A DNA stretch of 64,000 nucleotides from Lepiota brunneoincarnata (taxonomy: Eukaryota; Basidiomycota; Agaricomycetes; Agaricales; Agaricaceae): the NCBI GenBank assembly GCA_023014365.1, contig JAEBUN010000004.1:558001-622000 (forward strand), written 5' to 3'. The position numbers and the translations under genes were made by a program. Of the stretch, positions 1 to 64,000 are shown piece by piece (position 1 is the stretch's first letter; each line of letters starts with the position of its first letter). The notes beneath the pieces were generated by a model. The model worked only from the letters and a program-made list of their open reading frames with translations, had not been told where the DNA came from and did not search any database.

Positions 1-1684
1 GGGTACCGGGATATCTTTTCACTGCCTTGAGTATGTTTAGCTGGATTTGCTGGATAGCGCCGAATAGCGTCGCCGTCAACACCTTGTTCGGCGTTAACAC
101 TGGCTTGGGGATGAGTATATTAACTTTTGACTGGAGCATGATCTCTTTCATTGGTAGCCCCCTCGTTACGCCCGTAGGTGTCCCCTTTGGTTCTCTGCCC
201 GGCAATCTTACTGATGTGGGTGCTAGTGGTGGTCTGAAATGAATACCGGCGTTGCGTTCATCCTTTGTTTCTGGATAATCTGCCCTATCTGGTATTGTAA
301 GTGCATCGTTCTCGGCGGGATTTTCTTGTCTAATATTTCTCGATAGTCACCAATACTTTCAACTCCGCGCATTTCCCCATCTCTTCTTACCTCTCCTGGG
401 ACAACACTGGTGCTCCTTACAACCCGCGGGCTGTAGTTACCAACGGTCTTTTTGACCCAGCCAAGTACTCTCAGTACTCTCCCCTCTTCATGTCCGCAAC
501 TCTCATCATGGCCTACGGTGTTTCGTTCGCCGGCTTCCCGTCCGTTTTTGTGCACACTTTCCTCTGGTTCCGCAAGGATATCGTCAAGCGCTTCAGGAGA
601 ACGTTGAAGGATGAACGAGACATCCACTCTCGGTTGATGCTGGCTTACCCCGAAGTGCCGATGTGGTGGTACGCGGCGATGGGTGCTGTGACATTCATAT
701 TAATGTGCGTCGCGGTCGAAGTTTACCCAACTCAACTACCTGCGTGGGGTGCCATCGTCGCTTTCCTCCTTTCTGCCATCCTTGCCATCCCCTTGGCCAT
801 GCTTATGGCCATCACGAACCAGCACATTCCGACCCAGGTCATGCACGAGCTTATTGCTGGTTACATGTTCCCTGGCCGCCCCATCGCCAATATGCTTTTC
901 AAGTCAATCGCTTTCATCGGTACCTACCAGGCTGTCAACTTTGCTGGTGATCTCAAACTTGGTCACTACATGAAAATTCCCTCCCCGCGTCATGTTCAGC
1001 GTCCAAGTCGTAGCCTCCGTTGTCAGCTGCTTCGTCGTCAGCTCCGTCCAGGACTGGATGTTGGCCAATATCGAAGACATTTGCACGCCTACCCAAAAGG
1101 ACGGTTTCTTCTGCCCAGGGAGCACCGTCTTCGCCACGGCCTCCCTCATCTGGGGTGGTATCGGTCCCGCGAGGATGTTTGGTCCCGGTGCCCCATATAA
1201 TGCCATCGTCTGGTTCTTCCTTATTGGCACCCTCCTCCCCATTCCATTCTACTTCCTTGCTCGCCGCTTCCCGCTCTCGTTCTGGCGCTATGTCAACATA
1301 CCTATTTTCTTTGCTGGTCTTGGAGCCATCCCCCCTGCTTCCGGGATCAATTACATATCCTGGGCTGCAACTGGGTTTTTGTTCAACTACGTGATCAGGA
1401 AGTACCGCTTCAGGTGGTGGATGAGGTATAACTATATCTTGTCCGCTGCACTCGATGCCGGTGTTGCTATTGCTACTGTTATAATCTTCTTCTGCGTTCA
1501 GTATCCAAAGGGTGGTTTTGAGCTCAATTGGTGGGGTAATACGTGAGTCTTCTTTCTTGTATGCTGCCAATCGCAGCTAAATAATGGTTCTCATAGTATC
1601 TGGCAAAACAACGCTGATGCCGAAGGGCGCGCGTTCAGACCTATCCCCGAGGGCACAACGGTTGGTCCTTCGACATGGTCGTAA
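1..1684 (+). CDS. Small oligopeptide transporter, OPT family (5' end missing)
   Basis: Proton-coupled importer of small peptides at the plasma membrane. The window opens inside the gene at a PGYLF motif, then CWIAPN, NTLFG and GLGMSILTFDW, all typical of fungal small OPT proteins. Exons read to about 173, 227-296, 347-1542 and 1597-1684; introns are 53, 50 and 54 nt, and the splice at 173/227 restores TPWWSEMNTGVAF. Later parts include HELIAGYMFPGRPIAN, KIPPRVMF and GPARMFGPGAPYN, alternating with hydrophobic membrane segments. The conserved run MKIPPR only reads through if one base near 982 is skipped, so the gene as given has a one-base insertion there. The family assignment is secure; the substrate is unknown. 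Confidence 0.9.
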
Positions 1685-2261
1685 CCGACTCCTCGATTCT
1701 CCCCTCATCTCTCCCTTTTCCCTTCTCGACTGCCTTGTATATTCAGATTTCGGGCGCTGGGCGTAAATCACGAAAGCAAGAAATACTTGCCATTCTTCTG
1801 TTCCCCTTTCCTCTACACTCCCTTATCAGTAATGGGGGTGTTTGTTTTGATGAATTGGAACTTCTGTAGGATGTTTTGACGCCTATACCCCTAGCGACGA
1901 CCAATTACCACATCACAAGTTGTATATGTAGATTGACGACACCATGTTGGTCACTACTAATTTCCAAAGTCTGTACTGGAGGCAGTTTGTGCACCATTGA
2001 CTTTTTTTCTTGTATACGAGACACATTGCTTAGTTCATATTCTTATTTTTCTCATCCATGTATAGCCAATACAAATTGCACTGATATATTCACTAAATCC
2101 ACACCCGAGTGATAATCAAGTATATAGTCGTCTGTCCCACTCCTATGACGGATCACAATTCAATCTGGGAATGTATACAGAGGGTCTTTCACACATGAAG
2201 CATTCTGGGTGAGGACTCTGCGAGTGTACAGAATACAAGGGAGGAAATGTACAACAGGCGA
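1685..2261. other. Intergenic, convergent OPT/PRP19 3' ends
   Basis: About 580 bases between two converging genes. It is AT-richer than the flanks and fits 3' untranslated regions. I see no convincing exon, RNA gene or repeat. Confidence 0.5.
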
Positions 2262-3882
2262 TCAGGCGGGTCCCCAGATCTTGACTTCCCGACCACCCGC
2301 ACTCCAAATCTCCTTTCCTTGTTCACCGAAAACTAGCTCTGACACATCGTTACCCTCGTCAACGTGAAGTAACTCTTCCCACGTCTTGTGGGCAAAAACG
2401 CGAGCACCATGGCTGCCTGCGACGCCCAAAAGATGTGCGCTCTGATCATACGTAACCTTATTCACTTTGAAATTTTCACCAAGGGAAATACTATGCGCGC
2501 TCTTCGTCTTGCGCAAATCCCAAATTGAGACCGAGGAAAGTGAGTCAGGGGCAAGCATGTGATAGCCGTTCTCGGAAAACGCGAGAGAGTTGACGATGAA
2601 GGGCGTGCCTTCGGTTGGGGTGAGTGTCCCAGCGATAGCACCCGTGCGGATGTCGTAGATCTGAATCGTGGATGTCGGTGTGCCCGTAGCAATAAGTGCA
2701 CCGTCTGGGTGGATTGCGAGGGAGGTAAAGGGCTCGTGCGACGGTGCAGAGCGGAAGACTTGGGTGAAGTTGGTTAGGTCGTGGATAGAGTAAGTTTTGT
2801 CCAGTGAGGAGTACACCGCGAGGGTGGAGGTGGGGTGGACGGCCAGACCGGAAATATCACCCTTGTGTGTGCGGAGGGTGTAGTTGGGTATATATTCGCC
2901 CGAGGCAGAGTCCTGAGACCAGATTTTGGCGATCTTGTCGGCACCGGCAGAAAGAAGGAGAGTGTTTTCACCTTCGCACTCGCGGAACGCGACATGGTTA
3001 ATTCTCTTGCTATGTCCCTTGAGGGAAGCCAAGACTTTGTCTGTGCTTCGGTCGTACAATTGGACAATCTTGTCATTACCGCCGGTCAGGAATTGGGAAG
3101 GATCGAGTCTCGAGACTGCCAAACATGTGATACCAGCAAGGGAAGAAGAATGCAGAGAGGGGATGGTATGTCTGGCGGTGTAGGTCTTAACTTCGGCCGC
3201 GGTGGCGTACCCTGGGGGCGTCTTGCGCTTCTTTCGAACAGCCGAGAGGGTGGCATGGGTTTCGTCAATTTGGGCCACGACGGAAGCGGGAAGAGTTTCT
3301 TCGGCAGTGCCATTCTCACCCATTTCCACGTCGTTACCTCCCGCGGGTGCTGAGGGTGTGATACCCATGGATGCCTGGACGTTGGCCAGGGCCCTGACAG
3401 AGCTCGGTCAATGTCGCTCCTTGTAGAAAAAGTCAAAGACACATACTCTCTAGCAGCGTCGCGTTCACGAATCAAACGAGCGACGACACGTGTGGCTGCA
3501 TCTTGAGAGTACAGAGCATAGCTCAACTCCTGGCGAACCGAGTTGTACTTTTGCCTGAGAGCAAAAAGTTCGAGGACGATGGCGTCATATTCGTTTTGTA
3601 GGGTATGGAGGAGGGCAGGCAGCGAGGAGTGCGTGGGTGAACGGGGCGGCGCGGTTTTTGGTGCTGTTTGGTGTGGTGAGCATGTGAAAAGGAGAAGAAA
3701 AAGGAATGCTCACAAGCTTTGAGGTCTATGAGGTCAGACTCATCGAGCTTGTCGCCGGTTATTGGGTCCGTGCCATTTTCTGAGATATATTTTGTAATGA
3801 GCCTGCGCTCATAGATATGGCCAGACTTGACAGAGACGACAGGGTCCTGAGGAGGCTCGCCAGAGATTGCGCAGAAGACCAT
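2262..3882 (-). CDS. PRP19: Pre-mRNA-processing factor 19, U-box E3 ubiquitin ligase
   Basis: Core of the NineTeen complex that activates the spliceosome; also a ubiquitin ligase. Exons are 3714-3882, 3447-3663 and 2262-3393 on the minus strand, giving 505 residues, the usual family length. The N-terminus MVFCAISGEPPQDPVV begins the U-box, followed by GHIYERRLI and DPITGDKL. A coiled-coil stretch follows (LLHTLQNEYDAIVLE), then RERDAAREALANVQASMG across the second intron, and a C-terminal WD40 propeller (for example LTGGNDKIVQLYD and LLSAGADKIAKIW). Both introns are 50-53 nt and restore the expected protein exactly. Its start lies 103 bases from that of SGT2 on the other strand. Confidence 0.95.
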
Positions 3883-3985
3883 GGTTTGCAGTGAGGGACG
3901 CGACGTGCTACGGTTTGTCCGACTTTGCGCTCTGCATCGCCTTTGTTGGCCATTGTTTGTTCCTCTGCTCCCCTCCTCGATCGCC
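3883..3985. promoter_or_regulatory. Shared divergent promoter of PRP19 and SGT2
   Basis: Only 103 bases separate the two start codons, which point away from each other, so both core promoters and both 5' leaders must lie here or overlap the neighbouring gene. The SGT2 side is pyrimidine-rich (CCTCTGCTCCCCTCCTCG), common before fungal start sites. No clear TATA box is seen. Confidence 0.5.
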
Positions 3986-5238
3986 ATGTCCGAGAAGCAG
4001 CAGCGTCTCGTCCTCGCCATTCTCGACTTTCTCAACCAGTCCATCAGCGATGGCACTGTTAAGGCTGACGACAAGGAGAGTTTGGAGGTTGCAGGTGAGC
4101 CACCCCCTCCCCCACCGTATCCCAAGTGTTCTTATCTAATCGCACACTCGCTGCTAATTAGTTCAGTGCATCGGTGAAGCCTTCGGTGTGGACCCCTCCA
4201 AAGAGGAGCAGGTCGAGAAGCTCAGCGTCAAGCCCGCGAGTCTTCAAAGCATATTTGATGTTTACATGAAGACCCGCGACAAGGTGGGCACACAGGCACA
4301 AGCTTCGACATCCTCTGCCGGTGCTTCATCAGGTCACAAGCCCTCTACAGAGGATAAGGCCTCAGCAGATAAATTCAAGCAAGAGGGGAATAGTCTTATG
4401 TCTAGCAAGAAGTATGACGAAGCGATAAAGGCATATTCCGAGGCGATCAATCTCGACGGTTCAAATCCTGTGTATTACTCCAACCGAGCTGCTGCATATT
4501 CGAGCAAAGGCGACCATCTCTCAGCCATCGGGGATGCAGAAAAGGCCATCTCTATCGATCCTGCATTTTCCAAGGGCTACCATCGACTGGGGTACGTCTC
4601 TTGCCCTTGATGTCTGTTCTGGCCTATTTTTTACACCCCCTCATGTGCAGACACGCGCAATACTCTCTCGGTGACTACAAGGCTGCTGCGAGCGCATTTG
4701 AGCGTGGCCTCAAGATAGATCCCACCAATACCGGTCTCAAGTCTGGCCTTGCGAACGCAAAAACTAGGATCCCCACGGGTGATGATGTTTCGCAGAGGGA
4801 ACCACCCTCTGTCGACACAGGTGCTGGTGCGGGCCCGGATACAGGCTTTGGTGGCATGGCAGATATGCTCAGAAACATGGGCGGCGGAGGTGGAGGCACG
4901 CCCGATCTCGCGAGCCTGATGAACAATCCTCAGATAATGCAGATGGCCCAGCAGATGGCTGCTAATGGCGGGTTGGATCGGCTCATGCAAAACCCTGCAC
5001 TAGCGAATATGGTACGTCGTCCCGGCTTCTTGAACAACCCAACATCTAAACACATCTTCTCAGATGGAACGGGTTCAGTCTGGAAACGTGCCCTCGATGC
5101 AAGAGCTCATGGCAGACCCCCAGCTCAGGCAGATGTAAGTACTACTCAGTGTGTATCGCCTCAGTTGTACTGAGCCCAACCCGCAGGGCTTCCCAATTTG
5201 GACTTGGTAGAGGCGCCGGTGGAGGCACGAGTCAGTAA
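3986..5238 (+). CDS. SGT2: Small glutamine-rich TPR co-chaperone Sgt2/SGTA
   Basis: Cytosolic co-chaperone that hands tail-anchored membrane proteins to the Get4/Get5-Get3 pathway and binds Hsp70/Hsp90. Five exons (3986-4094, 4162-4591, 4651-5011, 5064-5134, 5187-5238) give 340 residues. The N-terminal dimerisation domain begins MSEKQQRLVLAILDFLNQ and continues to CIGEAFGVDP. Three TPR units follow, with KFKQEGNSLMSSKKYDEAI, PVYYSNRAAAY and a third unit split by an intron (HRLG/HAQYSLGDYKAA). The C-terminus is methionine- and glutamine-rich (IMQMAQQMAANGG, MQELMADPQLRQM), typical of the client-binding part. All four introns restore frame without a defect. Confidence 0.95.
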
Positions 5239-6484
5239 TACGTGTCGCGGATATGATCGCATGGCGGCTTGTCAACAGCTTGGATAATAGCGCATGTAAC
5301 ATACAATAAACCCGGACCCTAGTATAGCTTTCATGCAATGTTTGCAATTTCATCCCTGGACTTCTGTGCTCTTCCTGAAATCGTCCTTGGGCTTTTGCTC
5401 GAGGGAACTACTCGCGCGCAGACGACATCTGGGATCCGTTTCAGGAACCAAAGCCTTCAGCGTTCCCCAGATCTTGCCTCGATGCCCAATGTCGTCTCAG
5501 CGCATGCTCTGTAAAAGAATGCATAAGATATCCGAGGCAAATTAGTAAAGGCTATGTTATAGGTAGAGTGATATATGCAGTCACAGCTTGAAGGAAGTCA
5601 CGGAAATAGAAATGAATGAAAAGAAAAAAGATAACGGGGAGACAAATACACGACAGCAAAATGCATAGTTCCTTCAGACCATAAAAGAGAAAATAAAGTC
5701 CGGGATAAGAGAAGGGAAGAAGAGTGAGGATAAACGGGAATAAGCGCTGCTCATCTTTCGAGCCCAACAGTCAACCGATCATGTGTAACCAGAAACCCTG
5801 TAGATCCTGAACTCAAACACGCCTCCAAGTAGAAATCTATATCTCGGCTTCGTTTTTGTTCTCTCCAAAAAATAACCAGAGCCAAGACTAGTGTACGCAA
5901 GAACACGATATTTCTGTGTTCATCAAAGGAAGGAAGAAGGGATCGGGGAACAGGCGTATCTTTAAGATAACAACCAGTGTGATACATTCACAGGCTCCGG
6001 GTATATGGGAACGCAAGCTGAACTTGAGAGGCTGAGTGAGAAGAAGGAAGGCGCACGGGGACTAGGGACGCCGTCAGGGGAAGCGTATCTGGTGTTAGAC
6101 GATTGCGTCTCCACCGCCTAATAGAAGACATTACTGTGCCGGAGTTGCCGCAGGCTGGGAGACAAGAAGAACCAGCAATCAGCGGAGTAAATGGTCCGAT
6201 CCAGTTCGCACACCATCGAATAGAAAAAGATCACAAATCGCGATTTGGCATGGGCTGGACAGGGCCTAGACAGGACAATAGGGATGGTAATGGGAAGGTT
6301 GTGCAGATGCCGTGGACAAGCGTACGTACACAGTTGGTCAGCGAAGTAGGGCCCGACTTCTTTCCTGCGATGCTCACACACTGCACAGCTGCGTGCGATA
6401 AATGGATGGACGAATTGTGTGGTGCACGTCACAACAGCAATGATAATCACAAAAAGCGGTAGCAGTGGGCAGCATCGGACAGCA
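5239..6484. other. Intergenic, between convergent SGT2 and Myb/zinc-finger gene
   Basis: About 1.25 kb between two 3' ends. Short open frames occur on both strands, but none shows a recognisable motif, a plausible splice pattern or a good start. I see no RNA gene or mobile element. Confidence 0.45.
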
Positions 6485-8984
6485 TCAGAGTTCCTCGGAG
6501 AGCGCCTTTCGCCGCATTCGCCTCGTCTTCGTTGTGAGCTGACGGGCAAGTGCTGGGGGCACCTCAGATAGCTGGACAGGCAGATTATGTGGATGTCCCT
6601 GTACAGACCCGACCGCCATACATCAATACCAGTCAATATGAACATTAGAAAGTAACCATGCTCACGTGCTTAATATGATATCTAAGTCCACTCGAATGTT
6701 TGTATGCTTTGAAACAGTCGGGTACTTGGCAGACGTATTCTCTCTCATTATCCTCCGCGTCCAGATCTGTATTGGAATTCGCGCCATTCTGATCTTCGCT
6801 GAGCGATTGACTAGAGAACCGCGTTGACAGCGCAGTTCGAAAATGTGCTGTTGATCTGTGACAAACATGACACGATCAGAAAAATTGTCCACAGATTTTT
6901 TGATGGAAAAAATATCTCCGAACCGGACGTACATTTGGAGATGATATTGAAGACCGTTAATTGACTGCGTCAAGTGTTTTAGTATCAGTTGGGTGAACGT
7001 TGTTGCATGGTACGCCGGCACGAACCTTCCACGACTTCCCACATCCTGCCAAGGCGCAGCGGAAAGGTTTCTCAGTGTAATTATCCTCCCCATGTTCATT
7101 CTTGTTGTGATCAAAGAGTTCCTTCGATGTTGCGAAACAAGCACTACTTGTTGTAGCGCCAACTGGCCAACATGCCTCAGTTCCACAAGCATAGGGTTTG
7201 ATGGAGGGACTGGAAATTGGAATCAGACAAAGGTAGGATAAGATCTAAAGAATACGTACTCTGCGGTCAGAGGAAGAGACGATGAAAGTCTGGTCTGAGT
7301 CAGTGGCTTGAGCAATTTCTTGGTAGTGGGGCGACGGCGGCTCGACGGTGCGGTGGCATGAGGACGAGGGGGTTCCCGTGGTGTCGAGAATAACAAAGAG
7401 ACCGTTGACTGCTCACTTCCAGGAAGATCCACGGGTGATGAGACATTGGGACTGGAGGTCGGGGAGAGAGATGAACGAAAAAAGAATGGAGTAGATGACG
7501 CAGAGGACAAGTCCTCGTAAGCGCCATCGCCTAGTAACTGAGTGTCCGCATTAGAGTGAGGAGATTGGTCGAATATCGGAGCAACATTATAAAGGTCAGC
7601 AAAGGGATTTGGAGATTTCCAGATATCATCGGTGAAATGATCAACTTGTGTAGGGATGTCGGATGGATGAGAAATAGGGGAAATGGACATTGATGGATGT
7701 TGTACATTGAGATTGATTGGTGGTTGCAGCAGAGGTGAAGTGAAGACTGGAGGGGATTGCAAAGCCGCTGGGACCTGTTGGCTTTCACTCAGTGACTCGG
7801 GAGTGATGGTTATTGATGGGTCGTCCAGCGACATCATGAGATTGTCATTGCTATGACTTGCGTTTGCAGCAATGGTCGTCAGTGGTATAAGTTCAGGTTC
7901 CGGCTGCGTTTCCATCAAAGGAATCTCATTTGGGACCGGCGGTAAGGGTCGCGGAGGCTGTGGGGGGGCCGATAACGCCGCACTCAGAGACGACGAAGAA
8001 AACTGAAAAGGTGCAATATAGGGTGAGACCGAAACGATTTCGGGAGTGGGTACTCGGAAAGAGTGAGAGGGGCTAAGGGAGTCTCCGGGTATATGATATG
8101 CTTCAGGCGGGTAGTACGGCGGCCAGATGTCAAGCGGGACAGAGTCATGTTGTGATTGTGCAGGTCCCGCTGGCCGAGTTTCTGGTAACGGAATCTCCTC
8201 AGGTGGAAGTGGCGGATGTTGGGCTGGAGATAACGTGGAACGACTCGGGGCTGGGGATGGCAATGGTTGGCTTCGCTCTTGTGGGGATGAGACCGCATTA
8301 GAGCTAGTTGGTTGGTTTGTCGCCTTGAGCGCCGCTGCTTTCTTCCGCTCAAGCAGCCTCCATCTATGAGCTGATTAAGAAAACCGGACTAGAAGATCGC
8401 CGCTTTGAAATCACCTATTCCTACAACCAAGCCCACTCCGTTGCATTTCTTGTCCGATTTGACCCCACTTTCCTCCTATTCGGTTGAAGACTTCGGTTAG
8501 CTTCTCGTCCTCCTCTTGAGTCCACTCATCCTTCTTGAGGTTCGGATCAAGGGCTTCCCTGTAACGCTTTGAGCATGCATCGTCGGTCCTGCCCAGGATT
8601 GAACGGGCTATGGTTGACCACTTGGCGCCGTGCTGGTTGTAGAGGTTCAGAAGAACTTTATCTTCCTCTGCTGTCCAGGCTGTCTTCTTGACATGTGGAG
8701 AAAGCGAATGCAGCCAGCGCTTCACGAGAAAATCAACACTAATCATCTAGGCGGGTCGGAGGTAGACCGACCTTTCTACAAGCTTTATTGGATCGGCCGG
8801 GGACACATAGAGCGATGTTTTTCCAATTATCCTGTTCTCCGTGCTTTGCTACAGCTTCCTTCAGCAATTTATCTAGATGACAAGCCTGGTGAGCGGGGGT
8901 GCCGAAGAAAGAGGGAGGACATGCCTTCTTGCTCAGTCCATGGTCGACCGACATTTCTCTCTGCCATGGAGAAGGATGAATCAC
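6485..8984 (-). CDS. Transcription factor with three Myb repeats and C-terminal C2H2 zinc fingers
   Basis: Seven exons (8772-8984, 8415-8719, 7260-8363, 7026-7209, 6933-6964, 6666-6855, 6485-6598) splice without any frame defect to 713 residues. The N-terminal 170 residues hold three Myb/SANT repeats, ending KRWLHSL, SKRYREALDP and CRNRWRLLERKK, with KTAWTAEEDKVL and KDEWTQEEDEKL at the starts of repeats two and three. About 370 residues of proline/serine-rich linker follow. The C-terminus has C2H2 fingers resembling Sfp1-type regulators: CGTEACW...HNKNEH, FRCALAGCGKSWK...YHLQ and YVCQVPDCFKAYK...YHIKH, then GHPHNLP. Likely nuclear DNA-binding factor; target genes unknown. The Myb start at 8984 is chosen because it precedes repeat one in frame. 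A mis-joined pair of genes is the alternative, but the 1.1-kb third exon links both halves. Confidence 0.82.
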
Positions 8985-9146
8985 GAAATCATGACACGGA
9001 GGTGAAGTCGAGGCGCTCTGTCAACACTGCAATAAGCCCCCAGAGGCTGTCACACAACCCTAGCCTTCCCTAGTTTGGATGCCCCGTGACACTGAGTCAC
9101 TCAGCCGTGGTGCACCTCGATTTGCCTCACATCCACCTCCTCGAAT

Positions 9147-11218
9147 ATGTCTCTTCCCCTTGACTACTCATCTAATGACGAAGAAATAAGCGCATCTGTT
9201 GCAAAAGATGCATTTGGCATTCTTTCTCTTCCTAACACCAAAAAACCTCGCGTCGAGGAGCCGGATGACTCGAAATCTAAAACGGCCGACGCTGCTCCAC
9301 ATGTATTAGCAGAGGTTTGTATATTTTTTGCTTTTAAACTCTGCTTAGTACTCAGAGTAATATTTAGGATCCTTTGGCAATGACCTCTCTCGTAACGCGA
9401 CCAATAGATACGCAAATGAACGTGAACATCCCATACCAAGACATGACGCTACCACTCCAAGGACCAGAAAACCCGTTCAGCGACCGAAATCGATTCCTCA
9501 ATCAAAATGCACTTGCTGGTCATGTAGAAGAGCAGTCTATGTCCGAACATGCCTTTCGCACACAACATCTTACCCACTCCATACTTGGCTACTCTGCAAA
9601 CCCTTCTGTTGATCCCAGTGCTCCGGTTATTGTGGGTTCGATAGAAGACGCCAAAGCCAACAACTTCCAGACAATTGACAGCCTTAAGCCATCGAAGAGC
9701 GAGCAGAAAAAGCTGAAGCGGAAACGGGAGAACAGAGGAGATCTTGAGGTTGTCGATGGCGAAAATGCTTATGCCGGGCCCTGGGCGGCGTGGAAGGATG
9801 AACAGAATCAGGTCGAATTCTTGGCTGGAGTCGCCGCTGTACATGACGACGATGAGGAGGAGGAGGAAGAGGAGGAACCCGAATACACGATCAAAAGGGC
9901 CAAACCAAAGAGGGGTGCTGTGGGCCAGGAATCATCAGTGTTCCATGGCACGTCTACGACGGATTATCAAGGGAGAACTTACATGTCTCCTCCAGTTGCA
10001 GAGGCCCCTCAACTACTTCACGAACCCGGTTCACAAGACTGTTTCATCCCTAAGGTTTGTATACATACATGGACAGGTCATACCCAAGGTGTCGCTGTAA
10101 TTCGAACGTTCCCGGAGACCGGTCATCTATTCCTCAGCGGCTCTATGGACACCAAAATTAAAGTATGTATGTAATATGCATACTGCCGAACTACACCTTC
10201 TCACGGTTGGTATCAGCTCTGGGATATTTACACGCACGGAAATTGCCTACGAACATTCCACGGCCACGTCAAGGCTGTAAAAGACGTCTGCTTCTCTAAT
10301 GACGGCAGGAGATTTCTCTCTTGTGGTTACGACCGCCAGATGAAGCTGTGGGACACGGAGACTGGCCAGTGTTTGCAGCGTTTCAGTAATGGAAAGATCC
10401 CATATGTCGTGCGCTTCCATCCTGACCAAGACAAGCAACATATCTTCTTGGCTGGAATGTCAGACAAGAAGATCATACAGGTATATTACCTGTTGAGTTT
10501 AGCCGAAGCCATCATTTACATGCAACCTGGCAGTACGACATTAACTCCGGAGAAATCACGCAGGAGTATGACCAGCATCTGGGTCCCGTGAATACAATCA
10601 CCTTCGTGGACGAAAATCGGCGCTTCGTTACAACTTCAGATGACAAGACCATCCGCGCCTGGGACTTCGATATACCCGTGGTCATTAAATACATTGCCGA
10701 GCCGCACATGCATTCAATGCCATCTGTGACTCTCCACCCATCGAGTGCGTCACCTTTTTCCTCCGGTCACCATGTGTCAACTGATTTTCTCATCAGAGAA
10801 GTACTTTGCCGCTCAATCACTCGATAATCAAATTCTTGTGTATAGCACAGATAACTTCCGCCAAAACCGAAAGAAGCGCTTTGCAGGCCACTCTGTTGCT
10901 GGTTATGCCTGCCAGGTCGGATTTTCCCCTGACGGCAAATGGATAAGCAGTGGTGATGGCGAAGGCAATGTCGTTTTTTGGGATTGGAAGACTGGCCGCG
11001 TCAAATCGCGACTAAAGGCACATTCTAAGGTCGTGATCGCTCATGAGTGGTTACCACATGAGACAGTAAGCCTACTTTGAAACATCTAGACCTGGTGCTC
11101 ATACACACATACAGTCAAAAGTCATCACAGGTTCTTGGGATGGTCTTATCAAGTTATGGGTAAGTCTTTTTACTTGCACCACTCGATACCAGCTAACCAG
11201 GCTTACTGTCAGGATTGA
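9147..11218 (+). CDS. PRP17: Pre-mRNA splicing factor PRP17/CDC40, WD40 protein
   Basis: Second-step splicing factor of the spliceosome. Seven exons (9147-9314, 9368-10162, 10217-10480, 10534-10744, 10797-11065, 11115-11159, 11213-11218) give 585 residues; the last exon carries only Asp and the stop codon. The N-terminal half has [10 protein letters not shown], a basic [11 protein letters not shown] stretch, GPWAAWKDE and an acidic run near residue 220, all typical of PRP17. The C-terminal half is a WD40 propeller: [66 protein letters not shown] and [13 protein letters not shown] at the very end. It diverges from the Myb/zinc-finger gene with 162 bases between starts. Confidence 0.95.
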
Positions 11219-12386
11219 ACAACTGTCTACTATATTGTATTAATAAATAATAATACCCGTGACATCACTTACCTGATGCGGTTGAAAATATCGTCCGAGT
11301 ATAGTCACCTTACTCAACCGCCAATGGCCCCTTTTGTGAGTTCGTGACCCAAAGATAACTCACTATTTTCATGAAAAACGGTTTCGAGACCACAGCACCG
11401 AATATCAGAAGGCCCTTATTCCCTGTACTCAATTCCCCAGTGTTCAAGTCGATTTTTCTCGCTTCTCTCACGTTCCACATGCCGGACAATTCCCACCTCC
11501 AAAACAAAAGGGCCTGATCTGATCGAATTGCACGATCATTGTGAAAATCATGCCCCTAAAATAGGTGTGTTATGGCTACATCTTCACTCCCCACTTTGTC
11601 CATGTCGTAATAATGCTTCATCACTCCAGGTTCCGTGGACTCGTTTCGTCAGCAGGCGCTTCTTGATCGGGCACATACCCATTTGCAGGTCAAAAGTTTG
11701 TCCATCTGATTTATCTGCCCAGCACAATGGACCTCGGACTTGGAATAGACAAATACTCTTTCCGCCGTCTGTCCCCTCCATGTGGGATTCAGATAAGGTG
11801 CCGTTCTAGCACTTCCAGAGGTCCTCATTGAGAAGATCCCCTACGGCGGAGGACAACTCACAGAATACGGTGCCTGGCGTCCACTCGACTCCCTTGATGA
11901 CGCCAGCAATCCCATACGCTTAGCGCACGGTGGCAAGATACGATTCGGTAACACCATGCGGAGCATGGGGTGCGAACGCTTAGCGGCAAGGCACCAGTGA
12001 TATGGTACGAAAGCCCGCATTGGTCAGGAACCGGTGCTAAAGTTAAACAGGCCCCCCTTCCACGCTTCTGCAGCCTGGTGATAACAACATTCCGACAAAT
12101 CTAATCGACAACCTGATGCACGGAAAAACCTGCTTTGGTCAGTGCTCATTTGTATTAAATGTATAGAAATCTCGGAAACAAAGTGGAGAAATTGAGTTGG
12201 CAGGACGGTGAGATGCTGCCTCACTACGATTCCTGCTATGTCGCGGACCGACAGCTGAACCGGATTCCACGTGAACCTGGGTGACATGGTACTCTGGATA
12301 CCGCATGCGGAAAAGCGGATCGACATTCCTTCCCCCGAATCCCAACACATTGGTTTCGTTTACACTGTCTTGCCAAATCTGCGGGA
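11219..12386. other. Intergenic upstream of the repeat-peptide gene
   Basis: About 1.2 kb between PRP17 and the secreted repeat precursor. Open frames on either strand lack motifs and plausible splice sites. A long upstream region is consistent with a regulated gene following, but I found no operator-like repeat apart from short echoes of CGCTTAGCG near 11917 and 11978. Confidence 0.4.
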
Positions 12387-12397
12387 ATACATAAAAG
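12387..12397 (+). promoter_or_regulatory. TATA-like element of the repeat-peptide gene
   Basis: The sequence ATACATAAAAG lies 84 bases before the predicted start codon at 12481, a normal distance for a fungal core promoter. Position and sequence are seen directly; function is inferred. Confidence 0.4.
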
Positions 12398-12480
12398 CAA
12401 ACCAGACTTTGGGTTCCTCCCCACCCAACCCAACGTTCCTGCTTTGTACCACTTCCTCCCCAATACTTTTAAGGTTAAGC

Positions 12481-13052
12481 ATGCGACTAGTCATCTTGCT
12501 CTGTGGTTTCCTAGTGACTTCTGCTTCAGCCCTTCCGGTATGTCATACTCTCCTACTCGAGTCTCTAAGCTCAAAATACCCCCCCTTTAGGTTGCTGAGC
12601 CCGCTGCTGTGGCTAGTCCGGGAAATAGTGACTGGAGACGAGGGAATTCTGACTGGCGAAGAGGCAATAGCGATTGGCGACGAGGGAACTCTGATTGGAG
12701 GCGCGGAGGAGTCAATGAACGCGGAAACAGTGATTGGAAGCGGTCAGAAGCCGAAGCTCGCGGCAATTCTGACTGGAGACGGTCTGATGTGCATGCTCGT
12801 GGCAATTCCGACTGGAGAAGAGGAAATTCGGATTGGAGAAGAGATACGGCTTTGGCAGAGGGTGCGGCGCTAGATGGTCGCGGAAACTCTGACTGGAGAA
12901 GAAATGAGGTTGATGTCCGCGGTAACTCGGAATGGAGACGCGAGGAGAATGAAGCTCGTGGTAACTCGGACTGGAGAACAGAGCAATCTAAGCAGGTCTG
13001 TTCGACTGTCCTCCCTGATTACGCCGCTGGTCCTCTGACTCTCTATCAATAG
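12481..13052 (+). CDS. Secreted precursor of GNSDW repeat peptides (Kex2-type)
   Basis: Predicted secreted precursor of 172 residues with a single intron (12538-12590). Exon one encodes a clean signal peptide, MRLVILLCGFLVTSASA, probably cut before LP. After VAEPAAVASP come eleven GNS(D/E)W units; nine are followed by RR, one by KR and the last by RT. Units 1-4 and 7-8 abut directly; others are spaced by short acidic segments ending in Arg (GGVNER, SEAEAR, SDVHAR, NEVDVR, EENEAR). This layout is that of fungal precursors cleaved after dibasic sites by Kex2 and trimmed by carboxypeptidase, such as alpha-factor-like pheromones, KEP proteins and dikaritin RiPP precursors. It is not a CaaX-type basidiomycete mating pheromone. 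No UstYa, tyrosinase or peptidase gene is adjacent. The end is uncertain: a 56-nt intron at 12997-13052 would instead end the protein SKQT at 13059. Core and host role are unknown. Confidence 0.8.
12621..12977 (+). repeat. Eleven-unit GNSDW coding repeat
   Basis: Eleven copies of a 21-base unit encoding GNSDW plus a basic pair, with 0 to 39 bases of spacer. Ten units encode GNSDW and one GNSEW (unit 10). Nearly every unit uses a different codon set for Gly, Asn, Ser and Asp, while the amino acids stay fixed. Confidence 0.9.
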
Positions 13053-13783
13053 ACATAATCTATGACGGCTCTACTTTTTGGGTCTTTGAAACGGACCTTC
13101 TTCCACATTACCGACACATACATTAGTGTCGCTTCACTCTTACTTGAATACCCATTCGCCTAAAAGCTAACTCAGTTTATCTTGGCACGGTTCTCGCACC
13201 ACACCGTAGCGAACTCCTGCTCCATGCATCATCCAACAATAAATATAACCCGTCCTTTCGTTTTGATGGAGGCATGCTAGGCACAGCGGGCACATGGACG
13301 CCTTTGTCCTGCCCCTGCTACGACCATCATGGATAAGGGGTCCGCAACATCAGTTCAAATATAAATGGCCTATTTTCAGAAAATGGTCATATTGCTACCT
13401 GTTAACAAAAGGCCTCCCGGGGATAACGGCAGGATAAGCGGTCACCAGCGTGCTGACGAGGCCATGTATAGCCGGAGACACTCCACGCGAGGAACACGGA
13501 ACATGAATGGTGGCCAACCCACTATCCGCTCCGTGCGCAGTCAGTGCAACTCAGATGTCCGATGAATCTTTCAAGCTGGATGGATGCCCATGGCAACGAG
13601 AGGACAAATGTGTGGGGACCGCCGTCAACGCAGGTGACATGCTATTTTTGGCTCTACATAGATGTCCCGATCGTGATTGTTTGGTTGTGTTGTGTATTGT
13701 TGACGCGTTAATGAGGACGTGACCTGTAAAGACTTTTCCTCCCTGACTCCTCGTCCTCTTCAGGTGTCCTGTCTGCTCCCGCC
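13053..13783. other. Intergenic between repeat-peptide gene and MCM3
   Basis: About 730 bases. The left part should hold the 3' end of the peptide gene, the right part the MCM3 promoter. No convincing coding exon is visible. Confidence 0.45.
13703..13708. promoter_or_regulatory. MCB-like element (ACGCGT) upstream of MCM3
   Basis: ACGCGT stands 76 bases before the MCM3 start. This hexamer is the MluI cell-cycle box bound by MBF-type factors that drive G1/S genes in yeasts, and MCM genes are typical targets. A six-base match can be chance, so this is an inference from position and gene identity. Confidence 0.45.
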
Positions 13784-16522
<2,739 letters not shown>

Positions 16523-17397
16523 AACATTAGTCCTCTGGGTCCGGACGCGAATGTGAACGTATATGATCTTGCATGCACAACTATCTGTATTATACCCTGT
16601 GGCTATTGAAACCAATGAATGTATTTAGAACGGGAAACGGGTAACTTGATAGCACGATAAAGGGGCTTTAGGTGATGCTCCTAGTTAGGTTAGACTCCCT
16701 TGTCTAGGGTTAAATTAACCAATGGAGCTACACAAGTCCAGGAACAAAGTTCGGTCTTAAGTCGTCTGTCCCAACTGATTACCAGTAGAGATTTCTTCAC
16801 GCGGGTTCAAAATCACAAGATCATCAGCAAAAGAACCAACATCCCCGCAACCAGTAAAATCGCAAGGCTCCAGTCAGGGTGCACATGCCGTAGCCGCGGC
16901 AGGAATGGCTGCCAAAGGTACCGTGATATTCCACTGCTTAAGGGGATCTTGTTCGGGGTCAACACATTGAGTCGACGCTCCACACTTTGGGCAATAGCAT
17001 TGAACCATCAGGTTGACTTTCATTTCTCCATCAACCGAGTTGGCCCCCCAACTCAGGTTATCGTGGACCGTCTCTGTCGATTTCCAGTGTTTGGAAGTGG
17101 TATAGGTATGGCTGATACTAAGAGGACATAATCACTTTTCAAGTCCAACAATCGTGAACTTGTAGTGCCGTGCACGAATCAATCGAATACACTGTTGCGT
17201 GCAGAACTCTGGTCAATGAGGCGTTACGGTCCTGCTTTCAGAAGTGCCCATCGAAAGATCGAGAAGATGACCACGTTAAATGAGGTAGGTTGAAACGTTG
17301 AAGACGACTTTTGTCCTAACACATTGGGTTGGCAAAGTGACACGCTCGAAGCCTTACTGATGTAAGTCTGGCCAACTTTCAGTGTCATGTAAAGATA
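16523..17397. other. Intergenic with an unresolved coding-like segment on the minus strand
   Basis: Between MCM3 and the RBR relic. On the minus strand, about 17115 down to 16790, there is an open stretch with LSWGANSVDGEMKVN, a CYCPKCGAST cysteine pair and DPEQDPLKQWNITVP; one base out of frame it is followed by a strongly hydrophobic tail WSLAILLVAGMLVLLLMIL and a stop. This could be the 3' end of a decayed or mis-sequenced gene, but I could not find a start or convincing upstream exons. A 143-codon plus-strand frame overlaps it and looks like chance. Confidence 0.3.
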
Positions 17398-19148
17398 TCA
17401 CATAGCATACATGGCATTCATCCTATGCATGCACAGAGAACAAGGAACACCTATGTAGAGCCTCAAAAACCCAAACCAGGACCATCTACCCTCCGCCAGG
17501 CGACTACACATCGTCTGCTCTAAGGACTGACCACAGCCCCAAAAAAACCGTTCATCGCAGAGTGGGAAATCGACCTATCCCCAGTAGACACCAGTGTGGG
17601 ATAGTGCCAGTATGTACGATATGTGATTGAGCATACCTACTGCATTGCACCCGTCAAATTTCTCTGTCGCCACCCCGCATTTGGGACATGGGATGGTATT
17701 CTTCATTACGAAGATTTCGCTGGCTTTGGCAGTCTTGTCCCGTATTCATTGTGGGATGTCTGCTCTGCGAACAACTTATACCGAAGTTGTGTCTGATCAC
17801 GAACAGTCTCTACCGCTCTTGGTCGTTTGCAATAGAGTGGTAGATACTCATCCACCTGGTGTTTGACATTTTCTGGACCGTACTCCTGATCTGTAGTTGT
17901 CATCCATGGCTCTTTATTGCCGAAATTATCATCTCGAGTTCTGATATAGTGTATGAGTTCTTCCGTGAGTCGGCAGGTATTGTTAGGGTCGTGCCATGTC
18001 TTTTTGCACGACCTGCAAAAGGAGAACTTGCAGGCACTGCACGTCCGGTAGCGCTGCCGGTCAGAGTGCTCGTCTGCTGCTTCTGGTAGGCGACGAACTC
18101 CTGCCTGGCACACAGGACAGCATACAACGAATGGATCTTAAGCTTTACTTACTATCAGTGACGCGTTTCTTCCCCCGATGAATCCTGGGATGCTCACCTC
18201 TTGCAAGGTCCCGTTGCTCCCTTAATGCCGACCGCCTCTCAAACAACCTTTGGCCTTCCCCGATGTCATGGTCACCAACGCTAGCCCCGCTCATCTCGTA
18301 CGACAGAGACTGTTGAGGATTGACAGCCGCACGAACCTCGTCAATAGTTGCTTCTCGATTCTCCTTGAGCCAACATGCGCGAGGTTGCTTTCTGTAATTA
18401 TGGAGTTCCAAAAGCTGCTCAGGCAGGATCGACAGAAGGTGTGGTTGCATCCAGGAAAGTTGGAGGCATGCAGCGCCCTTGCGCGATGTCAGACGGATCG
18501 AGCAATCGTAGCTGGATGAGGAGAACTGCTGGAATTTGTGCCGTTTGTTGTGAATTGCGAGTTGAAGAACGGGGATGCGTGGGTCCAGGTGTTGTAAGCT
18601 AGCGGAAACAACGATGTGTTAGAGAGTTCAGGTGTAAGAACGACGAGACTAGCACCTCAGGATATTTTCAGACGAGAGGAGCTCCAAGTCAGTTAGAAAT
18701 TGGCCGAGGTGAATATTCTCTATCCAATCATAGATTACTTGGCTTCCGGGCTGCCATGTACCAAAGAGGTGGGTTTCTAGCATTTCCGACTGGGGCCTTG
18801 TAAGCCATGAGGTTTTGACTTCAGTCTCCTCTATGGACGGGGGTTCTGTATCGGGGTATCCTGGCGGTATCCTGACTGAGGTAGCTACTGGGGGAAGGGC
18901 GGACACCACAACGTTTTCTTGATGTTGGTCCGCAGCGTCAGCGGTGGAAAATACGGTAACATTGATGTCTTTGGAGAATTCAACAGGAACTGAAAGGGTC
19001 AGCGTTTTCTGAGTAAAGGAGATGTAAACAGGATAAATGGACTCAAGCACGATCGGTCAGCTTAGGCTACTCGCAGATACGAGGAGAATACCCGAACCGC
19101 AAAGAGCTCTTCCCGCCGCACTTCCGCGAGATCGTCAGCATCAAACAT
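17398..19148 (-). pseudogene. RBR-type E3 ubiquitin ligase (RWD domain, RNF14/ITT1-like), decayed
   Basis: RBR ligases pass ubiquitin from an E2 to a catalytic cysteine in RING2. The exon order reads 19098-19148 (MFDADDLAEVRREEL), 18656-19041 (RWD domain, starting SIYPVYIS), 18302-18598 (RING1), 18198-18247, 17641-18136 (IBR, with CCPVCQAGVRR and CSACKFSFCRSC) and 17398-17574 (rest of RING2). Several defects stand out. RING1 begins C-S-I-R instead of C-x-x-C; its GCNHTFCRSCL part is one base out of frame because of an extra base at 18453, and frame returns before LKENREATIDEV. Another shift separates the IBR from CPKCGVATEKFDGCN. In RING2 the expected H-M-x-C becomes AVDF, so the position of the catalytic cysteine is Phe. 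Amino acid changes at key sites, not only indels, point to true decay. Confidence 0.7.
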
Positions 19149-19903
19149 TCTTGAGCGGAAGTGTAATGGTGCAGGCCAGAATACATAGTTATAGCGGTAA
19201 ATGACTCGGGCCACTTTATGAATTGATGAGCACTCGTGAGATTACAGACCGTTCGATACAACTAGAGGGCGTGTTGTCACAATCAACGTTGAGAGCTATG
19301 CTGATATTATACAATTGGCTTTAGCCTATAGGGCAGCGCATCCCTTGCTTGCTGGGGCTGGGTCTGAGATTGACGTTCCTGTTGGCAGAATCATCATCAA
19401 GTGTCGGGGAGGAGAGCCTAGGGCCCTAGAAGCCATTTGAGGCGACGTCCCCAGGTTTTCATAGGCCCTCGATCCCGGGTATCTGCGCGTTTTAGCGGCT
19501 CGAGAGAAGTCGGTTAACACGACGTTTACGCCAGTAGGCGCCGAGGGATAACCGGGACAAAGAATATAATGTGGATTAGATAGCGGCTCGGCCAAGACAG
19601 GCCAAGACGATAAATAGTCATATTTTTATTACTCCAAGTGAAGACCCGAGCACGTTCGCAAAGCCAAAGCGAGGGGGGCCAGGTTGGCATTTCCTGTAAC
19701 CCCCGGTCACTGGGGCGGCCGGAGCGACAAGTCGACATCGCGGGGCTGTACCTGGGGGAGTAATCGGGCGCCACGATATGTTATCGATAATAAAAGCGCC
19801 CCTTCTGTTGTCTTAGCTGTAGATCGCCCCTCCTCTCTAGCTCCGCTTCTCTCTGTCCTACATCTTTTCTTTCCCCATCTTTCCTCCTCCCATTCCCTCC
19901 ACC
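19149..19903. other. Promoter region of pyruvate kinase
   Basis: About 750 bases without a supported exon. The last 100 bases before the start are strongly pyrimidine-rich, as in highly expressed fungal glycolytic genes. Confidence 0.45.
19786..19796 (+). promoter_or_regulatory. TATA-like element of pyruvate kinase
   Basis: GATAATAAAAG lies 108 bases before the start codon at 19904, followed by a long CT-rich tract. This arrangement is typical of strong glycolytic promoters in fungi; the function is inferred. Confidence 0.5.
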
Positions 19904-22142
19904 ATGTACCCCGTTGATGGCATCCGTTCTCAGCTCGAGTGGAACTCCACCCTCAATGTCTCCAATGTCCCGATCCCAACAGACACCACCAAGTACCACC
20001 GCAGGGTTTGTCTTACCGACGCGTCCCTAAGATCTGCTTTTACTCATGGACACGTAGACCTCTATCATCGCGACTATCGGTGAGTAGCCTGATCCTTATC
20101 GTGTCCGTGTTTTAACCCACCATGATCAGGCCCCAAAGTCAACTCTGTTGAGAAGCTCTCCGAGCTTCGTCGTGCCGGTGTCAACATAGGTAGGCAGAAT
20201 AACATCCATAAGCTGAGCCCGACTTCATGCACCCATCACAGTCCGCATGAATTTCTCCCATGGGTCCTACGAGTACCACCAGAGCGTTATCGACAACACC
20301 AAAAAGATGGTCGCAGGTGATCGCAGGCATCTAGTTTTCGTGGCATATATGTAACTCGTGAATCGTAGCTGAACCCGGGAGACCCGTTGCCATCGCTCTG
20401 GATACCGTTAGTGTTCCATTACTCTGATCATGAACCCAGCATGATAACCGGACAAACATCAGAAAGGGCCGGAGATCCGCACAGGAGCGACGAGAGACGG
20501 AAAGGATGTACGTCGCCGCTTCGTGAACGCATTGTGCCTCGCCGATTCTAAGAAATTCCCCAGTATCCTCTTACCGCAGGTCATGAGTTCGTCGTCACTA
20601 CCGACCCCAAGTACAGCGAAGCCTGTGACAATCAGTATATGTTCGTCGACTATGTGAGTCCTGCTGGTCATTAACTGAGTTGCTCAGCTGAACGTGGTAT
20701 AGGCCAATCTTCCCAAGGTCACTGCACCCGGCAAACTCATCTACTGTTGATGATGGTGGGTATTCTTCTGATTTAATATATGCTAACTAATATATTCCTT
20801 GTTCACACAGGCATCCTTTCCCTTCTTGTTCTTTCCGTTGATGGCACCAATGTTCGTGTCCGTGCCGTGAACAACGGCAACATTTCTTCCCGTAAAGGCG
20901 TCAACTTGCCTAAGACGGATGTTGATCTTCCCGCTCTCTCCGAGAAAGACAAGGCAGACCTGCAATTCGGTGTCCGAAATGGCGTCGATATGATTTTTGC
21001 GTCCTTCATCCGCCGAGGCGAGGACGTCAGGCAAATTCGTGAAGTACTTGGGGCTGATGGTGCCAATATCAAGATCATTGTCAAGATTGAGAACGAGCAA
21101 GGTGTCGCTAACTTTGATGAGATTCTCAAGGAATGCGATGGCGTTATGGTCGCTCGCGGTGACTTGGGTATCGAAATTCCGGCGAGCCAAGTCTTCCTTG
21201 CTCAGAAGATGATGATCGCCAAGTGCAATATTGCTGGAAAACCCGTCATTGTTGCAACTCAGATGCTCGAGGTGCGTTTTTGTATTTCAGTGGTCTTAGC
21301 CTCAAACTGACTGATATGATTAGTCGATGACGGTGATTTAAATTGAATTTATCTTTAGTATCGTTCCTTCTTCACAATTGCGTTTTTTCAGTACAACCCC
21401 CGTCCCACCCGCGCGGAAGTTAGCGATGTCGCAAACGCTGTTCCTCGACGGTGCTGACTGCGTTATGTTGTCCGGGGAGACTGCCAAGGGAGCCTATCCC
21501 GTCCAATCCGGTATGCGAATTTCATAAGCTATCTGTTAATCCGTTTCTAACGGAGATATCAGTCTTGATGATGGCGGAAACTTGTTTACTTGCGGAATCA
21601 GCAATTTGCTACCCGCCGTTATACGACGATTTGCGGGGGATCCAACCACGCCCTACGGAGACTGCTGAGACAGTTGCAATTGCTTCTGTCGCAGCGGCTT
21701 CTGAACAAAATGCTAGCGCTATCCTTGTGCTTTCGACAAGTGGAGCCACTGCTCGTCTGGTTTCCAAGTACCGTCCCAAGGTCCCGATTATCACAGGTCC
21801 GTCGTTCATCTTTACCGTTTTCCGGCAGCAGTCCGCTTAACGTCACCCCAGTTACTCGTAATGAACAGACCGCAAGGCAAATCCATTTGCATCGTGGCTG
21901 CTACCCCTTCTGGTACCCGGAACCTCGTAACGTTCAAACCCATCAATGGCAGACTGATGTAGATAATCGTATCCGCTTTGGTTTGCGCAACTGCCGTAGC
22001 GCTCAACATCATCACTCCTGGCACGACTATCATTGCGATTCAGGGTTGGAAGGGAGGTCTCGGCCACACCAATACCCTTCGTATCTTGTCCGTACCTACT
22101 GATCCTGCTGACCTCGAGATTCAGCCCCTTGGATCCATTTGA
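19904..22142 (+). CDS. PYK1: Pyruvate kinase
   Basis: Converts phosphoenolpyruvate and ADP to pyruvate and ATP in glycolysis. Thirteen exons can be joined to 531 residues, the usual fungal length. Landmarks: [42 protein letters not shown], the K+/Mg2+-site region [60 protein letters not shown] and [12 protein letters not shown]. Exon 10 is only 9 nt (21324-21332, Ser-Met-Thr). Three one-base insertions must be ignored to read it: T20745 (IY/VDDG), one base in 21441-21444 (NAV/LDGADC) and T21992 (RN/AVALN). No catalytic residue is changed, so this looks like an intact gene with sequence errors rather than a pseudogene, though one cannot be excluded. Confidence 0.92.
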
Positions 22143-22395
22143 GCGCTCCGTAACGAGGTAGTAAAATTAGTTTTCCAGGTTGCTTGGCGGGCGCTTGTGT
22201 TATGTGGCTGTTGTCAACTTGTTAGAAATAGTCATTTCAAATTTGATGTTTGTTCTCAAAATGCGATATCCCCTGCCATCAGATACGCTTCCCACGCACC
22301 AGAATTTTGGTTTCCTCCCTCCGTTACCTCTTGCCTCAAGCAACATCCAGTTGTATCTCTAGGGGCCAGCCCCTCGCACTCAATCTCGACTGGGC

Positions 22396-24912
22396 ATGCC
22401 TGCTTTTTCCTCATACATCCCTGGTCAGTCTCGTGTTCACCGGAACCGCCTATCCAACAGCAATGGCCTTCCAGTCTATGCCGACGGCTCTTCTGCCGTG
22501 CAAGAGAAAGTAGCCCGACATTCACACATTGTGCCATGGTGGCTGAGGCTTAGTATTCCTATTCCCTTCCTCCGGGCGTCTCAACTCCGGATATTCTTCT
22601 TGAGCCCCGCGCGGGTACACGGCTATACGACTGCACGGTTCGGTCGCAGGCGGGGGTGTTCAATGTTAATTCTGCTGTTATTAACGATGTTCCTGTTTGT
22701 GTTTGCGCTTGCGAAGCGGTTTGGGACTCATGGAAAGCGGTGGCCCCTGACGAGGGACTCGAAGACGCTGGTATACGGGAGAGAGGACTTGCAAAGGATC
22801 TGGAAATGGGAGGTTGCGAGTGGGCATTATCCAAGTCGGAGAGGGAGTACGTGTCCACCTATGTTCTCTGTTCTGCTGAGGATGAGGGGCTCATACAACT
22901 TCTTTGTTTAGTTCCTGAGCAGATACGCCTGAAAGAGAAACTTAACAATCCAGCGCTTCCACCGAGGAAGACAAATATACCCTCGTCATTGCAAACGGGC
23001 TCTAGTGAATATTTTACGATGACGCACGGGAATGGGCCTGAGCGGATTTATTTGGATATTCAGAGTCGGCCGCCAAATGTTGCATATCCTCCCAGACCTT
23101 TGCCTGGGAGTATTGCGGACTTGGATATTGTAATGGAGCATTGTGACTTCTCGAAGAAAAAGGTGTTTCTCAAGTTTCCTGGGCCCTGGACTTGAGTATT
23201 TACATTCCGCATCCTTAGTTCGTCAGAGATTGTTTAGAGGTCCTGCGCCTCGGTGCGGGGTTGGATAACGGGAAGCGACTACGGAGGGGAAAGCTAGACG
23301 ACTGGAAGTACATCTACGTCGAACAGGTGGACAATTCGACCTCTCATTCGATGATGCAACAGGGGACGGAGCATAAAGATGAACTCCTTGCAACTACAAC
23401 CTCCCATCATACGCAGTCTCCTCAGGATAATTCCGATCCGGACGCAGGGCTATTCAGGAGGCGAGGCGTTGAATGGGAGAACCCGCCCATCGACTTACGA
23501 CCCCCTGTGGAGTATAAACCTTATACGACACTTCCTACGCCCTGTGATGTGGAAAACCCGCGATTGTTCCACATGTTCTGGACGGGCCCCTTTACGGATA
23601 AGCCGTACCTTGCGATCCTGAGTTTCCTATTCACGCAGAATACTGGGTTGCATTTGAAACATTGGCCGGAGAATGAGGCTTGTAGACCCAAGATCTTGTT
23701 ATGGATTAACCCGGGACCTGCAGCCGCCGTCCCAAACCCGAATGCAGTGAAGGACATGTTCGAGCGGCTCAGCTCTAATCCCTGGGCGGCTCCATTTTTG
23801 CATCCTCGATTTAAGGAGGTCATCGAGTTCAGATTGTGGAACACAACAGAGCAACTGGATGGGATACCAGAGCTTCAGGATGAATGGCGTTCGCGGGACC
23901 TGTTCAACTCAGGCGGGTACGTCATTAACGTTAACCGAGATAAACCTAAAGGCGAAAACGGCACGAGAGAGGATGCAACAGGGAGAGATAACATGCTAAA
24001 TCGCGCTGGATCCAAATCCGCATCAACATATGACCGCCTCTCGGTCATCCTCTCGGATATGGCGCGCTTCATCCTGTGTCACCGGTACGGTGGGATCTAC
24101 CTCGACGCGGATACTATCTTCCTGCGCGATTGGGAAGAACTTTGGGGATGGAAGGGCGCGTTTGCGTATCGCTGGTCGAGACTCCCGCGGTACAACACTG
24201 CTGTGCTCAAAATGAATCGAAATTCGGCGCTGGGGAAATTCTTGTTTAGGACTGCGTTGAGGAATAACTTGGATTTCCATCCAATGACAGTGTCGGTGTA
24301 CACCAGGGAAGCACATCTTGAACCACTGTTGCTCAGGTTGCCAGATGCCTTATTTGACTCGGCATGGTTGAATACAGAGAATTATCAATTGTCGAGGCCG
24401 CCACAGCCGTTCTTCACCAAGTGAGTAGCTGACTTGGCTTCGAGGTGATTTTTGAGCTTTTGGCTGATTTGGTGGGACACCTGTTTAGCTTTGAGCAGTT
24501 TTTTAATACGCCTCTGGCAGAGAGTGCTGCTCCGCAAGCGCTTGGTTTTGAGGGTTTCTTCAGGGGCGCATACTCTTACCACTTTCACAATTTCTGGTGC
24601 GTCTCGAGCTGACCAGTAATGATCTGGCTCATGAACTAATTCGTACCTTTGGAAAGGTGGAAACCTTTTGACCCGGCACGCAACTGGCCGGATCTTGGGC
24701 CGCCATTCAAGGCCAGTGAAAGAGCAGCGCGTGCAGCCTTGCGGGTGGACAAAGCGGAAGGTCAGAATAACCGTACCAGCGAGGGAGGGGAAGAAGAAGG
24801 TTTGGAGCAGGATAGGCGTGATTTGGATTGGGCGACGGTGTTGAAGCGGACATTCGAGTCATATATTCGAGGGGAGAGACCAAATATGTATGGGGAGTGG
24901 TTAGTGTGGTAG
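22396..24912 (+). CDS. Glycosyltransferase with DxD motif, GT32-like, type II membrane protein
   Basis: Likely Golgi sugar transferase. Five exons (22396-22846, 22912-23162, 23219-24420, 24489-24596, 24657-24912) give 755 residues with no frame defect. The N-terminus has about 90 mostly cytosolic residues and one membrane anchor (SMLILLLLTMFLFVFALA), the type II topology of Golgi enzymes. The catalytic part has RLFHMFWTGPFTDKPYLAI, then SDMARFILCHRYGGIYLDAD with the DxD nucleotide-sugar motif, and DWEELWGWKGAFAYRW. The C-terminal exons keep family features (FFRGAYSYHFHNFWWKPFD). This pattern matches the sugar-binding-region DxD family related to OCH1-type and alpha-1,4-GT enzymes. Donor and acceptor cannot be told from sequence. 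It follows pyruvate kinase by 250 bases on the same strand but is functionally unrelated. Confidence 0.85.
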
Positions 24913-25198
24913 GTTCGGACGCCTAATCGATGAAGAGTGCACTATTTATTTTTTATTTCTCGTCTGATTAATTTCATTTTCATTTTTATCTCTTCATAGT
25001 TTGGCTTATTCCACAGTTGTACTACCTACCTATTGACGCCTAGATTACGCTAACTCACGGTGCTAATGCTTCAGTTTGCCTTATCCACTACCGAGTATTA
25101 TATATTTACTGCCATGTCTATGACGGCCGAGCAGCGATACAATCTCAGCAAGTATATTATGCTATTCGAATTTGCACATAAGGACTACTGATCACTAC

Positions 25199-26317
25199 TT
25201 AGGAGCTCTTACTTGCGGCAAACTTGGCTTGGGCTGTGTTCACTGCGGTCTTGAGTGTGGCAATGATTTCTTCGGGGTGCTCCGCACCGAAGATGGCTGT
25301 ACCCGCGACAATAACATTGCTTCCTGCAGAGCGGAGTAAGCGCAGCACGCAGCAGCCAAGCAGAAGAGAATGACTTGCCGGCCTCAGCACAGACATCGAT
25401 TGTCTTGGGGCCAACACCGCCATCAACTTCGATGTCCTTATCGGGGAAGCGAAGACGGAGTTCTGCAACCTTGGGTACGCACCGCTCGAGAAATTTCTGT
25501 CCACCGCGGCCTGGAAACAGATGGGCCGGGACGTTGTGAGAAGAGTGGAGGGATACATGGGTGATTAGTATAAAGTGCTAAAACGGGGAGGGACGCTGTG
25601 CCATTACCGGGATGCACAGTCATGACAAGGAGCATATCTGCTGCGTTGCCGACCTCGTCGGTGATTGCGGCGGACGGTGTGTCCGGAGAGATGGCGACAC
25701 CGGCTTTCATTCCGCGCTCGTGAATGGACAGCGATGAGCGAGAGGGGGTCAGCTTATATTGTGAACTTTTGAGTCAAGACCTCGTTATTGGAATTTCTAT
25801 GACGGTTGCGTACATGTTGCCTCGAGATGGAAGCAGTAAAGGGCGCCTCCTGCGTCGGCGATGTCATCTACCCACTGGACTTGGGTTAGGTCAGGTTTCA
25901 AAAGTGGAGCGGTCTGGGCGTTAAACCTTTTCGGGCTGGGCGACCATCATGTGGCAGTCCATGAAAATACCCGGAACACCCTTATGGACACAGGAGAGGA
26001 TGGGTGCACCTTTGTAATTGGATGATTACTGAATGTCGATCATTCGGAGATGGGAAGCGCACCCATGGTGATGTTGGGCACAAAATGGCTGGGAATAGGC
26101 ATCAAGGGAAGGGACTTGTGCAGGAGGAGAAGCGTGTAGTCACCCGTCCATGACATCTGCGGTGTGGGGGGTGAGAGATGGCAACGGAAGGGGGGAGGAG
26201 TGAATATGTACCCATATGGAGCCAGTCGGCGCCGGCTTTTGTCATGCGTTTGCATTCTACGGTGAGCTTGCCAAAGTCAGAGGCGAGGACAGAGGGAGAG
26301 ATGATCGCGCGAGGCAT
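25199..26317 (-). CDS. RPE1: Ribulose-phosphate 3-epimerase
   Basis: Interconverts ribulose 5-phosphate and xylulose 5-phosphate in the pentose phosphate pathway. Eight exons give 229 residues, as expected. The protein starts [18 protein letters not shown], then [78 protein letters not shown] and [11 protein letters not shown], covering the metal-binding and phosphate-binding loops. Exon two is only 13 nt (26144-26156) and exon three 26 nt. The last intron (25324-25378) uses a GC donor (GCAAGT). One extra base at 25726/25727 breaks frame between SLIAV and IHERGMKAG. It diverges from the small GPI-type protein with 148 bases between starts. Confidence 0.93.
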
Positions 26318-26415
26318 TGAGAGCAGATATCTGAGAGTGTGTAGTATCAGATAAAAGTTATGTAATAAAAACCAAGTTTGCTCAGTTTCGCACTGCCTTC
26401 GCAACGACGAGTGGG

Positions 26416-26423
26416 TATATATA
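26416..26423 (+). promoter_or_regulatory. TATA box of the small GPI-type protein gene
   Basis: TATATATA stands 43 bases before the start codon at 26466. A strong TATA box suits a highly or inducibly expressed secreted protein gene. It is seen in sequence; use is inferred. Confidence 0.5.
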
Positions 26424-26465
26424 CGCGCTCCAACCGCGAACATTGTCATTCCTTTCCTTCCAGTC

Positions 26466-27073
26466 ATGTACTACAAGTTTTTCGTTGCTGCTCTCCTTGC
26501 TTCCTCTGCTGCTCTTGCTTCTGCATCTCCCAATCCTCTCCCCACCCCCGCCCCTGGGTATCAGCAGTTGGAAGAACGTCAAGGTAAGTTGGCCAATCCC
26601 CCTCCCCGATCCCAAGAACAGATCCTAACTGCTCCCACAGTCGAAAGTGTTTTCAACTCCTTGACTAGCGCGGGTGGTTCCGTCTTATCCCAAGCTACTT
26701 CCGTACTTGCAAGTGTTGGCGGCGAAGTTACGAGTGCGGTAGCACCATTCTTCACCACGGTTACATGTACGTCTCTCCAACCGCTCCTATGCGCTGCACG
26801 CGTGGTGGCTAATCATGGCATCGATTACAGCGGTTGGCGGCCAAGCCATTACTGTCGTGACCAGTGCCGGTGGACAGGCTATTACTCTCGCAGGTTCAGG
26901 TGCAGGCGTTGGGACCTCCGCCTTTGGCTCGTTTTACAGCTGTTGCAACGGCTGCCGCCCAAAACACCAATGCAGCGTTAGGCATGCACACTGCAGGCTT
27001 ATCTTCACCTGCTATTGTCGGTTTGGTGACCGCCATGAGCAGTGTCCTACTCGGGGCTGCGATTATCCTTTAA
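26466..27073 (+). CDS. Small secreted protein with probable GPI anchor signal
   Basis: Four exons (26466-26583, 26641-26766, 26831-26893, 26940-27073) give 146 residues. The N-terminus MYYKFFVAALLASSAALASA is a signal peptide, followed by a proline-rich stretch and QQLEERQ. The middle is rich in Gly, Ala, Ser, Thr and Val and contains a short duplicated motif (VGGQAITVVTS, AGGQAITLAG). The C-terminus ends in a hydrophobic segment (IVGLVTAMSSVLLGAAIIL) preceded by small residues, typical of a GPI attachment signal. No enzyme motif and no cysteines are present in the mature region. It is probably a cell-wall or surface protein of unknown function; I do not recognise the family. Confidence 0.75.
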
Positions 27074-27977
27074 TCGGGCTCGGAGGAAAACACGCGTCGT
27101 TCTGTTCCTGATATACCCCCCGCTTCGTTCTGGGATTTGAAATTCGCTTCCTTGGTATCTAATTTTAACACCGGACAATTCAATTATATATATACTGAGC
27201 CAATGCCTCCCTTATACAGTAGAGCACAATAAAAGCTTGCTCAGGTGTTGCATTACTAATGAGCGCAGTACCAGTCAACAACGAATCTAGCAGTCCTTTC
27301 ACCAAAAAGTACAGATGAGAACGACGTCCCATGGAAATCTAGGAACCAAGGCATTCTACAAGGCCCTTCTATATGTATTTACACAGCCCAAACAGCGCCG
27401 TTGTAGCTTCAAAGACAAATAACACCGCTACTCGGGGGAGGGGGACGCGGTCAATTCTCCACTCTTACTGAAGCGCCGCAACCAGGGCAACAGCAGCCCC
27501 CTCTACCTTTGCCAACACCGACTGTTAGAGTGCTGCTGGTGTGAGAGTAACTTCACTGTAACAAGCCTTACTATTTGGCGAGTCGCGCCCCTACCGGATT
27601 GCTGTTCAACAAAAGTTGATTCTCTTTGAGAGTGCTGCGATCGTTACGGGACTTCTTGATACGCTTCCCACTTCTGTGATCATGAGGTGTTTATTTACGG
27701 TGATAAGAGCTTTAACAGGCGGGAGCTTTGGTTGGGTTGTGGGCCTTGTGGCTAAACTATAGTTGATGGATAAAAACCATTGATGAAAATGCGGATAAAT
27801 CGATCGAAACAGATGCTGGTGTATTGGAAATAGCCTGAGGCATCTCACGATAGTTCATGGATTGACGCCAACGAAGTCCAGGTCGTAGAGAGATTAATAA
27901 CGCATGTTCTAGGTTGAGGTTTTGGCCCAAACTGTAGTATTCTAGTTGGTATGAGCTGCTCTACTCAACCTGCCCCA
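27074..27977. other. Intergenic, convergent 3' ends
   Basis: About 900 bases between the GPI-type protein and COX13. AT-rich in the middle. No frame with a motif or plausible splicing was found. Confidence 0.45.
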
Positions 27978-28595
27978 TTACTCCTCCATGTTCTTGTTGG
28001 TCTAGCGATACGAAGAATCAGAATAGAGAATCAAATGAACGATCCAGGACGTACATGAGGATTGTAGAAAAGAGAGTTCGCGCCCCAGGGGTAAGGCTTG
28101 CTCCTCCTATTGAGGAAGTCGAAGGCAGGAGTCTCGGGGAGGTGGCCGCCATTCTCCTCCTTGATATGTTCAACATGGGCAGCATGCTCTGACTCGACAT
28201 TATAGACCCATGCGATGCAAGTTGCAACTGTAAATTGAATATGTTAGTAAATTCGTCATGAAGCATTGAGGTGAAGAGTAGACTCACTGGCAGGGACGCA
28301 GATATAGAAACTGGGCTGGGAGTGAGCTACGAATAGATAAAACGAATGGTAGTGCACAAACCTGATCCTCCTCCACATGTCAGATGTTTCTGTCGATTTT
28401 CTGAATTGTGGTGAAAATGCGAAAACGCGAGAAGGGTCACTCACGGGTAGCGTGGTGCGCGAGGGCCTGGTCCTCAGCAAGGTAGGATTTGAGCCCGGCG
28501 CTTTCGGACTCGGAAACAGCATTGGCGAAACCACGGGAGCGGCGGGGGGCCGTGCGCACGGCGGTGCGGAGGGCAGTACGGATGAGGGGGGACAT
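27978..28595 (-). CDS. COX13: Cytochrome c oxidase subunit VIa
   Basis: Nuclear-encoded regulatory subunit of mitochondrial complex IV. Five exons (28445-28595, 28362-28389, 28288-28310, 28055-28227, 27978-28001) give 132 residues. The first 30 residues are arginine- and alanine-rich without acids (MSPLIRTALRTAVRTAPRRS), a mitochondrial targeting sequence. After DMWRRISFYICVPA comes the single membrane span (to IAWVYNVE), then the family signature HIKEENGGHLPETPAF, FLNRRSKPYPWGANSLFYNPH and a short acidic end. Exons two and three are only 28 and 23 nt. The gene diverges from RPN2 with 379 bases between starts. Confidence 0.93.
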
Positions 28596-28662
28596 TGTCG
28601 AGTTGGTAGGGATATTTCGGAGGGCTGGTACTACAAACGACGGGTGCTCTGCACATTGTTTA

Positions 28663-28942
28663 GTGTTGTTATGATCAGAAGTTGTTGCCCTGGCTTTTCG
28701 TACAGGGCTCGCAAAGGGGCAATTTTCAGCGCGTCAGCGGCAAATTAATGGGCCGGATGGTGTCCTTGACCGCAATTTACACTCATACCGCCGATCCCAT
28801 TCTCCAATCCAGGGCGGAGACATTGCACTGATATCAGCTTCCTCGACTAGATATGTCTGTAGTTTGGTGTTATTATGATCAGGGGCTAATTGCCTAATTT
28901 GGACTAAGAGGGGGGACGCGTCACCTTTTGGTACAGGGCTCG
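28663..28942. repeat. Degenerate duplicated segments upstream of RPN2
   Basis: GTGTTGTTATGATCAG at 28663 followed by GTACAGGGCTCG at 28700 recurs as GTGTTATTATGATCAG at 28867 and GTACAGGGCTCG at 28931. In addition GGGCGGAGACATTGCACTGAT near 28814 resembles the end of RPN2 exon 1 (GGGCGGAGATATC...ACATTGCCCTGAT). These look like old partial tandem copies of the RPN2 5' region. Confidence 0.5.
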
Positions 28943-28974
28943 TAATAGATCGACGCAGGACACTTTCTACTACA

Positions 28975-31900
28975 ATGGTCCGCCAGCAATCATCTGCTAT
29001 TGGCGCATTGGCTCTACTCCAAGAGCCAGATATCGTCTTCAAACGCCATGCACTCAAAGCCCTGAACCCCCTCGTTCCCCAATTCTGGGCGGAGATATCT
29101 GAGCACATTGCCCTGATGTCAGTTTTTTCAACCTTGTTGTTTATGGATTGCCATATACTTATATTGCGGCTTAGTGAATCGCTATATGAGAGCGATGAAC
29201 TTCCCCAAGATGCACGAGACCTGGCGGCGTTATTGGCCAGTAAAGTGTACTATTACCTTGGCGAATACGATGACGCACTCTCCTTCGCGCTTGGAGCTAC
29301 AAATGCGTTCAACGAGGAGTCTTCCACATATGGGTCGGAAGAATACGTTGAGACTATTGTGTGTGCGTGCCCTTGCCCTTCATTTGAGAGATCGTATAAA
29401 CAACTTTACTTCAGCCAAGGCGATCGACCGATATATTGAACTCCGGACCCAAGAGCAGCCTGGCAAGAGTAAGGAAAAGATTGACCCACGGCTACAAGCA
29501 ATCGTTGAAGGCATCTTCGAGCGATGCATCTCGGAAGGCGAATACAAGCAGGTGTGCAAAAGTTGACCGCTATGACGTCGAGATAACTGCTTACACTCAC
29601 ACTCAGGCCATTGGCATTGCCCTCGAGTCTCGCAGACTAGATGTCATTTCCGCAATTTATTCACGGACAAACGATGTTTCTCTGCTCGCGTATGCCATGG
29701 AGGCCGCCCTCGACACCGGATTCTCTCTATCCTACCGCGATCATGTCCTCCGCTTCCTCTTCCCTCTATTCCCGCGTTTGACGATAGGGGAAGGTTCTGC
29801 CCATGTGCATGCGCTGACACGCCTACTCGTCACTCTCAGTGATGTGTCATTAACCGTCCCCCTTTTGAAATCCTTGGTCGAGAAGGAGAAGCTCCTCGCG
29901 TACCAGCTTGCGTACGATTTAGTAGACGGTGGCTCACAGGATTATCTGGAGAATATTCGAAGCGAGCTACCTGAGGGTGATTTGGTACGTCACTGTATTT
30001 GGTGGGCCAACAGCAGCCCATGACTCAAGGCACCCCTACTATCAGAAAACGAAGGAAGTCTACGATAAGCTTCGGACTGTTTTGACTGGAAAGGAATCTG
30101 TGAAGCTCTACCTTGAATTCCTCAAGCGAAACAACCAGACAGACCTTTTAATCCTCAAAAATTCAAAGGTAAGATCACAACTCGGCTTCCTTAGTTTGCA
30201 TTATGCTTAGTACCCATTGCAGGATGCCCTCGACCCTCGTTCATCCGTGTACCATGTCGCTTTGACACTACAGAACGCTTTTATGCATGCGGGAACGACC
30301 TCAGATGTCTTCTTACGCGAAAACCTCGAGTGGCTTGGTCTCGCTAATAATTGGTCTAAGTTCTCGGCAACGGCAGGTCTCGGCGTCATTCACAAAGGCT
30401 ATTTTGAGCAAGGGATGACCATTCTCGGTCCTTATCTACCAACTGGTGGAGAGAGTAACATCCAAGGTTCTAATTATTCGGAGGGTGGTGCACTCTACGC
30501 TCTTGGTCTCATCAACGCTGGGTGTGGCAGTTCGGTCACTAACTACCTTCGGGAAACCCTCCGAGCTGCCTCCGGAGAAGTTGTCCAGCACGGAGCTGCG
30601 CTCGGCTTGGGCGTTGCTGGTATGGGATCGAAGAGCCTCGAGGCATTCGAGGATTTGAAGAACGTGCTGTTTATGGACTCTGCCGTGGCTGGTGAGGCTG
30701 CCGGTTATGCCATGGGTCTCGTTATGTTAGGCACGGCAGCTGCGGAACCTGTTCGTGAGATGCTGCAATACGCTCACGAGACACAGCACGAAAAGATTAT
30801 TCGTGGTCTTGCTATGGGCATCGCATTTATTTTTTATGGCCGTCAGGAAGAAGCGGACGAGATTATCCACGCGTTGTTGGCTGAGAAGGCATGTATCTAT
30901 CATCCCTGAATGTGTTGCTTAATGCTGACACCTCTCATCTCACAGGATCCTATTCTCCGATACGGAGGAGTTTACACTTTGGCATTGGCCTATGCCGGCA
31001 CTTCCAACAACAATGCTGTCCGCCAGCTACTGCACATCGCGGTTTCGGACGTGTCAGATGATGTGCGGCGGGCTGCCGTTACATCACTTGCATTCTTGTT
31101 GTTCAAGAACCCCAGTCAAGTACCAAGGATTGTGCAGCTACTGAGTGAGAGCTACAATGCCCACGTTCGGTGCGGCGCAACCCTTGCTCTAGGCATTGCC
31201 TGTGCCGGAACGGGTCTTCAGGATGCTGTAGAAATCTTGGAACCAATGACGAGGGATAGCGTTGACTTTGTTCGCCAAGGCGCTTTCGTTGCCTTGGGTA
31301 TGATCCTCGTTGAGCAGTCCGAGGTGTCATCGCCATCATTCACAACTACCCGTAGCCGATACCAGAAGATCATCAGTGACAAGCACGAAGATCCCATGGC
31401 ACGTTTCGGAGCCGCCATTGGCCAAGGCTTCATTGACGCTGGTGGTAGGAATGTCACCATTAGCCTCCAGAGCCAGGCTGGAAGTTCCAATACTAGTGCT
31501 ATTGTAGGTATGGCACTGTTCTGCCAGTTTTGGTATTGGTATCCGCTTGCCCTTTCGGCTTGCTTGGCCTTCTCACCGACTGGTATCATTGGTTTGAACG
31601 GCGACCTTAAGGTGTGTTGATCTGCTTCTAGTTATCATAGTCCTGCTGACAGACGTTCTCAGGCCCCTAAATTTGAATTCATCTCGAATGCCAAACCTAG
31701 CCTGTTCGCGTACCCAACCTCGACAAAACCACCCAAGAAAGAGGCAGTTACTAAGGTGGCGGCGGCTGTCCTGTCAACCACTGCAAGGGCCAAGGCCAGA
31801 GAAAAAAAGAAGGCTGCTGCTGAAGGCGAAACCATGGATCTGGTAATCTTCCTTTTCCCAACTATCGCACCAGAGAAGTGACTCCTTGATAGGACGAAAA

Positions 31901-32514
31901 GCCCGAAGTCAAACATGCGGATGCTGACGTTGAGATGAAGGTCGAGGACCCAGCCTCACCCAAAGACGGCGACGTCTCCCCTATCAACCGCTCAATATCA
32001 AACCTCATCGACGAGCCCAAGCTTACATCGTCTAAAAAGAAATCAGAACCGTCTTTTGAACTACGACCCAACTTTTCGCGTGTGACACCAGCACAACTCG
32101 CTTATATATCCTTCCCTCCTAACAGTCGATACCAACCCGTCCGGCCGGTCTCCTCCAGACCAGCCACATCCAAGAACACTGCTACCCGGGCAGGAAGCAA
32201 GTCAGTAGGTTCTGCTGAAAAGTACGCTGGCGGTGGTGGGATTGTTCTCCTTACAGATTTGCGACCGGATGAGGAAGCGGAGTTTATCGACCTTCAACCG
32301 CCACCGGCACCCAGTACAGAACCTCCAGCTGCTGCCCCCAACGGGAATGCTGTGGGATATCAGCCTACAGGCCCAAATATTGCTTTGGATGAAAATGCGC
32401 CCGAGGCCGATCCTCCTGCTCCATTCGAGGTACGATTTTTGACAGTCACCTGTCTGGTTGCCTCTGTACTGATTTTGTGCATCTTTTTAGTACCCTTTCG
32501 ATAATGACACATAG
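28975..32514 (+). CDS. RPN2: 26S proteasome regulatory subunit RPN2
   Basis: Largest base subunit of the 19S regulatory particle, a scaffold of PC repeats. Ten exons give about 1018 residues. It starts [19 protein letters not shown] and continues [54 protein letters not shown] and [18 protein letters not shown]. The central toroid shows repeated motifs such as [48 protein letters not shown] and [14 protein letters not shown]. The C-terminus has [16 protein letters not shown], charged linkers and ends YPFDNDT. The intron after exon six (30889-30945) has a GC donor (GCATGT). The join at 29984/30031 needs one base of the GG at 30029-30030 to be ignored, so either an insertion or an unusual acceptor. 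Confidence 0.93.
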
Positions 32515-32731
32515 GCTCTCTGATCAGCTGCTGGCCTTCTTCCTGATCCAAGTAAGCATTATGTGCGCCCCATTGATGTAGAGTATAGCCGCGATTCCTA
32601 TTGTTTAATGCACTTTTCTCTGGACTTTTCGCGAACCATATATTGCTTCAAGTTGTCAATACGCTCCAAGTCCATCATTAGTAGCTCGGCCTTGTTGCCT
32701 TGCATATGAACATGTCAGAATCATTCATAAG

Positions 32732-34867
32732 CTAGTCTCCTTCCAGCTCTGCTCTTTTAACCAGTTGCAGAGCTTGTGGAGACCGCGGAATAAAATCAGC
32801 CTCAAATGGTGCCGGGTGCCTTAATTTATGGCTTGAAATGTTTGTGCAATCATAATGGCAACCGACTTACACGACTAGCCCACTCGCGAATTCCGGGGGG
32901 GTTATCTTCACGTTACCCTTCTCGTCTCGCTTCGGAGAGATATTGAACGCCGCCAATATTTGTGCTATGGCGAGCCAAGACGAGTTGAGGGCAACATACC
33001 GGCCCGGACAATTTCTGGTGAAGGATTGTCACTGCGCTAGAGGGAAAGAAAGGTAGGGAAAAGGGAAAGGACGCACCGACGACCATAGCCGAACCCACCC
33101 ATAGTAATTGGATCAATGTTCGTCTCGCCGAGGAAACGCTCCGGCCGGAATTTGTCTGGCTCTGGGAAATTGACTTCATCGTGGAAGATGCCCCAGACAT
33201 TGGGAATGAGGATGGTACCTGCGCGACGACCATGCATACTTAGGAAATTTGTTTTCAAGTCACAAAGCCACCATACCAGCTGGGAGGTAGTATCCCTTGT
33301 ATACATCCTCTGCTTGCGATCTGTGAGGGAGAGCTATGGGTCCGGTCAGTGGATCCCTCATAAACAGGGAATGTTAAAAGATTGCCTAAAGGTGTAGGAG
33401 GGCTCCAACGAAACACTTCCGAGATAATGGCATCGATGTATGGAAGGGATGGGCGGTCGTCGAGGTCTGGCAGCCTGGAGTATCCGACTGACAGAATCAA
33501 TTTCTTTCTGAGCATGAGCTTGGACCTCGGGGTAGTGGACCATTGCGAGGAAGAATGTGGCGACAAGGGAAGCAGTCTGACATGCGGTACCTGAGTTAAA
33601 GCCTCGCAAAAGAGAATATTGATAAACCTACAGTATCAGATCCAGCTTTAAACCGAACGGTGTCAGATCAAGAGGTATGTTATGCATGGATGCGACCATT
33701 GGAGAGAGCTGACCCAAGTAAGCGATTCCAGCACAATTTTTTACGATCTCCTCGTCAGCTTCCTCTTTGGCAAGGTTTTCTGATACAAAACAGGGCTGGG
33801 CACTTCCTTGCGCCTGAGCAGATGCACTTAGACCGCTTCCCGCCACTTTTGGATGCCTTACTCACCATTTCCCTTTTTGTTTGCTCGAATGGGACATCTC
33901 GTATGTCTCCGACAAGCTTAGCAGCCACCCGGGCTTTCCTCTTGAAGTGTGCACCAGGGAACCATGCTAGAGATTTTCCAGGTTCAGAACACCAAACGGG
34001 AAGTTGATATCAAGCCATACTTGGGATATATTTTAAAGCCGGGATGGTGTCGACCAAGTTCGATCCTACATGTACGGCTTGCAACAAATCCGCCAACGCC
34101 TTGTCTGCAAGAGCCACATAGTAGTCCCCCCCGGATTTGACCTCGTGGTCATACGTTAGTTTGAGAATGACTGTGCCTGCAAATCTGTGTACGCTCGAAA
34201 ATCAATGAAATTACGCGCGGTAGCAAAGAAGAGATGCTCTGACTGTCGCACGTGGGCACGGAATTTGTCTGGAGACTGGACCAGTTGGTTTAAGAGCGCT
34301 GTCGTTGCCTTGCGAATAACGGGAAAGTGGACAGGAATGTTCCTCTGTTGGAAATATTGGTGGAATACTTTGCGGTGACGCCTGCCATTGGCACGTCGAT
34401 TGGCATTCATTCCCAGAATTATAATTTGATGCATTACCTCCAATACTCGGTGTGGGGCATGTGTGCAAAGTCCCAGGCCCATTCCATGAGCTCATTGGCC
34501 ATTACCTGAAGCAACGGAGTAAAACTAGGTTATAGACAAGGCGAACGTGTGACCCACCATGCGAGGCCTGTCAGACGTGATAGCAGACCTCCTGTCTAGA
34601 AGCTCGTGTACATCGTCGAGATTGTTCAGGACAACAGTCGACGAGCCAAAGGTTTCGAGGTAGATAATATCTCCATAGGACTTCTTCCACTCCGTATAGG
34701 TGAGCCATGAGTTTTTATGTGGTATATCGGATATGTTCCCGACAATGGGCCAACCTTTAGGCCCAGGAGGTAAGGCGGCCTAAGGAACGCTCCCTGGAAC
34801 GGTGTATGATATACACGAGTAGGATAGCAACTGAAACCAAGGGCGCATTCAGGTTCAGGTTGAGCAT
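32732..34867 (-). CDS. Cytochrome P450 monooxygenase
   Basis: Membrane-bound P450 of the large basidiomycete expansions related to O-methylsterigmatocystin oxidoreductase-like enzymes; substrate unknown. Twelve exons give about 510 residues. An N-terminal anchor ([14 protein letters not shown]) leads to [14 protein letters not shown]. Then [13 protein letters not shown] (C-helix), the I-helix motif AGSDT, EVFRW (ExxR), [11 protein letters not shown] and the haem loop [19 protein letters not shown] is carried by an 18-nt microexon (33628-33645) flanked by introns of 37 and 68 nt. One intron (33334-33385) appears to start with GC. Two extra bases must be ignored: one G of 34774/34775 before LPPGPKG and T33489 before VGYSRLPD. 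Apart from these the enzyme looks complete. Confidence 0.88.
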
Positions 34868-35511
34868 GTCGGAAAAAGGGAACCATTCGCCTGCTGTAAC
34901 TCACCGACCTTTAAGCTTTATGAGTCAGTGAATTCCTCTCCAAAACCAGTGTCACTTGACACTTCAATGCGCCCATATGAGAAACTTGGCACATATGGGG
35001 GCACCCTGAGCGGGAATTTGACGGGGAGGTAGCCATTCCTGGTGCTACGGAGCTTCTGTAACCCCACAAAGGCCTAGATAAATAAAGGGAAGCAGGGACT
35101 GTGGAGAACATCTGGCCCGGGTGCCCGTGGGGCTTGAAGATCGTACTTCAGTGTCGGATGAGCTCAAACCGAAGACAATTCACCGTGTGGGAATCAGGAA
35201 GTAGATTGTGACCTTTATTCTAGAATATAGGTGCGGTGTCGCCGGTTTTGAGCAGATGACCTCCTCTAATGAACTGCTTGCTAACGGGGTGGTCACCTCA
35301 GCGCTCACTATCACATTCTTTGGAAGAGGGCTGGTCGGTGGGGATCCCGGTCTCGAAGGCACTTATCTTGTGATACTGTCACGATCTTCATACTGGTCAC
35401 GCCCTCAAAGTCACGCATGCATTGAGATTTCACGAGTCAAATCTGACTTTCCTCTCTTTCTTCCATCCATCCATTTCTACCTCTCTTATTCAATAGACAA
35501 GCAAAGGAGTC
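34868..35511. promoter_or_regulatory. Divergent promoter region, P450 and importin alpha
   Basis: About 640 bases between two outward-facing start codons. The right end is pyrimidine-rich before the importin alpha start. No TATA box or known operator is clear, and no exon is supported. Confidence 0.4.
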
Positions 35512-37393
35512 ATGGAACCAGCAGAATCTCGCACGATGAAAGCTCGCAGAGAAGGTGTGTCGTTTGTTTTTTTAATCGCGATCAGTGTGCTAAATACACG
35601 CGCACGGAAAGCCTACAAGGGCAAGCCTGGGTTGAAAACAGATGAGCTGAGGCGCCGTAGGGAAGAACAGCAGGTTGAAATTAGACGTCAAAAGCGAGAA
35701 GAGAACATATCTAAGAGGCGAAATTTCCTCCCTGCTTCTGGTGGAGACTCAGATGACGAAGTTGGTGGTGGTGTGTGGGATCCCCCCGTATCTATCCATC
35801 GTTTTTTACTTCTCAGTGTTCAATGTCACTAACAATGTTCCAATCAGTTGGCGGAAGAGATGATCTCTGGCGTTTTCTCAGACGATCCTGAGCGCCAATT
35901 GGATGCAACCACCAAGTTCCGTAAACTGCTCTCGAAAGAAAAGAACCCCCCGATCGAGCGTGTTATTGAATGTGGTGTTGTTCCTCGTTTCGTGGAGTTC
36001 TTGCGAACTGGTCATTCCATGTTGCAGGTGAGTTTACGTCTTGTAATGCTTGTTCACCGCTCATATGCCCTTAGTTTGAAGCTGCGTGGGCTTTGACCAA
36101 TATTGCCTCTGGTACCGCTGAGCACACTCAAGTCGTCATCAGTGCTGGTGCTGTCCCAGAATTTATCAACCTTCTTTCATCTCCTGTTCTCGACGTCCGT
36201 GAACAGGCAGTTTGGGCACTGGGCAACATTGCTGGTGACAGCCCTCAGTGCAGAGACTATGTCCTTCAACAAGGCGCCTTGAGGCCCCTCTTGGCCCTTT
36301 TGAGCGAGCAACATAAACTCAGCATGCTTAGAAATGCCACCTGGACGTTGAGTAACTTCTGCCGTGGCAAGTCCCCACAGCCTGACTGGGAGCTGGTAAG
36401 GGCTTTTTACCTCAGACCTTGGAAACTTGTTAATGAGTCCCCTTCTGAAAGATCTCTCCTGCTCTCACTGTTTTAACCAAACTTATCTATTCCCTCGACG
36501 ACGAGATTCTCATTGATGCGTGTTGGGCCATCTCCTACCTCTCTGACGGTTCAAACGACAAGATTCAGGCCGTGATCGAATCAGGTGTATGCAGGCGCCT
36601 TGTCGATCTTCTAATGCACCAGTCGACTGCGGTCCAAACTCCTGCTCTTCGCTCCGTTGGTAACATCGTCACGGGGGATGACCTTCAGACGCAAGTCGTA
36701 ATCGCCTCCGGTGCACTTCCGGCGCTTCTTTCTCTCCTTTCCTCTCCAAAGGACGGTATCAGGAAGGAGGCGTGCTGGACCATTTCCAACATCACAGCCG
36801 GATCTCCGCCTCAGATTCAGGCAGTCATTGACGCCAACATCGTCCCTCCCTTGATTAACATCCTCCAGAATGCTGATTTCAAGACTAGGAAAGAGGCGTG
36901 CTGGGCAATTTCCAATGCTACATCTGGAGGCTTGCAAGAACCATCCCAAATTCGTTATCTCGTCTCGCAGGGATGCATCAAACCGCTGTGCGATTTGCTC
37001 ACGATGATGGATAACAAGATCATACAGGTCGCTCTCGACGGCCTGGATAATATCTTAAAAGTTGGAGAGATGGACAAGTTGGCTGCCGGTCCAGGTGCAG
37101 TTAACCAGTATGCCCTATACGTCGAGGAAGCCGGAGGAATGGTAACCATTCACAACCTCCAACAACACGATAACTTGGAGATCTACAAGAAGGCCTTCAA
37201 CATCATGGACAAATACTTCCCTGATGAAGAGGAGGTCGATACTAATATCAGTGCTCCTACCGTCGACTCCACAGGCGCATTTGCGGTAAGTTGCACTCTT
37301 CTCTCTTTTGTGCACCTATTTTCTAATTCCGTTTTCCAGTTCCACTCAGATGTCAGTGCTCCCCAAGGCGGATTTAGCTTCGGTCAGCAGTGA
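35512..37393 (+). CDS. SRP1: Importin subunit alpha (karyopherin alpha)
   Basis: Adaptor that binds nuclear localisation signals and delivers cargo with importin beta. Six exons (35512-35554, 35612-35787, 35848-36027, 36075-36395, 36452-37285, 37340-37393) give 535 residues. The N-terminal importin-beta-binding domain has [20 protein letters not shown]. Ten armadillo repeats follow with the family's [49 protein letters not shown] and [10 protein letters not shown], which hold the NLS-binding Trp/Asn pairs. The acidic C-terminus has YFPDEEEVD and ends GGFSFGQQ. No frame defect. Confidence 0.96.
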
Positions 37394-37671
37394 ATGGGGC
37401 CCTGTGGCTGTTTTCTCTTTGTTAGCACCCCGAGATCCGCCTGTTTTTCATAGCTTTTCTACTTGCCTTACTCGTCTGCTAAAACCTTCTTGTCCCGCGG
37501 TGATTAGTCTACATGTTACTTGCCGAATCGGCGACTTTATTTTCCACAAGAATGTGATACTACCCATCAATCTGTTTTACTAACTGGCGTGCTCCAATCG
37601 CGGTGGCCAGTGTTTACATAATAACCCTGCGCGTCTGATCCTCCCCCCCCACTCTCAGACGTCGTCGCATA

Positions 37672-38248
37672 ATGGCATCGCAGATTCTTCCGTTAGGTTT
37701 GTGCCCAAGCATTACTTGACGCCGCCAATCGGGGGAGCTAAGCGACACGATAGAGCTTATCGATAGGTGTATTGGGTCAAGGATATGGGTTATTATGAAG
37801 AATGATAGGGAGTTTACTGGGACACTGCTAGGGTTCGATGATTTCGTGAGTGAGTGAAGGTCTCTATTCTTGCGGGGAAAACCGAGAGCTCTTATGTCTT
37901 TTTTCTTCTTCCTCGATGCATAGATATGGTTCTGGAGGATGTCACTGAGTAGTGAGTCGACTAATCTCGTTCTTATAGAGAGATGCTGATCCTTTGCCCT
38001 TGCAAACTGCGTTTCCTGTTCCTATATTCATGCTGCGTAAACCCTGTCCATGCAGCGAGATTACACCACAAGGGAAGAAAAAGACAAAACTTGCGCAGAC
38101 GCTGTTGAATGGGAATAATATCTGTATGGTGGGTGGTCGGAAGGGAATAATCTCATACTATGTTACTGATTCTCTTTTTTTATTTATTTTACGCTTATGC
38201 TACGGCCGTGTACAGCTAATACCTGGGAGTTCTGGGGCAGACGAGTAA
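37672..38248 (+). CDS. LSM5: U6 snRNA-associated Sm-like protein LSm5
   Basis: Member of the LSm2-8 ring on U6 snRNA and the LSm1-7 ring in mRNA decay. Five small exons (37672-37696, 37754-37849, 37924-37951, 38056-38128, 38216-38248) give 84 residues, too fragmented for a simple open-frame scan. The protein reads [20 protein letters not shown], then [20 protein letters not shown] (Sm1 motif), YEITPQGKK, and [13 protein letters not shown] (Sm2 motif). The length and both Sm motifs are exactly those of LSm5. Confidence 0.93.
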
Positions 38249-38455
38249 ACAGATATTGTCAGTCTGTATGGTTTATGAATTCCCGAGTGTCGCAAAGCAT
38301 AGCCTCTTGGAGAGACGGAAAAGGAGATGTACGCTAGGGGGCACTGTGTGTAGTGGAAAGTAGTTTGGATCGTCACGTGGTCATAATTTTGTCGTGGTGT
38401 CGCGCTCGATCACATCCTTCACCTCCGTCGTATTCTCAAAACCCATACGTTAGCC

Positions 38456-38871
38456 ATGGCCATCCGGCTGAGATTCGCTATGCACGGTTTGCGCAACAAC
38501 CGCGTCTTCCACCTTGTCGCCATCGACCACCGCAAGGCCCGCAACGCCAAACCCACTGAACTTCTTGGCATCTACAAATCGCGCATCGAGGGCCCAGATG
38601 GAAAAAAGTCGTTGGAATGGAGTGTGGATAGGATCAGGTACTGGCTGCAAGTCGGTGCAGTACCTTCAAAGTCGGTGGTGAAGTTGCTTGAGCTGGCATG
38701 TATTTCTCACTGGACAGTCGGCGTTTGGATGTTGACGTTTACTGCATGTAGGGTGGTATTTTACAGCCTGGGTCGCCGTATCATAGAAAGGCTACAGCAC
38801 CGCAGTCATTGGATGCATTGACAGCAAGCCGACCAGCTGCCGAAGCTATTAAACCTGCCCACAAGTCATGA
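38456..38871 (+). CDS. MRPS16: Mitochondrial small ribosomal subunit protein bS16m
   Basis: Structural protein of the mitochondrial 37S ribosomal subunit, of bacterial S16 type. Two exons (38456-38695 and 38752-38871) give 119 residues. It starts MAIRLRFAMHGLRNNRVFHL, followed by DHRKARNAKPTELLGIY, SVDRIRYWLQVGAVPSKSV and, after the intron, GGILQPGSPYHRK. The intron begins GCATGT, a GC donor, and the splice restores LLELGGILQPGS. The C-terminal extension is alanine-rich. Confidence 0.92.
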
Positions 38872-39093
38872 TCCCTGCATCCGCCGCCTAACCCCAGGCT
38901 CTGTTCATCTACCAGCCATATTTATCCGTGCCAACCTTTCTCTCGTGATACATCTTCATCTGCTGAGAGCGTAGCCTAGACACAGCTGCGGGTGCGAGAC
39001 AAACTGCGGGGAGGCTCTATCGAGGAAGATGGTGTGAGGTTCGGTTAATTGTAACATCATTTGTCCTATCTATGCACGGACTTGATTCATATA

Positions 39094-40077
39094 TTAGCTA
39101 TGCTGATCGGAAAGAGCTGATACTATATCCTCATGTCCTGCTATGCGAGCCAGTTCCAGTGCGGTGAATCCATCAGGGTCCTAATTAACTAGCTTCAGTC
39201 CTTCGTCCGAGGACAGTGAAGGAAAGCTGCGCACCTTGATGCCTCTATCAACATCCCTGCTTAGGAACAACTTTACAACGTCCAGGTGGCCCCGATCAGC
39301 TGCAAGGTGTAGTGGAGCGTATCCCTTGAAGGTGTCGTTGGTTGAAAAAACCCAGGGAATGAATGATAAAGACCGTCTTACATGCTCATCCAGCTCATCC
39401 AGGTTCAGATCTGGGATCATCACCAGCAGTTCTTTTACTCCCTCCATGTCGCCTTCAACCGCAAATCCGTGAAGACTCTTCTCGCTTGTCTCCTTTGCAT
39501 ACGCCATCGAACTCACCGACAGCCCCAATCCACCACCACCACCACCACCACCACTTCCCTTTCTACTCGCCGAATCATCCTCCGAGTCCCAGATATCCTC
39601 CTCCCCGTCGGTCGTCTTGAGCTCCCTTTCCTTCCCTTTCCCTTTTACCTCTGATTGATTCTGATTATGGCCAGTAGTCTCCTCCCACCCCAACTCCTTG
39701 GCAATTTCCAGGTACCTTTTCTCCACCTCTTCAACGTTTGCATACTTCCTACCGGCTGCATCCCAGGCATCCCATTTCGCCCTCCCTGTCATATCAAATA
39801 TCGATGGCCGGGGTGTCGTAGGTGCCGGGGACACGGTGGTATACTTGAACAGGCCATACAGCTAGTTTTACACCAGTCCCATCATTCATGAAGCCCGTGA
39901 AAATTTGCGTCGTTCAAAAGTAGCAAAACAGAAGGATAAGTCAGGTTCCGCATTAATCAACATAAATTATTGGGACGAGCTGTTATGGACCTCGAGCTTG
40001 ATTGAATTAGAGACTTTCGCCAGAGACGATGCATTGGACAAATACGCCGCAGCAGCCTCGAATCTTGCGGACGGCAT
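39094..40077 (-). CDS. Acyl-CoA-binding protein with ankyrin repeats (ACBD6-like)
   Basis: Binds long-chain acyl-CoA esters; the ankyrin part probably binds a partner protein. Four exons (39991-40077, 39382-39861, 39235-39324, 39094-39180) give 247 residues. The acyl-CoA-binding domain runs from the start (MPSARFEAAAAYLSNAS) through LYGLFKYTTV, TPRPSIFDM and GRAKWDAWDA to YLEIAKELGW. A glycine run (eight Gly from GGT-type codons, CCACC repeats on the plus strand near 39530) separates it from two ankyrin repeats: GYAPLHLAADRGHLDVVKLF and DGFTALELARIAGHEDIV. The third splice (39325-39381) restores LDEHGYAPLHLA. Confidence 0.9.
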
Positions 40078-40194
40078 GTCTTGTTAGCGAATGCTCTTGT
40101 AGGGAGGAGTGAGATGATCAGGTATCTCCCTATTATGTAAGCCTACTCGTATGTTATAGGCGCAGGAATAAATTTATCTCTACAACATCGTTCT

Positions 40195-41698
40195 CTAAGC
40201 CAGCCCCGCTGCCTGCATAGCCTGTTACTTGCATTTAACGGCTGTTTTTGCGATATATAGGAAACCAACATGCCTTTAACATCTCCGTGCCGATCTTGGC
40301 AGGACTGTCGGTCACAATGACGCCGGCCTTTTCGAGAGCTTTGACTTTGTCGTCTGCACCACCCTTTCCACCAGAGATGATGGCTCCGGCGTGACCCATA
40401 CGACGTCCTGGAGGTGCTGTGCGACCAGCAATAAACCCGATGATGGGTTTGGGATTGGCCCGATTTTTGTTGTACTCTGCAATGTATTCCGCCGCCTCTT
40501 CCTCCATAGATCCACCGATTTCACCAATGATAACGATACCTGGAGGGGAATATGAACCAATGTATCCGTTGTGTTCAAAAGTTGACATACCTTCAGTATT
40601 GGGGTCATCGAGGAAGACTTTGATAACGTCGATATGCTGGGTGCCGGGGAAGGGATCGCCGCCAATACCTATGCACAAGGATTGTCCAAGGCCGACACTC
40701 GTCGTCTGGCCAACGGCTTCATAGGTCAAGGTGCCCGAACGGGAGGCGATGCCTGGGGTGGGCAAAAATATTAGGCTGTGGGAGCTGAGTGACTTGACAG
40801 GCACGCACCAATCTTTCCTGGCCTGTGAATGTGGCCAGGCTGAATACCCATCTTGCACCCGAGGGGATTGATGACTGTTCAGTTTTGGTATCAGTAAATC
40901 AGACTCGGAAAAGTCAAATGCTGAGATGGCGGCATCAAGGGGAACGCCTTCCACCGGACGCAAGGCATGGAAAACCGCTCACCCCCGGGGCAATTAGGAC
41001 CAACCAACCTCGACCTCGACTGACTCTTGAGGGCACTGATAACCTGCGGACAAAACACACATCAGTTTGCAATACCACACCCGACCAGTTTCTCAGCTCA
41101 TACGCACTCGGATCTCATCGGCCTGGGGAATCCCCTCCGTCACACATACAATCAACCCAATCTCATTTTCGATAGCTTCAATAATCGCATCAGCGGCAGT
41201 GGGCGGGGGGACATAAAGGATCGACGCGTCGGGTTTGGTCTCCCTCACAGCCTATCCACAAAGTGACATCAGTCATGCATCTTCCTCCCCCCGTTTTCAC
41301 TATATCAGACTCACCTCTTTAACGCTGCCAAATACTGGAAGTCCGAGGTGTGTCTGACCGGCCTTTTTCGGTGAAACGCCACCGACCATCTTGGTTCCGA
41401 ATGCCAGTGCCTCACTGACGTGGAACGTGCCCTGCGAGGTATCGTCTTAGTGTCTCTGCTTTTTCAAAAAATCAGTTGCGACCCACAGTCTTTCCCGTCA
41501 GACCCTGGCAAAGAACTTTGGTATCCTTATTTATTAGCAAGTTCTTAACGGTATCCTCATAGCTTTTTCTTGAGGCAGATTGGGAGAACGCCCGGCGTCC
41601 TATTTTACATACTACGCCTTAGCTACCCGCACCCGGGTGTTTTGAATAGCCAATTACGCACCAAGTGGTAGAAAATACTGGCCAGCATAACGCAGCAT
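40195..41698 (-). CDS. LSC1: Succinate-CoA ligase alpha subunit, mitochondrial
   Basis: Makes ATP or GTP from succinyl-CoA in the TCA cycle. Nine exons give 330 residues. The N-terminus ([20 protein letters not shown]) is a mitochondrial presequence. The CoA-binding domain has [14 protein letters not shown] and [20 protein letters not shown]; the ligase domain has [54 protein letters not shown] and the catalytic histidine in [14 protein letters not shown]. The last intron (40222-40273) starts GCATGT, a GC donor, and the final exon encodes only AMQAAGLA. No frame defect. Confidence 0.95.
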
Positions 41699-41922
41699 AT
41701 TGAAGAGAGTGGTGGTATCGGGGACAGCAAAGCACGGAGAACGGTTGGTGGAGTGTATTTACAGCTGTTTGTTCTTTCATGATATCAATAACATTTGTAT
41801 GTAACGCTGAGTACTAGAAAGCCGTCAACTGTCTCTTACAAAACAAAAAAGTGACGCAGAAAACAAAAAAATTACCTTCTCTTAACTACTATATATGTGC
41901 TCCTTCAATTAAGACTATACCT

Positions 41923-44900
41923 CTAAACTCCCATACGTCGTCTATCACGAGCCTTCCGTGAGACCCTGTTGAGCGTAAGGATGGCGTATTTAACTCTGTC
42001 GTAGTGGTTCGCGTTGATTGCACTGAAGTAGGTGTCAGCAAGATAACAAGCCATATAAAAGGACCTACGCTGTAATATCCACAAGGAATTGGCTCTTCGC
42101 CTGGGTCGGTGCAGACGTGGAGGGCAATTCCTGCAACACAGATGGTAACCATCCAAGCAATTCCTTCGGCCAAATCGTCGCCAATACCCGGAAAATCGAT
42201 ACCACATTTGATGTCGCATCCTCCGGAAAATCCCCGATCATCCCGCTCAGCAAATATCCAGTAAAACTGAACCCTTGCTCGCTAACCACGGTTCTGATCA
42301 AAGCTGCCCATCGGGTATACTCTGTCGGTCCATGAGGCGCTACCAAGCATTCGTGTGTCAACGTTGCGCGGAATAGATCCAGAGTAGCAAAAATAATATC
42401 GCTGTGGATGACCGTCAGGCCAGCCAACGAGGCTTGGAAAACCGACGGGAAGACAGCAGGGTCGAAGAAGATATCTGGAGAGACATCCACTATTTGCAGG
42501 AGCATCTGGATGTAGTCTTCGAGGACTAAATCTCAATGAGTATCCTTTGTGTAAGAAACAAATTTCATTCAAACCCACCATCTGGTATATCTCCTGGTGT
42601 CTTGAGCTGTAACAGCGCCATCACTTTCTTCGTCACAACCTCATACATGCCCCGAATCGCAGTCTGCAGTTCGACGTTCTTCTTCTCATCCCCGTACCGA
42701 GCCACAATCTTTCCAGAAATCCAAATGTAACTAGGGATACCAGTCGCATCGAATCCCTGCGACATCCTAGCGACAACGGAAGGCGCCACTGTGAGTCCCA
42801 CACTCCCAAACAGAGTGATACTATGCCTAATCACTCGGGTGGCCCGTTCGGCAAGGTCATAGTTTGTACCGAACTTGAGGAGGAAATTATCAAACACCGT
42901 CCAGGCTTCACCACAGCTACTTTGGCAAGCTGTCGGTAGCTCTTCGCCAAAGCTGCGTATGACATGAAGCATAATCTCCAGATTCTCCAGGTCGTCTAAT
43001 GGATCGAGATCGATTTCATGGGCAAGATCGATACGCGGCAAGATATGTAACTTACTGCTGACTTGGTCCATTTCTTCCTTTGAGGCCAGTACCTTATTCG
43101 TGATTTCGTGTATTTGTGCTAGAATGTCGAGCGAAAAAGTGCGCAAAGACTCTGCCGCCCGCTCCATAGGCATAGCCGAGATGACATAGGCAATAGCCTC
43201 GTAGACTTGACGACGATCATCTTGTACCAGTTTTGATCCTGTGGTTTTGAGGAATGTGTGTAAAGTAGGTAAGAACTCAACAAGATGCTGGCATGTTATC
43301 GTCAGTTGCACCGAGCACATCAAGATGATTAAACACTTGCTTGTTTGCAATCTTGACACAAAAATTTCAGAGCCTGCCCGGCGGCAGCGTTCACATCCGT
43401 ATCTGAGTCCTCAAACCCGGCAGAGATATACTGTAGCTGGAATTGAATGTAATCTGGATGGGCGTTTATCCACTCCGTATACCGCGCAATAATCAATAGC
43501 GCCGCATATCGCACACGTGGGTGATTTGGTAGCTGTGGTATAAGATCCATTATCTTGGGCACGGCAACCTGGTCACTGTTATCGACTTCAGCACCCATCG
43601 ACCGCATTGCAAATAGCGGTGCCTCGATCTCCTGCCAGGTAGCATTTCCAGGTCCTCGTGCAAGGCCAGCGCTGATCATCTGGTATGCCGTAAGAAGACA
43701 ATTATCCACTCGGAGCACCGTGCAGCAGTCCTTTAGTGTGTCACCCATAACATGACGGAAAGAACGAAAGTTCTCTGCCTCTTGGCCCTGAAGGGTGGTA
43801 ACATCAGGGGGGAAATGCAGATGTTTGATGATGACACCCATCAGTGACTTGTATGCGTTCGTGAACAACGGCGGGACGTCTGTTCTCTTCCCGAGAATCT
43901 GTGCAATGCGCATCCAAAATGGGAATGTGATAGGGACGATGTCGAGGTTAGGGTACGCCGAGCATTCTCCTATCGCATCTACCAATGGGAAGAACATCTC
44001 CGGTTCATCGACCAATAGAATCCTGTATGTCTCGCCCGCCTCTGAGAAAAGGCGAGCATATCCTCGAATCTTCTCTGAATCATCAGAATTCTCGGGCAAC
44101 CGAGATTTGAGGTCGATAACTCTTGGGAGGATGACCTGAATAACAGGGAGGTTCTCCTGAACCTCCTGCGTTTCGTGGATGAGTTCGCATAGTACATCGA
44201 TAGCCGAATCGAATAAATCATCGATAGCGAGCGCCTCAAAGGCAAACGTAAATAGAGGGGTGTTGACCAAGTTGACGGGGGCGATCTCTCCTGCAACTAA
44301 CCAACTGCGTAAGCAAGTGAAAACTTGGTTCTGGATGGCAGTTGTAACTCCTGACATTGTTCATTCCAATCAGGGGGGGGGTGATCGGGGAACGGAGAGT
44401 AACAGAACAAGCGTACCGCTAGCCTCAATATACATTGACAGCACGCCCATAACCTTGTGCGCATTTTGCGTCAGCAACTTTGGTGCTCTCTCGCTATACT
44501 CTTGATCCTAAATTCACACGAGAGCTTATAATTGGACAGCTAGGATCTCGGATAGTGAACCTACCGTGACTGGAATCCTGATATTGCTGTTAAGCTCCTC
44601 GGGCAACAACGTTAAGAACTGCAGCAAAACAGGGACAGTGACAGGGTTCCTCCCAAAACTCTCAATTATGTTCTGCACTGGGTGTTCCCATGCCGGAAGC
44701 TGCAGCGCGAGTCCAGCAATAGCCAGGCACAGTTGTACAATGATAGTACGAGGACCCGTATGATACCTTTGAAGCGCAGCCAGGAGTGTATCTCTCAATG
44801 CAAGCTGATTTTCCGGATCGACCTGGTGGAGATCATAAATCACCTAAATTGAACATTGATCAGACGCTTGGATCGTGATGGAACCCGAAAGAACGCCCAC

Positions 44901-45179
44901 CTTGGCACGAAAGGTCTGTGCAGCGAAGAGCTTTGCTGGAAGAGGGGCATCGGGTGAGACGAGGAGGACATTACAGGTCGCCCATGCCTCAGGCTAGGAC
45001 AGATAGAGAGCGCGTTGAGACACAGTCAGAGGAGTTGGTCGCGATTCTGGCCAAGGCGAGAGATAATTTACAGAATGCTGAAAATCCTGGAGCCAGGTGT
45101 TTGCTCCATCCAGAGACGCTTTGTCTGGTGCACCGTTGAAAATTTCAAGAGCAGATAGTACCGCCTGAACGTCGGCCAT
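41923..45179 (-). CDS. MTR10: mRNA transport regulator MTR10 / transportin-3-type importin
   Basis: Importin beta family receptor for SR-type RNA-binding proteins such as Npl3. Eight exons give roughly 950 residues. It opens MADVQAVLSALEIFNGAPDK, then HSPEAWATCNVLL and LFAAQTFRAKVIYDLHQ, the conserved N-terminal HEAT region that binds Ran. Later landmarks are LTLLPEELNSNIRIP, FTCLRSWLVAGEI, MGDTLKDCCTVLR, VRYAALLIIARYTEWI, AAAGQALKFLCQDC, PMERAAESL, FFDPAVFPSVFQASLAGL and a basic end RKARDRRRMGV. All exon joins are in frame. It lies upstream of LSC1 on the same strand, with 224 bases between. Confidence 0.92.
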
Positions 45180-45570
45180 GGCAGTAGGAGTGAGAAAGAT
45201 GCAAATTGGCTAATATGGTGCTGTTTGTGTACATCTGTTGGGACCAGCCATATCGATCTCTGACTTGGCGCGGTGCAAATCATGGTATATTGTCATCGCT
45301 AGGAATTCCAACCTATGATAACTCCAGTAACAAAAAAATAATCGGAAGAAAGGTACTAAAAAGTGGGGTAGCAGAGGAGGGGATATCCATAGTAACGAGC
45401 GTGATACTGTTCGCGAGGAATCAAGATAGAACGGGATAATATAGGCGATGATATACAATGAAGACACAGAGCTCGCCGAAGTAGGTGCACAGGTAATGTC
45501 AACATTAGAGGTTCCAAGGCTAAGAAAAAGGGGGAAAAAGCCGGAATTGATAGTGTCCCGCCTGGTCCTT
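45180..45570. other. Intergenic between MTR10 and CDC3
   Basis: About 390 bases on the minus-strand gene path: 3' region of CDC3 and promoter of MTR10. No exon or special element seen. Confidence 0.45.
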
Positions 45571-47296
45571 TTACGTGCGGAGGAATCCTTTCTTCCTCTG
45601 CGTCTGTTGAGAACTCCTCAGTTTCAATTCATAAAAGAATAAGAAAAAACTTACAGATCCCTTCTCGGGCGTCAGCGGCCGCCCGCTCTCGATTCTCCTT
45701 TTCTTATCCTCGAGATCAGCACGCTGCTTCTCCAAGGCATCCCTCATTTCTTTGTGACGGGCATAGAGCTCCTCCTCCGATTGTTTGAGCTTAGCCTCCT
45801 TCTCCTGCACCTTCTGCTGGAAGACCATCTTCATCTCAGCCTCCATCTTGGCGAGCTTGGCTTCATGCATGATGCGCTCTTCTTGCAACCTGGCGGCAGG
45901 GCTGAAGGAAGACGGTATAAGAGACCATGCACGTAAAGCCCAAGTCCGGAAACAAAAACCTACTTGATCTCCTTGAAGACAGAGGAGTCCTGAGCAACAC
46001 CCATGCTGAGGAGTTTCTCCGTTCGCCAATTCTCGTAGAGAACATCATTAGTGTACTCGCGCAACTCCTCCATGTATGTCCTGACAAGCATTTGACGGAG
46101 CTTGACAAAATCGCAGTGCTCCTCATTGTCGACTTCAACCACACCCCAAGGGTAGGCGCGGCCCCTAACTTGGCGACCATCAGGGGTCTGAACAATCTTG
46201 TCCGAGCCAACAACAGCAAATGGAATCTTGCTGGCAATTTCCTCGGCCTCGGCGATAGTCTCCTCGTCCTCGTTATCGTAAGTGGGGGCTTGGAAAATTT
46301 GGATATTATGATGGGCAATATCAGCGAGAACCTGTTTCAGCGTGTGAGAGAGGTGATAGATGAAAGAAATAAAGTGATAACGAACACGTTGCTTAAATTG
46401 AAGGACTTCCTCGTCCGTGAGAGTATCAGCTTTGGCGATGATGGGGATCAAGTTAACCTTGGTGTGTAGTCTTCGCATGACTTCAATGTCAAGCTGCTTC
46501 AAGCTGAAAGCCACATCTCAGCCAAATGCATGACTGAAAAATGAGTGCAACACGCACGAGTGACCAGTGGGCTGAATGAAGTACAAGCACGCATGGATAC
46601 GGTTGTCATTAATCTTGCTCCTATTGACGCGGTTCTCTTGTTCCAAATACGAGTCAAAACGTGACTCGATATTCTCAATAATGGGCCTCCAGCTGAGAAA
46701 CGCGAAACAATGCATCAACACACCACCTCTGAGATGGCAAAAATGGCCACAAGTTACCTGTCATCATTGTTGACAAAATCACCGAAGCCGGGGGTGTCAA
46801 CGACGGTTAAGTGAAGGCGAACACCATTCTCTTCGATATCTATACGTAAAATGAAGACGGTTTGATACGTGTCCGCAAACTCGCGATAAATATAGACGCA
46901 CCAGCACCAATACTTTCAATGGCGACCGTTTTGGGCCGCTCCTCAGAGGGGGCCAAGGGGACCTTGGGGGGATATAGAACAGTGTTGAAGAGGGTGTTGA
47001 TGAGAGTAGATTTTCCGAGGCCAGACTCGCCTGTTACGCGTGGCAACGCGAAAGAGTGGTGTTGTTGAGAAAAAGGACCCTGAGAAAAACAAAAGGACGA
47101 AAGACACACCCACTACCATGGCAGTGAACTGGAAGCCCTTGCGAACGCTCTTGCGGTGGACTTGGTTGGGCAGGTTAGCGAAGCCAACATAGCCCATGAG
47201 CTTTTTGCGGATGGTGGGGACACTGGGGGCCTGGTGAGGGAGGGCGAAGGAGGCCTCTGAGCCGTTGACATAAGCCGTTGGGAGGGATGTTGGCAT
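45571..47296 (-). CDS. CDC3: Septin, CDC3 type
   Basis: GTP-binding filament protein of septum and hyphal tip scaffolds. The N-terminal part has [20 protein letters not shown] and the P-loop [15 protein letters not shown]; across introns come [15 protein letters not shown] (G3), [16 protein letters not shown] [28 protein letters not shown] (G4 AKAD) and the septin unique element [19 protein letters not shown]. The C-terminus is a heptad coiled coil rich in Lys/Glu ([20 protein letters not shown]) and, after a last intron, ends [21 protein letters not shown] favours the CDC3/Spn1 group. The start at 47296 is in frame; an alternative upstream ATG at 47323 is in another frame and would need a one-base change. 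Confidence 0.9.
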
Positions 47297-47768
47297 CGTG
47301 AGAGGAGACGTAGGAGTCAGACATCTGGGGAGGGAGTGAGGAGGGGGAAGAGGAAAAAGGAGAGACGAAGAAATTTACTTTTAAGTTGACCACAATGGGG
47401 GGCAGGAAAGAAGTCGGGTGATGTTGTGCTTGTTTGGCCTCGGTGGCATAAGCCACGTCCAATTTTGGCTTGGGCAACAGCAGGGACTAGGTCTGACCGT
47501 GAGCAAAATAAATAAATAAATGTTATTCTCGTGAGGCGGACCCATGAGAGTTGTCCCCGGCTGTGGCTCTTGCGGCTCTTGGTTGTCATCGTGTGCGCGC
47601 TGTCTGTCCTTTGTCTTCTTGGTTTTATGCCCCAAGCATGCGTTTTGCGCGCGGCCTCGTTGCTAGTACAAATTCGATGTCTTCCCCACACTCTCTCCGC
47701 TTTAATGCGTGTTTGAAAGGAGCCCAGAAAGCCTCCTGAGCCGTCATAAAAATAATGTACATCTAGTT
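47297..47768. other. CDC3 upstream region
   Basis: About 470 bases holding the CDC3 promoter and 5' leader and the 3' end of the next minus-strand gene. No exon is supported. Confidence 0.4.
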
Positions 47769-48380
47769 CTAGCTTCCATTCAACCACCCCCCTAGCGAAC
47801 AGCACTGCCGTTCGTCGATATACTCGCGAAACACCTCATCTACAGCCGCATCATGACAAGGTTCCATGGTTTCTTGCTTGTGCTCAATCCCAAGCCCCAA
47901 TGAGCTAACATAATCCACGCGCACCACCCCGTCAGTTGGCGTCATTGCCAGCCTTGTTGGTATGCGCTGCAACGCACACTGCCTCTCGTATTCCCATGCG
48001 TCCTCCCAGTCGGCATCACTAAGTGTCCAGCCATATTTCGACAGGTCCCTATCCTCATCACCATCCTGAAGGGCTCCTCCATTCGTACACTCCTTCTGAG
48101 AGGATGGCGTGTCATCACCGTCTTGGACCAGGGGTAAACGAAGGATCCTGCCGTCGCTCTTGTGCCGTAAAGGTTCATCTAGGAGAAAGGCCTGCCGTCC
48201 GATAACCTTGCTGTCGACAACTCGTATGTGGTTATTCGCACCATCTCCTATTTCCTCCATTAGATTGTGTCGGTGGTGATACGACTTCTTTAGGCGCTTA
48301 AGTCGGGAGAACCTGGCAAAGTAGACGTTTCGAATGGCAACCAAAGCATTTGCAGACTCGAGTGATTTATAGGCTGCCAT
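47769..48380 (-). CDS. Hypothetical protein, single exon
   Basis: Open frame of 203 codons without introns, which is unusual here. The N-terminus is basic (FARFSRLKRLKKSYHHRHN), the middle acidic with DEDRDLSKYGWTLSDADWED, and the end contains EVFREYIDERQC. No signal peptide, membrane span or known domain is seen. It sits between CDC3 and the mitochondrial ribosomal protein on the same strand with normal spacing. Length, starting methionine and composition favour a real gene, but I do not recognise the family. Confidence 0.6.
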   Translation of the reverse strand: MAAYKSLESANALVAIRNVYFARFSRLKRLKKSYHHRHNLMEEIGDGANNHIRVVDSKVIGRQAFLLDEPLRHKSDGRILRLPLVQDGDDTPSSQKECTNGGALQDGDEDRDLSKYGWTLSDADWEDAWEYERQCALQRIPTRLAMTPTDGVVRVDYVSSLGLGIEHKQETMEPCHDAAVDEVFREYIDERQCCSLGGWLNGS

Positions 48381-48681
48381 CGAGAGGTTACTTGGTCTCC
48401 CTCATATTTCCCCTTTTTATTCGGAAGACACTGGATGCGCTGGACATATCTAAATCCAGGCCCTAACTCCAATATCAAAGCACAATGCAGACGGGCCACG
48501 GGACACAACGGACAAGAACCATAACCCCCGCACATTGGCCCGTGATGAAACCTATCAAGTCACCAAGTCATCAGTCAATACGTCAGAGCAACAGAAATGG
48601 GCCATGTATCCTCCAGCTTGGGCCTCTTCTTTCCTCGCAGCAACCACAATAAAGCAGAAAGGATGGACACTGATATTAGTG

Positions 48682-49569
48682 TTATGACAATATTACAGGC
48701 TGTTCATTAGCAACGTTCGGTAGCCATTCCTTGGGGAAGTCGCGAATCGTCGGCTTTGCAAGGAGCCTACCCCGTAGGTGTTCGCCCTTTTTCGCCTTCC
48801 GTGATTTAGCCACCACATGCCGCAGATCCACCGGAAGTCCCTCCCAGTTCTTATCGGGAGTCTAGTCAAACACTATGAGCACACAAACAACTTAAATAAA
48901 CCAATAACTCACATTAGCCCTCTCCACCAATCTATCTAAAGTATCACTGATCCACTTGAGGTTCATCGCCTGTTCTGGAAAGTCTTCGCAAGCAATCTTG
49001 ACAAACCCATACCCCCACTCCGCATACTTGCTGATTCCAGCGTCCGCAGGAGGGTTTGGCGTCCAGCGGGGTCCCGCAAGCAAAATAAGCCTCTTTTTCG
49101 CCATCTCATCCTTTAACGGCAAGTCGTCCACAGCCACAACCACAGACTTCTTTTTCCGAGCCGGGTGACCTTGGCCCACATACTCAATGGACCGCACAAT
49201 CAATGGCTGGGCGGATGTTGGTGGTACGAATGGCTTCCGGTATGCTGGGAATGAATGAATCGGCTGTCAAAGCGCAGCCAACACACAAACCAGACCAGAC
49301 GCACCAACCAGCTTCGGCATCTCATTCTCAATTAACCGAAGATAATGCCGCACCATCCGTTGTTCCTGGAGCATAAGGTGCCCCGACGATGGCGAGTCTT
49401 GAGTCCCAGCAGGCTCATTAATGTATTCCATAACTTCGTCCACAGTCAAGTCTTCCTCAAGCTTTGAGCGCCGCGCATGAACGGGTGAGGAGGTGCTGAA
49501 TAGTCTTGCGATTGCTGCCGATGAACCGAGGAACGTGCGCCGGGTCAAGCGGGATAGTGAGGACGCCAT
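48682..49569 (-). CDS. RSM24: Mitochondrial small ribosomal subunit protein mS35
   Basis: Component of the mitochondrial 37S subunit. Three exons (49305-49569, 48913-49244, 48682-48861) give 258 residues. The N-terminus MASSLSRLTRRTFLGSSAAI is a mitochondrial presequence. Conserved parts are LTVDEVMEYINEPAG, LIENEMPKLVAYRKPF, KRLILLAGPRW, GYGFVKIACEDFPEQAMN, WISDTLDRLVERAN and, after the last intron, PDKNWEGLPVDLRH. It diverges from the DUF866 gene with 134 bases between starts. Confidence 0.9.
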
Positions 49570-49703
49570 GACCTGAAATTCGAGGAAGAGGATTCAAACG
49601 CGTCGCGGTCACGCGGAAATTGAGTATTTGGCTTTTACTTTGGTTCCAAACACTGTCATTGACCAAGTGCCCAGTGCGATATCAAATTATCACTCAAGTG
49701 ATA

Positions 49704-50506
49704 ATGGTTGTGAGTCCAGCCCTTCTTTCAACCACTACAATGATTAAACGCTGATACATAGCGCCTCCAACTGTCTATCAAAGCCGAACTCGAAAATGTC
49801 ACAAACCTCCAACCGGCTTCACATGATTTTGAATATTTCTTCAATGTCCGTGACCTGCGCCACTTCTCTAGAGCAACTGGCACTCACCCTCCCGCGGCCC
49901 AGGTGAAATGCACAAGCTGCAACGAAGTTCATCCTAATCCAGTCTCCTTGAACCGCATTGTCCGTGCCAACTTTCCTCTCTTAGAGCCCCTGCAACTGAA
50001 CACTTCTTTGGCCTTCTAGCAAGAGTACGAGGTTTCCGGAGGCAAGCATAGCACAGCGCATTTTGTCTGGAGATGCGGCCTGTGTACGCTCGTGCCTTAT
50101 CCTCGCGGTGCCACAGCTGATTGATAATAGGTAAACGAGAGAGTTCTGCAAAATTCGACGCGGCATACAAAGTTAGACCCTACAGCTCCGAGAACGGCCA
50201 ACTCGAACCCCTGCTTGTTATCGAATGCAGAGGTCTCGAGTTTACTGGCTTCGATCCCAGGGCGAGTAGCTTTAGCTTACCATATGCTGTGTTACGACAA
50301 GTGAACTCGAGTCCAGGGCATCTGGAAGTGTGAAGGCTTAAAGGGCACAGTTTTCGACGATGTGGACTTGACCGAAGTTGAATGGACAGATTATGATGAA
50401 AAGGTAAGGCGTTGCAAGTCTATCCGATGTGTGCCTTACCCGAAAATAGGCCGCTCTTCCCGTCGGCGTATCCAGCTTTGAGAGCGAATGGTTGAGAGCG
50501 CAATGA
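49704..50506 (+). CDS. CXXC zinc-binding protein, DUF866 (UPF0587) family
   Basis: Conserved eukaryotic zinc protein of poorly defined function. Seven exons (49704-49709, 49762-49845, 49903-49959, 50020-50083, 50131-50261, 50317-50403, 50450-50506) give 161 residues, the family length. The first exon is just ATG GTT. The protein reads RLQLSIKAELENVTNLQP, VKCTSCNEVHPNPVS (first CxxC), SGGKHSTAHFVWRCGLCKRE (second CxxC), LLVIECRGLEFTGFDPRG and WTDYDEKAALPVGVS. The fifth intron (50262-50316) has a GC donor, GCGAGT. No frame defect. Confidence 0.92.
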
Positions 50507-50696
50507 CCTGCCTTTTCTCATTGCCTTATAGCAGGTATGTACTATGCCGCTCAGTCAAGCTTATTATTTTATCATTACAGGGGGTGCGTATCGTCGGATC
50601 ACCGCCATGTACATAAAAAAAGCATCGAAATACCCAGAATTAAATCTAGCGTCTCAGAAAGCAGATTCAACCCGAAAGCACTGTCTGCCTGTGAAA

Positions 50697-52883
50697 TTAT
50701 GACGGCCGCAGTAGCCTCCTCCCCTCCAATATTTCCCTCTTCCACTCCGTTCTTGAGGCCGACAACGCCGATTTTACCTTCGCTTTCCCAGTGTCAACAA
50801 CATCCAAATGCTTCTTTCTTATCTTGGCAAGATGTTCAATCCTGCAGAGAGAATAAGGTTTGGAGATCAAGGAAGAAAATGCCAAATGCATACCCCCATA
50901 GCGCGGCCTCAGCTTTGCTAATCTTGACCTTACTGATATCAACTCCACGTTCTTCCAGCACCTTAACAAATTTGTGAAAGTGCTAGATAATGTTTCAATT
51001 CCCCCCAACCCCTTAGAGACCTTAGAAAGCTGCGCACATCAATAGACGTCCTGTATTGATGCGCGCAGAGTAGTTAGCCTTCGACCCTAGAGTACAAAAT
51101 ACAAGATCGATTCTACCGGTAGTGTCCCGAGAGCGGCGATAAAGTATGGATTAATCCTTGCTTCACCGTGATTAGCCCCGCTGAGGTGACGATGCCACCG
51201 GCCGTGAAAGACGAATGTTGGAAGACTCCAGTTTCTATTGCAGTATCCGAGACCAATCGTACGAAAGCAGTTCGGTCTTCATTCTCTCACCTTTGATTCC
51301 AATAAATATGTTAACTGAGAGCTCTTGTCAGCTGCTTTCCCTGTAGCAAATATCGTAAAAGGATCCTACAGCGTTTGTCCTGAACAAGATTCCAACCTCA
51401 TTGATCAGAATGCAAGAGCGGAAAAATAGACTTACCGAAACGTAGATCCATGTGTTTCTTCGCACCGTCTTCCTCAGGAGCCTCTCCATCATCCCTCTTG
51501 GAGTAAACATCCTTTTCAGCACGTTCATCCACGGATATCTACCATTCCTGATCCCGGCATAATGCATCGCCATATCCTGCGTCGATCCACTCCCGAAGGA
51601 AATTGAAGATGACGTTCGTTCCCGTGGTCTCCGGAATCTCGGGGACCGCTCTGGCAAACCCATTGGAACAATGCCATCCCCACCCCCTGCATCCCTCCAG
51701 TGCCCCGCGGTTGTATCTACTGGTTGGTTATTCTTGGCCCACAGGAGTTTCCCGTCGTCACTAATTTTGACGAGATAGTTGAGTCCTTCCATTGTTCATC
51801 AGAAAGCTGATTGTTTTCCACTTCAGAGAACCTCACGCTGTTCTGCGGACAGGTATCTTCCGACTGCATCTCAGCAAAGGTGTCTTCAAAAGGAAGGTTA
51901 GGGTACTGACGATATTTTCTACTCTGCGGCATTGGCCAACATAAAATTCCGAGGAGAGATTATTTACTCACCTCCCTTTCCAGTCGTTCTCTAGGACATT
52001 CGCTCAGTGACAAATTCTGGCCACCGCCGGCATCAAGCCTTCGCGCACAACCTTGTGAACATACTGTTGACTCGAGGAACCATAGGGTAAATACATACCA
52101 TCGGAAGAAATTCTCTTGAGTATCCTCGTCCTTCCAACGCTTGTGATAATGCTGGCACGCAAACCTCATGAGCTCCACATATCTATATGGAAGCATAATT
52201 GAACAGCTCTGCCTTCACTGTCAGGAGCAGGTGGCATCAATAATAACCTTCCAACACACAACTGTAAGGTGACTCAACAGTTAGACCCATAGCGATGCTT
52301 CCTACTTCCGCCGGACAGGCACAATATCCACAGCTTTAGCACCCCAGAGGGGTGATCCCATGTGCGGCAAAAGGGGGGTTTACTTACCCATCAATCAACT
52401 CCAACCAGTGCTGCATCTCGAGCTGTTTGACCTCTGCGTCTTCGACATCTATCCCCTCGTCTTTCAGTATCTGATTTTGATCCCTTAGTCTTCCTACCAT
52501 CCGTGCTGCACGTCGCCATCGTTTCCTCGGAGAGTTTTTCCCGTCAAAGGCGGCGTCTCTGTCTGCCTAAATACCCAACACAAAGATCGAAGGGACGGTG
52601 CGTAGACCCAGCCAAATCAGCAGCGAAGTCGAGGTGAGTTCGAGAAAGTACAAGGAGCGAGCACAGGTGCATTACTCGCCTGGAGCGTCGCTCGTATCGT
52701 GGCGTCCTCCCACCGTATATCTGCGGTCATGAAATCCTCTTTTGCTCTGTTGTGTCTCCCTCTCCACAGTCTCTGTATCATAGTCGCAGCTGCGGCTCTG
52801 ACCGGATCCTGTTCTTCCTGTTCCTTTGACACCTTCAACGATATTCGGCGCATATTTTGGCGCACCCCCATCTTGTTACTCAT
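50697..52883 (-). CDS. Conserved fungal IQ-motif protein
   Basis: Large fungal family with a calmodulin-binding IQ motif near the N-terminus and a conserved C-terminal half; function not settled. Exons read from MSNKMGVRQNMRRIS and the IQ motif ATMIQRLWRGRHNRAKEDF through DVEDAEVKQLEMQHWLELID, HYHKRWKDEDTQENFFRWLD, LSECPRERLERE, LNYLVKISDDGKLLWAKNNQ, YPWMNVLKRMFTPRGMMERL, GVFQHSSFTAGGIVTSAGLI, LSPLSGHYRTSIDHFHKFV, LEERGVDISKV and EAALWGIEHLAKIRKKH, ending RRLLRPS. Introns are about 50 nt. Two joins miss one base (about 51793 before MEGLNYLV and about 51311 before IFIGIK), so either small deletions or sequence errors. Total length is about 540 residues. Confidence 0.75.
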
Positions 52884-53224
52884 GGTATGCGGATAAGGGC
52901 AAGGCAGAATATTGGCCCCACAAACTCGGCAATGACGTCACCAGATCATTAGGAACATTAATTGGGGCTACGCGAAGTTCGTTATCGTACGTACTGCTAT
53001 AAGCAAACATCTTGTGAACCAGTGAAAAGAAAAGAGAGACGGGCATAGTAAATGTTGATACTAGCAACAACTATATGGAAACAATCTGCTGAATGACTTG
53101 AGTTGAATGCAAGGGAAAAAATCAAGGAAAAAAGACAATGCGTTGGAATCAAGGAAAGGGAAAAAAAAAAAAAAATAGGACCCGTGTTACGGCAGATGGT
53201 GTGGGTTAGTAAATGAAAAGAATC
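52884..53224. other. Intergenic with a poly-A run
   Basis: About 340 bases between the IQ-protein start and the BCK1 stop, both on the minus strand. It holds a run of about 15 A at 53161-53175 and nothing else recognisable. Confidence 0.45.
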
Positions 53225-56200
53225 CTATGTAAATCCATTGAATTGCCAGCCAGATGGCAATACGAGATATTCGTGCTTCCTCAGTTCCGTTGCGCTTGGT
53301 CGCTCCTCCGGGTTTCTGGCGTCATAGGTCAATCGGCAATCTGAAACCTTAAACAATCCGAGCCTCACATAGCAAAACACTTCCGCCTAAAGTCATCGCC
53401 GAGAAGTGACAAGTGTACATCTTCGGGCACCGGCGGTGGGAGTTTATTTTGGTAAAGCTAAGGGATTTGGAAGAACCATGCATGAGCAAAAAGCCATTCA
53501 ACACGCAACGGCGGTAGAGAGGCGCCGAGTGCATACCTTGAACATCACAGCGACCATTTCCTCACCTGTCCATGGCCTCATGCCCCCCCACATCTCCAGA
53601 ACAATGCAGCCGAGACTCCAGATATCAATCTTGAAATTGTACCCCTTCTTCTGTGTGTTGACAACTTCAGGCGCCATCCAGAAGACTGTGCCCTGCATAG
53701 CTGTGAAGGCACCTCCAGCCTCATCGTCCGTTCTCTTCGAGATTCCAAAGTCGGATATCTTGCAGACTCCGGACATTTCCACCAAAATATTATCAGCTTT
53801 GAGATCCTTCGCACTTTGTGAGCATTTTAGAAATCCATATGTACAACACTATCACTCACTCGATGTAGGATACCTCTGTCATGGAGATACTCGAGGCCGC
53901 TGAGGATCTGGGACGTAAAAGACTTGGTGACGTCCTCATGGAACCTGCCATGTTTGTGCAAACAGCTGCCGATCGAACCGCCTGGTACGTATTCCAAAAA
54001 GCTGTGAAGAGGAAACTGTGTCAATATCAAACAGCAACTTGTGAAACAAGATAACACTGACATGCTCGAGTTATCCGCCGTTTCCTCAAACCCCAGGTAC
54101 TGCACAATATTTGGATGATCAAGATCCTTCAACGTTTCCGACTCTAGTTTTAACGCCTGGACTACGGTATGTTGTCGCGAATCATATTTGTCACTCGCCG
54201 TCTGCGGCAGCTCTACTTGCTTAACAGCGATCATCTCTCCGGTCGTCGCGTTCATAGCAAGGTAAACGCGGCCATACGTCCCTTTCCCGATGAGTTCGCC
54301 ACGAACCCACTTGAAAGTAGCTGTGAATACAAGTTAATGTCAGTGACAATCACCATATGAGCATCGAAACAGCATTCACTTGTTCCACTAGAAGGTGAAT
54401 CTGGTTGTGATGATGAATTTGAACCAGCACTCGATGATTTCGCCTGATGCGTTGTAACTTCCTCCAACCTCCCCCCCCAGAACTTCGTGTTTCTCTTCCT
54501 CAGATACGAACTCGCGTAAGTTGAGTCCGCCTTAGAAGTTCTATCGATCCTCCTCTTGGCGTCCTCCGCAACATATCTGATCGACTTCTTGGGTCTTATC
54601 CTTGACTTATCCCTCTCCTTCTCATAGTTCACAGGAGCTGCCTGTGGCTGCGCCACAGGCTCGGTAGATGTCGGGGATGTGCCACCCGACGTAGCCTCAA
54701 TAACAGGCTTGTCCAAGTCGTGATTGCGGAAGTAATGCTCCAACCGCTCATACACGGCTTCGGGAGGTGGACGAAGTGCCCACCCGTCCTGGTCATCACT
54801 GAATATCCTTGTTGTCGTTGCCCTTTCCCTCTCCACTTCCCTCTCCCATTCCCTCTCCCTCTCCATTTCCATTTCCCCTTGTCTACCCCTCCCGTTCATC
54901 ATCATTTCCGACAGTCCTCCAATGCGAGTGGCACTCGCATTGAGGTTGGGGCGGAGCGACGGAGGGGCCATCAGAGTTGTAGTGGAGTTTGCCGACGGGT
55001 TGGACCCTCCCGATAACGGCGATTGCCTTGAGCTCGGGGGTTCAATTTGCACCTTCAATTTAGGCTTTTCCTCAAGTTGTGGTTGTGGTTTCCTTATCCA
55101 CGTGCCGTTCCCTCCGACATCCGAGGAGTCATCATCATACATGGCATAAATCTGGCTATTTGTGGCGCTCAATGGTGGCGGTGAAGACCTCCTCGATGGT
55201 GGTGATGATGCTGCAGTTGTTGTAATTGAGATCAATGTCGCGTAGTCGCTAGGGACCTGGGTCGTATCAGGGCGCAGCACTATAGCTGTCCCATCACCAT
55301 TCATGTCCCGCATCATCTGTACAAACCTCGAATGTTCTTCTTGCTTGAGCGTGGCCTCTGATGACCTATCCGGCACGTATGTCCGCGGTGAAGTATCGTC
55401 CACAATCTTGAAGTCCCTGTCTTCGCCATCCTTCCTAGGGCTTTCAGGAGTGACAGGGGAGCGGGGTGGTGACGAGTGTGAGGTCTCGAAGCCACTATTG
55501 TACTCTGGCGCGCGGTCACTCGTTCCCGGTCTTGGTCTTGGGCCCGGGATAACGGAGGGGTGATGGTAAGAACGACTAGGAGACATCGCACGGGGCGAGC
55601 GAGCAGACTCATAGGGGTCTAGGGTGGGACCGTACGTGGGTGAGTGCACCTGCCTTCCGTAGCGCGAGGGTGAAACAACAGCGTCACCAGCGGCGGATTG
55701 CGGTCGAGGATACGGGTCTACACTGGTACTGTTAATCAGCGAGGTGCCTACGTTTGAGTATGGCATGTTGTTGCGCAGATAAGACTGTTGTGGTGACATG
55801 CTGTTCTCGGGCGCATTGTACTGTGTCGGAGGTGGCCGGTTATTATTGATCGGTAATCGGGGAGATTCATAGGATTTCGGTGTACCAGCAAGACCGCTTG
55901 GTGAGAAAGCCAGGTGATCTCTTGGAGGCCGGCCGCCGGACGAGGGGTTCTGTCGACGCTGGCCTCCTGGTTGCAGGTTCGGTGGATGGCTGCGAAGACT
56001 ATCCATGCTTTTGGTATTCACTCGACCAAGACGACTAAAGGTGGGGTTGGGCTGGGACCCACCAACTTTATGTTTGGGTCCTTCCTCACCCTTCCATCTT
56101 ACGAGGAAATCCTGTGGGACAGGAATACCAGCAGAACGTTGTAGGGTAGGACGGGTCTCGTTTGACGCCGAGGGAACGGGAGGCGGCTGCGTTCGAGGAT

Positions 56201-58109
56201 GTGGCGGAATCAGAGGGCGAGCTGCATACTGCTGGCTACGAGGGGAAGTTGGGTTGAGGGGTTTCCTGGAGGCGGAAGGGGATGCTCGGCTGTTGGTGGA
56301 CTCGGCCAGACTCCCGGTGGAAGATGGGAATGGCTCATAATCTCGACCAGGAGGTGATGTATGTTGCCAATCATCAGCTTCTGTGGGTGTCTTTTTCCGT
56401 TGCCTCGAATCTTTCATTTGTGTTAAGACGTCTCTCGAGGGTTCCGAACGAAGCGCAGGTCGGCTTGTAGAAGGTAGAAGTTGACGTGAAGCTTTCCATC
56501 TGGCAGCATCCTCGATTTGTTGTTCAGAAGCGATGATGGCTTGCTCGCGCTCAGCAGCAGCATCAGATCCTGATCTTCCGTGATTTTGGCGGGGGGGAGG
56601 GAGGAATGTAGAGTCATCATTAATAGGAAACTTGGCTCGGACGGGAGAGAGAGGCGGAGGGGCGGGAGGCGTAATGAACGTGTGTCCGTATTTGTCTGTG
56701 AAAGTTGGCTGGCCAGGTAAGGGGTGTTGTGAAGGGTGTTGTGGCTGTGAAGGTGGGGGTGGTGGCGGTGGCGAAAGTGCCCTCGGCAGATTGAGTGGTG
56801 ATTGAGATGGTTGAGGAAGAGAAGGCCCATTAGCTCGCCGATGATGAGGCGAAGGTGGAACATTAGCAGCGTTCATATATGATTGCTGTGAGGGTCGTAA
56901 TGTTAAACGATGCGACTCCTTCTCTGGATTCTCCAAATCAGCCTCATAGCCTGTGGCCGACTCGTAAAGCTGCTCGCTTGCTGCGGACGAGATGCTGCCG
57001 TGCCTGGACCTGGATCTCCGTTTACTAGGTCGGAGTGGCGTCACGGTCGGATGAGAGGGAAGTAGAGGGGGAATGGCAGTGAAAGGTTGCTGAGGTGGAG
57101 GTTGAGGAGGAGATCGTTCGGTTTCAGGTGACGGTGTGTGCGTTACGAAAAACTTGAGAGAACCCCGAGAATCGCCATGATCACGACAGAGTGCAAAAAG
57201 CTTTTCCTCGGATAGTGACTTGCCCATGGTATAATCCCCAATCTCGGTCTGGAAGATGGAAAACTGGGCTTGCTCTTCCTCAGTATATATGTTTAGCTGA
57301 TAGCCCGTGAGCAAATCACACCAGTAACCGAAGTATAATCGACTCACTTTGTTAAATATACACTCCCTGATATAGGCAGGATGGGGGGCCCCGCTGACAT
57401 CCACTGTGACATAGCGTTCCGAGTCGGATGTAACTACAATAAGGACTCGCTCGCCAATAGGTGTGTATGAGCCGTTGCTTGAGGCTGAAGCACATGAATC
57501 GGGGGTAGACACTGTGGGAGACTTTGATACGTTTATGAATCAGTGAGCCCCGATAAAGTCACAGCAGCACAAACATACAGTTTTTGGCCTCCTAGATGCA
57601 GAGTCAGCTCCCCGTGGTCCACGAGAGCCATAGGAGGGCTTGGCGGGTTGGACATGTTTGCCCATCCGACCAGTCGAGGACTGCGGAATGTCAATAACGC
57701 CCCGATCGTTCGACGTCGATATGATCGGCTCCGGGGTTGGTGTACTCTCGCCGCTGAGATCAACAGGTGGTATAGGTAATCCAGGCGTGCTTGGGGGTGG
57801 GGTAGATTCTTCAGCTGCAGGAGAGCCTGTGCTAGAGGGAGAGGACAGTGGGGGATGTGGCGCCTGGTATTGTCCGTTATTCGGGGAAAAATCGGTGGTG
57901 AGTTGGGGAGGTGATGGGTACAGCTGAGAGGCCTTGAGGCTGCCGTAGGTGGTTGCATTTGAAGGTGGGGGGCGTTTATAAGGAGGGTAACCAGGATGTC
58001 CGTTCAAGGGTCTGCGGCGCTCCTCGTCAGAGTCGTCTTCCGATCCTGAGCCGGGATTGGCAACGTAGAGGACTCTTCGAGGCCCGTGGGCCCGTCTGTC
58101 CTCGGACAT
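53225..58109 (-). CDS. BCK1: MAP kinase kinase kinase, BCK1-like (cell wall integrity pathway)
   Basis: Kinase that relays Pkc1 signals to the MKK and SLT2 kinases for cell wall integrity. Eight exons (57579-58109, 57348-57521, 57296-54380, 54062-54320, 53860-54001, 53537-53806, 53369-53457, 53225-53315) give 1490 residues without a frame defect. The N-terminal part has a Ras-association-like fold (SERYVTVDVSGAPHP, IRECIFNKLNIYTEE), followed by about 900 residues of low-complexity, proline- and serine-rich sequence. The C-terminal kinase domain shows GELIGKGTYGRVYLA, AVKQVELP, EYVPGGSIGSCL, GILHRDLKADNILV, KISDFGISK, GTVFWMAPEVV and DIWSLGCIVLEM, and ends NPEERPSATELRKHEYL. WRxGELIGKG-type start and the VNTQKKGY stretch are typical of the BCK1 group. 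Confidence 0.93.
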
Positions 58110-58458
58110 GTTGGAAATTGGGGGCCGGGCGGGTGCGACGGGGTTGGCGCTGAGAAAGATGACAGCAGGTGGTTGCCGTCTGAAATATGCAAGCGGGTGC
58201 TCTCAGGGAGGCGGGGAATACCTGGCTCGGTACCAGCTGGTTCTGTTAGACGCAGAGAGTGGCTGTGTGAGGGAGATGGTGGGGGGAGACGAGGACGAGG
58301 ACGAAACGGAGGCCCAAAAGAGAAGAAGTGAATGCGTTCACTTGCATCCACGCTTTGGCTGACTAATCCCACACCCACTCTTGGAATTAAGAGTTAGCTA
58401 AGATCCCCCAAAAGAACAATCGATTCGAAACCACGTTGCGAACTATTACATTTATTAA
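58110..58458. other. Promoter region of BCK1
   Basis: About 350 bases between BCK1 and the stop codon of GID8, both minus strand. No exon is supported. Confidence 0.4.
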
Positions 58459-59650
58459 TTATTTCGCATTCTCTACCAGCGAGCCGTCCTGCACGTTGAG
58501 CTATGTAGAAAACACGTTCAGGTGTTCGGTCCCCAAGTAGTATGCCCTAACATACACACTTACCTTTGGAAATTCAGCCTTTTCCTCTAGCATCGATTCA
58601 CCCCAGCAGAGCAGCTTCAGCAACCCTACGAGCTTCACCTCCTTCCCCTGGCTCAGGCTTTCCAGAATTGCCGCGTTCACCTCACCCGCAGTCTTAAGCC
58701 GCTGCGCGGGGGACAGTAGGTCTGCGATCGCTGCCGGCGGGTTCGTCACAGAGTCAAATGCGAGCAGAGCCATCGTGCGTTCTAACTCGGCTAAGAACTC
58801 AGGATTCTCCTCTCCACGAGGAGCCAGCTCGTCCTGCGCAAACTGCAGGGCCTCCACTATTCTACCGTGACGTATATACTCAATCAACTTCTGTTGTTGA
58901 AGGCGGAAATAAAGTGCCGGGTTCGTATCAAGTATCTGTCAGAGAAATACTGATGTCAATCTCTGTATCCAAGGTCACACAAACCCAAAAACGGACGGCG
59001 AGGGGACGACGCCAAGAGAGGATCATGTTGAAGACTGAAATCTATGGTTCTTCTCATCAGCAACCCCAGAGGGTCTAAGAGTGGTGCATGAGAAGTCTAA
59101 TCCTTTCCGCCCTGCGCGTTCCCCACAAAAGGTCGAATGAGTCTTTACTCACCTCGGGATTCAGGTCATTGACACGGGTAATCGCGTCTTCCACGTCGCC
59201 GCGCTGAAGCGCCTCACGTATGTCCATACGGCTCTCAATGCTCTCAAAATCCATAGGAGGTGTCAAATTAGCCTCTTGGCTAAACTCTTCCGCAGCTGAC
59301 TTGTACCCTTCGATGACAAGGTAATCCATGATCAAGCGATTCAGGTCACTGTCAAGATTCAGAGCCATATCAGTACTAAGCTTGAAAGAACAGGGAAGGG
59401 AAACAACGGCTCGATCAGATAATACATGCAATTTGTGTGTTCTTCACCGAAGTTTCTCGGAGAGATTCCCAATAATTGTTTCATCCCGATGAGCAAGGGA
59501 AGGAAAGAAGAGACTCACTCTTTGGTTACCCTCACTTCACGCAGACGCTTCTCCCACTCGTCCTTTCTGAGAAAAGGTTTCGGTGGCTATACGAGAACGC
59601 ATACATAAGCAGATCGCAATGACCCAGAGCGGAACGAAGACACAGACCAT
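58459..59650 (-). CDS. GID8: GID complex subunit 8 (LisH-CTLH-CRA protein)
   Basis: Scaffold subunit of the GID/CTLH ubiquitin ligase that degrades gluconeogenic enzymes. Exons 59519-59586, 59153-59348, 58564-58935 and 58459-58500 are well supported, with KDEWEKRLREVRV, then the LisH motif LNRLIMDYLVIEGYKSAAEE, the CTLH region MDIREALQRGDVEDAITRVN and LYFRLQQQKLIEYIRHGRI, and the CRA part MALLAFD and LLKLLCWGESML. The start is less certain: a first exon of only the ATG at 59648-59650 with a 61-nt intron gives 226 residues in frame, matching family length; an internal ATG at 59366 would cut off the LisH start. Confidence 0.85.
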
Positions 59651-60295
59651 TGAGAAAACACAAATTGAGGGCAAATTACCGAATTTATGGAGATGGGAGA
59701 GGCAGTTTAGGGCAGGCACATGTACGGCTATGATGCCGAACCCATTCACATGACACCGGATATTTTGGGCTCTTCCACTGGATGCTCGAGAACGCGGGCA
59801 ATCGTCCCATCCAGCAGTCATGCGATCTAAACGGAAGAGATACAGCCTCAGTTGAGGCATGTGCCAGTAGAGAGTGCCTTCACCTTGTGTAATTCACGCT
59901 GCCGTGCATTACTCAGCTAGGCCCGGTCCTGAGTCATGTCTTCCCGCGAGGTTTTGTCATCGGGATAAGAAACTAATTTCAATAACTCAATACACGCATA
60001 AACATATTCGCCGGACATGCACTCAGCTAGGAACTCCAACTGATTATAATCATTTTGACCCAGGACACACACGGGTCAAACATTCTCCCCTCCTTTCTGC
60101 TTCCTGATCCTCGATAATGCTTCTCTCGCATGAAAACTGCAACATCGCCTTGATTCCTAACCAAAACGGCGTACAAGATTCAGATGGGCGACTCACGATC
60201 CTCTTCTGTGTGGCCAACAAACGTGGGAACTATTACTGGCAAATCATCAAATATCAGGAAAATACACATTGAAAAAAGCTAAGGTGTGTGATGTG

Positions 60296-60502
60296 TCACT
60301 GGAGAACATGTCCACAATTCGGGAAGCAGTCCAAGAAAGTTAACTCAAAATGAGTTATCTCGGCTTGGAGCTCGGTGCAGGATTGGTCGTGTCGCCTGAA
60401 AACATACCTATGCCGCATAGCTTCGATTGATATTCGGTATTGTGTTCGTGAGAAGGCATGGAAGCATCTTAGTGGCGAAAGGAGTAATCTGGATCGCAAC
60501 AT
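60296..60502 (-). CDS. Possible small protein with mitochondrial presequence
   Basis: The frame starts MLRSRLLLSPLRCFHAFSRT, arginine-rich without acids, as in mitochondrial targeting sequences, and then meets a plausible donor (GTATGT at about 60414). No downstream exon gives a recognisable protein. It may be the first exon of a small mitochondrial gene or chance. Confidence 0.25.
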   Translation of the reverse strand: MLRSRLLLSPLRCFHAFSRTQYRISIEAMRHRYVFRRHDQSCTELQAEITHFELTFLDCFPNCGHVLQ

Positions 60503-61202
60503 CCTTCCGCTATCCCCAGCGCTTAATGATCAGAACGCTTTTTTCTAGAATCCTTCTTGATCTTCCGCACCACAATGAGCCCGTTGCTTGAACCCCGCCA
60601 TGCGTAGGCCGTCCCTCATCGCCTGGCTGATGCTGCGTCTTCGGAATATGGATGGTTTCCTGAGGACGCGACCAGACGGTCGGGATTCGGACCTTGTGCA
60701 GCCGCGCGGCGTTGGGAATGGCCCCATTTCTATTCTATTGCTCCTTCAAGCGAGATTTTGTCCGATCTCGCCGTTAAGATATAATCTTCATTTTTGAGTC
60801 GGGTTACCACCCGCTTATCAAAACCTTGTGGTTAAAGTGGATACATACGAGACGTGAGGCACTCACGGCTCGGGAAAACGAAACCTGGATGAGTCGCTGC
60901 AGGGCGAGGGTGTTAGTGCGAGGGGGCGGGTATGGGGGTGTCTCCGAAGGGGTTACCTGTCGAGAGTCTGGTGGTCTGTAGTTTGTAGGTGTCGAAAAAG
61001 TGTTTTAGCGGATAAATTTACTGAATCCCTTCCAGTATTGTGTCCCGTCTCAAAGTTCCTGGATTTTGTGGTGATTGAGGCACTAAGATGGGAGTCTGTC
61101 TTTATCCTGCCGCCAAGTGTGACGGGAGGGGAAGGGTAGTGCTCGCCACGGAGGATGTCGCATTGCAAGTTGCAGCCTAGCCGAAGAGTGCTGCTTGGTC
61201 GC

Positions 61203-61220
61203 GGGGGGGGGGGGGGGGGG
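61203..61220 (+). repeat. Poly-G tract, 18 bases
   Basis: Uninterrupted run of 18 G. Length may be inaccurate because homopolymers are hard to sequence. Confidence 0.8.
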
Positions 61221-61391
61221 ACGTTCTTGTCAACCTGTCAATTGGTGGGTCCGCAAGACACTACCTGGCTACGCAGGTGTAATCGCGACCGCGCTTGCAT
61301 TTCATGACTATTGTCCGGGATTTCAGTGTGAATATCGCAAAGTTGTGTGGACAAGTGCCAAGTTGTGCAGTTGGGTACACAAATTAATGGG

Positions 61392-62189
61392 TTAGACTTT
61401 GGATACAATGCCACCAGATTTTATCATGTCGAAGAAGTCATCCTTGCCCACTGTCTCTGCCGTAACTGTTAGTGGCATGTGTAGGGGGGGCATGGTACAT
61501 GCTTACTCTCTTTCTCCCTTCCAATGATATTATCCTTGTTCTTCCCCTTCCCTTTTCCTTTCCGTTCGAACGACGGGGCGGGTAGCGATGGTTTACCAGA
61601 ACCTCGTGCTGCTTTTGCCTCTTCGACAGCTGCGGCTGCACTTGCGTGGGACTGTTGAATTACATTGAAGAGTTTTACCACTATATGAAGCGAGATGAAT
61701 ACGCCACTGGGTGTGGGTAAGGATCATGGAGCCAGACGAACCACCCCGCTGAGCAACTTTTCGCAGAGCTCGCTCGCTCTCGCCTCCCCAGCCGCCAATC
61801 ACGTCCCGTATCCGACCCTTGTCTTCCCGCTCTTTCCGTTCTATCTGAAGCACTTTTCTCGCGCGTTTCTCCAACCTTTCATCATTTCGTTTTCGTGCAA
61901 CCGACGGTTTAAGGGAAAGAGGAAGTGTTGAAGGCGCGTCAGTAGTCAGCAGAGACTGCAGTGTCGCACCAAATTTTGAAGGGGCCGTCGCTCTAATTTT
62001 GCGTTTCGATGTTTGCTTCGATTTTGATTTTTTGAGTTCGCTAATTGCATCGTCCGTGTCTGGCTCATTGCCTTGCTCACTAGAAGAGCCATCAGAATAG
62101 GAGCCTTCAAAGCCATCTACTTCAGGTTCTGAGGATATGTTCTCGTCTTGATCATCACGGTTGAGCCTTTGGCGCTTTACGGGTGGCAT
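61392..62189 (-). CDS. RRP15: Ribosomal RNA-processing protein RRP15
   Basis: Nucleolar factor for pre-60S subunit assembly. Three exons (61745-62189, 61507-61680, 61392-61465) give 230 residues. The N-terminus MPPVKRQRLNRDDQDENISS is basic then acidic. The conserved core has APSKFGATLQSLL, RKVLQIERKEREDKGRI, LRKVAQRGVVKLFNVIQQSH and, after the last intron, TVGKDDFFDMIKSGGIVSKV. The gene diverges from the ankyrin-DIL gene with 268 bases between starts. Confidence 0.9.
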
Positions 62190-62457
62190 GATGGGTGGAT
62201 GTCAAGAGTGAGACCGGATTAGGCAAATCATACAAATTCAGTCTGCAATCATCAATCGTACATTGACGACCAACTTACACGGCAACGGCCTCACGGACTC
62301 CTCCAGCAGCCGCGACGACGACGAACAGGTTTTGTGTTGAACGCGCAGAAAACAACGGCCAATAGAACCTCCCTTCCCCACGCGGCATCTCTGGTCCGGC
62401 TTGTGTTGCCCTGACTCTGACGATTTCGAGTCAACACTGTTGCGTGTTAGTCCACAC

Positions 62458-64000
62458 ATGACGACTACTGCACCAATCAACCTAAACTCACTCGATCTTG
62501 CACCCTCACCGGATCTCCATCCACTCTATCCAACCCCGGTCCAAATTTCAGACCTTCTGAGTTCGCACTCAGGCCTCTCACCGTCCGAGAAATCCGAACT
62601 CGTGGCTCACTGCGCCTCTCGCGCGTGCGTGTTCGGGGATCTGTCCCTTTTGCAACACCTCCTTACGGACCCACAGGCGCAGGCTCATCTGGACCTTGGG
62701 GTACGCGACGAGGATGGTCTCGGACTGGTCAGTTTGGCTATTTACGGGTTTGGTGGGGATAGCGATCGAGACGTGGAGAGGGAAGAATGTGTGAGGTTGT
62801 TGGTTACTCAAGGGGCTGATATACAGCCCGACAATGGTTTGTGCAGTGATCCCTTCTTTTTCCGTATGCAGGGCCCGCAAGTTGATCCAGTAATTAATAG
62901 CCGGTTGGACACCTCTACACCACGCTGTGTTACTCTCGCCACCGACGCTTATTTCGTACTTGATGACCCATGGGTGTTCGCCGTTTGCGTTAACGAAACG
63001 GAACCTGACACCTCTGGATATCGTCACCGCACACTCGATCGTGCCTGGGCGCGAGGATATTGCGCTCCTACTCGAAGAAGCGATGAGGGGTGAGGGCTGG
63101 GAGGGCAGTAGAATGGATCAACGGCGAAGGCTTGTTGAGCAGCAGCAGAAACGGCGAGGGAAGCAAAAGGAATTGCGCGAGGATGTAGAAAAGATGCTTG
63201 GCGTTCGCCCGAACTGGTGGAGGCAGGATCATGAATTTCTGTCTTCGGATTCAGATACCTCAGATGATGAAGGCGAGGATGCTGATAATGATGAGGTCTT
63301 TGTGAGTGAATTGTGCACCAGCCGCTCGCGACAGTGCCTATCTGATTCCGAGACTCAAAGACACCACCGCTAGACTATTCATCTATGCTCGTCTTCTCGC
63401 CAGATTCATTACCTCAGATGCTTGAGTCTCTTGTTACGAATTACCCAACCTCCTTCAAGGATGCCACACCCGCCAACACTCTGTACCTGTTGACGAGGTT
63501 TGCTTGCCTGACTTGCGATCATACTTGGCTAGAAGAACTAATATTGGCAGCCACTGACGCAATAGAAGAAGCCTTCTTTGTGAGTGCCTGATGTCTTATT
63601 GAAAAAGACATAGGTCTGGGATTAATCCGCTTTTAGAATAGAGCAGAAGACGTAACTTGTCTCGTCTTCTGGCTGTACAACGCCACCCTTTGGCTGCACT
63701 TCATCCAATGCGATAATTCCATTAATCGGACTTGCCAGCTCATGGGGTCATATGAGCTTATTGAGGAGGTCATTAACTCTGTCTTTGGTATGTGCATATG
63801 CAGGGGCTCAGTCACCTTCTGACATTTTTATTAAGTTTTTATCATCCGGGTTGCGGAGAGACGGATAGACCAAATGATTGATGCAACCCTCCTCGACTTT
63901 TCACCCTCATCCTCCCACATAGATTCCGTGCAATTCGAGTCTGAATGGTCTTTCCTCAGGCCCTTCACCGGAAGAAAGAAGCCTGCCGCAAACACCACAG
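62458..64000 (+). CDS. Ankyrin repeat and DIL domain protein (3' end missing)
   Basis: Fungal protein pairing ankyrin repeats with a dilute (DIL) domain, the cargo-binding fold of class V myosins; probably a membrane traffic or cytoskeletal adaptor. Exons 62458-62836, 62901-63301, 63361-63579, 63637-63787 and 63836 onward are joined in frame. Ankyrin parts include DEDGLGLVSLAIYGFGGDS and GWTPLHHAVLLSPP. A basic coiled region (QKRRGKQKELRED) and an acidic stretch follow, then the DIL region with LYLLTRFACLTCDHTWLEEL, CLVFWLYNATLWLHF and INSVFVFIIRVAERRIDQM. The gene runs off the window. Confidence 0.85.

What the first reader, a model, noticed from the sequence alone, without database searches (positions are those of the whole stretch)
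12481..13052. Secreted precursor carrying eleven GNS(D/E)W peptides between dibasic sites
A small gene encodes a signal peptide and then eleven pentapeptide units GNSDW (one GNSEW); ten are followed by RR or KR, the last by RT. Seen directly: the repeat, the basic pairs, a clean intron and a TATA-like box. Known: Kex2 cuts after KR/RR, and repeat precursors of this form give alpha-factor-type pheromones, KEP peptides and dikaritin RiPPs in fungi. Inferred: this basidiomycete releases a GNSDW-type peptide, perhaps with its Trp or other side chains modified. I do not recognise GNSDW from any described peptide.
Basis: partly seen in the sequence, partly recalled or inferred. Interest (0 to 1): 0.88.

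Follow-up and report, generated by a model that had tools for sequence, protein, structure and literature searches.

The report
Fungal precursor releasing many GNSDW peptides
A fungus, probably a mushroom relative, carries a small gene whose secreted product looks built to be cut into about eleven copies of the five-residue peptide GNSDW, an apparently undescribed member of a known class of fungal secreted peptides whose jobs are mostly unknown.

Summary
Exon 1 (12481-12537) encodes a signal peptide; a 53-nt intron joins it to exon 2 with ten GNSDW and one GNSEW. Ten of 11 units are followed by RR/KR, but only 4 of 11 have dibasic pairs on both sides: six follow a spacer ending in one Arg, the first follows an X-A/X-P leader. 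The reported end (13052) is probably an intron acceptor; the likelier stop is TAA at 13056-13058 (inferred). The units differ from their consensus by 28 nucleotides but one amino acid, so the peptide is under selection. Five relatives were found, including a Pluteus cervinus protein with four GNSDW units. The genome has a Kex2-like S8/P-domain locus, DPPIV and S10 matches. The nearest UstYa match on this contig is 2.39 Mb away, so a dikaritin is unlikely. Best reading: a KEP (Kex2-processed repeat protein) for a linear secreted peptide, ending in -DW like Lentinula and Pleurotus KEP peptides (PMC9769878). New member of a known kind; cleavage and role are inferred.

The parts
12481..12537 (+). 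Exon 1: start codon, signal peptide MRLVILLCGFLVTSASA (ASA cleavage motif), then LP
   Evidence: translation; 10-aa hydropathy maximum 3.3; similar N-termini in P0002, P0005, P0006. No signal-peptide predictor was run.
12538..12590 (+). Intron 1, 53 nt, GTATGT...CTTTAG, phase 0
   Evidence: sequence; P0005 is continuous across the junction; P0002 has 18 extra residues here
12591..12995 (+). Exon 2: leader VAEPAAVASP, 11 pentapeptide units, KR/RR sites and spacers ending in a single Arg
   Evidence: selection on the core
12591..12620 (+). Leader VAEPAAVASP; with LP of exon 1, six of six dipeptides are X-A or X-P (dipeptidyl aminopeptidase type)
   Evidence: register probability 0.0076 given composition; post hoc
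12621..12974 (+). Array of 11 units (ten GNSDW, one GNSEW), ten followed by RR/KR, four with dibasic pairs on both sides
12996..13052 (+).
   Evidence: similarity to P0001 and P0003 runs out within two residues of its start; inferred
13053..13058 (+). Probable end of the coding sequence in exon 3 (T, stop TAA)
   Evidence: depends on intron 2

Best explanation
A gene with one clear and one probable intron for a KEP (Kex2-processed repeat protein). The chain enters the ER by its signal peptide. A Kex2-type protease cuts after RR/KR, and probably also after the single Arg that ends each spacer and the Arg after unit 11. A Kex1-type carboxypeptidase removes the C-terminal basic residues, and a Ste13/DPPIV-type aminopeptidase pares the X-A/X-P leader from unit 1. 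The product would be up to ten linear GNSDW and one GNSEW per chain, with longer forms such as SEAEARGNSDW if the single-Arg cut is inefficient. Shown: gene anatomy, constraint on the core, relatives, protease-family genes in the genome. Inferred: secretion, each cleavage step, and a role as a secreted signal or in dealings with other organisms.
For: Anatomy. 28 nucleotide differences from the unit consensus give 1 amino-acid change, against a mean of 20.2 (minimum 12) in 100,000 random trials; Ser is encoded by both TCN and AGY. In the five sequences tabulated (P0006 left out), 32 of 36 cores are exactly GNSDW, 34 of 36 are followed by RR/KR, 12 of 36 are preceded by a dibasic pair and 19 of 36 by a single R. 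Relatives P0001-P0003, P0005 (Pluteus cervinus) and P0006. Peptidase_S8 and P-domain segments side by side, DPPIV_N and Peptidase_S9 segments, S10 carboxypeptidase matches. Precedent: linear -DW and -W KEP peptides detected by mass spectrometry in Lentinula, Pleurotus and Coprinopsis, STE13-motif removal, and products ending at single Arg (PMC9769878).
Against: No transcript or peptide data. Seven of 11 units need a step beyond dibasic cutting to gain the N-terminus of GNSDW, and unit 11 also at its C-terminus. The protease genes are identified by domains on separate open segments; only one P-domain match was found, whereas C. cinerea and other agaricomycetes are said to have three kex2 genes; Kex1 was not told apart from other S10 enzymes. 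In P0005 the X-A/X-P leader is separated from the first core by GEDLRR, so the leader may be an ordinary pro-segment. P0002 has altered units (TNPDW, VNPDW, GNW) and P0006 has GSKDW, so not every unit is held fixed.
Confidence: 0.85

Rival explanations
1. Dikaritin-type RiPP precursor: the core is oxidised or cyclised by UstYa-family enzymes after Kex2 cutting.
For: Same precursor architecture; the genome has UstYa genes (18 exon-level matches).
Against: No UstYa match in the window; the only match on contig C36 is at 2963657, 2.39 Mb away. The core has no Tyr. In the Umemura survey 103 of 1680 basidiomycete KEPs had a DUF3328 neighbour (PMC7329392, passages). Of 37 open segments of 150 aa or more that start in the first 32 kb, 20 were scanned with Pfam; the only family of a tailoring type was one glycosyltransferase region, 10 kb downstream. 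The other 17 and the rest of the window were not scanned.
Confidence: 0.05
2. Alpha-pheromone-like mating peptide sensed by a Ste2-type receptor.
For: Repeat precursor with an X-A/X-P leader and C-terminal Trp resembles ascomycete alpha-factor precursors; KEPs of alpha-pheromone form are reported in Basidiomycota (PMC6339444, passages).
Against: No STE2 match in the genome, while STE3 gives 14 exon-level matches; the STE2 search had no positive control. The gene is on C36 beside an MCM gene, the STE3 matches are on C15 and C58.
Confidence: 0.04
3. A secreted repeat protein that acts uncut, or a structural repellent-type (Rep1-like) protein; the basic pairs are incidental.
For: No proof of cleavage here.
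Against: Ten of 11 units keep RR/KR while neighbouring spacers vary; the units are short and hydrophilic. KEPs with C-terminal -W cores are cut in agarics (PMC9769878).
Confidence: 0.04
4. A young tandem expansion without function.
For: Narrow known distribution: five relatives found.
Against: Strong synonymous divergence with a nearly fixed peptide and the same peptide in Pluteus cervinus.
Confidence: 0.02

Closest known systems
KEPs, Kex2-processed repeat proteins (Le Marquer 2019, PMC6339444; Umemura 2020, PMC7329392; Vogt 2022, PMC9769878)
   Same: Signal peptide, repeated short core, RR/KR sites, small gene.
   Different: The string GNSDW is not in the held papers; six cores follow a single Arg.
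Lentinula edodes KEP 2599 (SGTGEASAADW) and Pleurotus KEPs 1091723/1439342 (SGVAADW) (PMC9769878, results section)
   Same: KEP with small residues and a C-terminal -DW; peptides detected in fruiting bodies; the Pleurotus ones have X-A/X-P motifs.
   Different: Our core is 5 residues and ends SDW, not AADW; the precursors were not aligned with ours and common descent was not shown.
Pluteus cervinus hypothetical protein BDN72DRAFT_890582 (P0005)
   Same: Signal peptide, LPVAEPAPVA leader, GNSDW units, same residue order across our predicted junction.
   Different: Four units only, all with dibasic pairs on both sides, no single-Arg spacers; GEDLRR between leader and first unit.
Ascomycete alpha-factor precursors
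   Same: Signal peptide, Kex2 sites, X-A/X-P dipeptides, repeated core.
   Different: Dipeptides only once, before unit 1; no STE2 match in the genome.
Dikaritins (ustiloxin type)
   Same: Kex2 repeat architecture.
   Different: No UstYa match nearby, no Tyr in the core.

Membership tests
KEP | N-terminal secretion signal | tested here: met
   Hydrophobic stretch LVILLCGFLV and ASA motif; similar in P0002, P0005, P0006. No dedicated predictor was available.
KEP | Near-identical repeats separated by KR/RR/KK | tested here: met
   11 units, ten followed by RR/KR; the only such segment in the window under my scan
KEP | Actual Kex2 cleavage and release | not testable with these tools
   Needs peptidomics
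KEP | Kex2, Kex1 and Ste13-type proteases in the genome (supporting, not defining) | tested here: met
   S8 and P-domain segments, S10 (Kex1 not singled out), DPPIV_N and S9 segments; by domain only
Dikaritin RiPP | UstYa/DUF3328 gene clustered with the precursor | tested here: not met
   No match in the window; only match on the contig 2.39 Mb away
Dikaritin RiPP | Oxidised or cyclised product | not testable with these tools
   Needs mass spectrometry
Alpha-pheromone | X-A/X-P dipeptides after the Kex2 site before the cores | tested here: not met
   Dipeptides precede unit 1 only; other spacers are of the type SEAEAR, SDVHAR
Alpha-pheromone | Ste2-type receptor in the genome | tested here: inconclusive
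   No match, but nothing rang in the 14 control genomes; STE3 was found

The most novel reading that the evidence does not exclude
GNSDW and the -AADW peptides of Lentinula and Pleurotus belong to one widespread agaric peptide family in which the C-terminal -(A/S)DW is the recognised part, sensed by a common undescribed receptor. In this branch the precursor adds a second, slower layer of processing at single-Arg spacers, so that one gene gives both a free pentapeptide and acidic N-extended forms.
Probability: 0.15. Interest if true: 0.7.

Novelty: new member of a known kind. Interest (0 to 1): 0.42.

Why it matters
KEPs are common in fungi but few of their peptides have a known role; knockouts of six Coprinopsis KEP genes gave no visible phenotype (PMC9769878). 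This gene offers a very short, strongly constrained core with an exact predicted mass, no second copy found in its genome, and a relative in at least one named agaric (Pluteus cervinus). That makes it a clean case for testing what such peptides do, whether single-Arg sites are used, and whether the -DW end is a shared recognition element.

Tried and rejected
UstYa link: genome-wide family search, 18 exon-level matches, none near. Paralogues: a protein search of the own genome gave this gene and one weak match on C9 (E 0.48, 33% over 36 residues), whose frames I printed and did not pursue. A pair pattern for DW(K/R)R gave 9 matches against 0 for the reversed control; 7 are this gene, and in the other two (C32, C90) the two motifs are out of frame with each other (spacing counted by eye). 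The single-unit pattern gave 44 matches genome-wide, 10 of them this gene, against 19 for the reversed control. Of the other 34 I looked at the eight that had loci: L002, L003, L005 and L006 share flanking sequence, so are copies of one dispersed repeat with a lone GNSDWQ or GNSDWR; L001, L004, L007 and L008 encode other residues in place of Ser. The remaining 26 were not inspected. Viral contigs: 18 stretches matched a pattern, none was a relative. Hits P0004 (E 0.24) and P0007 (E 0.15) were dropped as not significant. In one search I scanned the wrong strand of L015 for the Kex2 gene; one search corrected this. The bacterial promoter/terminator scan does not suit a fungus and was ignored. 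No structure was predicted: a short repeat with cut sites has little to fold. The species was not identified; that it is an agaricomycete is inferred from the relative P0005 and the several STE3 matches.

Limits of the relative searches: one search scored only the 7989 candidates sharing most words; the profile contained P0005 and P0006 themselves, so their E-values there are not independent, and it found nothing else up to E 10.

Papers: PMC9769878 (outline with abstract, introduction, results parts 1 and 2 of 3, discussion); PMC7329392 and PMC6339444 (passages only); the rest were seen as search listings. Absence of GNSDW in print rests (0 papers hold the string) and, weakly, (20 of 171 papers listed, none of the 20 with NSDWRR or NSDWKR); one search found no paper joining Pluteus cervinus or that protein's tag with Kex2. 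Supplementary tables and papers outside the library were not searched, so the family may sit in a published KEP table.

Full report
What is there. The plus strand from 12481 reads MRLVILLCGFLVTSASALP, then a 53-nt GT-AG intron (12538-12590), then an open frame with ten GNSDW and one GNSEW. The order is leader VAEPAAVASP, four units in tandem, then seven more units preceded in turn by GGVNER, SEAEAR, SDVHAR, nothing, DTALAEGAALDGR, NEVDVR and EENEAR. Ten of 11 units are followed by RR or KR, the last by RT. So 4 of 11 units are bounded by dibasic pairs on both sides, six follow a single Arg, and the first follows the leader.

It is not chance. A degenerate pattern for two adjacent units matches four times in the window and never in 100 shuffles. 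The 11 units differ from their consensus at 28 nucleotide places but at one amino acid (D to E); random placement of the same number of changes gave a mean of 20.2 amino-acid changes and never fewer than 12 in 100,000 trials. Gly uses all four codons and Ser uses TCT, TCC, TCG, AGT and AGC. Nei-Gojobori proportions are pS 0.95 and pN 0.09 (much of pN comes from the TCN-AGY paths; without Ser pN is 0.018 and pS exceeds 1, so the ratio is only indicative). The test treats the units as a star and substitutions as uniform. The peptide, not the DNA, is what has been kept.

Gene structure. Relatives support the exon 1-exon 2 join: P0005, a deposited Pluteus cervinus protein, runs ...AALPVAEPAPVAGEDLRRGNSDWRR (its gene structure was not seen), and P0002, apparently translated without splicing, has ASALP, then 18 residues that look like an intron, then VTEPAG. 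The intron is 53 nt here and would be about 54 nt there, so splicing is what keeps our exon 2 in frame with exon 1. P0001 and P0003 match up to ESKQ or EVEQ and then share at most Val-Cys before all three diverge, as expected if CAG|GT is a donor; here 12996-13052 is GTCTGT...CTCTGACTCTCTATCAATAG. The protein would then end ...RTEQSKQT with TAA at 13056-13058. I had no DNA of the relatives, so this is inferred.

Relatives. Two searches gave five relatives below E 0.01: P0001 (1.4e-48), P0002 (2.1e-35) and P0003 (8.6e-15) with the single sequence, and also P0005 (4.1e-17) and P0006 (9.4e-3) with a profile of our protein and the first three (only the 7989 candidates sharing most words were scored). 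A third search, with an N-terminal profile that itself held P0005 and P0006, returned only those two up to E 10. P0006 has one GNSDW and one GSKDW unit. In the five sequences tabulated, P0006 excluded, 32 of 36 cores are GNSDW, 34 of 36 are followed by RR/KR, 12 of 36 are preceded by a dibasic pair, 19 of 36 by a single Arg, and 5 of 36 by something else. Spacers vary in sequence, but those between units end in Arg except two: DEIDARGA in P0001 and a lone I in P0002. P0002 also has three altered cores. Pluteus cervinus is in Agaricales.

Processing. After the predicted signal-peptide cut the leader reads LP-VA-EP-AA-VA-SP, six of six X-A/X-P dipeptides (register probability 0.0076 given composition, a post hoc test). 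Among relatives the figures are 4 of 4 (P0001, probability 0.07), 4 of 6 (P0002, 0.28), 5 of 5 (P0005, 0.024) and 4 of 5 (P0006, 0.024). In P0005 the leader is cut off from the core by GEDLRR, which weakens the argument that its purpose is to free the core. The genome has neighbouring Peptidase_S8 and P-domain segments, the mark of Kex2, one P-domain match in all; six DPPIV_N matches, the best followed by a Peptidase_S9 segment; and 35 S10 carboxypeptidase matches at exon level. Vogt et al. report products that appear to come from cutting after single Arg and suggest Kex2 does it (PMC9769878).

Surroundings. The gene lies about 0.7 kb upstream of what I take as the start of an MCM gene (ORF from 13784, inferred; Pfam MCM at 14592-15800), in a stretch with Prp19-like WD40, OPT transporter, pyruvate kinase and proteasome RPN2 segments (20 of 37 open segments of 150 aa or more from the first 32 kb were scanned, 7 of the 20 without a family). 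The only tailoring-type domain seen is a glycosyltransferase region at 23219-24421. No UstYa match is in the window. No second copy was found. STE3 matches lie on C15 and C58; STE2 gave none, without a positive control.

What it is. The KEP features tested here (secretion signal, repeats separated by KR/RR, processing-enzyme families in the genome) are met; cleavage itself could not be tested. Its nearest described analogues are agaric KEPs with C-terminal -DW, SGTGEASAADW of Lentinula edodes and SGVAADW of Pleurotus, which were detected in fruiting bodies (PMC9769878). The dikaritin reading fails its clustering test. The GNSDW string is in none of the held papers, but supplementary KEP tables could not be searched. 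I rate it a new member of a known kind: a small family with an undescribed, well-kept core, plus a single-Arg spacer feature that deserves a test.

Noticed in passing
   Followed up: partly
L002, L003, L005, L006 around 1500: A dispersed repeat of the genome carries a lone GNSDWQ/GNSDWR in shared flanking sequence; unrelated to the precursor.
   Followed up: partly
window 334-1543 (+): OPT oligopeptide transporter segments about 11 kb upstream of the precursor gene; probably a coincidence.
   Followed up: no
window 23219-24421 (+): Segment with a DXD glycosyltransferase region (PF04488), about 10 kb downstream.
   Followed up: no
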